A DNA stretch of 64,000 nt from Synechococcus sp. AG-679-C18 (GTDB taxonomy: Bacteria > Cyanobacteriota > Cyanobacteriia > PCC-6307 > Cyanobiaceae), in assembly GCA_003210755.1 (NCBI GenBank), contig QCUL01000007.1, positions 1 through 64,000 of the forward strand. Reading direction: 5' to 3'. Made by a program: the position numbers and the translations under genes. The stretch's first letter is position 1; every line of letters begins with the position of its first letter. Of this stretch, positions 1 through 64,000 are shown piece by piece. The notes under the pieces are model-generated. The model had not been told where the DNA came from. It saw only the letters and a program-made list of their open reading frames with translations, and made no database searches.

Positions 1-617
1 TTAAAATGAAATTTTCATTTATGAATTAGTATTTTTGTCTCAAAGGACTGCTTTAATGTTTTGTGTTTGAGAGTTTTCTGTGTTAAGTGTAAGGTTATAG
101 TCAAGATTATTCTATTTTTTTGATTTCAGTTGAAGTATCGACTATCTCAAGATTGACAAATGATGATGGCTTTAAATGGTCTATTAAATATGTACGAGCG
201 ACGTCTGACTTAATCCAGGTATTCAATTCTTTCTTATTTTTGAGTTCTGGGACATTCAAATTTACCGTGATTTTTGCCCTTATTGTAATCTTCTGAAGAA
301 ATTCTGACATTTCTGGAATGATGGCTCTGGTAAATAATATCATTATTTTTTTCAATAGTTTTTTGTATCTGGTATTATAATTCAATGATCTATTAAAAGG
401 TCTACAGTTCGAATTTGTATTTTAGATGTGCATACGGGATTAATAAGAGGATGTCGCCGAGACTCTGTTTAGTTTTCGTGTATTGCAAACGTGATTTCTA
501 TTTATGATAAAAAGTTGTAATTACTACAAATCGCTGGAAACTTAATTAAATCTAAATGTATATTTGTTGTTGATCATAGTGAGATTAAATAGAATAAAAA
601 GTGATGTAAGTTCGTCT

Positions 618-1985
618 ATGAAAAAAGCTGTTGCTTGGCGAGATCATTCTGGATTTTACCGTCCTGGTAAATCAAGTTTTAAATCGATTCAGACTCTATT
701 TTCTGAATTTTTACGAGATCGCCATTCCCCAAGTTTGCTTCAAGAGTATTATAAAGAAGATGAAGTTTATGCAATTGATTTTAATTGGGGTGATTCTGTT
801 CCTTTAGAAAGGGTAATTTCATCTACAAGTGATCTTACTAATCTGATTAGCAATCCGTTTTCATTTAATCAGTCGATATGTATATTAGAACCATCTGAAC
901 ATGTTGGGCATAATACAATTGGTGAACCAGTTAGAGCTTCTATCAATGTAGCTTGGCTAGTACAAAATATTGCTGATTGCGATTCAATAGTTTTCCCTTT
1001 GTGGAAATCAGGACTAATGGATCGTAAACAACTTGCTTATGTTCTTTCTTCCTCTCTTGCCGTTGTATTTGAAGGTGGATTCCCAACAGTTAGAGACAGT
1101 ACTTCCTTTGTTGATACAAAATGCTCGCATGCGGACCTACTTGACTTGAGCGAGGAACTTATTGTTTCTAGGCGTTTGAGAAGTGCTCCTGCTATATTTA
1201 TTTGCCTAGGGCATCAACTTGCCGCTCAAGCACATATTCGACTTCTTAAAAAGGCAGTTAATGAGATTCTAAATTCGATTGATGTTATTTTGTTCAGCAA
1301 AACTAACTCACGAGAATCACTTAAACAAGTTTGTAAGAGAATAAAAGCAGTTGGTGAAAAATTAAGAGTGGTTAAAAATGGTAGAACAGTTGCAACTGGT
1401 TGGAATGATTTAGAATTTGCTGTCGGTATTAATGAAGTTCCTGAAGCTGGCCACTGTGAAATTATTCATTATGACAAATCTGATTTTCATCCTGATAAGG
1501 AGATGGCAGAGTTATTGACCGCTCAGGCTATAACAGCAGAAGAATACGATGGTGTTATTGAGGAGTCTATCTCACATGAGAAGGATCTAAATATTGTAAT
1601 GTTCCATACCGATGAGGTCAATGAAGAGGCAATTCTCTTTGCAAATTGGGCGTATCGTAATCTCTATCAAGCACTTCTTCCTGCAAGAAAAGAACTTATC
1701 TTGTCGGATCTTTCTTGGTTATTTAATCTTCCAAGTAGTATTGAAATTTTGTGCTCAACTACTGCTGAAGGAAAATTATGCACGGAAGTAGCTGCAACTT
1801 GCATTAATTATCGTGATTACGATACCCGACAAACAAGGAGGTCGTTTACATGTCAATTTCATCCAGAATTAAGAGATGACCTTAGAGAATTTAGTAAAAG
1901 CGGGATTCCTGCCTTTTCTGATCTTAAACAGGATGATGGAATAAGGCTTTTGATTAGATTGTTACATGATAGTCTAATGGAATAG
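618..1985 (+). CDS. Class I glutamine amidotransferase-like protein of unknown function (ORF opens at 564; ATG at 618 preferred)
   Basis: Translation contains a nucleophile-elbow-like motif IFICLGHQLAAQ and a C-terminal FTCQFHPEL, resembling the GATase-1 Cys and His-Pro-Glu motifs. Confidence 0.65.
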   Translation: MKKAVAWRDHSGFYRPGKSSFKSIQTLFSEFLRDRHSPSLLQEYYKEDEVYAIDFNWGDSVPLERVISSTSDLTNLISNPFSFNQSICILEPSEHVGHNTIGEPVRASINVAWLVQNIADCDSIVFPLWKSGLMDRKQLAYVLSSSLAVVFEGGFPTVRDSTSFVDTKCSHADLLDLSEELIVSRRLRSAPAIFICLGHQLAAQAHIRLLKKAVNEILNSIDVILFSKTNSRESLKQVCKRIKAVGEKLRVVKNGRTVATGWNDLEFAVGINEVPEAGHCEIIHYDKSDFHPDKEMAELLTAQAITAEEYDGVIEESISHEKDLNIVMFHTDEVNEEAILFANWAYRNLYQALLPARKELILSDLSWLFNLPSSIEILCSTTAEGKLCTEVAATCINYRDYDTRQTRRSFTCQFHPELRDDLREFSKSGIPAFSDLKQDDGIRLLIRLLHDSLME

Positions 1986-2153
1986 GTTATTTCGATTATC
2001 ATTATAGATAGTCAAATTCATGTTACTAAATGCTTCATAGATGATTTAAGCATGTTTGCTATTGCAGATTGTGATTATTAGAGGTTAATAGTTAGTTCAT
2101 GCATTACCATATAATTTAGATCTTTTGATGATACAATTGAGAAAATATTTGAG

Positions 2154-2495
2154 ATGATGGAAAGTCCTGTTAACAATGATGACAGTCATCTGGAAAGAGA
2201 GGTCTTGCTGGCTTTGCTTACATTTGCTGTCAAGTTATCGCCAAGACTTATAAATAGTTATAGAGCTTTAATTGATGTTTATGATATGGTTGGTAGTTCG
2301 CAATTGGAAAGTGAGCATAACCATAGAACAGCGATTAAACAGAAGTTAATTCGAGAAGTATTGAGTAAAATTGATCAACAAGATACCAATGAGACTGAAT
2401 ATAAAAAACATGATTCAAAATGGAAAGAAGCCTTAAAGGGAATTGATTCTCAGAAAATTCGTCATGAATTTTTCAATTCACTTAACGATAAATAG
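2154..2495 (+). CDS. Hypothetical protein, 113 aa
   Basis: Open frame with a charged, helical-looking composition; no family recognised. Confidence 0.45.
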   Translation: MMESPVNNDDSHLEREVLLALLTFAVKLSPRLINSYRALIDVYDMVGSSQLESEHNHRTAIKQKLIREVLSKIDQQDTNETEYKKHDSKWKEALKGIDSQKIRHEFFNSLNDK

Positions 2496-2698
2496 TCGAG
2501 TAAGCATATTATATGTATATTCTTTTAATATGAGTTGTAATTATACACTTTATTGTAGAACTTCCTCTTCGTTTTTTATTCATGACGAATGCATGAATCT
2601 ATTGTGTCATTGAGGTGATCATTCTATATCCATCCGAAGTAACATATAAACATACCCTTTCAAACTCTTGAGTTATTTTTAATTTTTATTAAACAATT

Positions 2699-3073
2699 AT
2701 GAATGGAATTAATATTCTTTCCGCACTTGTTGGTTCAAGCTTAATTTTTTGGATTGTAATTGGATTGATTACACATGCAAAGTGGATTCAGGAACTTGTA
2801 CAAACTGAGACAGAAAAGATTAATAAGCAAAACTTAGCAATTGAGCAATACGGTTATACTTCAATAAGTTCAACAAATAGAAAATTCTACGCAAAACGTG
2901 GATTTGTATTTGGTTATTGGGATAATGATATAAAATCTGTAAATAATATAGTATCAAGTCAGGACAGTCCTAAAATCTTTGACTTAGCAGGCATTAATTT
3001 AATTGTCTTTACATCTATTTTCTTTTTGATTGCTGTATCAAAAGGATTTTTCAATATTGTTGGTATTAATTAA
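2699..3073 (+). CDS. Hypothetical membrane protein, 124 aa
   Basis: Two hydrophobic segments flank a soluble middle part; AT-rich context. Confidence 0.5.
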   Translation: MNGINILSALVGSSLIFWIVIGLITHAKWIQELVQTETEKINKQNLAIEQYGYTSISSTNRKFYAKRGFVFGYWDNDIKSVNNIVSSQDSPKIFDLAGINLIVFTSIFFLIAVSKGFFNIVGIN

Positions 3074-3697
3074 TTATTTTTTCTGATTTAAAGATTACTA
3101 TTTTGATAGTGCCAGATTCATGATTTAATTTATGAATATGAAACTATGCATTTCGTTATTTTGCTTTTCTAATTACACCTTTTGATCTTATTTTCTCTAT
3201 CTATATTACTTCTATTGCTTAATTATTAGTTTATTCAAAGTGTTCTTATGTTGATTATTGAATGATACAGCATGTTTCTTCCATTTTAATACCTACGTTT
3301 CTAGGGTAATAAGCAACTATTATTTTTATAATCTCATAGGTTTTCTGAAGTTTTAACCTTACCACTCAACTCCATATCTTTGTTTATTTGCTATTTTATT
3401 CTATGTGCTATTACATTTTTCTTCATTAGTTAATATCTAAAAAATAAATCGATTGTCATAATTTCATTTATACACGTTATTGTTGTGGAATTGTTCACTT
3501 GTTACATAATTAATTGATTCTGTACTGATCTTTTCAATCAATTTAGCTTGCTTTGAGCATAGTGATTTAAGTTACATCTTAAAGTTCACTAGTGATCTTA
3601 TTGGTATATGGATTGGTATAGTTCTAGATATTGCTTTGAAGTTATTATTCACTTTTAATTTTGGAAATCTATTTTTAAAATCTCTCTTTGTAATTCG

Positions 3698-4012
3698 ATG
3701 AAACCAAAAAGTAGAAGAATTCAATTTCAAGTTCTTGCTCTTGTCAGCCTATTATTTTTGCTTTTTGAGGGCCAATCTTTTCTAAGGCGTAAAAGTTTTG
3801 AGGCTGGTATCGATTGTGTAACAGAGGGACCCATTCAAAGATTAACAAATGGATCAGATCAATGTTATCAATTCTTTATGAATAAAATTAACTCTTTACA
3901 GGAACAAATAGATAATCAATCTAGATCAGTAGCTAATCAAACTAGTATTTTAAAATTACGAAAACAAAGGGAGCAATGGATTTTGCTTATGGATACTGGT
4001 GTATTTCGCTAA
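3698..4012 (+). CDS. Hypothetical protein with N-terminal membrane/signal segment, 104 aa
   Basis: Hydrophobic N-terminus FQVLALVSLLFLLFEGQS followed by a polar, possibly coiled-coil region. Confidence 0.5.
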   Translation: MKPKSRRIQFQVLALVSLLFLLFEGQSFLRRKSFEAGIDCVTEGPIQRLTNGSDQCYQFFMNKINSLQEQIDNQSRSVANQTSILKLRKQREQWILLMDTGVFR

Positions 4013-4251
4013 GTTTTTCACTATTCTTTCTTCTCTGTTACTAATTTATGATGATATTTTTATTTTTTATATATTGTATTTTATCTGTTAGTTGAATTAA
4101 TTTTCTCCGATAAATTCCATATCTCAACAATAATGTTAATCATTGTACCTACTATTTTCTAGTTGTATGTACTTAATAATGCTAGACGATGATTTTTCAT
4201 ACGAATTTTTTCTTAAATTTGCTTTCAGTAAATTCTTTAGAAGTGATTTAA

Positions 4252-4533
4252 ATGTACATAAGTGAAATTGTTTTTTCGCTAGTGGCCGTTTTTCTTAATT
4301 GCGTCCGAGGTGTTATCAAAGTAGGTTATGAAGACCAGTATATTGATGCGCTTGAAAATTGGCCATGTCCGAAAGGAATGATGCATCGTTATGTCGCAAA
4401 AACCGGTGACCGTGATGTCTGTTTTGTTGTTCTATGGGAAAGCGAAGAAATGCTTGTTGAGGCACGTCCTGAAATGCTTGAATACCTTAATAGCGTTAGG
4501 AAATATCTAGACGAAATTTCGATTGAGCTTTGA
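4252..4533 (+). CDS. Small protein resembling an antibiotic-biosynthesis-monooxygenase (ABM)-like fold; true start uncertain
   Basis: Segment VGYEDQYIDALENWPCPKGMMHRYVAKTGDRDVCFVVLWESEEMLVEARPEMLEYLNSVR has ABM/ferredoxin-like spacing (inference). Confidence 0.5.
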   Translation: MYISEIVFSLVAVFLNCVRGVIKVGYEDQYIDALENWPCPKGMMHRYVAKTGDRDVCFVVLWESEEMLVEARPEMLEYLNSVRKYLDEISIEL

Positions 4534-4816
4534 ATAACTGATGCTGTTTCTGGCCCATTGTTATTATACTCAGCTGCTTTGATACTGTTTCTTTTATTTT
4601 ACCTATTAAATTTTTTGTTGATTCTTACCTTCAGTTTTAATATTTTGTTTTTTCATTCGTTGACCATGATCACCTTGAGTTAATTTTTTGTTCTTTCATT
4701 TTTTAATTGAATAATATATTACTGGTTCAGGTATCAAAAGATTTAGATATTTGCTTTTGCCTGTAGTAAATTATTCTTATATTAAGTAAGATACTATCTT
4801 TAGGTTGGTTTATTGA

Positions 4817-5113
4817 ATGCCAAGGAATGATTTCAATGATAGTAGCAATGATAAGTATCATAGTTCTACATCAGATTCACATGCTTCAGATGCAGATGTT
4901 ACTTCTGCAAAACAATCTAATAGTGACAAGGTAGATTGGGGTGTTCGTCGTTTAACTACTGATAAAAATTGGAAGTTAGCAATGATTGTTTTTCTTGCAC
5001 TTTTTTTATTTATTTCACTTCTTCCTAAAGACGTTGAACAACCAAATACAATCCCGAAGCCGGTGAAGGTAAATAGTAAAAATTTCTCTTGCCTGAATTT
5101 AAAGTTAAGTTGA
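4817..5113 (+). CDS. Hypothetical single-pass membrane protein, 98 aa
   Basis: Ser/Asp-rich N-terminus then a transmembrane segment LAMIVFLALFLFISLLP; preferred over the antisense ORF 4858-5124. Confidence 0.45.
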   Translation: MPRNDFNDSSNDKYHSSTSDSHASDADVTSAKQSNSDKVDWGVRRLTTDKNWKLAMIVFLALFLFISLLPKDVEQPNTIPKPVKVNSKNFSCLNLKLS

Positions 5114-5385
5114 TCTTGAATCATTTATGGTTTGTTTTATATCAATTGGTAACATTTTTATTTTTCTATAGTTTTTACTTTTCTAATGATTTTTTGACTC
5201 TTGATTGTATTTTGATATATCCATTATGAGTGATATCACAGGCTTCCTTGTTTTGACCGAGCACGAATAAAAGTATAAATACCTAGTTACAGTCTTTTTC
5301 TTCATATGTCACTAACGCTTGTGATCAATTAACTTTCATACACTTTTATTCTATATAAAATTTACTCAATGATTTTCAACAATAA

Positions 5386-5541
5386 ATGGATCTTCGTCTC
5401 GTCGAGTTACTTAGTAAGTGCAAGGAAGATGAGCTAGAAGCTATTGAAAGATGGTTCAATCATACTCAACCTTTGGCTCTTGAGATCGTTGGAAATATGA
5501 AGATAGCTCGTGGTGCTATCAAATCCGAAACTCGTACTTAA
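5386..5541 (+). CDS. Small hypothetical protein, 51 aa (not in ORF track)
   Basis: ATG...TAA frame translates MDLRLVELLSKCKEDELEAIERWFNHTQPLALEIVGNMKIARGAIKSETRT; charged amphipathic composition unlike neighbouring T-rich noncoding DNA. Confidence 0.5.
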   Translation: MDLRLVELLSKCKEDELEAIERWFNHTQPLALEIVGNMKIARGAIKSETRT

Positions 5542-5638
5542 TTTATTATATTTAATCAGTTAAAGTTATTATATAATTAAAATTACATTTTTTATTCATT
5601 TTTGTTATATTTAAACTGAATAAGTTTATTTTTTTATT

Positions 5639-5818
5639 ATGTCTAGCGATTTATTGTTGATTGTTTTTTTTGTTCTTCTGCCTTGTGCATTGCTTAGTGC
5701 CGTTTTAGCTGCTTCAAAAAATCAACAATACTGGATATGGTTTTTTGCGGGTCTTTTTTTTGGACCATTTGCTCTTCTCGCTTCTTCTTATTCAAAAGAC
5801 AAGAGTAAACCCTATTAA
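5639..5818 (+). CDS. Small hypothetical membrane protein, 59 aa (not in ORF track)
   Basis: Translates MSSDLLLIVFFVLLPCALLSAVLAASKNQQYWIWFFAGLFFGPFALLASSYSKDKSKPY; two hydrophobic segments and a W-FF-G-FFGP motif. Confidence 0.5.
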   Translation: MSSDLLLIVFFVLLPCALLSAVLAASKNQQYWIWFFAGLFFGPFALLASSYSKDKSKPY

Positions 5819-5893
5819 GCTTTCCTTACTTTCGAAAGTGTATGTTCTTTATTATTTTTTATCATTGCTTTCTTTTATATTTGTCTGTCTCAA

Positions 5894-6625
5894 TTAGTTG
5901 ACTTGGAATGCTGATTTGAAAATTAGTATTGATAACCATATTGTTCCTGCTCCAGTAAGCACAAGAGCTGTAATCCAAATTTTGAGTGATGTTCCTGTAG
6001 GTTTATCATAAATAAACTTTTCTATTGATGATTTTTTACTATACAGTAGATGATCAGAAATAGACATCATCAATTTATTTGACGTCAATTTTTTCTGCCA
6101 ATCAAGACCATATCTTGGATATTGTTGATAAAGTGGTATCGTGCCAGATTCTTTTCCGGGTAATATTCGTGAATATTCGTTTGGTGGATTATCATATCCA
6201 AACTTCATCATATATTCCTCACTGTCTAGTACACAATCTATAAATGAGGCAAATCCTTTTTCGGCAATTAAAATCGAATAACTCAATCTTTCAGTGTCAT
6301 TGTATATTTTCCTTCCTAATGCTCTAAATATCACTTGTTCTACTAAACGATAGTTATTATTACACTCTATATACCCTTTCCGAAATCGATCAGAAAGAAA
6401 CAATCCCCGTATAAAATCACGAACTGTTATTGATTGGCTTTTGAATTGTGATTCCAGACATTTTTCGCGGTCACGATCTGTTAAGTGAAAAAATATTTGT
6501 CTATAGCATTTGTTTATTAATAAATCTCTTGCTACGCTTGAGTTATCTTCTTCTATTTTTGTAGTTAGAACATCAACTCTTGAATTTTGGCTTGATTTTT
6601 GGAAGGTTCTCAATGGAAGTGTCAT
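5894..6625 (-). CDS. cpcL: Phycobilisome rod linker, CpcG/CpcL family, with C-terminal transmembrane segment
   Basis: N-terminus MTLPLRTFQKSSQNSRV and RDFIRGLFLSDRFR, NNNYRLVEQVIFRALGR, FIDCVLDSEEYMMKFGYD...RILPGKESGTIPLYQQYPRYG are CpcG-type PBS linker motifs; C-terminus LKIWITALVLTGAGTIWLSILIF is hydrophobic as in CpcL. Confidence 0.8.
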   Translation of the reverse strand: MTLPLRTFQKSSQNSRVDVLTTKIEEDNSSVARDLLINKCYRQIFFHLTDRDREKCLESQFKSQSITVRDFIRGLFLSDRFRKGYIECNNNYRLVEQVIFRALGRKIYNDTERLSYSILIAEKGFASFIDCVLDSEEYMMKFGYDNPPNEYSRILPGKESGTIPLYQQYPRYGLDWQKKLTSNKLMMSISDHLLYSKKSSIEKFIYDKPTGTSLKIWITALVLTGAGTIWLSILIFKSAFQVN

Positions 6626-7079
6626 ATGTTCTACACAATATACTTAACTATAAGACTTTTCGATTCTGCGGTGTTGAATTATTGGCTACATGCTCATGTA
6701 TAAATAATGCCTTTTTGTCGCTCAAGCTTTTAAAATGTTTTCTTCCTTTTTATCTTTTGGAGTTTTTTTACTCAATCCAGGAACTTGCTTGTTGATTTTA
6801 TTTTTGGCTTTCCAAAACCTTTATAAGTCAATTCTTCCGTAATTAATATTGAATTTTTTGCTTTTCTATTCATTAATAAAAATAGTGATTGTTTATCATC
6901 CATGCAGCTGTTCAAACCAGAAACCTGCCAGTTGCCATGAGCTCCACAGGAAAATTCCAAGAAAAAGCCAGTTTACCCAAGCGGGACGATCGCGGTTTTC
7001 AAACAATGCATTATCCCAACACTTTGATTCTGCCAGAGAGTTATCGCTTGTTACGTTTTTATTACATTATTGTTTTTAT

Positions 7080-7310
7080 TTATTGTTGCGTTGTGGCAGA
7101 GTACCATTCTGCATTTTGCAATGATACCTGTGATCCTGCAGCTCTCTTTAAGTCGTGCATCCCCTCTAGCTGACGGTAAACAGCTTTCAGTTGTCTTTGG
7201 ATATGGTCTGTATGGGGCATTGAATACAACGTTAGGAGTACATTCTCAAGATGTAGTTTGGCGTCAATCAACAATCGGCAATCGGTGCTTCCTGGTTCGT
7301 AGCTCATCAA
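7080..7310 (-). CDS. Hypothetical small helical protein, 76 aa
   Basis: Minus-strand translation DAKLHLENVLLTLYSMPHTDHIQRQLKAVYRQLEGMHDLKRAAG looks more protein-like than the plus-strand overlaps. Confidence 0.4.
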   Translation of the reverse strand: MMSYEPGSTDCRLLIDAKLHLENVLLTLYSMPHTDHIQRQLKAVYRQLEGMHDLKRAAGSQVSLQNAEWYSATTQQ

Positions 7311-7386
7311 ATTCTTACAGATGTTACTTGTCTAGTCCTTTTGGCTCCTAGAGCGCTGTACTGATTATTACCAATTTTAAAAAGGT

Positions 7387-7926
7387 CTATGGTTCTCTTG
7401 TTTTTCCGCTCAGTTCTATTAAGTTCCAAGGTCGTTCAATTCCATTTTCTACGGACCAAACACCTCTGCGCAAGTTTTTCGCTTGTTTTTCTAGTCTTTT
7501 ATAGTCTAGGTTTTGGCAATCTCCTAAATATCCGTCATAGAAGAATACCTTTCCCCTCCTTATTAGTTTAGCCCCCAGATCTTCTTTTCCTTGAATGAGT
7601 CGGGCTACAATTCTTCCATAGACATCTCGGCTTCGTAGTTCCATTTCGACTTCCGAACCCTTTTTCAACTCTTTGCTTAGCATGTCCTTAGCTTGTTTGG
7701 CCCAGGGTTTTTGTTCTGATAAAGGAGCTTGAATGCAGGCCAGTCTTATCGCTCTTCCTTCACCTTTTAGTTCTACTAGCACTTCCTGTCCATTATTTAC
7801 TTTTAGGATGGTAACTTTTTCAGTTGGATGATATTGATTTGCTTTTACTTTTAATTGTAAACTTAAGCTTACTAGAAGTCCAATAATTTTGAGATGATTT
7901 AAGTTTATTGTTTTTTTGTTTAACAT
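7387..7926 (-). CDS. Staphylococcal nuclease-like (thermonuclease) secreted protein
   Basis: SNase-like motifs: AIRLACIQAPLSEQKPWAKQAKDMLSKELKKGSEVEMELRSRDVYGRIVARL, ...RRGVWS; N-terminal signal-like segment. Confidence 0.8.
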   Translation of the reverse strand: MLNKKTINLNHLKIIGLLVSLSLQLKVKANQYHPTEKVTILKVNNGQEVLVELKGEGRAIRLACIQAPLSEQKPWAKQAKDMLSKELKKGSEVEMELRSRDVYGRIVARLIQGKEDLGAKLIRRGKVFFYDGYLGDCQNLDYKRLEKQAKNLRRGVWSVENGIERPWNLIELSGKTREP

Positions 7927-8580
7927 GAATATTTTGGATACTGCAGTGTAAGTTATAAGATCATTTTAGCGATTTTCTATCTTCTTTGTTTGGTTCTTCG
8001 TCTGCAGATCAGCTTTTCACTTTTGATAGTGTTGTACCAGTACACTAGCTGCTTGCTTTCAAAGTATGGTGTCTGTCGCTGTTGACGCCTTGTAACTCTC
8101 TTCTTAGTTTTCTATGTATATGTCTCCATCAATTTGATGAAGTTTTGATTGCTTTAGTTCTGCGTCAGTGTTTTTTGTTTTCTTGGACTTTTTGTCTTAG
8201 CGGGTTTCCCTTCTTCTTTTCATCTATTTACTTTTTGAATTTTCCTACCAGTAAATTTATCGATTCTGGGTTTATATTTTTACTTTCACTATTAATAAAG
8301 GGTTAAATCTTTAGTATTTTCGTATGTAAGAAATTGTATATTGTTACTGCTCTTTGAGTCTGTCTACGTTTTTCAATCTTTCTTTATTCGTTTTTCCATT
8401 TATTAAGTATTTTACTACTTGTTTTTTCTTTTTTTATCATCATTTTACTCTTTATGCTTTTATCATATGGTGCGAGTCCATTAATCTCTATGTGGTTTTT
8501 TCATTTGTTAGATTGCATATCTTATCAAAATTGCTTAGGTTTTTATTATCTCTCATACTAATGTAATAATTTGATTTCTG

Positions 8581-9228
8581 TTGACTAACTTTACTATGCG
8601 TGATTTTTCCCAATCTGATCGCCTTTATTTTCCAGCTACAGCACGAAACTGTAGACCAATTAGTGATGCACTATCTTTAATTCTACCTAGAAAAGGTTCA
8701 GTTCTTGAAATAGCAAGCGGTAGTGGTGAACATATTGTTGCATTTCAGCGTTCATTTCCTGAACTGATTTGGCAAGCAAGTGATTTCAACCTTGATCATT
8801 GTAAGAGTATTAATGCATGGATTTGTTATGCAAATCTTTTTCCGCAAATGCCATATGCATTGCAGCTTAATGTTTTAGATGAGGAATGGGTTATGCCACC
8901 ATTTGTTCAGTCTCAGTTGATGGTTATCTTGTCTATCAATTTAATTCATATTGCTCCTTGGAGTTGCTGTAAATCTCTTGTTTCTCATTCGGCCGAGTAT
9001 CTCCCAGTTGGTGGTCGGTTGATTTTTTATGGGCCTTTCCGCATGCTTGGTCAACATGTCAGTGATAGCAATCTAATTTTTGATCAATCCTTACGCCAGC
9101 GTAATTCCTTGTGGGGAGTACGTGACCTTGAATCTGTAAAACAACTTTGCATGAATGTAGGTCTGGTTGAGATGAAGGTTATCAATTTACCTTCTAACAA
9201 TTTTTTTGTTTCTTTTATTAAACGTTGA
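8581..9228 (+). CDS. DUF938 family SAM-dependent methyltransferase-like protein
   Basis: N-terminal FPATARNCRPISDALSLILPRKGSVLEIASGSGEHIVAFQRSFPELIWQASDF matches the DUF938 pattern. Confidence 0.8.
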   Translation: MTNFTMRDFSQSDRLYFPATARNCRPISDALSLILPRKGSVLEIASGSGEHIVAFQRSFPELIWQASDFNLDHCKSINAWICYANLFPQMPYALQLNVLDEEWVMPPFVQSQLMVILSINLIHIAPWSCCKSLVSHSAEYLPVGGRLIFYGPFRMLGQHVSDSNLIFDQSLRQRNSLWGVRDLESVKQLCMNVGLVEMKVINLPSNNFFVSFIKR

Positions 9229-9641
9229 GTAATTATTTATGTATTCCTTCCTTATGTAATTTAGGTCTTTTGTTATGTTGATATTTATTTTACTATTATT
9301 TTTCACTTCATTTTTTTAAGTATAAAGTGCAGGATCTAGATTATCTTGTTTTGTATCTCTTGTTTTTTGAATTAATTTGTATTGCTTTCATGAATAATCC
9401 TAAACTTTCTATTTCTCTCTATTTTTTTGATTTTTATTCTGCATCTTATTCTTATCTCTTCATCTTAATTTCTATCACTTCTTTTCTTTTATTTATTTTG
9501 TCATTTGATGTTTATTGTCTGTTTGCTCGATTTTTTCTTTATTCTTCAATATTTCTTGGATCAGTCTTTAGTCCTAAATAAATACAACTTTTACTGATTC
9601 ATTAATACTAGTATTTTTTATTATATTAGTTATAAATCATT

Positions 9642-9663
9642 AAAAAACCCTCTAATTCGAGGG
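9642..9663 (-). terminator. Rho-independent terminator (minus strand)
   Basis: Plus strand aaaaaaCCCTCtaattcGAGGG; on the minus strand this is CCCTC-GAATTA-GAGGG followed by TTTTTT. Confidence 0.65.
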
Positions 9664-9669
9664 ATGGTG

Positions 9670-9921
9670 TAACTGGTGTAATCCCCATCACCCAGCCCAA
9701 CTAACAGTAGTGCGAAATTACTTAATTTGGGCTTCTGTTCTCCACTGATCTCAAGCTTTGCTCCACAGATCCACCATCTAAGAGCTTTTTTCCCACAGCC
9801 TGGGGAAAAAGCATGCTGCTAGGTGTCGTTTGACTAATTTTGTGGAAAAACCCCATTTCTGTGTCATGCTTGTCATTCCCCATCACCTGCCCCGCCTAGT
9901 TTTTGCTAGGTGGGGATTTTT
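9670..9921. ncRNA. Candidate structured ncRNA locus, strand uncertain
   Basis: Hairpins AGCCCAA/TTGGGCT (9694-9733) and GCTTTTTTCCCA-CAGCC-TGGGGAAAAAGC (9784-9812), flanked by outward-facing terminators; no convincing ORF. Confidence 0.45.
9890..9921 (+). terminator. Rho-independent terminator (plus strand)
   Basis: CCCCGCCTAG-TTTTTG-CTAGGTGGGG followed by ATTTTTGT; 10-bp stem with one G-T wobble. Confidence 0.75.
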
Positions 9922-10478
9922 GTATGGATTTCGATTTTTTCTTTCTTGTGTAGATCTATTTTGTTTGCCTGGAACAGGTAGGCTCGTTCTGAGTCAATCT
10001 GGAATGTTGTTCAATAAAACTTTGTTTGATCACTATTTGTAGTATTTTTATTTTCTTCATTTGTATTATAAGGGTAATGACTTTTTCATTAGTATGTATA
10101 TCATCTAATCTAATTAGGGTTTCATTGTCTAACTTTTATGAATACTTATTTGGGCTTCGTCTTTAATAAATTTATTTCTCATGAATATATAAGTTATTCC
10201 ATGTCTTACCTTTTTTCAACTAATTCCTCGTGTTTTTGGTATTTATTAATAGTTTCATATATTATTTTGGAAACTTTTTTCGCTTGTTTTTTTAGGTTTA
10301 ATTTGCGCAATGTTACTACCCTTTTCTTTTGATCTATTCATCTAATAATAATCTGAATATAATATTTTACATTATTTATCGCGTCATTGAATGAAATTTA
10401 TATTTATTATTAGCTAAAATGATTAGGTACTTTTTACTTCCTATTATGTGTTATTTCTGAGTTTTCTTTGTCTTAGTG

Positions 10479-10751
10479 TTAATGAACATAGTGTTCTGCT
10501 GATTGTGTTTTGGTTTGCGATATGACTTTTGTTTTTTCTACATGATTGCTTCCCATAACATCAGAGTTTGCATTGATCCATATGATTCCTTGCTTTCTTA
10601 CCAGGCAGATCAACTCGTCGTTGCGAAGAAGTCTGTATGTAGAGGGCTCTTGAGCACAGAGCTCCTTCGCGAGGTTGACTGCCGAATGTATATTCGTCTC
10701 GGATGTGCTCTGTTGCCATCCATCAGGCGTTAGACGCTCAATATTGATCAT
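10479..10751 (-). CDS. Hypothetical protein, 90 aa
   Basis: Coherent composition (MINIERLTPDGWQQSTSETNIHSAVNLAKELCAQEPSTYRLLRNDELICLVRKQG); preferred over plus-strand overlaps. Confidence 0.5.
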   Translation of the reverse strand: MINIERLTPDGWQQSTSETNIHSAVNLAKELCAQEPSTYRLLRNDELICLVRKQGIIWINANSDVMGSNHVEKTKVISQTKTQSAEHYVH

Positions 10752-11074
10752 GAGTAAATCTACTTACTCATCAATCTTCCCGCAAATGGGCCTCTTTGTG
10801 CAAGCAAAGTGTGCACATCCAAACCGAATGCTCGATTTTTATTGTTTTCTGATCGATTCCTCCGATATTTTTACTGTTTTTGCAATTTCTAATTTTATTG
10901 TTATTTGACTATTTTTAGTTATGTTTTATTTTCATTGTTTTACATTTTAAATTCGTTTTCTTTTGGTTTTCTTGATCTATCCATCTGTCTTCTTTTATCC
11001 GAGATTAAAATTTATTGCGCATTTACCATTTTCTCTAGTTTGTTGTCAAAATTAAAGTAATAGTTGGAATTCCA

Positions 11075-11224
11075 ATGGCACGCGTCAAAAAGCTTCAATC
11101 CAAAAGTCAGCAGTTGGAGAATCGCGTTCTCGTAGCTGGAGTCACTCTGTGTATTGCAGGCATAGTCGTTACTTGTTGGTCAGCACTGACTACTTCTGCG
11201 GTCGTACCATGGGGTATCTTTTAA
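11075..11224 (+). CDS. Small hypothetical membrane protein, 49 aa (not in ORF track)
   Basis: Translates MARVKKLQSKSQQLENRVLVAGVTLCIAGIVVTCWSALTTSAVVPWGIF; basic N-terminus plus one transmembrane helix. Confidence 0.6.
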   Translation: MARVKKLQSKSQQLENRVLVAGVTLCIAGIVVTCWSALTTSAVVPWGIF

Positions 11225-11669
11225 ATCGAAATTTTTGAATTGATTGTCATATCATCTATTTCTATTTAAAGATTTTTTTGTGGTTTTCTTGACCTGATTG
11301 TGTTTAGAAATTCTTCCCTAGTGCATTAATTTAGTAGTTCTTAGTCTATAATTTATAATTTGTTTGCATTTTGCTTTATTATTTGTTTCGTTTTGAGTGT
11401 TTACTATCCTCTATCTGCACTCTTTATCTCCTTTTTGACGGCGATGTGAGTTCCTGTATGCTATGTTCTTCTTTTCGGAATTAGCATATTCTTTTGCTAT
11501 AATTTATCATTTAGAACTTTTATAGTTACTTATCTCTTTTAGTTGATTGCTTCGCATTGTTCTAAGGACACTTGTCACTTAATTTCCTATCTTTTGCGTT
11601 GTTTCAGCATTTTTTAACTTTTATTTGAACACCACTGTACTCTTTTATCCCTTTCTTTTTCGTTTTTCC

Positions 11670-11696
11670 AAAAAAAACCCAGCTTTTCGCTGGGTT
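11670..11696 (-). terminator. Rho-independent terminator of tRNA-Ser
   Basis: Minus strand AACCCAGC-GAAA-AGCTGGGTT followed by a T run. Confidence 0.85.
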
Positions 11697-11712
11697 GAAT
11701 TTGTTTTTGGAG

Positions 11713-11797
11713 CGGAGAGGGCGGGATTCGAACCCGCGGATGCTTTCACATCGCTGGTTTTCAAGACCAGAGCCATCAACCACTCGACCACCTCTCC
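11713..11797 (-). tRNA. tRNA-Ser (anticodon UGA)
   Basis: Minus strand GGAGAGG...CTGGTCTTGAAAACCAG...GGGTTCGAATCCC...CCTCTCCG; acceptor arms pair and anticodon loop reads CTTGAAA; long variable arm. Confidence 0.95.
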
Positions 11798-12176
11798 ATC
11801 CGATTAATTTTATCATCTTGCCTTTGAGTGCTGATCTTGCTTTTTTTAGGTTTTATTCTGAATTCTTTTTATAATGTTTTAATGAATTTATAGGTTAACT
11901 TTGATGTTTGAATCTTTTACCCCTCCGAGCTTGTATTTTTTGGCACTTCGGATTAAGTTGAAATATACGCATAATGCGATTTATTGAGCCTGTTAATATT
12001 TTTTTTTGCATCAAGTTTATTAATCTATTCTTTAACAGTGTATTATTTGTTTGATTGCTGTTTTGGTCGAATTCGGTAGCTATATGAATTGTACTTTTTG
12101 CAATGATTTCATTTGTCGATATATTTTATTGGTAATGGTATTAGTTGTGCCTGCTCGGTTATTGAGAACTTATGAT

Positions 12177-14519
12177 TTAGTTGTTCGGTTTTGCTAGTGG
12201 TAGTAAGCATTTATCTGAATCACATCCCGCTGGGCCGGCTTCAGTTAGTTCACCATTGTCGTAACGTTGGAGTGCATCAAAAAAGTCATTATTGATCCTC
12301 CGTTCATTGACTTCATTTTGTAATTTCAAATATGTTTTTGCATTGATAGGTTCAAATGGCAATCTTGGGAAAGTAGCATTTGCATCAAACCGGGCTAGTA
12401 AAGCGGCAGATATGTATCCTCCATTTTTTTCGATTGTTTGATGTATTGCATCTGTTAATGCTTCGATTTCATGTTCACGAAACTCGATAGTTGCTGAAGT
12501 GTTGTGCGCTGTATAATAAGTCTGTACCTGCATATAAAAATCAAATTGAGCCAAAGCTGAAAATGTATTGATATCTACAGTATCAGCGCCTGGTAAATTA
12601 GCCCAGCTAACTTCTGTTGGAATTTCTACTAACCATTCTGTACATCTTTCGTCAAAGGGATCGTTTAGTAATCGTCCTTCATTATCCTTATCCGATTGCG
12701 ATGGCACAACAGTGTATCCATAATCCATACATGCCATGGCTACTGGATCATTTTTTCTGAAGGTAATTCTGCGGATAAAGCGTTGTGCTTTTGGTGGGTG
12801 CCATCCTGGTGCAGCTCCAGTCAATAGACTTTTTGTTCCTGCTGGTTGGACAGTCGTACACCGATTTGGTCGACGTAATTGATGCCGATCACAATATTCC
12901 CAAACTGTTCTGTTAACCACTATTTTCCATCTTTTCAAGTATTCTTCTTCTTTTTCTTTATAACCCAGGCCTTCCTCAGTTTCTGGTCTTCCTGCTTCCC
13001 ACCACTTCAGCCACGGTGTACCAAATGCATGAACGAAGAAGTCAAATAATCCTGTAAAACTTACGCCTACAATTGGATCCCAGGCACGACTTTGTCTATA
13101 TCTTTCAACTTCAAAGCGGTGGTTTAGTAAACATGCAACGGAGACCGCAGCTGCACGGAATGCATCATTTTGTGCTTGTTCATCACCTGGATCAATTTGG
13201 TTGAGATGTACTTCCGCTAGATTGCAATGGAAATCAGCACCAAGAATTTCTCCGCATGGATTAAGTCCATAACGATTTAGTCGATGTTCGATTTCTTCCT
13301 CAGACATTGGGCCATGGTTATGTTGTAGCCAACGACCCGCTTCATCACGTCCTTGTTCAGAATAGATGTCTATAAACTCATTTCTTAATTCTGGAGTTTT
13401 TAAAAGGTCTGCGCTCGAACGAGCAATGGCCTCGGGTGCGAATTGAATAGCACCTTCACCACTGTGAAATTGGCTCGTTACGGCTTCTAAAAGGATTTCC
13501 CTGGTAGGACGCGTGTGGTAAACACGCGTGTGATTGGCCATTCGTAAAGCATCACGTTCTGGATCAATCCTCCAATTTCCATCGGAATCTTGTTGCCAAA
13601 GATTTGCCTTTGCTCCTGCTGCTGATGTATCCCCAGATGCAAATTGCCGCATGCCTGCGCTACGTCTAATGTTTCCTGCCACGATTGTTACCGCAGCTTC
13701 ATCAATCAGTAAGCAGCATTCAATGGAAGTTAGTTTTCTACCTACTGCTTTACTGAGTATTTTTGCGATACGACTGTATAGATCTTTTAGCTTTACAGGG
13801 TTGGCCATACCTCCAAATCCCTTTAAGGTTTCTCCAACGGGCCTTACATCAGAAAGATCGATCTCTACCTTTATTGTTTTTCCTTCAAAATTCGGATCAC
13901 TACTTAGTTCCAATATTAATTGATAACTGTCGACCCAACCTCGTCTTGTGTCTCCAACTCTGATTGAAACCGTGTCTCCTGTAATGCTGTGTGTTGTACG
14001 TTCCTCTCTCTTTTGTGAATCCGTAATGCCTATTGCTGAAACACTAAGAACCTCTATTGGATTACGTATTTTTGGCAGTTGATCAATGAAGTGTGGCTCG
14101 ATGATTGCGCCTGTGCCGCAGCCCATCATCGCCAGATCCATCATCAATCCGAAGGCTTCCCAATCGACCAGATTGGTTGAAGTGCAGTTGTAGGCGCCCG
14201 AATAGTTTTCTGGTTGTTCGATCCAGGGTGTTCCACCGATCCATTGCCAACGACCAGATGGCATGGCTTTTTTTTCATTCTGCATCTTTTCCAGTAGAGC
14301 CATCTCCTCTGTGTTCAGAGAACCCAACTTTTGCAGTCCTGATCGATTGCGTTCCCCTACTTCCAGCCAGCTCTCTCTTCCTTTTGGTAGTCGCCGACTG
14401 TATGTCCTGTAAAAGACTGGGTTTGCTGCAGGAGCATCTGCAGGAAAATCACCGTTGGTAGGTGAATTTCCTTTTTCCTGAGTACCCAGTTCCTTTGGTC
14501 GACTTGGTGTGAGTGTCAC
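12177..14519 (-). CDS. nrdJ: Class II (adenosylcobalamin-dependent) ribonucleoside-triphosphate reductase
   Basis: 780-aa ORF with NPCGEI, FHCNLAEVHLNQI and TVQPAGTKSLLTGAAPGWHPP motifs typical of monomeric class II RNR. Confidence 0.9.
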   Translation of the reverse strand: MTLTPSRPKELGTQEKGNSPTNGDFPADAPAANPVFYRTYSRRLPKGRESWLEVGERNRSGLQKLGSLNTEEMALLEKMQNEKKAMPSGRWQWIGGTPWIEQPENYSGAYNCTSTNLVDWEAFGLMMDLAMMGCGTGAIIEPHFIDQLPKIRNPIEVLSVSAIGITDSQKREERTTHSITGDTVSIRVGDTRRGWVDSYQLILELSSDPNFEGKTIKVEIDLSDVRPVGETLKGFGGMANPVKLKDLYSRIAKILSKAVGRKLTSIECCLLIDEAAVTIVAGNIRRSAGMRQFASGDTSAAGAKANLWQQDSDGNWRIDPERDALRMANHTRVYHTRPTREILLEAVTSQFHSGEGAIQFAPEAIARSSADLLKTPELRNEFIDIYSEQGRDEAGRWLQHNHGPMSEEEIEHRLNRYGLNPCGEILGADFHCNLAEVHLNQIDPGDEQAQNDAFRAAAVSVACLLNHRFEVERYRQSRAWDPIVGVSFTGLFDFFVHAFGTPWLKWWEAGRPETEEGLGYKEKEEEYLKRWKIVVNRTVWEYCDRHQLRRPNRCTTVQPAGTKSLLTGAAPGWHPPKAQRFIRRITFRKNDPVAMACMDYGYTVVPSQSDKDNEGRLLNDPFDERCTEWLVEIPTEVSWANLPGADTVDINTFSALAQFDFYMQVQTYYTAHNTSATIEFREHEIEALTDAIHQTIEKNGGYISAALLARFDANATFPRLPFEPINAKTYLKLQNEVNERRINNDFFDALQRYDNGELTEAGPAGCDSDKCLLPLAKPNN

Positions 14520-14926
14520 TTACAGGTTTTCGCTTGTCTTAACGAGATCCTAACGCCACCTGTGGAGTCTTCAAGTGCGCCTGGGCACCATCAGCAGTGT
14601 TTGCCGCATTTGCATTGTATTAATTGTTTCATTCTTTTCGTTTGTTTCACTGGTTTTTTTGATTTTTGGTTTGACTTTAGAGCGAATTTATTTCTCGTAT
14701 TAATATAATTCTTCGCTTCATTGAGCTTTAAGTTGTGTTTTATTGGGGTTTGTTTGACCAACTGGTTTTGCTGTCTTTTGTCTGTTTTTATAGGATCTTG
14801 TAAATTTTAAATCAATTTATTGTTCTTTCGTATTTATTTTAGTTATTTATTGTTTGAGTTATTGTATTTTACTTTTCGGTATTGATTCTGATATTCTTCG
14901 GTTGACTTCCCATCTGTTCAACCTCT

Positions 14927-15625
14927 ATGCAACGTGTTCCAGAGCCTGAGCTGATGCGATCAGTTCCTCAGGTAAATGCTTATTCTGATGCTAATTTTAC
15001 GGAGGGTGATCAGTCTTTTGTTGATCATATTGTTGATTTTTTAAATCATTCAAATATTAGTTTATTGCCCGGAAGTTTGATTCTTGACCTTGGCTGTGGT
15101 CCAGGAAATATCAGTGAGCTACTTGCGAGTCGATGGCCGCAGTCCGATGTGATTGGAATTGATGGTTCTTCTGCAATGATCAACAAGGCAAACACGCGCC
15201 TCTTGACCCTTAAACCAGCCATCCAAAACTTGAGTTATATCATGGCCAATCTTAAAACTATTAATATTGATCTTATTGATAAAGATAAAGGTGCTTCTTT
15301 GATTGTTAGCAATAGTTTATTGCATCATCTTCATAATCCTCATGATCTTTGGTTAGCTGTTCAGAATCTTGCTATTCCGGGTTCTTTTATGTTTCATCGC
15401 GATCTACGCCGGCCCTTCGATGAGCTCGAGGTTGATGCTCTTTGCGAACGTTACGTAAAGAGTGCTCCACCTATTTTGAAGCGTGATTATCGAGCGTCGC
15501 TTTTCGCCTCCTTTCGTGTTGATGAGGTTCGTTTGCAGCTTCGTAAGTCTGGTTTGTCATCTCTCTCCGTGGTGGAGATTGGTGATCGTTATCTAGAGGT
15601 GCTTGGTCGTTGTCATTCGCGATAA
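14927..15625 (+). CDS. Class I SAM-dependent methyltransferase
   Basis: Motif [36 protein letters not shown] and [14 protein letters not shown]. Confidence 0.8.
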
Positions 15626-15677
15626 TGAGCCTGTTGAGCCCGTTGACTGTCAGGCTGGTCCTCTCCAGAGTGAGATT

Positions 15678-17342
15678 ATGAGTACGCCATTAGAGACTCA
15701 ATCCAGCAATTCCGACGATTGTCTCGGAGGAGAGCTTGATCTTGTCGGAGCAGTGGCTCGTCGTCGCAATTTTGCGATCATTTCTCACCCTGACGCTGGC
15801 AAAACAACTTTGACCGAGAAGCTTCTGCTTTATGGAGGTGCGATTCAGCAGGCAGGCGCAGTTAAAGCTCGTGGCGAACAGCGCAAAGTAACCTCCGATT
15901 GGATGGAGTTAGAAAAACAACGTGGAATTTCTATTACGTCGACAGTGCTTCAGTTTGATTACTCCGGCAGCACGATTAATTTGTTAGATACTCCTGGCCA
16001 CCAGGATTTTTCTGAAGATACCTATCGAACATTAGCTGCAGCGGATAATGCGGTGATGCTTGAGGATGCTGCTAAAGGTTTAGAGCCACAAACTCGAAAA
16101 TTGTTTGAGGTTTGTCGGATGAGAGAGATTCCGATCTTTACGTTCATCAACAAGATGGATCGCCCAGGTCGAGAACCTTTATCTCTTTTGGATGAAATTG
16201 AGTCTGAGCTTGGTTTAACTCCCTGGGCTGTGAATTGGCCTATTGGTAGTGGTGAATTCTTTCGTGGTGTTATTGATCGACGTACACGTCAAGTTGTTCT
16301 TTTTAGTCGAGCTCAGCGCGGTCGTCAGTCGAAGGAGAAGATACTCGACTTGAATGATCCTGATCTCAAGGATTTAGTGGAGCCTGATTTACTCGCTCAG
16401 GCATTAGAAGATCTTGAGCTTCTCGAAGCGGCTGGTGCTGAACTTGATCTTGAATTGGTTCACGCAGGAGAACTTACTCCTGTCTTTTTTGGCTCGGCTA
16501 TGACTAACTTTGGTGTTCGCCCATTCCTTGACGCTTTTATGGATATGGCCCAAAAGCCAGTTGGTCGTCTTGGCACTGATGGCCTTGTTGATCCTTTGCG
16601 ACCTGAATTCAGCGGCTTTGTATTCAAACTTCAAGCTAATATGGATCCACGCCATCGTGATCGTGTCGCATTTGTTCGTGTTTGCAGTGGACGCTTCGAA
16701 AAGGATATGTCTGTGCGTCTTGCCCGTACAGGGAGAACTATTCGTTTGTCACGACCTCAGAAACTATTTGGACAGGATAGAGCTGTTGTTGAAGATGCAT
16801 ACCCAGGTGATGTTATCGGTCTGAATAACCCTGGCATGTTTTCTATTGGTGACACTCTTTACGCAGGAGCAAAGGTGGAATACGAAGGTATTCCTTGTTT
16901 TAGTCCTGAGATATTCAGTTGGTTGCGCAATCCGAATCCTTCCGCCTTCAAAAATTTTCGCAAAGGTGTTAATGAGCTTCGTGAGGAAGGTGCTGTCCAA
17001 ATTCTTTACGATATTGATGAAAGCAAGAGGGATCCGATTCTTGCCGCTGTAGGCCAGTTGCAATTAGAAGTGGTCCAGCATCGTCTTCAACACGAATATG
17101 GGGTAGACACTCGACTCGAGCCTCTTGGTTATCAGGTGGCACGTTGGGTGACTGGCGGTTGGTCTTCTCTAGATGATGTGGGTCGTATTTTCAATTGCAA
17201 AACTGTTCGTGACGCATGGAATCGACCTGTGTTGCTTTTTAAAAATGATTGGAATCTGAATCAACTTCTAGAAGAACATTCGCAACTTAATCTCAGTACT
17301 GTTGCCCCTGTTGTCAGCGGCGTTGAACCCATCAGCCTTTAA
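15678..17342 (+). CDS. prfC: Peptide chain release factor 3 (ORF opens at 15603)
   Basis: GTPase motifs [74 protein letters not shown] are diagnostic of RF3. Confidence 0.95.
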
Positions 17343-17401
17343 CAGAGCTTTCGAGGCCTCTCAACTCGCAACATTGCTTCACACTCGTCAGACTGCAACA
17401 C

Positions 17402-17638
17402 ATGGATCTGTGTGTACGCAGTCACGTTTGGTTGTTACGGCCATGTTCGGATGGCGGAACTGACTACGTTTGTTTTCGTCCTCAGGATGATCGTGTTGAG
17501 GTTGTAGAGGGTTATCACCTTCCCCCTCAAATGCCCTTGATCAAGCGTCGACAATGGCTTGAATCGGCCGATGTCCCACGTTGTCGTCATCAATTAGAAA
17601 ATGTTCAGGGGTTTAAACACGGTCATCCACTGTTTTGA
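17402..17638 (+). CDS. Hypothetical protein, 78 aa (start uncertain)
   Basis: Open frame LLRPCSDGGTDYVCFRPQDDRVEVVEGYHLPPQMPLIKRRQWLESADVPRC; protein-like composition between prfC and the CPP1-like gene. Confidence 0.5.
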   Translation: MDLCVRSHVWLLRPCSDGGTDYVCFRPQDDRVEVVEGYHLPPQMPLIKRRQWLESADVPRCRHQLENVQGFKHGHPLF

Positions 17639-17702
17639 TTCACCTCATCTCTCCCGATCTTGCACATTGCTCGATACGCTCATTAAAGATTGAAGCGAAC
17701 TA

Positions 17703-18392
17703 ATGGCATCAGGGGTTGATCTCGGCTCCAATCCGGATTCCCAAGATCCTTACGAAAGGTTGGGGATATCAGCTGACGCTGGCTTTGAAGATGTTCAGCG
17801 GGCACGTGAATCGTCGCTGAAGGCTGCTGGTGACGACTCCCAGGCGAGAGCAGGCATCGAATCTGCTTATGACGCGGTTTTGATGGGGAGACTTCGTGAG
17901 CGCCAGTCCGGAAAAATCAGTTCGGCAGCTGTCAATGCCTCCCGAATCGAGAACCAAAAAGTTTCTACTCCTGCGTCAATTCAGAGCAACCCCCCCGCTC
18001 TTCTTACCAGAATTCGCAGCTTATCTCTGCCTAAACCTTCGTTAAATCCATCTGGCTTCTTGCCCAGTTTCAGCATGGTTCAGGGCCAGGGTTTAGTTGT
18101 GAGATTGGTTGCAGGTGGGTTAGGTCTCTTGTTGCTGCTCGCTGTTCCAACAGCTGCTGATCTGGTGCTTGCTCTCGCAACGATTGGGCTTGTTATTTCT
18201 CAGGTCAAGCGTGGACGTCGGCCTCTAGGTTCTCTTGGTTGGAGTTTGGCTCTTGTGGCATTAGGGCTGTTAGTTGGTGCCACCTTCAGTGCTTTGCTTT
18301 CTCCTCAAATCGCGCTTCCACTCAGTTCGGTTCAGCTGCAGGCTTTACCCGCCTATTTGGTTCTTCTCGCTGGATCACTGCTGTTGCTTTAA
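17703..18392 (+). CDS. CPP1-like (DUF3353) J-domain-like membrane protein
   Basis: N-terminal YERLGISADAGFEDVQRARESSLKAAGDD...AYDAVLMGRLRERQSGKI followed by hydrophobic helices. Confidence 0.8.
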   Translation: MASGVDLGSNPDSQDPYERLGISADAGFEDVQRARESSLKAAGDDSQARAGIESAYDAVLMGRLRERQSGKISSAAVNASRIENQKVSTPASIQSNPPALLTRIRSLSLPKPSLNPSGFLPSFSMVQGQGLVVRLVAGGLGLLLLLAVPTAADLVLALATIGLVISQVKRGRRPLGSLGWSLALVALGLLVGATFSALLSPQIALPLSSVQLQALPAYLVLLAGSLLLL

Positions 18393-18399
18393 GGATTCA

Positions 18400-19305
18400 T
18401 CAGAGAGCTTTAATAAGAGCCAATAATTCTGATTCGTTCAGCTTGTAGATCTCGTTGCAGAAATGACAAGTAAGTTCAGCGCCTTTGTCTTCAATTAACA
18501 TATTATTGAGTTCTTCTTTTCCTAGCAACGAGAGTGCGTTTAAACTCCTCTGTCTGCTGCATGGACATGAGAATTGAATGGGTTGCATCGACTCCCCTGC
18601 GGGAATCATCTTTGGGTCTAGATCTGGAAAGACATCCTTAAGCAGATCCTCAAGGTGATTTCCGCAATCTCTCAGATGGTTGCCAAAATCATTAATTTCA
18701 CGGCAACGTTCCTCTAGCAGAGCAATGAGAGCAGGTTCTTCTGCGGCTTTGGGTAATACCTGAACTAACAGTCCACCACTGCACTCCAGCCCATCACGAT
18801 TAATTGTTTCCCCTACAAATACTGCTGATGGCGTTTGTTCTGAATGTAGCAAATATGAGGCAACATCTTCACCAATTCCACCGCGTACTAATTCGACAGT
18901 GCTACTGAAAGGTTCTCCTTTCCCTTCGTCTCTGACGACGTGTAAGTAACCAGTTCCCGCTGCAGTGTTGAAATCAAAGCTGTAGCGTCCGGCTTCATCC
19001 TCAATGGGGTCCAGTTCAAGTTCAGGATGACCTACATACCCACGCACCCGTCCGTCTCTTCCTGCATCGACAAACAGCCCGCCGATGGGTCCATCTGATC
19101 CAATTCGTAAATTCACCCGGCCGTGACTCACCTTCATAGAGCTGGCCAGCAATAGACCTGCACTCATGGCACGTCCCAGCATCACCGTTGTTAGGTAAGA
19201 CAAGCCATGACGACGTCTTGCTTCGCGTGTGGCCTCTGTGGTGAGTACGGCTACAAGCCTGATGCCTCCGCCAGCTGCCGTGGCCCGGACAAGGCAGTCA
19301 CCCAT
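18400..19305 (-). CDS. hslO: Hsp33 redox-regulated chaperone
   Basis: Hsp33 N-terminal motifs and C-terminal zinc-binding cysteines SCPCSRQR...CHFC. Confidence 0.93.
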
Positions 19306-19317
19306 GGCTTTTTATCA

Positions 19318-19968
19318 TCACAGCGGCAATGGTGACAGAGCGTGGAGACGGCCCTCTTTCAATTTCCAATGATTTCCGCGCCAGCCTTCAAAGAGATCCG
19401 GCTCATGAGTCACCACGATGAGGGGACGGTCGCGGGCGAGATTCAGAAGTAATTCGAGCACCTCAGTGCGCACCGACCAATCAAGTCCAGCTGTTGGTTC
19501 ATCCAGAAGAAGAACTTCGGGGCGGCGCAGAAGCTGAACCGCCAGTGCCAACCGTCGTTGCTGCCCCCCACTTAAACGTTCCGGTGCCTGTCTCTTATCC
19601 ACGCCACTAAGCCCTACGCGTCTCAAAACCTCGTTGCTCTGCTCGCTAGTGAGCCGTTTATGACCAAGCTTCAATTCCTGAGCGATATTCAACCCCAGAA
19701 AATGCCGTTCTGGAAACTGAAAAACCACTCCACATAGCCATCGCCGTTGTCGCCGAGTGAGTGTCTCATTGTTCCAGTGAATGGCCCCTTCCTTTGCTCC
19801 TGCCAAGCCACTAATCACTTCAAGCAAGCTCGTTTTCCCACTGCCGCTGTTTCCGGAGATCAGAACTGGTTGTCCTGATGTCACTTTCAGATTGATTCCA
19901 TCAAGAACTACACGCTCTGAAGTCGCTGGCTGGAATCGGATGTTGTGCAGCTCCAACATGCGGCTCAA
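19318..19968 (-). CDS. ABC transporter ATP-binding protein (216 aa)
   Basis: Walker A GNSGSGKTSLLE, signature LSGGQQRRLALAVQLL, Walker B VLLLDEPTAGLD. Confidence 0.9.
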   Translation of the reverse strand: MSRMLELHNIRFQPATSERVVLDGINLKVTSGQPVLISGNSGSGKTSLLEVISGLAGAKEGAIHWNNETLTRRQRRWLCGVVFQFPERHFLGLNIAQELKLGHKRLTSEQSNEVLRRVGLSGVDKRQAPERLSGGQQRRLALAVQLLRRPEVLLLDEPTAGLDWSVRTEVLELLLNLARDRPLIVVTHEPDLFEGWRGNHWKLKEGRLHALSPLPL

Positions 19969-20066
19969 GTGATCTTGGGTAAGGCAGTTAGATCAACAGC
20001 ATGATTGATTACGACCATGGCCGATCTTTTGTGAAGAAGCGATGATGCAGAAGTCTCCAACAGGTC

Positions 20067-20516
20067 ATGCACGTTCGTTTTCGAGAGGTTGATCCCTTCA
20101 ATTGCTGGGTATGGCTTCGCTTTAGTGAAATTCCAAGTCAAGGGGAGCGAAACTATGTGGATGGAATCTTTGACAGCTGGTATGTGATTGGGCGGCTGGG
20201 TGGTTTCAATGCGGAAAATCTCCAGGTGCATGAAGAGTCAGAAGATCTGAGTTGGATGAGTTACGACAACGATGATGCTGCCTCTGTCATGCCTGCTCTG
20301 ATGCACAACATGGGTCAGCTCGAGTACCACGAGGACTGGGCTCGTTGTTGGTTGGATTTGGGGACAAGTGATGGAGTTGGCTTAGATGTCTTGATCAATG
20401 CTTTGAAACAACTCAATTCAGACGTTGTCAAGCTCGATGAATTGCTGATTGGTGGTGTGAATGAAGATTGGCCTGTCGAAGATCACCCTGACAGTGTGTT
20501 TCCCTCACTGTCCTGA
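20067..20516 (+). CDS. DUF3531 family protein
   Basis: FREVDPFNCWVWLRFSEIPSQGERNYVDGIFDSWYVIGRLGGFNAENLQV resembles the cyanobacterial/plastid DUF3531 family. Confidence 0.75.
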   Translation: MHVRFREVDPFNCWVWLRFSEIPSQGERNYVDGIFDSWYVIGRLGGFNAENLQVHEESEDLSWMSYDNDDAASVMPALMHNMGQLEYHEDWARCWLDLGTSDGVGLDVLINALKQLNSDVVKLDELLIGGVNEDWPVEDHPDSVFPSLS

Positions 20517-20562
20517 CTCTTTGTTAAATTTGAATGGTCCTATTCACCCCGCACATCTGTCC

Positions 20563-20651
20563 GTTTCGGGTGCTGGCTGTTGTGCTCTGAGCAATTGCTC
20601 ATCTCACGCCATACCTGACAGGTGGAGGCGAACCCGAAACCCTTAACAAAC
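20563..20651 (+). promoter_or_regulatory. Candidate structured leader (cis-regulatory RNA) of rpsB
   Basis: Perfect 9-bp complementary arms GTTTCGGGT (20563-20571) and ACCCGAAAC (20632-20640), enclosing palindrome TGAGCAATTGCTCA (20588-20601) and ACCTGACAGGT; lies 11 nt before the rpsB ATG. Confidence 0.55.
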
Positions 20652-21368
20652 ATGGCTGTCGTCACTCTCGCCGAGATGATGGAAGCTGGTGCTCATTTTG
20701 GCCACCAGACCCGTCGTTGGAATCCCAAAATGTCGCGCTACATCTATTGCGCGCGTAATGGAGTTCACATTATTGATTTGGTGCAGACAGCTGTCTGCAT
20801 GAATAACGCCTACAAGTGGGTGCGTTCAGCAGCTCGTAGCGGCAAGCGTTTCCTTTTTGTTGGCACTAAGAAGCAAGCTTCTGAAGTGGTGGCTCAAGAA
20901 GCTCTTCGTTGCGGCTCGTCCTACGTGAACCAACGTTGGCTGGGCGGAATGCTCACCAATTGGACCACGATGAAGGCCAGGATTGATCGTCTCAAAGATC
21001 TTGAGAGGATGGAGTCAAGTGGTGCCATCGCAATGCGCCCCAAGAAGGAAGGTGCGGTTCTGCGTCGTGAACTCGAGCGCCTTCAGAAGTACCTGGGTGG
21101 TCTTAAGAACATGCGTCGCATTCCTGACGTCGTAGTGCTTGTGGATCAACGCCGTGAAACCAACGCAGTGCTCGAGGCTCGCAAGCTCGACATCTCGCTT
21201 GTTTCGATGTTGGATACCAATTGCGACCCAGACTTGTGTGAGGTTCCCATTCCTTGCAACGATGACGCGGTCCGTTCGATTCAGTTGGTGTTGAGCCGTT
21301 TGGCTGATGCGATCAACGAAGGACGTCATGGCGGCCAGGATGGCCGTGGCGATGACGGACAGGGCTAA
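20652..21368 (+). CDS. rpsB: 30S ribosomal protein S2 (ORF opens at 20622)
   Basis: [46 protein letters not shown] and [16 protein letters not shown] are S2 signatures. Confidence 0.97.
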
Positions 21369-21450
21369 TAGTTAGCCGTTCGATGCCTTAACGCCGCTGT
21401 GTTTTCACTTACCCCAGCGGCATTCCCATAGATCTCACCACTTAATTCTC

Positions 21451-22107
21451 ATGGCGGCCGTTTCAGCCAAGCTTGTCAAAGAACTGCGCGACAAAACCGG
21501 CGCAGGAATGATGGATTGCAAGAAAGCTCTCGGAGAAACCGATGGCGATACGACAAAAGCCATCGAATGGCTTCGTCAAAAGGGCATTGCAAGCGCCGAG
21601 AAGAAATCAAGTCGAGCAGCAGCAGAAGGTGCAATTGGCAGCTACATCCACACAGGCGCTCGTGTCGGTGTGTTGCTGGAGCTCAACTGTGAAACTGATT
21701 TCGTTGCACGTGGCGAAATTTTTCAAGGTTTGCTTCGCGACGTATCGATGCAAGTTGCAGCCTGCCCCAATGTGGAATATGTAAGCACCGACGAAATTCC
21801 TCAAGATATTATTGATCGTGAAAAATCCATTGAGATGGGACGCGATGATCTTGATGGCAAGCCTGACCAAATGAAGGTCAAGATTGTCGAAGGTCGTATT
21901 GCCAAACGATTGAAGGAATTATCTTTGTTGGATCAACCTTTTATTCGAGACAGCTCAATGTCTGTCGCTGATTTGGTTAAAGAAGTTGCTGGAAAAATCG
22001 GCGAAAATGTCAAAGTTCGACGTTTTACTCGTTACACCCTCGGTGAAGGCATTGAAATTGAGCAAGTGGACTTTGCTACGGAAGTTGCTTCCATGACTAA
22101 CGGCTGA
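21451..22107 (+). CDS. tsf: Translation elongation factor Ts
   Basis: [52 protein letters not shown]. Confidence 0.97.
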
Positions 22108-22109
22108 TT

Positions 22110-23288
22110 TTGACGACTGAGACGCAATCCACGAGCGGTTATGACCCCAACGAACAGTTAAGTCGGCTTCAACAACAAAGCCGACGTCTTGTTCCCTTGC
22201 TGTATCGAGAGCAAGCGCTCTATCTACAAACCCTGCGTGGATTGTTGCTTCCTAGTGTTCGCAATGCCATTGGAAATCTTCTATGTGAACGCGGTGAGCG
22301 TCTATCAAAAATAACAACAAAGCAGCAAACTGAACTTCAGCAAAAATTGGACGGACTTGTTCGACGTTGCATCAGTTTACTCACTGTTGAGCAGCTCATG
22401 GATCTTGCTAATCGTCTTAAGAAGGAGGTCTTTGAGTTTCGCCAGCAGGCCAATCTCGAAGTCAGTCAGTCTCTTCAGAGTGATATTGGAAGTGAAACTA
22501 ACTCAATCAATCGAGGTGGTATTGAGTTAAGCCTCACCCCTCCTATTGAGCACCCAGATCTTTTGGAAGGGTTACTACCGCATCGAGATAATAGTGCTGA
22601 GGTTGTTGAATCTTCCACCGAGCAGGTGGATGAACAGCAGCGATCCGTCCAGGATCCGATTGACGCAGAGTCCGGCGCGGAGGCTGTGACGACTGACTTT
22701 GAGCTCTTGCGTTCACTCTTTCTTATGGCTGGGGAAGCAATGCATCAGGGAGATCCAGGAGTGGAGCCACCAAGTCATGAATCCGAATCATCTGGGTTGA
22801 GTTCATCAATTGGTCCTTCGAATCAGCGCAATGAGGAATTGCTTCCTTCAATGCCTGTGGAGTTGGTGAACTGGCTTGAAGGGCAGGATGCAGCTCTTGA
22901 TCGCAAGCTTCGAGATTTATCCCATGCTTTGAACGTTGAATTATTGAGGGGTGGGCTGATCAGTAGCCTTCTTCCCACGTCTCTTCTTGATGCTGCGATC
23001 TCTGGACAATTGCAGGCTCTTCCCTCAGCTTCTAATCTTCTGCGACTCAAACTACCGTTGCCTATCCCATCCCAGGATCAACCGTTGGAAATTCTCAGCG
23101 TGTTGATAAGGCCGGCAGATCTTGAGTACGACAATGGTTCCCTGCGCCAGAGCAGATACCGCTTACGTCAACATCGCAGTAATTTGCTAACAATGGTCGC
23201 TCAACAGAGGCATTGGCAGAGTCGTGTCACTAGTCAGGAGGTTCAGAGTCAGTGGTGGCCCAATCCGCCGACGAAACGTCAGGACTGA
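22110..23288 (+). CDS. Conserved hypothetical protein between tsf and recG, 392 aa
   Basis: Long uninterrupted ORF, tightly packed after tsf and overlapping recG; no family recognised. Confidence 0.75.
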   Translation: MTTETQSTSGYDPNEQLSRLQQQSRRLVPLLYREQALYLQTLRGLLLPSVRNAIGNLLCERGERLSKITTKQQTELQQKLDGLVRRCISLLTVEQLMDLANRLKKEVFEFRQQANLEVSQSLQSDIGSETNSINRGGIELSLTPPIEHPDLLEGLLPHRDNSAEVVESSTEQVDEQQRSVQDPIDAESGAEAVTTDFELLRSLFLMAGEAMHQGDPGVEPPSHESESSGLSSSIGPSNQRNEELLPSMPVELVNWLEGQDAALDRKLRDLSHALNVELLRGGLISSLLPTSLLDAAISGQLQALPSASNLLRLKLPLPIPSQDQPLEILSVLIRPADLEYDNGSLRQSRYRLRQHRSNLLTMVAQQRHWQSRVTSQEVQSQWWPNPPTKRQD

Positions 23289-25786
23289 ATCCTTCGCTTG
23301 AGCGGCACTCTTTGGAGTGTTTTTCGGCTTGGCTTCGACCGCTGCAGCAGTCCCTCTCGTTAGAGGCTGAACGAGGATTTCTTGATCTTCAGGGCCGAAA
23401 TGAACGCTTCCATACCTTTTTGAGTCGTCAATTATCGACTCCACCATCTGTACCTTTTCCAAAGGATAGTTTGGTTCGTTTGCAATCTTTAGCGAGCGAA
23501 TTTTCCTCCTATCCCGAGCTTGGTGATGCTGGACGCCGCCGCCTTGTTACCGGAACACGTCAGTGGCTCCATGAATTGCGCACTCGACTCGAACCATCTA
23601 CTCCGATGGCACCTCCACGTTTAAGGGTGTCTTCGACAGTTCAAGCTACAGGTCGATCTGGATCTAGACCAATCATTTTGGATTTGGAGTCACCATTAGC
23701 TCAAGTCCATGGCATTGGTCCGAAGCTGGCAGAACGTTTGGCAACTCTTGGTCTTCTTCTCGTTCGTGATCTGATTCAGCACTATCCGCGCGACTACGTC
23801 GACTACTCAGCCTTACGCAGAATTGAAGCGTTGGAAGCAGGTGAGACCGCCACCATTGTTGCCACCGTGCGTCGATCGAATGGATTTACCAGTCCACGTA
23901 ACCCCAATCTTTCGATTATTGAGTTGCAGCTGCAAGACCCCACCGGTCGCATCAAGGTGACGCGCTTTTTGGCAGGAAAACGGTTTAGCAATCCTTCGTA
24001 CCTCCATGGTCAGACCCGTCAGTATCCAGTCGGTGCCACCGTGGCCGTGAGTGGTTTGGTCAAAAGCGGGCCCTATGGCATCAGCTTTCAAGATCCCTTG
24101 ATTGAGGTGATGGAGAGCGCAATATCACCGTTGCGTTCTCGTCAAATCGGCAGGTTGTTGCCTGTGTATCCCCTCACGGAAGGGCTCACTGCAGATCGTT
24201 TTCGAAGCTTGGTTGAAGCGGTTTTGCCTGTTGTTCGTCTTGGGTCTGATCCGCTGCCTGCTCCGCGCCGGGAAGCTCGTGGCTTGTTGGCTCGCGATCA
24301 AGCGTTGGTTGCGATCCATCGGCCGGAAACCAGCGAGCAACTGCAGCAAGCGCGTCATCGCTTGGTATTTGACGAATTCCTGCTGCTCCAGCTCAGTTTG
24401 TTGCAACGCAGAGCTGCCTTACGTCAGCGTTCGGCACCATTGCTCTATCCAGGATTGGATCGAGAGGGATTAGTGGGACGCTTTCTGTCTCTTTTGCCTT
24501 TTGATCTGACGAGAGCTCAGAAGCGTGTTCTTTCGGAGATTGAAAACGATCTTGAGCGTCCTGAGCCGATGGCACGTCTCGTTCAAGGTGATGTAGGTAG
24601 TGGTAAAACCGTAGTGGCTATCGCTGCACTACTCCGAGCGGTGGAGGCGGGGTGGCAAGGAGCAATGATGGCGCCAACAGAAGTTTTGGCTGCGCAGCAT
24701 TACCGCAGCCTTTGTAGCTGGTTGCCTCCCTTGCATGTATCGGTGGAGCTGCTTACCGGCTCAACTCCTCGCCGCCGCCGCCGACAGATTTTGAGTGATT
24801 TGTCTGGAGGTACTTTGCGCATTCTTGTGGGTACCCATGCCCTCTTGGAAGATCCTGTGTCTTTCGACCGTTTGGGATTGGTGGTTGTGGATGAGCAACA
24901 CCGTTTTGGTGTGCGTCAGCGCAACCGCCTTCTGGACAAGGGGTTGCAACCTCATTTGCTCACGATGACGGCCACTCCGATTCCGCGAACACTGGCCTTA
25001 TCGCTCCATGGTGATTTGGACGTGAGCCAAATCGATGAGTTACCTCCAGGCCGCACCCCAATTCGTACTCGAGTTGTGAAGAGCTCTGATCGTGAGGAAG
25101 CCTATGAGTTGATCCGAGAGCAGGTCCTTCAAGGTCAACGTGTTTATGTAGTCCTTCCTCTAGTAGAGGAATCAGAAAAAGTCGATCTTCGTTCAGCCGT
25201 TGATGTGCATCGCCACCTGTCGCAAGTGGTGTTTTCTGAGTTCAATGTTGGTCTTTTGCATGGACGCTTAGCTAGCGCTGAAAAGCAAACGGTCATTGCT
25301 GATTTTGCTGATGGAGCCACTCAAATTTTGGTCTCTACCACGGTTGTTGAGGTGGGAGTGGATGTTCCCGAAGCGAGTGTGATGGTGATCGATCATGCTG
25401 ATCGGTTTGGTTTGGCTCAGTTACACCAACTACGGGGTCGGGTTGGACGTGGAGCGGCTGCTTCTTACTGTTTGCTCGTTAATGACAGCAGAAATCCATT
25501 GGCACGCCAACGTCTTGAAGTTCTAGTTCGTTCCAATGATGGATTCGAGATTGCCGAGATGGATCTCCGTTTTCGAGGTCCAGGTCAGGTGCTGGGGACT
25601 CGTCAATCAGGTTTGCCTGATTTAGCGCTAGCTAGCTTGGCTGATGACGGATCTGTCCTGGAGGAAGCCCGTGATGAGGCAGCGAGCATCCTGAAGGAGG
25701 ATCCAGAACTGAAGTCTCACCACCAAATTCGTCTCTTACTCGAACAGCAACGAAAACGGGCTGCAGCAGCTGTACAACTCAATTAA
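23252..25786 (+). CDS. recG: ATP-dependent DNA helicase RecG (start uncertain)
   Basis: Wedge domain VHGIGPKLAERLATLG...HYPRDYVDYS; helicase motifs GDVGSGKTVVA, DEQHRFGV, ATPIPRTLAL, RGRVGRGA. Confidence 0.96.
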   Translation: MVAQSADETSGLNPSLERHSLECFSAWLRPLQQSLSLEAERGFLDLQGRNERFHTFLSRQLSTPPSVPFPKDSLVRLQSLASEFSSYPELGDAGRRRLVTGTRQWLHELRTRLEPSTPMAPPRLRVSSTVQATGRSGSRPIILDLESPLAQVHGIGPKLAERLATLGLLLVRDLIQHYPRDYVDYSALRRIEALEAGETATIVATVRRSNGFTSPRNPNLSIIELQLQDPTGRIKVTRFLAGKRFSNPSYLHGQTRQYPVGATVAVSGLVKSGPYGISFQDPLIEVMESAISPLRSRQIGRLLPVYPLTEGLTADRFRSLVEAVLPVVRLGSDPLPAPRREARGLLARDQALVAIHRPETSEQLQQARHRLVFDEFLLLQLSLLQRRAALRQRSAPLLYPGLDREGLVGRFLSLLPFDLTRAQKRVLSEIENDLERPEPMARLVQGDVGSGKTVVAIAALLRAVEAGWQGAMMAPTEVLAAQHYRSLCSWLPPLHVSVELLTGSTPRRRRRQILSDLSGGTLRILVGTHALLEDPVSFDRLGLVVVDEQHRFGVRQRNRLLDKGLQPHLLTMTATPIPRTLALSLHGDLDVSQIDELPPGRTPIRTRVVKSSDREEAYELIREQVLQGQRVYVVLPLVEESEKVDLRSAVDVHRHLSQVVFSEFNVGLLHGRLASAEKQTVIADFADGATQILVSTTVVEVGVDVPEASVMVIDHADRFGLAQLHQLRGRVGRGAAASYCLLVNDSRNPLARQRLEVLVRSNDGFEIAEMDLRFRGPGQVLGTRQSGLPDLALASLADDGSVLEEARDEAASILKEDPELKSHHQIRLLLEQQRKRAAAAVQLN

Positions 25787-25901
25787 TCAGCTACCGGATT
25801 AATCCTCGTGATGACATGTCTTCATCTGATTTCTTCTTGAGAGGTGCGTTCTAACCAAGAAAATGGCAATCTTCTGACACTGTTCTTGTGATTCAAAATC
25901 C

Positions 25902-26645
25902 ATGCAGCGTCCATGGCACTCCGTCTCGATTGACGATTGCGGTGAGTCTTTGCGGCCGCTGAGGTCTTTCGTGACCTGCATGGAGCCTCATCCCTATGTG
26001 GCATTAGGGGCGCCTTATGGAAACGGAGCAGACCCCTTTTGTCTTCGACAAGGTGTGAGGAGCCGTCTGCTGGCTGCTCAAGTTCATCTCAACAGTTTGA
26101 CGACGTTGGATGGACGCGAACCACTTCGGTTGGGGATTTTTGATGCTTGGCGTCCATTGTCAGTTCAAGCCTTCATGGTGAATTACGCCATTGAGCAGGA
26201 GTGTGCTCGCCAAGGGGTTAATCCAAATGACTCTGATGAAATGGATCGTTTGCAAAATGTTCGTGCTCAGGTGTCCCGTTTTTGGGCTCCACCGAGCCCT
26301 GCTTTATCCACTCCGCCGCCCCATAGCACCGGCGCAGCTGTTGATCTCACACTCATTGATGCCATGGGATCTAGTTTGGACATGGGTGGCGAAATCGATG
26401 CCATTGGACCTGAGTCTCTACCTCTTCACCATGTTGAGGCAGCAAAAGAGAATCCTGATGGGCAAAGTGCTCTGTTTCATAGCAGACGTTGCTTGCTGCA
26501 TCGGGTGATGCAGCAAGCAGGATTTGTACGTCATCCCAATGAATGGTGGCACTTCAGTTTTGGTGATCAACTTTGGGCTTGGACCGTTCAAGCTAATCAA
26601 GCTATGTATGGACGTGATCAGAGCTTATTTAGCCTTGAGCTTTGA
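25902..26645 (+). CDS. D-alanyl-D-alanine dipeptidase, VanX/DdpX family (M15D)
   Basis: IFDAWRPLSVQAFMV, PPPHSTGAAVDLTLID, MGGEID, HPNEWWHFSFG carry the VanX zinc/catalytic motifs. Confidence 0.88.
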   Translation: MQRPWHSVSIDDCGESLRPLRSFVTCMEPHPYVALGAPYGNGADPFCLRQGVRSRLLAAQVHLNSLTTLDGREPLRLGIFDAWRPLSVQAFMVNYAIEQECARQGVNPNDSDEMDRLQNVRAQVSRFWAPPSPALSTPPPHSTGAAVDLTLIDAMGSSLDMGGEIDAIGPESLPLHHVEAAKENPDGQSALFHSRRCLLHRVMQQAGFVRHPNEWWHFSFGDQLWAWTVQANQAMYGRDQSLFSLEL

Positions 26646-28386
26646 GCATCTCTTGGACAGTTGCATCACCAAGTTTGGAAATATGCTCACCAAAGCCACG
26701 CCTCCCGCCAGCATCTTTCCAGCTCAGAAGCAATGGTTCGATTGTGGATTCCAGCTCTTCGAGTGGCATTTTTTGTAGAAACGGACGTGCCAATGTCTGA
26801 AGGTTGGCACTGCCACCTAACCAGAGCTGATACTGATTGACTCCACTGCCGACTAAGGCAAGTTCGGCCATGTAAGGACGAGCACAACCGTTAGGGCAGC
26901 CAGTCATACGAATCAGAATTGATTTGTTGATTTTTAAGCTATGCAACTGGGAATTAAGTCGTTCAAGAATATCGGGAAGGATTCGTTCTGATTCGGTAAT
27001 AGCCAATCCGCATGTGGGAAGAGCTGGACATGCTATTGCATGCCGTACGAGGGGGGATATGTCAGCCGGAAGCTCAAATCCTAGATCTGTTAGATCACTT
27101 TTAATGGAGGCTTTTTGGTTCGAGCCGATATTGCATAAAAGCAAGTCTTGATTGGGTGTCAGCCTGACTTCTAATTGATACCTTTCTATGATTTGACGAA
27201 GTCCCTTTTTTGTATTTCCTTCAAGTCGACCACACATAAATGGAAGACCAACAAACCACAAGCCTGGTTTTTGTCGATGCCATCCTAAATAATCCATAAG
27301 TTTTGGTTTGACTTCATTTTGAATAGCATTAAGTTCTCCTTTGAAATAATCTTTCAATAAAGTCTCTTTAAACCAATTTATTCCGCGCTTGTAGAGTAAA
27401 TATTTCATGCGGGCATGCTTCCTAATTTCGCGATCACCATGATCTCTCTGCAAAGCCATGATTGACTGCAGTAGGTCGAGAATATCTTCAGCTTTGATGA
27501 AACCTAAAGGATCTGCTATTCGTGCAAAAGTATCTTCTTGATTGTGCGTTCTTCCCATACCACCTCCTACATACACGTTGCAACCACGCATGCTCCCATT
27601 TGAATTTGTGAATAAAACAAGCCCTATGTCTTGTGTTAAAAGGTCTACAGAATTGTCTCCAGGTACGGTAACTGCAACCTTAAATTTTCTAGGAAGATAA
27701 GTGTCACCGTAAACAGGTTCATCTTTGCTGCCGGAAAAAATTCCTTCATCGATCTGCCTCTTGCGGGCTTGTTTAACCGGATTAGTGGGTTTAAATCGAT
27801 AGCTGTGATCGCCATCGACCCACATGTCTAAATAGGAAGCTTCTGCTGCTTTTGGACTGAGCAAATCAGCAATATCATCAGCGAGTTTTCTGGCAGCTGG
27901 GTATCCATTGTTTTCGAATGGTGCTGCGGGTGCCATAACATTCCTATTGATATCGCCACAGGCTGCTAATGTTGAACCTAAGTGTTTGATAATCGAACCA
28001 ATAACAGTTTTAAGGTCTGCTTTTGGGATTCCATGCATCTGAAATGCTTGGCGAGTTGTTATCCGTAAAGTTCCATTTCCATACTCATTGGAAAGATCAT
28101 CCAATGCTGAAAACAGTTGTGCAGGAACTCTTCCGCCAGGATTTCTTAAGCGGAGCATCATTTGCCAGCATTTTATTTTATCAGTTTTTCTTAACTCACG
28201 ATGATTTTGTTGGTAGCTTCCATGAAACTTGAGTAATTGAACTGCGTCTTCACTAAAGCGAATTTCTTCATTTTCAAGCTCAGTTATTAAAGGTTCTCGA
28301 AGATGCCCGCTGTAAAGTTTTCTCTTTTCAGCTTTAGATAAAGCGGTGTCAATCGATTCAGTTGGTATTGAAGGGCCATCTAGCAT
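26629..28386 (-). CDS. sir: Ferredoxin-dependent sulfite reductase (ORF opens at 28503; a start near 28386 is plausible)
   Basis: RLRNPGGRVPAQLF, RITTRQAFQMHGI, DINRNVMAPAAP, TGCPNGCARPYMAELALVGSG siroheme/4Fe4S motifs. Confidence 0.93.
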   Translation of the reverse strand: MLDGPSIPTESIDTALSKAEKRKLYSGHLREPLITELENEEIRFSEDAVQLLKFHGSYQQNHRELRKTDKIKCWQMMLRLRNPGGRVPAQLFSALDDLSNEYGNGTLRITTRQAFQMHGIPKADLKTVIGSIIKHLGSTLAACGDINRNVMAPAAPFENNGYPAARKLADDIADLLSPKAAEASYLDMWVDGDHSYRFKPTNPVKQARKRQIDEGIFSGSKDEPVYGDTYLPRKFKVAVTVPGDNSVDLLTQDIGLVLFTNSNGSMRGCNVYVGGGMGRTHNQEDTFARIADPLGFIKAEDILDLLQSIMALQRDHGDREIRKHARMKYLLYKRGINWFKETLLKDYFKGELNAIQNEVKPKLMDYLGWHRQKPGLWFVGLPFMCGRLEGNTKKGLRQIIERYQLEVRLTPNQDLLLCNIGSNQKASIKSDLTDLGFELPADISPLVRHAIACPALPTCGLAITESERILPDILERLNSQLHSLKINKSILIRMTGCPNGCARPYMAELALVGSGVNQYQLWLGGSANLQTLARPFLQKMPLEELESTIEPLLLSWKDAGGRRGFGEHISKLGDATVQEMLKAQG

Positions 28387-28523
28387 CCGATCGCACACTG
28401 CCTCTTTCGTCCCTGAGGTTGTTGTCAAACCTTCGATCACGAGTTCAAGGGATAGGTCTTTTGAAACTAGCGAAGCGGCTTCCAATACAGTCAATACAGT
28501 CAATACCTACATAGTTAACCGGC

Positions 28524-30683
28524 GTGTCCTCAACCTTCCTTCTTGAAATCGGTACTGAGGAACTGCCGGCATCGTTTGTTCGCTCGGCGTTGACGCAGCT
28601 TCAGCAAACGGTGGAGTTAGATCTGGCTGAACTCCGCTTGGGACATGGCCAGGTCACGGTCACTGGTACGCCGAGACGTTTGGTAGTGCTTGTGGAGTCT
28701 CTGATCGATCGTCAGCCTGATCTGGAGGAAGAGCGCAAAGGTCCTCCTGTCAAGCAGGCGATAGTGAATGGTCAACCTGGTCCTGCTGCTATTGGTTTTG
28801 CTAAGCGCTGTGGTGTGGATCCTGCAGAGCTCAGATCCCGTGATACAGCGAAGGGATTATGTCTGTATGCCCTCGTGCGTACATCTGGAGAAGACACAAC
28901 AGCATTGCTGAAGAAACGAATTCCTGCCTGGATTGATGGCCTCCAAGGCAAGAGGTTCATGCGCTGGGGTGAGGGTGAGCGGCGTTTTAGCCGGCCTGTT
29001 CGATGGTTGGTGTCGCTGTACGGATCAGAGCTAATACCTGTAGCCCTTCCTGAGACCCAACCTCCTGTTCACAGCGACCGCTTCAGTCGACCTCATCGTC
29101 TCTTTGAGACCTCATTAGAGATTCAGCATGCCGATACTTATTTCGAGTCCCAGGCAAGGGCTGGGGTCATGGTGGATCGACCTCAGAGAGAGCGGCTCAT
29201 TCGATCTGTATTGGCAGAGGAGGCAGCGTCTTGTTCGGCCACAATCGATTGTCCCGAAGGTCTTTTCCAAGAATTGGTAGATCTTGTCGAGTCACCGAGA
29301 GTCTTGAGTGGGGAGATTGCTGACTGCTATCTGGATCTGCCACCAGAAGTGATCGTTACTGTCATGCAGTCTCATCAACGCTACGTTCCTCTCAAGAAAA
29401 ACAAGGCTCATCAAGATCCTCTAGCACTACAAGCACGTAATGTTTTGTTGTCTAAGTTTTTACTTGTCAGCAATGGTCTTGCCAGTGCTGATTTAGACAT
29501 TGTGCGTGGTAATGAAAGAGTTCTCAGTGCTCGTCTCGCTGATGCTGAATTTTTTCTTACTGTTGATCGGAAAAGTTCGAGCGAACAGCGACGTGAATCC
29601 CTCGATCGAGTGACCTTCGCGAAGGGTCTTGGAAGCCTGCGAGATCGATCTGATCGGATTACTTGGCTAATGCACTATCTGATCAAATCGTTGACCATTT
29701 CTTCAGATATTTCAACTCATGCCTTGAGAGCAGCTCATTTCTGTAAGCATGATTTGGTGAGTCAAATGGTGGGCGAATTTCCTGAACTACAGGGATTGAT
29801 TGGTGGCAAATACTTGTTGGAGGAGGGGGAAGATCGTCAAGCTGCACTCGCAGTGGCTGAGCATTATCAGCCGCGTGGAGCTGGGGATAATCTTCCGTCC
29901 AGTGATGCTGGTGCTCTTCTTGCCCTTGCCGAGCGTCTGGAATTGCTTCTGAGCATCTTTGCGAAGGGTGATCGTCCGAGTGGTTCATCTGATCCCTATG
30001 CCCTTCGTAGGGCAGGCAATGGCATTGTCCAAATCCTTTGGGATCGTGGCTGGCGGCTTTCTCTGCAAACACTGCTGTCTGATGCTGCGATTCATTGGTC
30101 TGCACTTTTTCCTTCCTTTGCAATGAAACCAGGCCAGTTAGTCGCGGACCTATCGCTTTTGTTGCGCCAACGAATGATCAGTCAATTTGAAGATGATGGC
30201 TTCCCTGTTGATTTGGTTCAAGCTGTTGCCGGTGAATCAGTAAGTGATGAACGACTTCTCAGCGATCCAGTTGATGGACGTGAGCGTTTGCAGCTCCTTC
30301 ATCAGCTGCGTCTAGACCGTCGATTAGAGGGAGTTCAGGCTGTTGTACAACGTGCAGCGAAGCTTGCAGAGAAGGGTGATTTAGGAAATGATCAGCTCAC
30401 AACTTTGGGGGTCGTTCAGAGCGACTTGTTCGAATCTCCAAGCGAATATTCTCTCTTGGAATCACTCGAACTGCTTTCTCCTCTTTCTCAATCGCGCAAT
30501 TACGTTGAGTTGGCAGAAGGACTACAAGATGCAGCAAAATCGCTTGAGAACTTTTTTGACGGGTCCCAAAGCGTAATGGTGATGGTGGAGGATGTAGAAG
30601 TTCGACGTAACCGCCTGAACCTGCTTTGCATCTTGAGAAATCAGGCATCAGTTCTGGCGCAATTTGATTGCATCCAGTCTTGA
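28524..30683 (+). CDS. glyS: Glycyl-tRNA synthetase beta subunit
   Basis: FLLEIGTEELPASFVRSALTQL, RFMRWGEGERRFSRPVRWLVSLYG, MQSHQRYVPL, SDPYALRRAGNGI. Confidence 0.96.
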   Translation: MSSTFLLEIGTEELPASFVRSALTQLQQTVELDLAELRLGHGQVTVTGTPRRLVVLVESLIDRQPDLEEERKGPPVKQAIVNGQPGPAAIGFAKRCGVDPAELRSRDTAKGLCLYALVRTSGEDTTALLKKRIPAWIDGLQGKRFMRWGEGERRFSRPVRWLVSLYGSELIPVALPETQPPVHSDRFSRPHRLFETSLEIQHADTYFESQARAGVMVDRPQRERLIRSVLAEEAASCSATIDCPEGLFQELVDLVESPRVLSGEIADCYLDLPPEVIVTVMQSHQRYVPLKKNKAHQDPLALQARNVLLSKFLLVSNGLASADLDIVRGNERVLSARLADAEFFLTVDRKSSSEQRRESLDRVTFAKGLGSLRDRSDRITWLMHYLIKSLTISSDISTHALRAAHFCKHDLVSQMVGEFPELQGLIGGKYLLEEGEDRQAALAVAEHYQPRGAGDNLPSSDAGALLALAERLELLLSIFAKGDRPSGSSDPYALRRAGNGIVQILWDRGWRLSLQTLLSDAAIHWSALFPSFAMKPGQLVADLSLLLRQRMISQFEDDGFPVDLVQAVAGESVSDERLLSDPVDGRERLQLLHQLRLDRRLEGVQAVVQRAAKLAEKGDLGNDQLTTLGVVQSDLFESPSEYSLLESLELLSPLSQSRNYVELAEGLQDAAKSLENFFDGSQSVMVMVEDVEVRRNRLNLLCILRNQASVLAQFDCIQS

Positions 30684-30700
30684 TGCCTAGGGTCGGGTCA

Positions 30701-32089
30701 TCAGTTCGCAGTGACCTTGGATCGTTCTTCTTCGATTTCAGCTTCTCCTTGCTGACTGGCTTGCCCGGAGGATTGAGCTTTGATCGCTTGGGCGGCTTCA
30801 TCCGCGAGGAAATCTCCATCAGAGCGCCCTACAGCTGAAGGAACGCAGTCGTAGGTCGAGGGAGCCAAAGCTTGCCCTCGGAGAAGGCTTCCAAGGGTTC
30901 GCGCGGTGAGTTTCACCTGCTGCCAGGGATTCATCATCACGACCTTTTTGTACAGATAGCTGTCAAAAGTCAGCTTCTGGACGTCATGGTCATCGCACAT
31001 TTCGACGAATGCTTCACGGGCAGCATCGTTGCGATAAAAAATCCGTTGAAGGATATCGAGAACGACGTACGTTGCTCCATACTTGCGATCCCAGCGTTTC
31101 AAATAAGTATTTTTGATCTCTTTTTCTGTAGGGACCTGAGTACCGTTTTTTGATATTTCAACGATTGCTTCGCCACACATGCGTCCACTCTTTGCCGCGA
31201 AGTAGATGCCTTCTCCAGAACTCTTAGTGACGTAGCCAGCAGCATCTCCAACTAATGCCATGCGACCCACCACTCTGCGAGGACGAGGATGTTCTGGTAT
31301 CGGGTGGGCTTCAACCTTGATGACTTCGCCTTTGAACAAGCGCTTGCGAGCTCGTTCGCGAATACCTTTTTGAAGACCTTTGATTAAGGATTGATTTTGT
31401 TGCATGGTGCCTGTCCCTACGGCGACGTGGTCGTACTTAGGGAACACCCAGGCATAGAAGTCGGGTGAGACATCAGTTCCTACGTACATCTCGGCGAGAT
31501 TTTCGTAGTAAGCCATTTCTTCTGCTGGCAGTTTGATGCGTTCTTGGAACGCGATCGCCACCTTGTATCCACCTGCGTCCATAGCCTTCGCGACGCGGGA
31601 GTTCGCTCCATCGGCACCGATGACAAGGTCAACATCCAGGCTCTTCATCTCGCCGGTAGGACCACCTGAGCTGTAATCCGCGTAATGAACTCTGTAAGGC
31701 CCCTGGCGCTTGTTTCCGGTGTCGATCTTTTGCACCAACCCATTGATAAGAGTGGTGCCTAAATCGGCAGCTCGATTGCGCAGGAACGAGTCGAAGACTT
31801 CTCGCCGACACATTCCGATGTAGGCGTTGTCGTCGTAACCGAGTGGATCCAATTTGATGTCCACCTCCCTATTGGACGGTGAAATCATTCTCATGTTCCG
31901 AACTTTGCGGTCGATGATCGAATCAGGTAGATCGAATTCTTCAACCATGCAAAGTGGAATCGCTCCCCCGCAAGGCTTGGCATTATCGAGTTTTCGCTCG
32001 AATAACCAAGTCTTGATGCCGGCCCGCGCAAGCACTTCTGCAGCACAGGATCCGCTCGGTCCGCCACCGACCACGGCAACTCTCAGCAT
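30701..32089 (-). CDS. chlP: Geranylgeranyl reductase (chlorophyll biosynthesis)
   Basis: FAD motif VAVVGGGPSGSCAAEVLARAGI, ERKLDNAKPCGGAIPLCMVEEFDLP, VGDAAGYVTKSSGEGIYFAAKSGRM. Confidence 0.95.
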   Translation of the reverse strand: MLRVAVVGGGPSGSCAAEVLARAGIKTWLFERKLDNAKPCGGAIPLCMVEEFDLPDSIIDRKVRNMRMISPSNREVDIKLDPLGYDDNAYIGMCRREVFDSFLRNRAADLGTTLINGLVQKIDTGNKRQGPYRVHYADYSSGGPTGEMKSLDVDLVIGADGANSRVAKAMDAGGYKVAIAFQERIKLPAEEMAYYENLAEMYVGTDVSPDFYAWVFPKYDHVAVGTGTMQQNQSLIKGLQKGIRERARKRLFKGEVIKVEAHPIPEHPRPRRVVGRMALVGDAAGYVTKSSGEGIYFAAKSGRMCGEAIVEISKNGTQVPTEKEIKNTYLKRWDRKYGATYVVLDILQRIFYRNDAAREAFVEMCDDHDVQKLTFDSYLYKKVVMMNPWQQVKLTARTLGSLLRGQALAPSTYDCVPSAVGRSDGDFLADEAAQAIKAQSSGQASQQGEAEIEEERSKVTAN

Positions 32090-32174
32090 CTCAGCAAACT
32101 CCGCCGGATCAATATTTTCAAACTAATCACGCATTCCGAGAAGTGGTACTGGGGTCTGGCGGACCCCCTTACGA

Positions 32175-32945
32175 TTGAAACAACACTGCATGAATCCTCT
32201 GGGAAGGGTTGTCTCCACGCGTCGCAGCACCAGGGATGACATTCCTGTCGCTCGCCGGTCGAAACCTGCTCCTCGGCGGAGAGGTAGCGGTTTTGGGCTC
32301 TTTTTGGCTTGTCTTTCGTTGGGACTCGGGATACCGGCTGCTGTTTGGTTGGGGCCGGATTTATTGGCAAGTCGATCAACGGAACCAGGTGAAACGGTTG
32401 CAGGGATTGAGACCGCGCCAGATCGAGACGGTCGCCTACTTGGACACTTTCCCTATGACGAAGCGATTTCAAGTCAACTTGTGCCAGTCGAAGCAGGAAT
32501 TGAGCTCCATCAGGACGCTGCTCTTGCTTTTGATTCGATGCGACGTGCTGCCGCCTCTGATGGCATTGATTTAAGGCTCCTGAGTGGCTATCGCTCTCAT
32601 AATTTGCAGGAGGGAATTTTCTTTGATGTGAAATCAGAAAGAAATCAGACCGCCGCAGAACGAGCAAAAGTGTCTGCACCGCCTGGTTATTCCGAGCACA
32701 GCACGGGGTATGCCGTCGACCTTGGGGATGGCAGCCGCCCAGATACCAATCTTTCGGTTTCTTTTGAGGCAACTCCTGCATTTCGCTGGCTTCAGGACTA
32801 TGCCGCGAGCTATCACTTCACTCTTTCATTCCCTGAGATCAATCCGCAGGGTGTGAGTTACGAACCATGGCATTGGCGTTTTGAAGGTTCAGCCGAGGCT
32901 CTTCGTCAGTTTGAACCTGCTCGACAACTAGCCCTTGGGCGGTGA
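32175..32945 (+). CDS. D-alanyl-D-alanine carboxypeptidase, VanY family (M15B)
   Basis: LLSGYRSHNLQ, GYSEHSTGYAVDLGDG, PWHWRFEG motifs; N-terminal membrane anchor. Confidence 0.88.
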   Translation: MKQHCMNPLGRVVSTRRSTRDDIPVARRSKPAPRRRGSGFGLFLACLSLGLGIPAAVWLGPDLLASRSTEPGETVAGIETAPDRDGRLLGHFPYDEAISSQLVPVEAGIELHQDAALAFDSMRRAAASDGIDLRLLSGYRSHNLQEGIFFDVKSERNQTAAERAKVSAPPGYSEHSTGYAVDLGDGSRPDTNLSVSFEATPAFRWLQDYAASYHFTLSFPEINPQGVSYEPWHWRFEGSAEALRQFEPARQLALGR

Positions 32946-33390
32946 ATGCAATATGTCAACCAATCTCAATTTATTCCTCTTTGCTATTGTATTTGTTTGT
33001 TATTCTCAAAACTATTTCTAAGCTTTTAAGCTTGTTTTTAGTTTTTATGGTTGTTCTTATTGGTGAGTTAGATAGGGTCTTGATGTGTATTTATTGAAGA
33101 TTTGTGGATCGAGTATCTTTCTTTTCAGTGGTCAATTAGTTCGAATTGTGGGTTTTGTGAATGCCGAGGCGAATAGCTTTGATTGGTTCTTAAAAGTATC
33201 CGAGTAAGATAAGCTATGCTTTCTTGATTTGTTGGGTAAGTGCTACATCGGAACCAATCCAAAGTAAATTTTTTAGTGATAGTGTGTTTTTGAGAAGGGT
33301 TTTGGTCAGCTTGCTTATCGCTCTAAACTCAAAAGATGTGGTCAAATTTCTAAGATTTTAGCAGAGTTTGGGCACGTTTTGATTTAAATT

Positions 33391-33633
33391 TTAGTTGAAG
33401 GTTTGGGCGGATCTAGTTCTCGTTAGCAAAGCGCATTGAGATGGAGCTGCATCTCCATACGCCATGCATCTGGATCCTTTTAAGGACGTTTCTTGGTAAA
33501 TGGTCGATAAGATTGAATCTATCGCTTGACGTGCTTTAGGTAGATACAAATTCTTGCGAGCGAATTTTTGGACTGAAGATCCAATGGCTTTTGTGCAAAT
33601 AATCTGCTCCGTGCCGATGCATCTAGAGCACAC
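33391..33633 (-). CDS. Hypothetical protein, 80 aa
   Basis: Only an open frame in the long vanY-typA spacer; no family recognised. Confidence 0.2.
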   Translation of the reverse strand: MCSRCIGTEQIICTKAIGSSVQKFARKNLYLPKARQAIDSILSTIYQETSLKGSRCMAYGDAAPSQCALLTRTRSAQTFN

Positions 33634-33802
33634 ATTTTGAACTGAGTTTGAAAGAGAGACTATTGATCTGCAAATGAGTAGAACGTGTGTCAGCTCGAGT
33701 ATTGGTTGCGGAGATCAAGTCACGCAAATCTCACGTTGAGATAACATGACTTAGCTGCGCCCGCGGGCGTTCCAAGTCTCCCTTTATAACGATACTGACC
33801 TC

Positions 33803-35605
33803 ATGAGCGCCCCGAACAAGGCGATCCGCAATATAGCGATCATCGCCCACGTGGATCACGGTAAAACCACTCTTGTGGACGCCCTGCTTAGTCAGTCAGG
33901 AATTTTTCGAGATAATGAGGCCGTTCCAACCTGTGTACTCGACTCCAACGACTTGGAGCGAGAACGCGGAATAACGATTCTTTCAAAAAATACTGCGGTC
34001 ACTTACAACGAAACGCGAATCAATATCGTTGACACGCCTGGACACGCCGATTTTGGTGGGGAAGTTGAGCGTGTTCTTGGCATGGTTGATGGTTGTCTTT
34101 TAATTGTTGACGCCAATGAAGGGCCTATGCCTCAAACCCGTTTTGTTCTCAAAAAAGCTCTTGAGCAGGGTCTTCGTCCGATCGTATTTGTGAATAAGAT
34201 TGACCGCGCTCGTGTTGATCCAGAGACGGCAGTTAATAAGGTTCTTGATCTATTTTTAGAACTCGGTGCTGATGATGATCAATGCGATTTTCCTTACTTA
34301 TTTGGTAGCGGTTTAGGAGGCTTCGCGAAGCCTGATATGAAAACGGAGAGCGACAATATGCGTCCTCTGTTTGATGCCATTCTGCGCCATGTTCCGCCAC
34401 CTGTAGGAGATCCTGAAAAACCCCTTCAACTTCAGATTACAACGCTCGACTACTCAGATTTTCTTGGTCGCATTATTATAGGAAGAGTTCATAATGGAGT
34501 TATTAGACAAGGGCAAAATGCTGCATTAATTAAAGATACTGGGAATGTAAAAAAGGGCCGAATTAGTAAACTTCTCGGTTTTGAAGGCCTTCAACGAATC
34601 GATATCAAAGAAGCTTCTGCTGGTGACCTTGTAGCGGTAGCTGGTTTTGATGATGTGAATATCGGGGAAACAATTGCCTGCCCAGACGAACCCAAAGCAT
34701 TACCGCTTATCAAGGTTGATGAGCCCACCTTGCAGATGACATTTGTGGTAAACGACTCTCCGTTTGCTGGTAAGGAGGGCAAATTTGTTACGAGTCGACA
34801 GCTCCGAGATCGCTTGCAGCGTGAACTTCTAACAAATGTCGCGCTCCGCGTAGAAGATACCGATTCACCTGATCGTTTTTCTGTTAGTGGCCGAGGCGAG
34901 CTACATCTGGGCATCTTGATTGAAACAATGCGACGCGAGGGTTACGAATTTCAAGTGTCTCAGCCCCAGGTAATTTTTCGAACCATCGATGGTACGCCTT
35001 GTGAACCAGTGGAAACGCTAGTCATGGATGTGCCAGAAGCAGCTGTTGGTAGTTGCATTGAAAAGTTGGGAACCCGTAAAGGTGAAATGCAAAATATGGA
35101 AACAGGTGCTGACAGCCGCACTCAGCTTGAATTTGTTGTGCCATCACGTGGTCTTATTGGATTCCGTGGTGAATTTATTCGATCCACACGTGGTGAAGGA
35201 ATTATGAGCCATTCTTTCTTTGAGTACCGTCCCATGCTGGGTGATTTCGATACCAGGAGAAATGGTGTTTTAATTGCTTTTGAAGAAGGCACGGCAACTT
35301 TTTATGCTCTAAAAGGAGCTGAAGACCGTGGTCAGTTCTTTATTACTCCAGGTACAAAAGTATATAAAGGAATGATTATTGGGGAAAATACACGTCAGCA
35401 AGATATGGAAATTAATATTTGCAAGGCAAAGCAAGTTACTAATATCCGTTCTGCTGGAGCTGATGTATTGGATACACTTCAGTCTCCGATACAGATGACA
35501 CTAGAACGTGCACTGGAGTACATCGGACCTGATGAAATGCTTGAAGTGACACCTGAATCTATTCGATTGCGCAAATTACCAGCTAAAAAGATGGCAAAAC
35601 GGTGA
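33803..35605 (+). CDS. typA: Ribosome-associated GTPase TypA/BipA
   Basis: [70 protein letters not shown]. Confidence 0.97.
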
Positions 35606-35961
35606 GTGTACAAATTGATCCTCGTTTTCCTAATGCTGTAGAGCTTTTTAATGAAGGTTCCTGGTATGAAGCCCACGATGCCTTCGAAGAGCTTTGGCAT
35701 GAAACGGCTGGTCCGGAACGGAGACTCTTGCAAGGAATCCTGCAAATCGCCGTAGCTCATGTTCATCTTGATCGAGGAAATCGGCGAGGAGCCACCATTT
35801 TGCTAGGTGAAGGGGTTGGTCGCCTCTCCTCAGCTTCAGCAGGAGATCTTGGTCTTGATCTCCCCACAGCTCGCAATCAGGCACGCCTAAGGCTGGAAGC
35901 ACTTCAACAGGACGAAGACCCTGACCTACTTCCAGTTCCTGAATTGCGTGACCACATTTGA
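35602..35961 (+). CDS. DUF309 family protein
   Basis: GTG start overlaps the typA stop; AVELFNEGSWYEAHDAFEELWHETAGPERRLLQGILQIAVAHVH is a DUF309 signature. Confidence 0.88.
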   Translation: MSVQIDPRFPNAVELFNEGSWYEAHDAFEELWHETAGPERRLLQGILQIAVAHVHLDRGNRRGATILLGEGVGRLSSASAGDLGLDLPTARNQARLRLEALQQDEDPDLLPVPELRDHI

Positions 35962-35997
35962 ATCTCTGGGTACATTGGCTTTGCTGACGAGTGTGAT

Positions 35998-36453
35998 TTG
36001 CTGCTCTCACGTTTTCTGCTCCTAACGATGACAAATTGGTTAATCAAGCTTCTTCCTCTTACAGTTTTATTTGCTATAGGCACCATTGTTCCTCCTTCAA
36101 ATGCACAGATTCAAGGTAATGACGATAGGTTGATTACGATCGAATCTGACACTCAAAGTGCGGACAACATAACGGGTGTGGTCACTGCGTTAGGAAATGT
36201 TCGCATCGTTTATCCAAGTCGTGGAATGGTTGCCACTTCTCGTCAGGCCCAGTATTTCAGCAAGGAAGCATTGCTTATTTTAAGTGGCGACGTAGATGTA
36301 GTACAAGAGGATGGTAATACAATCAGCGCGGAAAGTATTACGTACAACTTGGATGATGAACGTGCCGAGGCCAATCCCTCTTCGGGTCAGCAAGTTCAGT
36401 CAACTCTTCTTTTGAACCAGAACTCTTCCCCGCAAACTCCATTAACGCCATGA
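35998..36453 (+). CDS. lptA: LptA/OstA-like periplasmic lipopolysaccharide transport protein
   Basis: Signal peptide then ITGVVTALGNVRIVYPSRGMVATSRQAQYFSKEALLILSGDVDVVQEDGNTISAESITYNL (OstA-like repeats); precedes lptB. Confidence 0.82.
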   Translation: MLLSRFLLLTMTNWLIKLLPLTVLFAIGTIVPPSNAQIQGNDDRLITIESDTQSADNITGVVTALGNVRIVYPSRGMVATSRQAQYFSKEALLILSGDVDVVQEDGNTISAESITYNLDDERAEANPSSGQQVQSTLLLNQNSSPQTPLTP

Positions 36454-37178
36454 GTTTGAGTCTTGATGAGGTGTCTCTAACCCTTGGAGGTAGGACCTTG
36501 GTTCGCCAACTTTCACTCACCTTGATGCCCGGTGAAGTGATTGGCTTGCTGGGACCGAATGGGGCTGGCAAGACGACCAGTTTTAATTTAGTGATTGGAT
36601 TATTACGGCCTGATATCGGTCAGGTACTTCTTGATGGTCACCCCGTAGCTGATCTATCGATGCCACAGAGAGCTCGTCTTGGAATCGGTTATTTGCCGCA
36701 GGAGCCAAGTGTGTTTAGGCAGCTGACAGTTCGTCAAAATCTTGAATTGGTGTTGGCACAAAGTGGCTTATCGAAAGCGGATAGCCGTGATCGCTTGCAT
36801 CAATTAATTGAGGATTTTCATCTAACTCCGTTCATTAATCGTTCTGGCTTCCAGTTATCAGGTGGTGAGCGCAGACGATGTGAGGTGGCTCGTGCACTAG
36901 CTGTCGGTCTAGAGGGTCCGCGCTATTTGCTTCTCGATGAACCTTTCGCAGGCGTTGACCCTTTGGCGGTGGCTGACCTACAGCAACTGATCCATGGTTT
37001 ACGTAAACGAGGAATGGGTATTCTCATTACGGATCACAATGTTCGTGAAACACTTGCGATCACTGACAGGGCTTACATTTTGACAGATGGCAGCATTCTT
37101 GCTTCTGGGCGATCTGATGAGGTCGCACATGACCCGCTCGTTAGACGTCACTACCTCGGAGAGGGCTTTCAGCTTTGA
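36450..37178 (+). CDS. lptB: LPS export ABC transporter ATP-binding protein
   Basis: GPNGAGKTTSFNLVIGLLRPD, GIGYLPQEPSVFRQLTVRQNL, LSGGERRRCEVARAL, LLLDEPFAGVDPLAV are LptB signatures; ATGA overlap with lptA. Confidence 0.95.
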   Translation: MSLSLDEVSLTLGGRTLVRQLSLTLMPGEVIGLLGPNGAGKTTSFNLVIGLLRPDIGQVLLDGHPVADLSMPQRARLGIGYLPQEPSVFRQLTVRQNLELVLAQSGLSKADSRDRLHQLIEDFHLTPFINRSGFQLSGGERRRCEVARALAVGLEGPRYLLLDEPFAGVDPLAVADLQQLIHGLRKRGMGILITDHNVRETLAITDRAYILTDGSILASGRSDEVAHDPLVRRHYLGEGFQL

Positions 37179-38353
37179 AAAGTGAAAAGTTACTCGCAGT
37201 TCAAGATCGATTCCGGAATATTTTGCAACGTATTCCACTTATCGACCGTTGGTTGTTGGGTGAACTGATAGGACCTCTGTTGTTTGCACTCACAGCATTC
37301 ACTGTTGTGTCTCTTTCTGTCGGAGTGATGTTCGACCTAGTTAGGAAGATTGTTGAGTCAAATCTTCCTTGGACGATAGCGGTTCAGGTTCTAATGCTTC
37401 GGTTGCCAAGTTTTTTAGTTATTTCCTTCCCGATGGCCACCTTAATGGCATCGCTTCTTGCTTACAGCCGTCTTTCTGCTAATAGTGAACTTACGGCTCT
37501 ACGTAGCGTAGGAGTAACAGCTAGTCGGATGATTGCTCCAGCAATTGCTTTGGCTCTATTGATGACATGTCTTTCATTTCTTTTCAATGATGTGATCGTT
37601 CCACGTACGAATCGTTCGGCAGAATTTACGCTTCAACGTGCGCTTGGAAAGGCAATAGCAGCTGAGAAGGGAGATAACATTGTGTATTCACGATTTGGCC
37701 GAGTTGTTAGTCCTGATGGTGATGTAGGTAATGGATTAACTCAATTATTTTATGCACGTGAATTTCAAGATGGCACGATGATCGATGTTACTGTTTTAGA
37801 TTTTTCTAGGTTTGGCTTCACCCAGATGCTTGTTGCCGATAAAGCTAATTGGAACGAAAAACAGGCAAAATGGGAATTCAAAGAAGGAAAAATTCTTACA
37901 CTTTCTCCTTCTGGAAGCACAACATCGGCTGATTTTGATCGCTACCTTTATCCGCTTAGTCCAGCTCCACTTCGTATCGCTAGATTACCCAAAGATGCTA
38001 ATAATATGACAGTATCTGAAGCAATTGAAGCCGAGAGACTTCTTTCAGACGCTGGAGATCGGAAGGAAGCTCGAAGACTCAGAGTTCGTATCCAAGAAAA
38101 ATTTACAGTTCCAATGGCTTGTCTTGTCTTCGGATTGATAGGTTCAAGCTTAGGAGCGAAACCTAACAGTCGCACTAGTCGCAGTCAGGGTTTTGGTATA
38201 AGCGTGGTATTGATTTTCGTCTACTACGTGTTGAGTTTCAGCTTTAGCTCTTTGGGTGTCAAGGGAACGTTGGCCCCCTTGATTGCTGCCTGGGCACCAG
38301 TGTTGATATCCCTCACTGGAGGCGGATTTTTGTTGCGTCAAGCAAGTCGGTAA
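37175..38353 (+). CDS. LptF/LptG (YjgP/YjgQ) family permease
   Basis: RWLLGELIGPLLFALTAFT...MLRLPSFLVISFPMATLMASLLAYSRLSANSELTALRSVGVTASRM; TTG start overlaps the lptB stop. Confidence 0.9.
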   Translation: MKSEKLLAVQDRFRNILQRIPLIDRWLLGELIGPLLFALTAFTVVSLSVGVMFDLVRKIVESNLPWTIAVQVLMLRLPSFLVISFPMATLMASLLAYSRLSANSELTALRSVGVTASRMIAPAIALALLMTCLSFLFNDVIVPRTNRSAEFTLQRALGKAIAAEKGDNIVYSRFGRVVSPDGDVGNGLTQLFYAREFQDGTMIDVTVLDFSRFGFTQMLVADKANWNEKQAKWEFKEGKILTLSPSGSTTSADFDRYLYPLSPAPLRIARLPKDANNMTVSEAIEAERLLSDAGDRKEARRLRVRIQEKFTVPMACLVFGLIGSSLGAKPNSRTSRSQGFGISVVLIFVYYVLSFSFSSLGVKGTLAPLIAAWAPVLISLTGGGFLLRQASR

Positions 38354-38380
38354 GCAAACGCGTCAGAATCAAGATGTTGG

Positions 38381-39328
38381 ATGATGAAATTGCTCATGCT
38401 GTTGGCTGGGATGGATCCTGTTCTCGGGCTCGGATTGCTGGCGTTTGTATTGCTGTTGTTGACTCTGCCTTTGGCTTTCTGGAAAGTCAGCTCGGAGAAA
38501 ACTTCAGGCATGGTGACGCTCTTCATCGCAGCAGCGAATCTTGCTCTGACAGCTCAGCTCGTCCTTCGTTGGTGGCAGTCGGGTCATTTCCCAATTAGCA
38601 ACCTTTATGAATCGCTTTGTTTTCTTGCCTGGGCTTGCACGCTTACGCAGCTGCTGGTTGAGCGATCCTGGCCTACACCGATCGTTGCAGCATCAGCCAC
38701 TCCCATGGGGTTGGGTTGTATTGCTTTTGCTAGTTTTGCCCTTCCAGATCAGCTGCAGTTAGCCTCCCCCCTCGTTCCAGCCCTACGGTCCAGCTGGCTT
38801 GTTATGCATGTAAGCGTGATTATGGTGAGTTATGCAGCTTTGCTTGTTGGTTCACTGTTGTCAGTGGCTGTTTTGGTCTCTGATAGGGGTCATGCTTTAG
38901 AGCTACGCAGCAGCTCTATCGGAAGTGGTGGTTATCGACGAGCGGCGCTGGTCACGACAGGCGGGAGCGTCAGTAATACTGAGTTTCAGTTGTCTTCAGT
39001 TCAATTCAGTCGAAATGAACTACTTGATAGTCTAAGTTACCGAACAATCACTGTAGGTTTTTTACTTCTTACTGTTGGAATTATAAGCGGTGCTGTCTGG
39101 GCTAATGAAGCTTGGGGAAGCTATTGGAGTTGGGACCCCAAGGAAACTTGGGCATTGATTTGTTGGTTGGTTTATGCAGCATATTTACATACTCGACTGA
39201 GTCGAGGCTGGCAGGGCAGACGCCCTGCTCTCGTTGCGAGTGTAGGTCTCATTGTGATAGGTGTTTGTTATATCGGAGTCAATTTGCTTGGAATTGGTCT
39301 TCATAGTTATGGCTGGTTTTTTGGATAG
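38381..39328 (+). CDS. ccsA: c-type cytochrome biogenesis protein CcsA (System II)
   Basis: [70 protein letters not shown] (WWD motif). Confidence 0.95.
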
Positions 39329-39511
39329 TCGATTTAATCGAAACGACTTGATTCTAGGAATACTTTTAAAGAGATTCCAGACGATCGTTCAAATTATAAT
39401 TTTTAGTTCTAATACTATAAAGATAGGCATCGTTTATTTGTTAGTTATAAAATATGTTATTAATATTAGATGCCTCATGATCATGCCTCTTATTGATTCA
39501 AAGCAATTGAA

Positions 39512-41065
39512 ATGAAGTTGTCAAGTTTGTTATTTACTACTATTCCACCTTTTTTTAAGGACTGGAGAAATCAAGTTTGGCAATTAATATTTAGTTTTTC
39601 TCTCGTTGTTGTCGTAATTCTACCTTTCATTCTCAATGTTCAACTTTATAATGATGATTGGGGAAGGGCTGATGGTGGAGCATTTCGTTGGGAAACTGAT
39701 GGACGTATTGTGGCTACATTTTTGTATAGAGTTGCTCATTTAGGCGGTTCTCGAACAGTTTATGAACATCCTTTGGGTTCCTTAATTTGTATTCCATTAA
39801 TGTTACTGGGAGGTGTTTTGACTGCATTACTCTTTCAGCGGAGATCATTGATTTGGATTGGAGTATTTTCGGTTTTTCTATTTGGACAACCGTATTTTTT
39901 GGAAAATCTTTCCTACTCTTTCGATTCCCCGTTGATGGTTTTGTCTGTAGTTATGGGATTGACAGCTGCTTGGTTATGCACAAGTAGTATGAACGAGTAT
40001 GGAATGATCATTGCCGGTAGTTTGTTATCTCTTTCTTTATTAATTTATCAACCTGCTAATAATGCATTCTGGATACCAATTTGTATGATTGTTATTTATT
40101 CATTCGGCAACTCAGGCCCTAATTCGAGATCTTATCTAGGTTTAAATATTTCTATAAAACAGTTGTTGTTTAGAGCTTTAGCAATAGAAATAAGTTCTTT
40201 AATGATGTATAAATTTATATTTACTCCAATATTTGTTCTGAGTGATTATGCCCAGCACATTCAAAGATTACCTGCTTCCGGTGAGATCTTTTCTGTAGTC
40301 TTAAGAAATTTCATATTATTTTGTAGTCATATAGCTAGTAATTCTTTCGAGTCATCGCTTGGTATAATGTTGATTATATATATTATTGTCTCAATTATTT
40401 TTATTTCTTTTAAACGCTTAAATCTATATAGCCTTATGCAATCGATTCTATTCTTGTTTGTTTTAGCATTATCACAAGGTTTAGTTTTAACAGTTGTTGT
40501 AAGTGCTCTTTCACCTCGAACATATATAGGAATCGGTGTTTTTCTTGCATCTTTGGCACCTATGGCATGGGATACTATTCATCACTCTATGTGCTTGTCA
40601 TCTATTACTATTTGGCTTCGAAGGATATATCTAGGTATCTTGACTGCAACACTATGTGGTTTGATCAGTTGTTCATTTGCATACGGAAGTGCGTACCGAT
40701 CTCAAAATGAATTGAATGCTTTCTATAGGCAGACAATTGCTAATGAAATCTTAGCTAGCAATTTAGTAATTCATCAAGATATAACCAAAATGGCAATCCT
40801 TGGCCAGTCTCCATTATCACCAATATTAAGTACTACTATAAAAAGCTATCCATTTTTTTCGGACTTAATTAATTCTTTTGGTGGTGATTCTAGAGGTATT
40901 CGTCTTTTTAAATATTATGGTTTAAAACTTAATCGTATAGCACAATCTGAGTTAATTAACGATGGTTTTACTGAGACTTCATCTAGTTTAGTTATTAAAA
41001 GACCTAATTATACTATTTATAACTTTAAGAATGCAATTATCGTTTCATTCTCAAAAATTCCTTAA
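39512..41065 (+). CDS. Polytopic membrane protein, GtrII-like glucosyltransferase family
   Basis: YNDDWGRADGGAFRWETDGRIVATFLYRVAHLG near the N-terminus followed by multiple transmembrane helices resembles GtrII (Glucos_trans_II). Confidence 0.65.
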   Translation: MKLSSLLFTTIPPFFKDWRNQVWQLIFSFSLVVVVILPFILNVQLYNDDWGRADGGAFRWETDGRIVATFLYRVAHLGGSRTVYEHPLGSLICIPLMLLGGVLTALLFQRRSLIWIGVFSVFLFGQPYFLENLSYSFDSPLMVLSVVMGLTAAWLCTSSMNEYGMIIAGSLLSLSLLIYQPANNAFWIPICMIVIYSFGNSGPNSRSYLGLNISIKQLLFRALAIEISSLMMYKFIFTPIFVLSDYAQHIQRLPASGEIFSVVLRNFILFCSHIASNSFESSLGIMLIIYIIVSIIFISFKRLNLYSLMQSILFLFVLALSQGLVLTVVVSALSPRTYIGIGVFLASLAPMAWDTIHHSMCLSSITIWLRRIYLGILTATLCGLISCSFAYGSAYRSQNELNAFYRQTIANEILASNLVIHQDITKMAILGQSPLSPILSTTIKSYPFFSDLINSFGGDSRGIRLFKYYGLKLNRIAQSELINDGFTETSSSLVIKRPNYTIYNFKNAIIVSFSKIP

Positions 41066-41988
41066 TTCATTTAATTATCCTTTCTAATCATATGTCCTAT
41101 CTTTTGCTTTCAATGTTTTTGAATTATGATCATTTTTACTTTTAAGAATCAAGATCAAATGAGTAATGCTTTTAAAGAACATTTAATATAGTGGTTTCAA
41201 GTGTTCAAAATTGATTGCATTAATGCAGAGCTTATCTACAAATAGTAATTCATTCGGCTCGGCTTTTATAATTAAAAGCTATATTAGCTTTTAATTTATT
41301 TAAAAAATAAGTATTATTTTGTGTATATTATGTTGATTGAACGGATTTGTTATTTATACTTTGTGAGAATGATATAGTTTATTGTGAAACTCGGAAATCT
41401 CATATAATTTTCAGCCATTATAATGAATTATTTAATAAAAATTTGTTGTTTGTATTATTAAAAATATTAGTTCTAAAAGATTTTGATGTAAGTTATTGAC
41501 TTTTTGGCTTGACATTAATTTCAAATTTTTCTATAGCTTTAATTATGTTCGAATGTAAAATGATTCTGTTCTCTGTTTTAGCCTTTTTTTAAAAGTAGAG
41601 TTATGTGAATAATTAGGTTCTCAGATCAATTTTTGTCTCAATGATTGAATAGTTTAACTTTGATCAACAGATAATATGCTTTATTCCTTTCGGTTTATTC
41701 CATTATAAATTTATAATTAATCTGATGACTTTTTTGAGAATGTTATAAATTAATCAGTATTGTGTTATGAATTATTTTAAAATGTATCATTAATTTATGG
41801 CACTTTTATGGATAAACTCTAATATATATGCTTTTTGTCTTTTGATAATATCTGTATATGCGTTGGCTTAGGTCTTTCAAATTGTTGTTAATGTAGATTA
41901 CTCAATTATTCATAAATCATTTGTACAATTGTTTGGATTTTATTCTCTAGCATGTGATTAATACGGCATAATGGGTCTATAGATAGAT

Positions 41989-42432
41989 ATGAATTTTATA
42001 AAGGGCATCGAATTAGCTGTTTCATTTCTTTTTCTAACTGGTGTCACTAGTTGCGAATACAGAGCCTCTTCAATGGAGCAGGCTCAATTAGCTTGCGATC
42101 AGTGGGAAAAGTTAGGAATAAAGGCTTCAGGAACCGTTACGATTCAGCCAGAGCAAACGCAAAAGATGGAACGTGCTTGGGATATTGATACTCAATATAA
42201 CTCGGCTTATGCAGAGAATTGGTTGTTTGTCGAGGAGAAGAGACGAGAGTGGATGTCTAAACCCCAAACTCATGAGTTCACCTCATTGCATTCGAGAGAA
42301 TGTGTGTTGGATAAAAAAACTCAGTATGTCTTAGGAAAAGAGAATAAAGAAATAGCAAGTGGCAACTTCAAGTGGATGGATAATGAGGGTGAATGGGAAA
42401 TCGTTAAGCGTTTTCCCTATAATGCCCTTTAA
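41989..42432 (+). CDS. Hypothetical secreted/lipoprotein, 147 aa
   Basis: N-terminal hydrophobic segment ending in LTGVTSCEY (lipobox-like), then a soluble domain. Confidence 0.55.
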   Translation: MNFIKGIELAVSFLFLTGVTSCEYRASSMEQAQLACDQWEKLGIKASGTVTIQPEQTQKMERAWDIDTQYNSAYAENWLFVEEKRREWMSKPQTHEFTSLHSRECVLDKKTQYVLGKENKEIASGNFKWMDNEGEWEIVKRFPYNAL

Positions 42433-42632
42433 ACTGTCTAATTTTATTTTTTTGCAAGAAATTTTTTTAATGATATTAATGTTTAACTTAGGCGTTCTTA
42501 AATTGGAAGTCAAAAATTTCTAAAATCCTGAAAAGTTTATTCTGAACTGGTATTCGTGATTTCACAAAAATAACAACAATCAGCATAATTTTTGGTTTCT
42601 TGTTTAAATGATTGAAATGAATTACTTCTGAT

Positions 42633-43169
42633 TTAATAATCATTATTAAGCTTATAGATGCTCAGTCTTAAAACAGGCCCTAGTGATTTTGATGGTATTG
42701 ATAATTTTGAATCAGGATAAAAACTTGATGACCATTCGTAAATACCTTGTCTTGGGTTATTGCTTGGAATTACAACGCTTGCAGTTTGGCCAGGTTTAAT
42801 TGATGGAGTAAAGATAATCCTAATAGATTTTTGTTTATCATCTATCTTTATTTTTGCTAGTCCAGTTTTTCCCTTTTTACGTAAATTATAAGGGCCTTCA
42901 TAGACTGATGTTTTTGATGTTTGCCAATCCCAGGTTTGTGTTCCACTAATTTGTAACAGTGAGATCTGTTTCAAATTTGCTCCTGCATCTCTCGGTAATT
43001 CAAATGAAATAACAGGGTATGATCGTTGATATGCATTTTTATATGCACTATTAATGGATATATTAGTAGGAGGATTAGTAAAAAATTCTTGCCCATTTAA
43101 CTCTACTGCAATTGATGCAGAGGGTTGTATCGCTAAAACGAGAAGTGTATATAGTGAATTTTTTGTCAT
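42633..43169 (-). CDS. DUF2808 family secreted protein
   Basis: Signal peptide; YPVISFELPRDAGANLKQISLLQISG...VYEGPYNLRKKGKTGLAKIKI resembles DUF2808. Confidence 0.75.
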   Translation of the reverse strand: MTKNSLYTLLVLAIQPSASIAVELNGQEFFTNPPTNISINSAYKNAYQRSYPVISFELPRDAGANLKQISLLQISGTQTWDWQTSKTSVYEGPYNLRKKGKTGLAKIKIDDKQKSIRIIFTPSIKPGQTASVVIPSNNPRQGIYEWSSSFYPDSKLSIPSKSLGPVLRLSIYKLNNDY

Positions 43170-43529
43170 TGATATTATGATCTCCTAATTAGTATGTAAA
43201 TTGGGCTGTTTATTCTAACCTCTTGATTTCTATGCTTTCGTTTGTTTTTGTTTTTTGTATCATTTTTTACATGCTTCTCAATGGATCTTGTAGGGTAACC
43301 TGTGCTGAATACTATTCTTTTAGTGGAGATTGCTTTTTCGATAACTAATTTCATTTGTCGTTTGCCTGTTACTTTTTTAGTCATTTATTTATTAACGAAA
43401 TTATCTCATAGAATTCTTATTCCCTTAACATTAAGTTATCAGCGTCTTTGATTCGATTGAACTATTGATATTCTATTCTATTTCTTATGAAAAGGTCAAT
43501 AGTCTCAATTATCACACCTATACAGTTTG

Positions 43530-43672
43530 TCGAAGCGTAATTTTAAGTCAGCTCGGTTTGGATATCTGAGCAATTTCTCTACTGCAAAGAGTCGTTCCCT
43601 GGGCAGTAGGGAAATTCAGTCATAATGAGCTGTGTTGACTCTTGAATGAGTTTTCAATAGCTCATTTTTTAT
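43530..43672 (+). ncRNA. Candidate small RNA with two hairpins ending in a terminator
   Basis: Hairpin AATTTC-T-CTACTGC/GCAGTAG-G-GAAATT (43572-43616) followed by terminator ATGAGCT...AGCTCATTTTTT (43625-43670); possible -10 CTATACAGT upstream; no ORF. The 5' end is an estimate. Confidence 0.55.
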
Positions 43673-43933
43673 CCCCTTTTTTGTCCTTTATCTTGATTAA
43701 TTAAGTATTGTTGATTTTAATTTATTTGTAAATCTTACTGATTTCCAACCCTTTCTTCCACTTCTACGAACTTGCTTCATATTTATTTTTTATTAACTAT
43801 TATTTTTTTGTGATGATCGAGAGTAGGCCTTACTATCAATTATCAAATTCAATATAGGTAAATATTTGTTGATAGCTCTTTTATCTTGTCAAGCTATCAG
43901 GGATTGTGTATAATATTGCTTATAACGTAATCA

Positions 43934-44173
43934 ATGTTTATGGTGCCAGGTGAGAAAGATTTTTTACATTATTCAAGAAAAGAAATGGTTGATGCGCTCT
44001 CTTCCAAATGGAGTTCTATCCGTTCTGAATCTAAAATTGATAGGCATTTATCTGTTGAGCAGTTTAGAGACCTTGCCCGTACAGAAACGGATGATGAGCT
44101 TTTGTTTGATTGTTATAATTCTGCTAATAATGAAGGTATCTCTTTAAGCGAATTTATGGATCGTTACGTTTAA
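43934..44173 (+). CDS. Hypothetical protein, 79 aa
   Basis: Protein-like acidic/helical composition (ALSSKWSSIRSESKIDRHLSVEQFRDLARTETDDELLFDCYNSANNEGISLSEFMDRYV). Confidence 0.55.
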   Translation: MFMVPGEKDFLHYSRKEMVDALSSKWSSIRSESKIDRHLSVEQFRDLARTETDDELLFDCYNSANNEGISLSEFMDRYV

Positions 44174-44238
44174 TTTTTGTACTCGATTCTTCTATCATTA
44201 TTATTTAAGTCAATTCATAGTTTTATAGAATATGTTTG

Positions 44239-44535
44239 TCAATCATTTGCCAAGCCGTCCAATCCGTAAAGGACATGAGATATCTCCCCAACGTCTACCC
44301 AACGAATTTGTTCATCATCCACATCAATGACTTGGATGATTTTGTTTCCACTTGCGTCTCTAGCTTCTTGATCGCATGACATGATTTGTCCCATCCACCA
44401 ACCTTGATCACGCTTGAGATCAACCTGATTTTCTCCTTTGATAATGATGTAATCACCTGGCTTTACACCTAGAAATGCTGGGTATGCAACCTGACCAAAT
44501 GGAAATGGTGTTCGTCCCCTTCCTTGGTTATTCAT
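44239..44535 (-). CDS. DUF3104 family protein
   Basis: YPAFLGVKPGDYIIIKGENQVDLKRDQGWWMGQIM...IRWVDVGEISHVL matches the picocyanobacterial DUF3104 pattern. Confidence 0.75.
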   Translation of the reverse strand: MNNQGRGRTPFPFGQVAYPAFLGVKPGDYIIIKGENQVDLKRDQGWWMGQIMSCDQEARDASGNKIIQVIDVDDEQIRWVDVGEISHVLYGLDGLAND

Positions 44536-44966
44536 AATTTCCTCCTAATCTTCCTCTGCTCTAACCCAGGCTCGCTGAAAAAGCTAGTTTTGATAGCGAA
44601 ATATGAAGCAAATCTAAAGAGCCGGTTTGTTTCCGGCATTTGTTTGGACTCCAGCATTTTGTTCATTATATATATTGTTTGATATTTTCTCTTTTAAAAA
44701 TATTAACCGAATTCTACCTTGTATTTTAATCTCTACTATTTATATTTCATTTGTCTGGGGCTCCTCGAACTTATAGCAAACCTTTGAATATCACGTATGC
44801 TTTTTAGCTGATGCAACGTTTACTCTTTTCATAATTCTATGTATAGCTTGTATCGGATGCGGACTTGCATTTTTCTATTTATCTTCTAGTTTTATTTGCT
44901 TATATTTTGCATTGTCTAATTATAATTTTTGTTTGATCTAGCCTTGTTGTGAGGTTTTCTTCTGTT

Positions 44967-45773
44967 TTATGATAGTTTGTCGCGTTGCATTGGTTGATTT
45001 AATTGATTTTTGATTAGTTGGTTGAACTTGATTAATTGTTCGTCGCTAAGTTTCTGTCTTGACGTCTCGTCAAATTTTTTTTGGAGGAACTCTTTTGCGT
45101 CCTCTTTTTTCCATCCTAACTTTTGGATTATAGTATCTCCTTCAAGAATTAAATTGCCTCTTTTGTGTGGAATAGGAGCTATATCTGCATTGACTCCTTT
45201 GTGTGGAATAGGAGCTATATCTGCATTGACTCCTTTTTCGAATTTTGTGAGTTGACTTAGAAAGGAAACGATATCACTATATTTTGTCAGCTTGTGCCGA
45301 CTTCCGTGACCATAGGCTCTTTCAAGAAAAATCTGCTCTTTGTCTCGGTTCCAGCCGATACGCTTAAGTTGCATGTCGATGGCTGTTAGTTCTTCGCTCC
45401 AATCTTCCGGGTCTGTTGGCGCCTCATTCGTTTCTTGGTTTGCTTTCGTTGCTTCCTTTTCTTGGATTTGGTGTGTTGTTTGTGGATTTCTTTCGCTTAG
45501 ATTTCGTTTCTTGCTTAATTCTTGAGCTGTTAACCTGCTCGCTTCTTTTTTTTCAGGTTGGTTCTTGCTCTCAGTTTCTCTCGTTTTAGTTTCGTGGCTT
45601 TGTTCGTAGCCCTTGATTCGTTCTATCAACCGTTGTCGAGCGCTGTCTTCAGCTTGCTCTGCACTGGCTGCCTCTCCTAGGCTGCTGCCTAGAGACAGTT
45701 CACCATCAAAGCCCGTCACTCGGACGATGCATCGTGTGGAATCGATGAAGCAAATTTTGACCTTTGTCCTCAT
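44967..45773 (-). CDS. Hypothetical protein, 268 aa, with internal tandem repeat
   Basis: N-terminal RCIVRVTGFDGELSLGSSLGEAASAEQAEDSARQRLIERI, charged linker, and a duplicated KGVNADIAPIPH peptide. Confidence 0.65.
   Translation of the reverse strand: MRTKVKICFIDSTRCIVRVTGFDGELSLGSSLGEAASAEQAEDSARQRLIERIKGYEQSHETKTRETESKNQPEKKEASRLTAQELSKKRNLSERNPQTTHQIQEKEATKANQETNEAPTDPEDWSEELTAIDMQLKRIGWNRDKEQIFLERAYGHGSRHKLTKYSDIVSFLSQLTKFEKGVNADIAPIPHKGVNADIAPIPHKRGNLILEGDTIIQKLGWKKEDAKEFLQKKFDETSRQKLSDEQLIKFNQLIKNQLNQPMQRDKLS
45162..45233. repeat. Perfect 36-bp tandem duplication (2 copies) within the CDS at 44967-45773
   Basis: tttgtgtggaataggagctatatctgcattgactcc at 45162-45197 and again at 45198-45233. 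Confidence 0.97.
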
Positions 45774-45810
45774 GCCTCTGAAGAGCGGAAATCATTTCTA
45801 AACTGTACAA

Positions 45811-46548
45811 ATGGATTCTGCTGCCCTTCACTCATTCATCCCTCTTTTTGATGGGGCTGATCGATGGGCTGAGCTCTTACCTCTTCTTCCAGTGCTTGTG
45901 GCCTTGGAAATTTTGCTCTCTGCTGACAATGCTATTGCTTTAGCAGCTGTTGTCCGTAAGCAAAACGATCCAATTAAGGAAAGAAAAGCCTTAAATCTAG
46001 GGATTTCAATTGCATTTTTCTTGCGTGTTGGTCTGATTTTAATGGCTAAGTGGGTTTTAGAGTTTCGTCCATTACAGCTTTTGGCGGGTTTATACTTATT
46101 ATGGTTATTTATTTCACATGTTTGGTTTCATGGGAGCAATACTTCTACCGATTATAATGATATTGATTCTAACTCGAAAATTTCTTTTGCCGGAACAATT
46201 TTAACCTTAGCGTTAACTGATTTTGCTTTTTCTCTTGATAGTGTAGCAGCTGCAATAGCCATTAGTGATCAACTTTTACTTGTTGTTATTGGTGCTTTGA
46301 TCGGCGTAGTGGCGTTGCGATTTACATCTGGATTGTTTATTCGCTGGCTCCAAATTTTCCCACGTTTAGAGTCTGCTGGTTTTACAGCTGTTGGATTAGT
46401 CGGTTTCAAGCTCATTGTCACTCTAGTGATTACTGATTTACATCCATCTGAATGGTGGACGTTGTTGGCAGTTGCTTTGCTGATTGCTTGGGGCTTTTCA
46501 GAGAGGCTACCAATTTTAGTAAAGAAACTTGAATCAGATGCTTGTTGA
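45811..46548 (+). CDS. TerC family integral membrane protein
   Basis: VALEILLSADNAIALAAVVRK and LALTDFAFSLDSVAAAIAISDQ are TerC-type motifs. Confidence 0.88.
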   Translation: MDSAALHSFIPLFDGADRWAELLPLLPVLVALEILLSADNAIALAAVVRKQNDPIKERKALNLGISIAFFLRVGLILMAKWVLEFRPLQLLAGLYLLWLFISHVWFHGSNTSTDYNDIDSNSKISFAGTILTLALTDFAFSLDSVAAAIAISDQLLLVVIGALIGVVALRFTSGLFIRWLQIFPRLESAGFTAVGLVGFKLIVTLVITDLHPSEWWTLLAVALLIAWGFSERLPILVKKLESDAC

Positions 46549-46879
46549 ATTACGTCATATTGTTGATCAACATTTGATTGATCGATATGAATGGGATGAT
46601 TCTCCATCTCCTGGGGTTTGGTTTGTTCACGATACACAAAGTTATTTAGTGATGCAACGACGCCATCGCTATAAACTTATTAATGGGCAGTATGTATTGT
46701 CTTTGACAATACTTTTAGTTAAGCAACAACGCCAACCTACTGATGCAACCTATGTAGGTCATGGATGGGTGATTGGAGATCCTGAGTGTCGTTTTAATGC
46801 TCTGAGTCCTTTGCTTCGTTGTGCTGTTCTTCCTGAAGGGCCTTGTGATTTTTGTATGCATCGCGATCATCGCATATGA
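46529..46879 (+). CDS. Conserved hypothetical protein, 116 aa
   Basis: Overlaps the 3' end of terC on the same strand; DSPSPGVWFVHDTQSYLVMQRRHRYKLINGQYVLSLTILLVKQQ. Confidence 0.6.
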   Translation: MNQMLVELRHIVDQHLIDRYEWDDSPSPGVWFVHDTQSYLVMQRRHRYKLINGQYVLSLTILLVKQQRQPTDATYVGHGWVIGDPECRFNALSPLLRCAVLPEGPCDFCMHRDHRI

Positions 46880-47507
46880 GTTGTCTTAACTTTTAATTGT
46901 TGATTGTTATTTGGTGTAGTTTTCTTTTGTTTGATCCGTAACTCTATCTTTAACTGTTTTTGAATTAATTTTTTGCTAATTAATTCTTTCCGTTTGGTTT
47001 TGTGCTTTTCTGTCTCATTATTGTTACCCGCTAATCATTGATTTTTTGCTTTTGTTTCTGCTGAGCCTTCTAAAAGTTAAATTGTTTTGTAGTCTTAGGT
47101 TTGTTTTTTATTTAACTCCCTGTTTTGAGTTCGAGCTATTGGAGGACTTGCTCAATTTTACTTCAGGCTCAAAACTTTCAATATTGATTTCTATTTTTAA
47201 TCTCGTACTTGTCTTGTATCGTGGTGATAAGTTTATGTATGCTTTTTGTCTCTTTTCTAATGTCTGATGATTTTTTCTATTTTTTATCGATCTTTTGAAA
47301 TTCGTCATTTGCTGTTGACTGGTTTTCTGATGCAGAGTTTTGATTGATGTTGAAGTTATTTTTTCAATTCATTTGCATTAAGACATCATTATCAATGAGT
47401 GTCTTGATCAAATTTGAAGTCAAGTGAGTTGTTTTTTCGATTTTCTGATGGTGCGGATCTAGGGTGAGCAATTCGCCCTTCTAGCTATTTCCCCTTCCTC
47501 TCTTGCC

Positions 47508-48776
47508 ATGGAGTCCTCCGCGCCTGGTTTTGATTCCCTTGGTCTGAGCCAGCCTCTGCTAAAGGCTTTGTGTGAGAAGGGTTATATCTCTCCTTCTCCG
47601 ATTCAGTCTCAGGCCATTCCCGCTGTGATAGCAGGGCGAGATGTTATGGCTGCAGCACAAACGGGTACTGGAAAAACTGCTGGCTTCACACTACCAATGT
47701 TGGAGCGTCTTACCCATGGAGCTCGGCCTGGTCGTGCCCAAATTCGTGCCTTGGTGCTGACTCCTACCCGCGAACTTGCGGCTCAGGTTTTGGATAGCGT
47801 TCGTGATTACAGCCGCCATCTTTCTATTACCAGTGATGTGGTTTTTGGTGGTGTCAAGATCAACCCTCAAATCCAGCGTTTGCAAAAGGGTGTTGATGTT
47901 TTGGTTGCAACTCCTGGCAGGTTGTTGGATCTGTTCCAGCAGGGTGCTCTTCGTTTCGATCGTGTTGAATTTCTAGTTCTTGATGAAGCTGATCGGATGC
48001 TTGATATGGGCTTCATCCATGACATTCGGCGAGTCATTTCTCGATTGCCTGATCGCCGTCAAACATTGATGTTTTCAGCTACTTTTAGTCCACCTATTCG
48101 TAAATTAGCTACTGGATTGCTTGATCATCCTGTTCAAATACAAGTTGCACCTGCTAATCAAACAGTTCGCTCTGTCGATCAAGTTGTACACCCCTGTGAT
48201 ATGGCTCGTAAAACCGATTTGTTGACTCACCTGATTCGTAGCTCTGATTTGAAACAGGTGTTGGTTTTTTCGCGTACTAAACATGGAGCCAATCGAGTTG
48301 TCGAACGGCTTTGTCAGCAAGGGCTTTTGGCTTCTGCTATCCATGGCAATAAAAGTCAGGGTGCTCGGACTCGAGCACTGCAGGGTTTTAAGGATGGTTC
48401 TGTACGGGTTCTAGTCGCTACTGATATTGCAGCTCGAGGCATTGACATTCAGCAGCTCCCTCATGTCGTGAATCTTGATTTGCCAAATGTTCCAGAGGAC
48501 TATGTTCATCGGATTGGTCGCACTGGGAGAGCAGGCGAAACAGGTCATGCCATTTCCCTCGTTGCTGCAGAGGAGACATTGTTGTTGAAGGCCATTGAAC
48601 GTTTGACTGGTGAGTCCCTTCGCCGGGAGAATGTGCCTGGGTTTGAACCCAGTATTCTTAATGCTCCTCCACTTGATCTGAGTGGAGGACGTGGACGTCG
48701 TCGTCCAGGTCAATCTCCAAAAGGATCATCCCGCCGCCGCCAAGATTCTCGCAGCACTAGAACGTATCGTCGTTAG
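47508..48776 (+). CDS. DEAD-box ATP-dependent RNA helicase
   Basis: [58 protein letters not shown]. Confidence 0.95.
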
Positions 48777-49812
48777 CTCTTGGATGCATTGGGTCGATGA
48801 ACCGATCTGATATCGATGTCTGCAATTGTTGTTTGAGTGCGTCTCCATTGCATCGACTCTTTCCTTCAAGCTGAGCCTCTCGAATCACGATCGGACAACC
48901 TGACGTGCTGACTACGATTCCTACACCTTTCACGCAAGCGAGGATTGTTCCTGGAATATGAGCGCCAGTGGGCCATTGTCCAAGTAGTGGTTGGACTTCA
49001 GTCGAAATCTGCTCTCTGAGTCGTTCGATCAGTGGTTCGCAGTTCAGTATTTTGACTCGTTTATTGTTCCAATATGTGTATGTATTTGGATATAATGCCA
49101 TCACCCTACGATGAATTGAAAGTGCTGATTCTGACCAGTAAATTCTGTAATCCTCTTTGGTTAGCATTCTTGCGTAACACATTGTTCCGGATCGATTGCT
49201 TTGTTCAATAACATTTAATCTGTTGTGGCGCTCTTTTTCTGGACCACGGCCTCCTGATTCAATTAAAGGGATAGCTTCCAGCATGAGTTCTGCAGTGAGA
49301 GAGCTCATGCGCTCGGCCAATGTGTGAGCGTTGTCCAATAAATCAATTGAGAGGTTCCGTTCTATCAGAATCGGTCCAGTGTCGAGTCCCTCTTCCATGG
49401 CCATCACCCCGACGCCAGTCTCGGTATCACCTTCTAACAAAGCCCATTGAATTGGCCCCGCTCCGCGCCAGCGTGGAAGAAGTGATCCATGACCATTCCA
49501 GCACCCAAACGGTGGTTGGTTCAGAACACTTTTTGGCAAGATTTGTCCATAAGCAACAACTACAGATAGGTCTGCCCCAAGATTGGCAAGTTGTTGTAGA
49601 CAGCGTTCATCTTTTCTGATTCTCTCCGGAGTAAAAACGTTTAGGTGGAGTTCCAGTGCTTTTGTTTTGATGGGTGATGGGATCAATGTTTTACCTCGAC
49701 CACGCCTTTTATCTGGTTGTGTAACGACTCCCACTACCGAATGCCCCGCTTGATGCAGTGCCTCGAGTGTCGGCACTGCATAACGGGGAGTACCCCAGAA
49801 CAAAACATTCAT
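48757..49812 (-). CDS. fmt: Methionyl-tRNA formyltransferase
   Basis: [84 protein letters not shown]. Confidence 0.96.
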
Positions 49813-49822
49813 TTCTGTTGGC

Positions 49823-51190
49823 TCAGGCTTCTCCGGTGATTGCTAAACCATCGATCCACACATGGGGTGAAACACCTTGATGTGTCACGACAGTGTCATG
49901 TTCTAAATGAACGATGCCGTTCAGTACATCTCGAATGTCTCCAGCGATTGTGGCTGCTTCAACAGAAATCCTTTCACCATTTTTAACTAACCAGCCATCA
50001 AAAGGAAGGGAAAAGGCTCCTTGGCTTGCTTTTACTCCAGCATGGAGTGCATTCAAACTCTCAATTAAGACAAAGGTATTTTGCTCGTGGCGATGGTCTA
50101 GATGGTCTGCCGAAGAGCTCATTCCGTTACTGTGGCTTACTTCAAACCAATCAGGGCCAACAGACACTTTGGCTCCAAGCCCAGCGTGTCCGGTTGGCTT
50201 TACCCCAAACTGCCGAGCCGTGGCCTCTGAGTGAAGAAGATTTTCCAGCTTGCCGTTACCGATCAAACAAAGACGTTTGGTTGGAGTACCTTCCCCATCA
50301 AAGGAAGCAGCTCCAACATGTGCTGGATGCAGGCCATTGTCATGAAGGTTAAAAAATGGAACAGCTATTTGTTGGCCAAGAGAATCTTTATTATTCAGGC
50401 TGACGCCATCAAGAATCGATCTTGCATTCATCATGCTGCTGAAGGCGCCTAGCAGATCAAGAAATGCTTCCGGGGTAAAACACACCAAGTAGCGACCAGT
50501 ATCGATTGGTTGATAATTGAGGTGACTAATTGTGCGATCAGCTGCTTCATTAATACAACCTGTTAAATCAAGGTCAGAACTTCCAAGGGCAACTCGAACG
50601 GCTCCACCGCTTCTTGGTTTTCTACCTTTTTCTTCAGCTCGTGCATAGAGGTACAAACTTGCCTGTGTTCGCTGCATGTGACGCAAAGCACCATCACTAT
50701 TAAGGTAAATTCGTTCGCTACTTCCTTCGCTTAGACCGTTGTAAGGAACAGTTTCAATCGCAGAGTGCTTTGCAAGTAGTTCGCATTCCACCTCTTTGAG
50801 TGTGCATAGCAAGGTTTGTATGCTTTGTGCTGCTTTGAGTGGACGATCGAGCTCTGGGATCGGAGCTGTTGCCAAGGGTGAAAATCCTGGAATATCTCCT
50901 GCATTTCCAAAAAAACTGGCTTGATAAGCTCCGCTTAAGGCTTTTTCAAGGCCATCAGGCGAGAGATCAGAGGTGCTGGTCACACCAACTAAGCCCTTTT
51001 CATTCCACACGCGCAAAGTGATTGAACTGCGCTGTGCGGCTTTCATCTGTTTAGCTTCTCCTCGATCCACTTGAACGGATGCATTCATTCCTCGACTGGC
51101 TCCTAGATCCCACTGATGAATTCCTTCCCGAGTTGCAAGGGTATGGAGCTGATCACGTAGATCTTTCACATTGAGAGGTGCGTTGGTCAT
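49823..51190 (-). CDS. tldE: TldE/PmbA-type subunit of the TldD/E protease
   Basis: PmbA-like organisation, lacks the HExxxH motif, adjacent to TldD. Confidence 0.82.
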   Translation of the reverse strand: MTNAPLNVKDLRDQLHTLATREGIHQWDLGASRGMNASVQVDRGEAKQMKAAQRSSITLRVWNEKGLVGVTSTSDLSPDGLEKALSGAYQASFFGNAGDIPGFSPLATAPIPELDRPLKAAQSIQTLLCTLKEVECELLAKHSAIETVPYNGLSEGSSERIYLNSDGALRHMQRTQASLYLYARAEEKGRKPRSGGAVRVALGSSDLDLTGCINEAADRTISHLNYQPIDTGRYLVCFTPEAFLDLLGAFSSMMNARSILDGVSLNNKDSLGQQIAVPFFNLHDNGLHPAHVGAASFDGEGTPTKRLCLIGNGKLENLLHSEATARQFGVKPTGHAGLGAKVSVGPDWFEVSHSNGMSSSADHLDHRHEQNTFVLIESLNALHAGVKASQGAFSLPFDGWLVKNGERISVEAATIAGDIRDVLNGIVHLEHDTVVTHQGVSPHVWIDGLAITGEA

Positions 51191-51192
51191 GG

Positions 51193-52662
51193 TCAGCGGC
51201 CTCCAACAGTGATCGAATCAACCTTGATGTGGGGTTGCCCCACCGTGACAAAAATGCTTCCGCTCACCGACCCGCAGTATCCAGCGGCTAGATCGAGATC
51301 ATTTGCACACATTGAAATCCTTGGCATGACTTCTTTGGCTTCACCAATCAGTGTTGCTCCTTTAACAGCTCTGCCAAGTTGACCGTTTTCAATGATGTAT
51401 CCCTCTTCCACAGAAAAATTAAATTGCCCCGTAGGCCCCACACTTCCACCACCCATGGACTTGCAATACAAGCCACTGTCGACGGATTCAATCAGATCAT
51501 CTGTGCTGTGAGGGCCTGCTGCGATGTAGGTGTTACGCATGCGGCTCGCTGCTGCAAAGCCATGATTTTGTCTTCTGCCACTTCCGGTGCGTGCATGTCC
51601 GGTGCGCAATTCACCAGCCCGATCACTCAAAAATCTCTTCAATACACCTTGTTCAATTAAGACAGTGCTTTGCGACTCCATTCCTTCATCATCCATGGAG
51701 AGAGATCCGAAGGCTCCATTGCTAAGTCCTTCATCGATAGCGGTCACAGCTGGATTGGCAATCGTTTCCCCAACTTGATCAGCAAAAGGTGTCGTGCCAC
51801 GTTCAACTTGTGTGGTTTCGAGAAGATGACCACATGCTTCATGGAAAATCACCCCCCCAAAACGATTAGCTAGTACCACCGGCATTTGACCTCCATCTAC
51901 ATAATCGGCACGAAGCATGGAGGCTGCGCTGTTACACACTTCATTGGCAGCTGCATCCACATCCCATTCACGTAAGTCATCGGGTCGGTCGCTTGATCCA
52001 AAACGACGAGCAATGCTGGCGCGATGCTCACCATCTGCAGCTAAGACGCTGAGTCCACTGGATTGATGCAAGCGAATGTCTCGGGAGAATGTACCGTCAC
52101 TGGCGGCAACGAGAACCTCCTGCCAATCACGAGAAAAGCTTCCTCGACGAACCTCGAGATGGCGTCCGAACTGATCTAGTCGAGCTGTTCCCTCAAGAAG
52201 ACGTTGGGTGATTTCACTAAGGTCAGGAGAATTAGTCAGCCAAGAGTCTTTGTCAGCACCAAAATCTTTGAGTTGATGTAGGCCCTGAAAGCCACTGTCA
52301 GGCAGTAACGCATTGTGCTCTAACTCGAGCATTGCCAAAGCTTGATCAAGGGCTTGAGTAAGACCAGAAGCGCTTAGATCGTTCGTGCTGACAAAACCGT
52401 CTCGATGTCCGAGGAATACTCGAATCCCTGCTCCCATCCCGAATGAAGGCGAAACGCTAGTGATACGTTCCTGTTCGGCCAGAACACCAAGATGATCTGT
52501 GCGTTCTAAAAAAACTTCTACTAGGTCAGCACCCGCTCTGACTCCTGTCTGGAGTAATGATTCCAGGCGTTCTTTCCAGGGTGTATGACTCGGATCCAGG
52601 CTGAATGTCAGGCCTAGAGCGGGATGGGTGTCGACCAAGCCCCTCATTTGCATCAGACCCAA
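51193..52662 (-). CDS. tldD: TldD metalloprotease
   Basis: FGGVIFHEACGHLLETTQVERGTTPFADQVGE with HExxxH; GRRQNHGFAAASRMRNTYI. Confidence 0.92.
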   Translation of the reverse strand: MGLMQMRGLVDTHPALGLTFSLDPSHTPWKERLESLLQTGVRAGADLVEVFLERTDHLGVLAEQERITSVSPSFGMGAGIRVFLGHRDGFVSTNDLSASGLTQALDQALAMLELEHNALLPDSGFQGLHQLKDFGADKDSWLTNSPDLSEITQRLLEGTARLDQFGRHLEVRRGSFSRDWQEVLVAASDGTFSRDIRLHQSSGLSVLAADGEHRASIARRFGSSDRPDDLREWDVDAAANEVCNSAASMLRADYVDGGQMPVVLANRFGGVIFHEACGHLLETTQVERGTTPFADQVGETIANPAVTAIDEGLSNGAFGSLSMDDEGMESQSTVLIEQGVLKRFLSDRAGELRTGHARTGSGRRQNHGFAAASRMRNTYIAAGPHSTDDLIESVDSGLYCKSMGGGSVGPTGQFNFSVEEGYIIENGQLGRAVKGATLIGEAKEVMPRISMCANDLDLAAGYCGSVSGSIFVTVGQPHIKVDSITVGGR

Positions 52663-52717
52663 TTATGGAGAACCGCGGAGGAAAACGGAGGCGAACACCC
52701 TGTTCGGTGATCCGCTT

Positions 52718-53803
52718 TCAGCGAACAGTTGGGTGAAACTGTTCGCTGCGAATTGGTGCCATAAAGAAAAGAGATGCCATTTGTGCTCCATTTGCGACCC
52801 AATGGGGGAGTTTACGTAGAATTTTTAAAGGCACAGGTGCTTCAGTTGCATCTACTGCGCTGAGCGCAGCATTGTTGTCAACTAAACGTTCAAGGCCGTT
52901 GTAAAAGCGTGGATTTTTAACATCGAGCACGACAGGAAAAACCCGCGCAGTGGTCTCATTGGTTTTATCGATAACTAATCGGTCATACTCTCGAGCATCC
53001 AGACCTAAGGATTCGTAAAACTCTTTACGAGCTACGTCTCGCACATACATAGTGGCGAATACTGCAAGCAGAAAAAATCGGCACCAGAGGCGCGCGCGAA
53101 ATCCTTTAACTGTGTCTGGTTGAGCTTTCATTAATGCATCAAAGAAATCACCATGGCGATTTTCGTCTTGACACCAATTTTCAAAGAAATTAAAAATTGG
53201 AAAAATTTTGGAGTCGGGATTTTGCTCCAAATGACGAAAGATCGTGATGTATCGCCAATAACCAATTTTTTCAGATAAATAAGTGGCATAAAATATAAAT
53301 TTTGGCTTGAAAAATGTATAGCTTTTGCTGGCAGTTAAGAAGCCAAGGTCAAGTTGCAATCCAAAATCACTCATGGACTTATTGAGGAAGCCTGCATGCC
53401 TAGCTTCGTCGCGAGCCATATGTGAGAAACATTCAGCCAGTAGGGGGTTTTTAGCCTTAATCCGACGACTGAGCTCTTTATAAAGTAGAAATCCAGAAAA
53501 TTCAGAAGTGCAACTTTGCTCTAGAAATTCAACAAATACTTTGCGAGTGACTGGATCTAGTTTGTCTGCAGCACCATCAAATTCGCCATTACGCACAAAA
53601 TGATGGCGATTGTAATCTTTGCGGAACTCTTCGCAGATGGCCTCGAGCTCTGCCTCGTTCGGTCGCAGGTCCATGGCGGCCATGGCCTCGAAATCAGTTG
53701 TGTAAAAACGTGGAGTCAGGATGGTGTCCTTCTCCGGTTCTTTCGCTGATACGTTTGATCCTTGTGCGTCTTTAGCTTCAGTTATCGCTGTTGGAGGCAC
53801 CAT
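52718..53803 (-). CDS. acsF: Mg-protoporphyrin IX monomethyl ester (oxidative) cyclase
   Basis: [93 protein letters not shown] di-iron motifs. Confidence 0.97.
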
Positions 53804-53876
53804 CGCTTGCGTCAGTCACTAACAGTCATCGTAGATCGCCCGGGTGAACGCGCAGACGACTGTTACGGCCTTGCTA

Positions 53877-54302
53877 CTAATTCCCACCCAACCATTTTTG
53901 CCCGTTAAGACGCTGAAGCAAACGAGATTGAAGCAAAGCAAGATTGATTCGCTTCTCATCAATCAAAAATGACTCCAACATGCTTGGTTCAGTTCCTGAC
54001 TCCGCAAGTGCGATCGTTTTCCCAGACTTGATCGAATCAGATTCGAAACAGACCCAGAAACGGCGGCCCCCAGGCAATTCTCCAGTCACCATCCAACATT
54101 GTCCTCCGACAACAGGGCGTTCCCCTTCGATCAAATTGATCGATGCAGTGATTTGATGGTTTGAGCTCAGTGCATTGCTGAGGGAGGGAATCAAATCGTC
54201 TTGAATGAACTCCACAAAAGGTTTGTCCTCCGGTTTTGGCTTCGGAGCGGGCTTTGCAGCTGGTTTATCTGCAGCTTTTGGGGTTGCGGGAGTTTCGCTC
54301 AC
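53877..54302 (-). CDS. DUF2996 family protein
   Basis: Pro/Ala/Lys-rich N-terminus then KPFVEFIQDDLIPSLSNAL...RPVVGGQCWMVTGELPGGRRFWVCFESDSIKSGKTIALAESGTEPS. Confidence 0.75.
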   Translation of the reverse strand: MSETPATPKAADKPAAKPAPKPKPEDKPFVEFIQDDLIPSLSNALSSNHQITASINLIEGERPVVGGQCWMVTGELPGGRRFWVCFESDSIKSGKTIALAESGTEPSMLESFLIDEKRINLALLQSRLLQRLNGQKWLGGN

Positions 54303-54347
54303 CGGAGTTTGGTTACTGGGCGGACTGTAGACAGTCTCGTGCGGTCT

Positions 54348-54878
54348 CTACCAATCATCCCCAATCTGATAACCCCAGTCGTCGTCTTCAGCAAACGTTT
54401 GCTTAGATTGTTTTTCTCTGTCTTGCGGTTGATTCGTTTCCTTCACTTTGCTTGTTGTCGTATTGGCTTGAGTGCCTCGATGGACCACTCTGAAGGGCAC
54501 CGAAACGGTTGGAGCAGGATCACGTACGTCACGTTCGGGCCAGGGCATGGGTTGAGTCTTTCTTGCGCTTCGGGGCTCTTCAGAAGAAATCGGCTCCTCT
54601 CTTTCTGCTCCTGCTAACGGACGTCGGACGTCTCGCCGAAGAGGGGGTTGCGAGTTGACCATGGCTAATCCACCCACTGCGCTCACCCCTGATCCCACCA
54701 CCGCTGCTACAGCAATCCAGGCTCCAATGGGTAGGTTGGGCGTTTTCCACGTGAGCACTCGCAATGATGTGGCTTGTCCGGGATTGAGTGTTGCAATCAA
54801 CAAGGCCAACACCACCGGACTCAGGCAGGGGATCAGAAGCAAACGTTGAAACGTTGTCATTGCTGGCGACCTTGCCAT
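54348..54878 (-). CDS. Hypothetical membrane protein with two N-terminal transmembrane segments, 176 aa
   Basis: Hydrophobic helices LLLIPCLSPVVLALLIATL and IGAWIAVAAVVGSGVSAVGGLAMV, then a polar tail. Confidence 0.65.
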   Translation of the reverse strand: MARSPAMTTFQRLLLIPCLSPVVLALLIATLNPGQATSLRVLTWKTPNLPIGAWIAVAAVVGSGVSAVGGLAMVNSQPPLRRDVRRPLAGAEREEPISSEEPRSARKTQPMPWPERDVRDPAPTVSVPFRVVHRGTQANTTTSKVKETNQPQDREKQSKQTFAEDDDWGYQIGDDW

Positions 54879-55501
54879 CGCTTTAGTGGACTCAAATCTT
54901 CGCCAAAAGAATCGAACAGCCTTACCACCAAAAAATCAATCATTTCATTGAGACTTTCAGGGTGGGTATACCAAGCAGGGATGGGAGGGGCGATCCTTGC
55001 TCCAGCTTCAGCAAGAGAAGTCAGGTTACGAAGATGAATCAGGCTCCACGGCATTTCTCTTGGAGCAAGCACCAGCGGTCTTCCTTCCTTGAGATGAACA
55101 TCTGCACAACGTTCAAGTAAATCGCTTGCTATTCCTGCAGCAATTCTCCCCACAGTGCCCATCGAGCAGGGAACAATCACCATGCCTCTGGTGATTACAC
55201 TTCCACTGGCGATTGTCGCTGCTTGATCTCCCCAACGATGGCAAGTTAATGATCCAGTTTTGACATCTAACCGGTTTCTCCAAAATTGTTCTTGAAGATC
55301 CGGATCAACAGGTACTTGGATAGATTGCTCCGCAGACCACACTTCATGAGCTCCACGACTCATGATTAGATGTACATTTCGTTCCTGTCGAAGTAAAAGC
55401 TGCAGAGCTCGTTCGGCAAGAGGTTGAGCAGATGCACCACTCACTCCAATGACATATGGATAATCTGATTGATGAGAAGCGGACAAATCCTTAACCCTCA
55501 C
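54857..55501 (-). CDS. ubiX: UbiX-type flavin prenyltransferase
   Basis: VIGVSGASAQPLAERALQLLL, GMVIVPCSMGTVGRIAAGIASDLLERCADVHLKEGRPLVLAPREMPWSLIHLRNLTSLAEAGARIAPPIPAWY. Confidence 0.93.
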   Translation of the reverse strand: MRVKDLSASHQSDYPYVIGVSGASAQPLAERALQLLLRQERNVHLIMSRGAHEVWSAEQSIQVPVDPDLQEQFWRNRLDVKTGSLTCHRWGDQAATIASGSVITRGMVIVPCSMGTVGRIAAGIASDLLERCADVHLKEGRPLVLAPREMPWSLIHLRNLTSLAEAGARIAPPIPAWYTHPESLNEMIDFLVVRLFDSFGEDLSPLKRWQGRQQ

Positions 55502-57899
55502 TGACAGCCACAGGCATGGGGGAATGAGTCTCGGCAGAAGCAGTGACTACATCTAGATCGATCTGATTACGCAACACATCAACTTTTGTCACGCAAACTG
55601 TGACTGGATCACCAAGTTTGTAAACCCGACGATTCCGACGACCCACAAGTCGATTTTGACGTGAGCGATATTCGTACCAATCGTCATTTAAAGAACTGAC
55701 ATGTACGAGGCCCTCAACCATAGAAGGTGCAATTTCTACGAAGAATCCATAGCTTTGGACACCGCTAATAACACCTTGCTGCTCATGATCGAGCATGGGT
55801 TGTGCACTCCGTGCTTGTGCCATGGCAATCACATCCCTGCACAACTCTGCTTTCTGGCGACGTCTGGCATTGAGTCTCTGAAGATGACGTTCTTGAAGGA
55901 GCTCGTTTAATCTCTGATTGAGTGATCCACTAAAGAGAGGCCACGTAATTCTTGAGACAGCTCCTTTCTTGCCAACGTTGACTGTTTCTTTCTGCCGCAC
56001 ACTGGGACGATCTTTGCCGTCATTTAAAAGTTGACATAATACTTGCTGATTCAATATGTCTGCGTAATGCAGGGTGGGACAGCACCATGGAGCTAACATC
56101 TGATTAGCTTCATTTTTGACTTCTGAAGTGTCGTTTTCTGGGTCAATATCTAGTTGGATTTTTTCTATTTCAGATGCTGATTCTTCGTATTTATTAGTAA
56201 GAGGTAGTTGTTTTGAACTATTCTTTAAAAGCTTCAAATGTGTTTCCGGAAGTGTTTGTCTTAGCTGCATGTTGAGAACCCGTCTAGACGGATTTCCAAT
56301 CAAAGCTTGGGACAGGACTGAAGCAGATGTTGTTCCCTCCTCATCAAGAGAAAGAGGCACATCTAAAGCAATTGCAGCTTTGGCAACGTCGTTCAATGTT
56401 CCGCTCTCAGGATCATTGGCGTGTAGGACAAAGGCTGGAAGATTGAAATCCAAGCAATGCTGAGTCCATGTTGCGTGAGCTGCTCGCAAGAAAACAGACA
56501 AGATTGAAAAGGGGTCTTCCTCTCTCAGAGGTTCTATCCACTGACGATTGCCTCCACAAGGTTCAGTGGTGCGTAAGTCTCCTAAAGAATCTAAGTCTGG
56601 TTCCAGAAGATCCAATTCGGTTTGCCCACGTCTTAGCTCTGCTGCATGAAGTGCTTTGGCACAGAACAAAAGAGTCTCGAGCTGTCCAATTTGATCTTTG
56701 ATTGGTTTGAGAGCTGTTGGGATTGCTCGCGAGCGTGGTTTTCGTCCTGCTAACGCAGACAACATCTCACAATTCACTTCCCCAACAGGACAAATCTGAG
56801 TCAAACAGAATTCCCAATCGAGAACTTCGCCTTCAGAATCAATATCGATACAAACACTGACAGCCGATTGTGATTCTTTAACTTTGAATGCTGTCGCTTT
56901 AGAAAGGTTTGGACTGAGGAGTGGGATCCACTTATTGCCAAGACAAAGAGCTTCGCTTTGTTCGCACAACCATTGATCAAGACTATTTCCTGGATTAATC
57001 CTTTCAGCGACAGCGGGCGAATGAATCCACAGCCTGGTTCCGCCTGCAAATGGCATGACGTGGGCTGCTGGAAGTTGCGGAGCGTCATCAATTAACCAGT
57101 TACTCAATAGTAAAGAGGGCTGGTCAGTGAGATCTTTGCGTCTTTTATCTGAGGGTGCTTTGAGAGTTGTTCTTGGAGCACTAGTTCTGTTGTGCAAATG
57201 GGCTTTAGTCAGTAAAAGATCACGATCAGCATCAACTCCACCATTCAGGGGAAGTGAACGTGCAACGTGAGCTCGAGCTGGATGCTGAGCGATTGGGAAT
57301 CGATCCAGCTGCACTTCCACAACTGATGTGGAAGGTTCCTCTTGTTGATATTGGATGTCACTCTCGGGTAATTCGATGGAAGCGAGTAATCGATCATCCA
57401 GGGGAATAGCAAGAAGCTTCTCCTCCTGCTGTTGGACATGAGCTAGAAGACTGGTTGTCGCTCTTTGCAGAATGCACTGCACACCTCCTTCTGGAGAGCG
57501 ACGACGTCCCGCATCCCGAATGATTCGCACGAGTACGCGGTCACCATTCCAAGCATGATTGAGCTGATGGTCGCGAATGTAGATGTCTTCACCGCCATCA
57601 TCTCGAATGGCGAAACAGAAACCCTTGCTGCTGCACCGCAAACGTGCCTCGATCATCCCGATGTCATCACCTCTGGAAATGGATCCTTCCTCGGTAAGAC
57701 TTAGAACTCCAAGGCGATCGAGACCTTTCAGAGCAATATCCAGAGACTGTTTGTCAGCTCGGTTGCTTAAGCGGAGAATTTTTTCAAGCTTGCTGACCTC
57801 AAGGGAATCGTCAAAAGGGACCTGGTCAAGAAGGTCGGCGACCGTGAATTTCATCGGAACGTGAAAGAAACCGGCCTTCAGGACCGGGAGTTGAGTCAA
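55491..57899 (-). CDS. RNase II/R (RNB)-family protein, Zam-like, with apparently degenerate catalytic motifs
   Basis: N-terminal winged-helix/cold-shock-like regions, RNB-like GGTRLWIHSPAVAERINPGNSLDQ, C-terminal S1 domain GVISGVQSYGFFVEIAPSMVEGLVHVSSL; canonical catalytic motifs not intact. Confidence 0.8.
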   Translation of the reverse strand: MTQLPVLKAGFFHVPMKFTVADLLDQVPFDDSLEVSKLEKILRLSNRADKQSLDIALKGLDRLGVLSLTEEGSISRGDDIGMIEARLRCSSKGFCFAIRDDGGEDIYIRDHQLNHAWNGDRVLVRIIRDAGRRRSPEGGVQCILQRATTSLLAHVQQQEEKLLAIPLDDRLLASIELPESDIQYQQEEPSTSVVEVQLDRFPIAQHPARAHVARSLPLNGGVDADRDLLLTKAHLHNRTSAPRTTLKAPSDKRRKDLTDQPSLLLSNWLIDDAPQLPAAHVMPFAGGTRLWIHSPAVAERINPGNSLDQWLCEQSEALCLGNKWIPLLSPNLSKATAFKVKESQSAVSVCIDIDSEGEVLDWEFCLTQICPVGEVNCEMLSALAGRKPRSRAIPTALKPIKDQIGQLETLLFCAKALHAAELRRGQTELDLLEPDLDSLGDLRTTEPCGGNRQWIEPLREEDPFSILSVFLRAAHATWTQHCLDFNLPAFVLHANDPESGTLNDVAKAAIALDVPLSLDEEGTTSASVLSQALIGNPSRRVLNMQLRQTLPETHLKLLKNSSKQLPLTNKYEESASEIEKIQLDIDPENDTSEVKNEANQMLAPWCCPTLHYADILNQQVLCQLLNDGKDRPSVRQKETVNVGKKGAVSRITWPLFSGSLNQRLNELLQERHLQRLNARRRQKAELCRDVIAMAQARSAQPMLDHEQQGVISGVQSYGFFVEIAPSMVEGLVHVSSLNDDWYEYRSRQNRLVGRRNRRVYKLGDPVTVCVTKVDVLRNQIDLDVVTASAETHSPMPVAVSEG

Positions 57900-57980
57900 A
57901 ACAGTTGCACTCGAAGAGTTGGTAGTGCAGAAAGTTATTAACGATTTAATCCTAATCGCAAGGCAGTATTGAATCCATGT

Positions 57981-58313
57981 CTATTCCTCAGTTTGCGTTG
58001 ATCCCAACCCGGCTTGCAGCATCGGCATCAACAACCGCACCCCGATGATTAAAAATCCAGTGGACGCCACGAGTTGCAACCACTCAGCTGGAATCACCGC
58101 AGATAAGGATCCACCTGCAATAGCCCCAATCAAGCTGGCGAGAACTAAAGCGCTGGAAGATCCCAAAAACACAGCCAATGGACGATCTGATGTGCCACTG
58201 ATTGCCACAGTCGCTAACTGGGTTTTATCTCCGAGCTCCGCTAAGAATACGGTTACAAAGGTGGAAAAGAGGAGAGTGAAATCCATAACAAATTCAAAAT
58301 GACTGGGTTTCAA
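57981..58313 (-). CDS. TMEM165/GDT1 (UPF0016) family half-size transporter, copy 1
   Basis: STFVTVFLAELGDKTQLATVAISG: one ExGDKT motif in a 110-aa hydrophobic protein. Confidence 0.88.
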   Translation of the reverse strand: MKPSHFEFVMDFTLLFSTFVTVFLAELGDKTQLATVAISGTSDRPLAVFLGSSSALVLASLIGAIAGGSLSAVIPAEWLQLVASTGFLIIGVRLLMPMLQAGLGSTQTEE

Positions 58314-58623
58314 GCAGAGACTTCAAAGCCTGACTTCCCAGCCATACTCCCAGTCCTACCATTAAGAGTCCTGCCATTTGTTCCAGCCGTTCAGGGGGAA
58401 GAATGGTGGAAAGCCAGCGTCCAACAAGAACACCAACAAGGCTTGAGCAGATCAAAGCCATGGCGGCGCCGGTGAACACCAACCATGGTTCACCTGATTG
58501 TGCTGAAAGAAGGAGAGTTGCTAATTGCGTTTTGTCTCCCAATTCAGCCAAAAACACAGTTGTAAATGTGCTGAGCAGAACAGCGTTGAATCCAAGCTTG
58601 CTGTCACTGCCGGCTTCAGTCAT
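58294..58623 (-). CDS. TMEM165/GDT1 (UPF0016) family half-size transporter, copy 2
   Basis: STFTTVFLAELGDKTQLATLLLSAQ: one ExGDKT motif; overlaps copy 1 and the upstream gene. Confidence 0.88.
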   Translation of the reverse strand: MTEAGSDSKLGFNAVLLSTFTTVFLAELGDKTQLATLLLSAQSGEPWLVFTGAAMALICSSLVGVLVGRWLSTILPPERLEQMAGLLMVGLGVWLGSQALKSLLETQSF

Positions 58624-58990
58624 CAGAATCCTGGGTTGTACGAATCAATCGCTCGAACTTACGCATTTCTAGGCTCCTTCCGCCATGGACCGATCGAATT
58701 TGCTGTCGACAGCATCCAATAGCGAAGGCATCTGCTTCTTCCGTTGATATGTCGAATAAATCTGGAAGAGCGCTCACTCGGCAGAAATCGGGCCGATTCT
58801 CATAAATCATGCACCGACGCCCTCCTTGATCAAAGTGCCGACACCATCCATCTTTTCCAACCATTTCAAGGTAAAGATTTTGCTGATCAGGCCTAAGGGC
58901 CGCTAATGCTTCCTGTCGTTCATCAGGTGCAAGCCTGCAGCAAGCGCCGCATTGATTCAGGCAGGACCAGTGGAGTTGGTGGCGGCTCAT
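58616..58990 (-). CDS. YkgJ family cysteine cluster protein
   Basis: CLNQCGACCRLAPDERQEALAAL...WCRHFDQGGRRCMIYENRPDFCR cysteine cluster. Confidence 0.85.
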   Translation of the reverse strand: MSRHQLHWSCLNQCGACCRLAPDERQEALAALRPDQQNLYLEMVGKDGWCRHFDQGGRRCMIYENRPDFCRVSALPDLFDISTEEADAFAIGCCRQQIRSVHGGRSLEMRKFERLIRTTQDSDD

Positions 58991-59109
58991 GGGTTTAATT
59001 CACGAAGCGCTGTGACAAGGAGTCACAGTGATGACTCTCTCTGCAGGCAATGAGGTTGAAGGCCTCGTAACCTTTAGGAGGTTTCATACTCATCAACTGT
59101 TTTCGTTCC

Positions 59110-59217
59110 ATGGGAATTGATATCCATCTGATCGCGAATTTTGGGGCTCTTGCTCTGATTACGCTTGCTGGTCCTGCGGTGATCTTCATTCTCTTCTATC
59201 GGCGCGGGGCTCTTTGA
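59110..59217 (+). CDS. psb30: Photosystem II protein Psb30 (Ycf12), 35 aa (not in ORF track)
   Basis: ATG...TGA frame translates [35 protein letters not shown], matching the recalled picocyanobacterial Psb30 pattern. Confidence 0.88.
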
Positions 59218-60560
59218 AGGTTTGCGAGTCCGTGATAAACCGGTGTTCTGCAGACCAGTCGACCGGTGTAAGCGGCAATTACGGCCGTAAGGCAGGCGCC
59301 TGCAAATAATTCTTGATCGCCTACAAGGCGCCAGGAAAAAATAATTGAAACAAGCGGAAGCTGTGTTGCGCCGGAAAGTCCTGCTGCTAAACCAAGACCG
59401 ACTCCAATTTGGGTGCTGAACCCGATCACGGCGCAAACGGTGTAGCCGAGGACGGCACCAAAGGTCAGAGATGGGTCGATAAGGCCTCCAGGAACGCCTG
59501 GCGCAAGTGCAAGCATTGGTCCGATCACGCGAACAACTGTGATCCAAATACTTAAGAGACCAGAATTCCATTCACTGTGTTCAGAGCCAAGTTCTGGCAG
59601 CCCTTGGTCGAGCAGCTGTTTGACAAGAGCTTCTCCATCTGCAGTACTAGTACCCCAGCTCAGTAAAGCAAGCAGACTTAATCCCCCGCCGAGAAAAAGC
59701 CCAGTGCGCAGGGGTCGCTGGCGAACGATGGGTGCCAAATAAGATGTGGCCCAGACCAATCCCCGGTTGAAAAATCCACCCACTACTCCTGCTGCAATCC
59801 CAATAGGTATTGCAAGCAAAAGTTGCTCTCTCTCCGGGGCAAACACATTGATCAGGCCTAAACCGAAGATTGGTTGACCGCCGAGGTTTGAAAAGCCAGC
59901 TGCTGCAACGCAGACAACCAAGGCTGGCCAGATTGTGACGATCGAGTATTCAGCTGTGAGCTCTTCAAGCATGAACACAACCCCAAGAAGAGGAGTGTTA
60001 AATCCCCCTGCTAGACCGGCTCCGCCTCCGATAGCGACCATTTGTCGTTCTGTCAAAGATGGCATCCAATTAGGCCAACGTTTTTGAGAGGCTCGCGCCA
60101 CTGCAGCGCCAAATTCAACAACTGGGCCCTCGCGTCCCAGTGGAAACATCGCAGATGTTGCGATCGACCAAAGTAACCCTCGCTGAACCGTGCTGGTGGT
60201 ATTCATCGCTTGTGGCATCAACGATGGATCTTCAAGAGCGTTCATCGTTGAGGGAATCCCTGATCCAGAGCCAGCACGCCAAGGCCCTCGTTGAAGCAGT
60301 AGGAGGACTGGCATTATCACCAATGGGGCGAGGGCTATAAGGACACCAATCAATGTCCAATTGGCTTGTCCCCTGGTTGGTAAAAAGCCAAAAAGCCATT
60401 CCTGAATTCGGTCTACGAGATTCAGAGGTAGACAGGCCAGGCCAATAAGTACTCCAACAACTAGCAAGCCAATGAAGTGGCGTGCTAGTCGCGTTAGTTC
60501 GTTGAACTTAGATGTGGCCTTAGTTCTCAGCGCGATTTTGCTGTAATTCTCTGAGGTCAT
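59196..60560 (-). CDS. ClC-type chloride channel/transporter (ORF opens at 60584; ATG at 60560 overlaps the recJ stop)
   Basis: [47 protein letters not shown] are ClC selectivity-filter motifs. Confidence 0.94.
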
Positions 60561-62461
60561 GGAATGAGGCCGAGACCAATGCAAGCCTCTCGAATCAGGT
60601 CAGCAACGTAGGGGTGTCTTGCTCTGTTGTCTTCACTTTCGAATACCCCCTGGCTGTTAACACTGATCGATAGCTTTTCCCCAGATGGATTCAGGATCTC
60701 CAACTCACTTTCTCCTTGCCTTCGACATCGATAGACACCGTTGCTGCGACGAAGATCCATGGATGCATGGTGTTCACGAAGAGCCTGAATTTCAAGTTGG
60801 AGTTTTGCCTCACCCTGCCAACGATTGAGGTTGACTTTGAAAGCAACATCGAGTGTCTTCGGGAGAGGCTGGCTCTGTTGCCACCGCCAAGCAATCGCCT
60901 CCCGCTGACACTCTCCTTGCGCAAGGGTGAGTTTTAGATGACCGCCGCGCAGTAGTCGTTGTGATGTCACTTCGCAGGCTCTCGACCAAAAGAGTGGGGC
61001 TGGATGGCCAATTCCAAATGGCTCCAAGGAAAGCAACGCCGACCACAGTTCGTGATTAATTGACGAAAAGGATAAAAGTGCTTCTGGTTCAACCAGAATC
61101 CCCTCCCCACGTTCCTGAACCCATTTTAGTGCCAATGCATTGAGTGCTTTATGTAAGTCGTGCACATGATCTGCCCTCACAGTGAACCCCCCAGCTGCGG
61201 GGTGGCCGCCATACCTCTCGAGAAGGGATGAGCAGTCGTCAAGAGCCCTGTCCACAGCAAATCCTCCTGGTGCCCGCATTGATGCCCGCATCATTCCGTC
61301 TCCGTCTGCTGCTAACAAGGCAGTCGGGCGTTGAAATCGTTCCATAAGTCGTGCAGCGACGATGCCAATGACACCGTGGTGCCAATGTCCTTGAGCCAGC
61401 AGAAGAAACGGTGGCAATGGAGCACGATCAGACTCTAATAAGGCCAAGGCTTCGGCTTCAATGGCATCACAAAGTTCTCGCCGCTGTCGGTTCAGACTGT
61501 CGCAGCGACGGCCAAGCTCAATAGCGTTGTTTGGATCAGTAGCGGTTAATAAATCAACCACCAGTTGTGGATCGCCGATTCTTCCTACGGCATTAATTCT
61601 TGGGGCCAATTGAAAACCAATGTCATCGGCTCTAAGGGGTCGATCACCGAGTCCAGCGAGCTGCTGGAGGGCACGCACTCCAGGGCAGTTGCTTTCATGT
61701 AAGTAAAGCAGCCCTTCCCTTAATAGGGTTCTATTTGCTCCTGTGAGCGGCGCCATATCGGCCACAGTGCCAATGCAAAACAGATCTCTTGCACTCGTAA
61801 TGGCAGTTGGTTGATCCATTTTTTCTGAGAGTTCGCGCGCCAGCACATAGGCGAGTCCAACTCCTGCAAGGCCCCGGTATGGAGATTGGTCTGGTGTTGT
61901 GGCCGGATGAATCAGAGCGAGAGCTTTCGGGCGTTTTTTTGGAAGTGTGTGGTGATCAGTAAGGACAACCTCCATCTCCAGATCCTCTGCTCTGCTCAGG
62001 GCTTCATGAGCCGCTACACCGTTATCGACGGTGACGATTAAACGGACTCCAAGGCCATGGAGTTCGTTCACCATGGAGCAGTTCAAGCCGTACCCATCAG
62101 CGATACGGCTAGGGATCGCTGCCTGTGGTTCTGCACCAAGCGTCCGCAAGGTTCTCAGCAACAATGCAGTGCTGGTCATGCCATCTGCGTCGTAATCGCC
62201 ACAGATGGCAAGACGCTCACCTCTTACACAGGCCTGATGCAATCTTTGAACAGCTTTCTCTAACTCAGGAAAGTGATCATCTGGATTTGGTAAAGGTGGA
62301 TCATGCAGCAGAGCATTCACCTGATCTGGTTGGGTGAGACCACGACGGAACAGCAGTACCCGAAGAGGTTCAGGCAGCGGAACCTCATCCAAGGCAGTGG
62401 AGTCAATCCCCCGAGGTAATTGCCATTGCTGAGAGGAAAAGGCAAATGGCAACTGGCACAT
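60557..62461 (-). CDS. recJ: Single-stranded-DNA-specific exonuclease RecJ
   Basis: AICGDYDADGMTSTALLLR, VTVDNGVAAHEAL, VVLTDHHTLPK, GHWHHGVIGIVAARL, RYGGHPAAGGFTV (DHH/DHHA1). Confidence 0.96.
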   Translation of the reverse strand: MCQLPFAFSSQQWQLPRGIDSTALDEVPLPEPLRVLLFRRGLTQPDQVNALLHDPPLPNPDDHFPELEKAVQRLHQACVRGERLAICGDYDADGMTSTALLLRTLRTLGAEPQAAIPSRIADGYGLNCSMVNELHGLGVRLIVTVDNGVAAHEALSRAEDLEMEVVLTDHHTLPKKRPKALALIHPATTPDQSPYRGLAGVGLAYVLARELSEKMDQPTAITSARDLFCIGTVADMAPLTGANRTLLREGLLYLHESNCPGVRALQQLAGLGDRPLRADDIGFQLAPRINAVGRIGDPQLVVDLLTATDPNNAIELGRRCDSLNRQRRELCDAIEAEALALLESDRAPLPPFLLLAQGHWHHGVIGIVAARLMERFQRPTALLAADGDGMMRASMRAPGGFAVDRALDDCSSLLERYGGHPAAGGFTVRADHVHDLHKALNALALKWVQERGEGILVEPEALLSFSSINHELWSALLSLEPFGIGHPAPLFWSRACEVTSQRLLRGGHLKLTLAQGECQREAIAWRWQQSQPLPKTLDVAFKVNLNRWQGEAKLQLEIQALREHHASMDLRRSNGVYRCRRQGESELEILNPSGEKLSISVNSQGVFESEDNRARHPYVADLIREACIGLGLIP

Positions 62462-62512
62462 GCTCGGTGAATCTTCATTTTGCTTTGTCCTTCAAGCTGT
62501 TGCTTGAATTGC

Positions 62513-63280
62513 ATGAGCGGCATGCCTGCTTTGAAAGCCGTGTTCTGGGATGTGGATGGCACCCTTGCAGACACCGAAATGGAAGGACATCGACCAGCCT
62601 TTAATCTCGCTTTTGCCGAGCAGGGTCTTAGTTGGACGTGGGATCCTGAGACGTACATGCGCTTGCTGAGCATTCCTGGCGGCAGTCTTCGAATGAAAAC
62701 TTATGCACAGCAGCGTGGCGAATCATTGAGTGATGAGCAGTTGAACGAACTGCGCTCTTCAAAACAACGTCACTATCTTCAAAAAGTTGGTTCAGGAGGT
62801 GTTTGTCTAAGGCCAGGAGTTCTGAGACTTCTGAGAGAACTTCAGATTCGGACGATTGCTCAGTGGATTGTTACAAGTAGTGGAGCTTCTTCGGTGTCAG
62901 CGTTGTTGGAGAACATGTTTCCTAATGGAGATCATCCATTTTCTGGCGTTCTAAGTGCTGATGATGTGATACAGCATAAACCTTATCCAGAGCCTTATTT
63001 GCGTGCTCTTCAACTCAGCAATACCAGTCCAGATAATGCTTTGGTTTTGGAGGATTCAGCTGCAGGCCTTCAATCAGCAAGCAATGCTGGGCTGCGATGT
63101 CTCCTGACGCCGTCTGCATGGGATCGAAAGGTTCGTCATTATCAAAATGAGGCTGTAGCGGTGATGGATCATTTAGGTAGCTCCAACAATCCTTGCAAAA
63201 TTATCAAAGGCCCCCCTTGTGTGGATGGCTTTGTCACGCTGGAGTACTTGGAGATGCTTCTCGTCTTACCTGAACGATGA
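62513..63280 (+). CDS. HAD-superfamily phosphatase, CbbY-like (ORF opens at 62480)
   Basis: AVFWDVDGTLADTEMEGHRPAFNLAFAEQGL, VTSSGASSVSALLENMF, VLEDSAAGLQSASNAGLRCLLT. Confidence 0.88.
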   Translation: MSGMPALKAVFWDVDGTLADTEMEGHRPAFNLAFAEQGLSWTWDPETYMRLLSIPGGSLRMKTYAQQRGESLSDEQLNELRSSKQRHYLQKVGSGGVCLRPGVLRLLRELQIRTIAQWIVTSSGASSVSALLENMFPNGDHPFSGVLSADDVIQHKPYPEPYLRALQLSNTSPDNALVLEDSAAGLQSASNAGLRCLLTPSAWDRKVRHYQNEAVAVMDHLGSSNNPCKIIKGPPCVDGFVTLEYLEMLLVLPER

Positions 63281-63612
63281 CGACACATCTCACCCGCTAC
63301 GAACAAGTCCAACGCAAATTTGGTTTTCAGCTCACAAGAGCCTTGATGGGATCTTGGCGTCGGCGCAGTTTGGGTGTTCTTTCCTTACTTCTGGGGTTCA
63401 TTCTTGGCAGTAACTTCACGATGTATTGGTATCAAGAAGTCGGCCAGCGCCCTGTGGTTGTGCTTTTCATGGTGGTGATTATTGAATTACTGGTGAGAGC
63501 AAGGACTTACGTGAGAAGCGAACCGTGGCCGCTTGGATGGCTGGCCATCGACAACATCCGCATTGGGGCGGTTTATGCCGTTGTCTTCGAGGCCTTTAAA
63601 CTTGGATCTTGA
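63277..63612 (+). CDS. ycf20: DUF565/Ycf20-like membrane protein
   Basis: RRSLGVLSLLLGFILGSNFTMYWYQEVGQRPVVVLFMVVIIELLVRART...LAIDNIRIGAVYAVVFEAFKLGS. Confidence 0.82.
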   Translation: MTTHLTRYEQVQRKFGFQLTRALMGSWRRRSLGVLSLLLGFILGSNFTMYWYQEVGQRPVVVLFMVVIIELLVRARTYVRSEPWPLGWLAIDNIRIGAVYAVVFEAFKLGS

Positions 63613-64000
63613 AACCACGCCAATTGCACCAAAGGGTTTGTCCTCGCTGTTAGAGGCTTTTGGATGGACTGATCCGGATGGTTGGTGGACCCACTGGCAG
63701 CATCGAGGTGGGTTTGAGATTGGTCGAGGCGTCTGGCCTTCTGATATCCAAGATGAATGGTTATTTGGTGTTGCTCTGCCGTTGCTATCGCAAGTTGAAA
63801 CCCTTCTGGAGATGGGTGATCGTCAGTTGCTTGGCCTGAGTGCTCTTCCTGGATGTGGGAAAACGACCCTTTGCGATTGGCTCATTCATGTCAGTGAAGA
63901 TTTCGGCTGGTCAGTCGCTTTCCTTTCAATCGATGATTTCTATTGGCCTGGTCAGGAGCTAGAGCGACGCATGGCTGGAAACCCTTGGGGTGTGCCTCGT
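63602..64000 (+). CDS. D-glycerate 3-kinase-like P-loop kinase, truncated by window end (start approximate, TTG at 63602)
   Basis: Frame reads GDRQLLGLSALPGCGKTTLCDWLIHVSEDFGWSVAFLSIDDFYWPGQELERRMAGNPWGVPR to the window edge. Confidence 0.78.
   Translation, partial: MDLETTPIAPKGLSSLLEAFGWTDPDGWWTHWQHRGGFEIGRGVWPSDIQDEWLFGVALPLLSQVETLLEMGDRQLLGLSALPGCGKTTLCDWLIHVSEDFGWSVAFLSIDDFYWPGQELERRMAGNPWGVPR

Follow-up and report, generated by a model that had tools for sequence, protein, structure and literature searches.

A cpcGIII-type phycobilisome linker gene with a predicted C-terminal membrane anchor in an AT-rich region of a marine Synechococcus genome

The window, meaning the whole stretch of 64,000 nucleotides analyzed here, lies on contig C7 of a draft genome that is of marine Synechococcus type, 2.63 Mb in size, and 93.7% complete. 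On its reverse strand, positions 5894-6625 hold the linker gene cpcGIII, an open reading frame that begins with ATG, is open throughout, and encodes 243 amino acids. The sole Pfam domain of the product is PBS_linker_poly (PF00427) at residues 32-148 (6182-6532, reverse strand), found with an E-value of 8e-32 and a score of 110 bits, where the cut-off is 28.7. Searches of NCBIfam and the PDB were concordant and identified a CpcG/CpcL-type linker, with phycobilisome linkers throughout as the top PDB matches, including Synechocystis CpcL (8hfq) at 5e-42. The domain is followed by the hydrophobic segment LKIWITALVLTGAGTIWLSILIF, which spans residues 214-236 (5918-5986, reverse strand) and is predicted to form a membrane anchor. 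An earlier note on this DNA had described the same combination of a CpcG-type domain and a terminal hydrophobic helix, and both parts were recovered.

The anchor was called on KD19 hydropathy, for which the segment reached a value of 2.06. When the same protein was shuffled, this value was matched in the last 45 residues in 70 of 20,000 cases (0.35%). AlphaFold2, run on the single sequence, returned a C-terminal helix at residues 213-240 as the only confident segment (pLDDT about 73), and the model outside this helix was unusable (pLDDT < 50). The hydropathy of the tails was bimodal among the linkers compared: CpcGII, CpcGIII, and CpcL of known type all reached at least 1.55, whereas the soluble CpcG tails (n = 23) all remained at or below 0.94. 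All 20 CpcGIII orthologues sampled showed a KD19 of at least 1.62 within the last 60 residues, and this hydrophobicity was kept in each of them, yet their tails are only 6-45% identical to the window tail in ungapped comparison. Against a profile built from CpcGII tails, the window tail scored 5.1 bits and showed no likeness in sequence, and it was also unlike the known tails of PSI-bound CpcL. Since it resembles neither group, the partner of the protein cannot be read from the tail.

The gene lies in the AT-rich region that was proposed earlier, with a GC content of 28-35% at 1-12 kb versus about 45-52% at 16 to 38 kb, and its codons are AT-rich as well (GC3 0.23). A search for a phage origin gave no match among 50,697 phage records. 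A second AT-rich stretch was seen at 39512-44000 (27-33% GC at 40-44 kb), which encodes a 517-aa protein with many hydrophobic segments. The isolation from other phycobilisome genes was borne out, as these genes are located on other contigs, and the surroundings consist of three conserved neighbors and small unknowns. Upstream of cpcGIII lies the gene of a conserved 75-aa protein (beginning MSYEPGSTDC; 7080-7307, reverse strand), followed by an SNase-type nuclease (7387-7926, reverse strand; PF00565, 3e-13) and a DUF938 protein (8581-9228, forward strand; PF06080, 2e-54). Among the genomes used for comparison, we provisionally take G201 to be CC9311, G363 to be CC9902, G364 to be CC9605, and G202 to be WH7803. 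The window neighbors match those of cpcGIII in G201, thus in the copy assigned to CC9311, and cpcGIII occurs with the 75-aa protein, the nuclease, and the DUF938 protein in the same order in G101 and G219 as well. The 75-aa protein is 84% identical to its G201 counterpart, a Pfam search with the G101 orthologue gave no match, and the family also adjoins mpeF in G156 and G169. A glutamine synthetase III-type gene, located between the nuclease and DUF938 genes in the relatives, is missing from the window. Farther away, a 124-aa small membrane-like protein is encoded at 2699-3073 on the forward strand. Its family, for which no Pfam match was found, occurs near cpcGIII in two genera, with homologues of about 40% identity beside the gene in the other genus (L078:10999-11367, L074:10592-10954, and L073).

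With regard to the remaining antenna genes, a PF00427 search of the genome returned 14 domains, which include those of ApcE on C13, of several linkers in a rod region on C31, of a CpcG on C35, of a 302-aa linker on C10, and of the window gene. PF00502 gave 12 phycobiliprotein matches, of which one on C31 was identified as phycocyanin beta and another as phycoerythrin beta by PDB comparison. Three genes are of CpcG type (C31, C35, and C7), and the window copy is linked neither to the rod region nor to either of the two other cpcG genes. With its hydrophilic tail, the C35 copy is the canonical soluble CpcGI, while the rod-region copy on C31 is CpcGII and ends in a hydrophobic helix like the window copy. 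This hydrophobic tail also ruled out the rod-region CpcG as a candidate for the canonical soluble copy. As the genome encodes canonical CpcGI along with phycocyanin, phycoerythrin, and ApcE, the window gene is not a relic, and the condition under which the earlier note would have taken it for one, a genome devoid of pigment genes, does not apply. In 2007, Six et al. described cpcGI as located together with cpcS, assigned cpcGII to the rod region, and reported an unlinked third copy, cpcGIII, in BL107, CC9902, CC9311, and CC9605 (PMC2246261). The isolated position of the window gene, which is likewise a third cpcG copy, is therefore typical for cpcGIII. The word "hydrophobic" was absent in a search of the text of that study, so the tail of cpcGIII was seemingly not described there (PMC2246261).

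In a tree of 77 linker domains, from which the tails were excluded, CpcGIII formed one clade (SH-aLRT 99) within a picocyanobacterial clade of CpcGII and CpcGIII (99), apart from CpcGI, other CpcG, and other CpcL. The window gene is thus placed among the anchored picocyanobacterial CpcGII and not inside canonical rod-core CpcG. It shares one clade (99) with the copies of G201 and G363, and by similarity, the cpcGIII of G364 belongs with those of G381 and G004. CpcGII, here the C31 copy, is the closest paralogous group and is anchored as well, but it differs by its location in the rod region and by the tail motif PPxW...GGxE(I/L)xR, which is absent from CpcGIII. The two structurally known types of CpcL fall in separate places of the tree, namely the Synechocystis type (8hfq, near-identical to a G299 protein) and the Anabaena type (9wd5, related to a G287 protein). 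Uniting all anchored linkers (12 CpcL) in a single clade was rejected with a p-AU of 0.0006, the Synechocystis and Anabaena CpcL being themselves separate, and one clade with the Synechocystis-type group (10 CpcL) was left unrejected at a p-AU of 0.154. An intermixing of anchored linkers and CpcG in trees was already described in earlier work (PMC10053587).

According to the published criterion, CpcL is defined by a PF00427 domain and a C-terminal hydrophobic helix (PMC9415938), and the window protein shares both with CpcL (CpcG2) of Synechocystis 6803 and CpcL of Anabaena 7120. However, it differs from them in its separate tree position, its unrelated tail, the missing FxEQ motif with Q57, and several residues that contact bilins. 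The FxEQ motif, which was noticed here and is not a published criterion, is present in at least 11 of the 12 CpcL from other cyanobacteria, whereas the window domain reads IFFHLTD at this site, and FFH-type motifs are also found in CpcGI, CpcGII, and CpcGIII. Of the bilin-contacting residues in the CpcL structure (PMC10322944), R16, R112, and R181 are kept in the window protein, while R163, R178, and P137 differ and R169 is changed to K. Judged from its sequence, CpcGIII appears to be a CpcG-type backbone with a predicted anchor rather than a simple orthologue of the Synechocystis CpcL. Of the earlier CpcL-like reading, the CpcG-type domain with an anchor and the position outside rod-core CpcG hold, but the gene is a known cpcGIII without FxEQ and accompanies, as a third paralogue, a CpcGII that is anchored as well. 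A rod-only antenna, if one is made, would therefore not hinge on the window gene alone. As cpcGIII was already known in relatives and its anchor was correctly spotted, the find is ordinary but informative.

CpcGI and canonical CpcG share the PF00427 domain and the FFH-type motif with the window protein. The motif would suit a reading of CpcGIII as an additional rod-core linker in ordinary phycobilisomes, with its hydrophobic tail packed on the core or in loose contact with the membrane. That CpcGII, found here to be anchored, was undetected in the phycobilisome preparations of strains analyzed by mass spectrometry favors a rod-only antenna, but it was once seen in the phycobilisome fraction of WH8102 (PMC2246261), and this single occurrence makes an anchor compatible with core-containing phycobilisomes. 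However, we consider such a role of CpcGIII quite unlikely, given that a hydrophobic helix of at least 19 residues is conserved in all orthologues sampled, where CpcGI has a hydrophilic core-docking tail, and that the linker-domain tree sets CpcGIII away from the separate CpcGI clade.

Orthologues of cpcGIII were found in 33 of 65 genomes, 16 of them among the 31 surveyed from the genus of the window and 17 among the 34 from another genus. The gene is present in G201, G363, and G364 and absent in G202, which, together with the pattern of mpeF, agrees with the table published in 2007 (PMC2246261). The window copy is 60-63% identical to its orthologues (62% to the CC9311-assigned copy of G201), with the anchor and core motifs kept. 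The dN/dS ratios between orthologues were 0.02-0.22, with dS saturated for pairs that include the window gene, and by this measure purifying selection acts on the orthologues. Decay or selective neutrality, as for an accessory gene of an AT-rich island, would be in keeping with the patchy presence, which changes 13 times on an NrdJ tree, with the AT-rich codons, and with the long branch of the window gene in the linker tree. However, NrdJ of the same genome is likewise long-branched, so the fast rate is a property of the genome and not of cpcGIII, and decay is very improbable in view of the intact frame, the retained anchor and motifs, the low dN/dS, and the conserved neighbors. When the distribution was compared with that of mpeF, 18 genomes had both genes, 24 neither, 12 only cpcGIII, and 1 only mpeF (Fisher p = 1e-5 as a simple count). 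In phylogenetically independent pairs, the association was just about 4:0 (median p = 0.125), and it is therefore a lead and not a result. AraC regulators (PF12833) were considered as a marker of type IV chromatic acclimation and dismissed, as their paralogues were too numerous to type strains.

For cpcGIII, the domain, anchor, orthology, constraint, and presence of pigment genes are established. We propose, with a probability of roughly two in three, that this third CpcG paralogue is a membrane-anchored rod linker that works like CpcL and provides a rod-only antenna for photosystem I. By homology with CpcG and CpcL, the PF00427 domain would be housed within the hexamer at the base of a phycobiliprotein rod. 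A single membrane helix would replace the hydrophilic tail by which CpcG docks on the allophycocyanin core, so that CpcGIII would most likely nucleate a core-less rod tethered to the thylakoid, presumably with phycocyanin at the base and phycoerythrin outward. The tether would most plausibly lie next to photosystem I, as for CpcL in Synechocystis and Anabaena. Membrane insertion, the rod-only complex, and PSI as the partner are derived from CpcL biochemistry (PMC10322944), and a PSI/NDH association of CpcGIII would likewise follow the example of the CpcL of Synechocystis and Anabaena. Beside the CpcGII of the rod region, CpcGIII may serve as an accessory or condition-specific copy.

In 21 of the 33 cpcGIII loci, distributed over two genera, a gene for a 4Fe-4S single-cluster ferredoxin (PF13370, 103-130 aa; for example L070:11176-11556, L078:9085-9405, and L077:8537-8929) directly adjoins cpcGIII, with one locus that was counted as lacking it, G219, being cut by a contig end. 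In 13 of these loci, which come from both genera, the ferredoxin gene immediately follows cpcGIII on the same strand, and in the other 8, which belong to one clade, the two genes lie tail-to-tail. The linked ferredoxins cluster separately from the core ferredoxin (support 99/100), the gene of which adjoins a DUF1257 gene in this genome. Within the genus of the window, a second ferredoxin copy is almost confined to genomes that carry cpcGIII, the exception being the fragmented assembly G218, where two similar copies lie on short contigs. The pairing suggests that, at least in some strains, CpcGIII is linked to the flow of electrons around PSI. Taken further, CpcGIII could chiefly be an anchored rod linker for assembling an NDH/PSI/ferredoxin complex of cyclic electron flow, with the rod as a scaffold more than a light harvester for PSI, and CpcL indeed participates in NDH-PSI supercomplexes elsewhere (PMC10322944). 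However, gene adjacency does not equal interaction, and no ferredoxin gene was found beside the window cpcGIII or its closest orthologues, no remnant of one near the window gene, and no second copy in this genome; we regard this role as unlikely and retain the rod-only antenna for PSI as the preferred reading. The anchor of cpcGIII and the adjoining ferredoxin gene in many relatives provide a testable lead on how PSI is fed in ocean cyanobacteria.

Anchors were also found among the phycoerythrin-II linkers. The 302-aa linker on C10 (G000 C10:12928-13836; L066:4929-5837) is an MpeF orthologue by phyletic pattern and similarity to MpeD, and like the other MpeF sampled, it carries a hydrophobic helix at its C-terminus. 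Its tail scored 30 bits with the CpcGII tail profile, and the values were 30-49 bits for 16 MpeF tails and 35-39 bits for two MpeG tails, compared to at most 8.6 bits for shuffled tails (n = 5,000), at most 0.3 for soluble CpcG tails, at most 17.5 for CpcGIII tails, and 21 for one outside CpcL. Five further MpeG tails are near-identical to one another and hydrophobic (KD19 1.6-1.7). By these scores, the phycoerythrin-II linkers share a CpcGII-type anchor, and no report of anchors in MpeF or MpeG was found in the open-access literature. Six et al. did not find the two proteins in phycobilisome preparations and proposed low expression or odd biochemistry (PMC2246261); a membrane anchor would account for their absence.

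It is conceivable, albeit rather doubtful at present, that CpcGII and CpcGIII for phycocyanin rods and MpeF or MpeG for phycoerythrin-II act as a set of anchored linkers, whose core-less antennas would feed PSI, one of them starting with the blue-light pigment phycoerythrin-II, and with a ferredoxin paired to CpcGIII in many strains. Spectroscopy of WH7803 implies that energy is transferred to PSI more quickly than to PSII (PMC5784009). For the split of phycobilin-absorbed light between the photosystems of the abundant marine Synechococcus, the anchored linkers offer concrete, deletable candidates, of which the MpeF/MpeG anchors above all, together with the ferredoxin pair, are the parts that a specialist would test. 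As minor observations, a DUF1330 gene follows mpeF on C10, and a similar gene lies beside the G156 copy. Finally, five equal-scoring PBS linker matches with an exact spacing of 2,437 bp were seen at G193:C1:533194-543490, a pattern suggestive of a rod-gene unit repeated in tandem.
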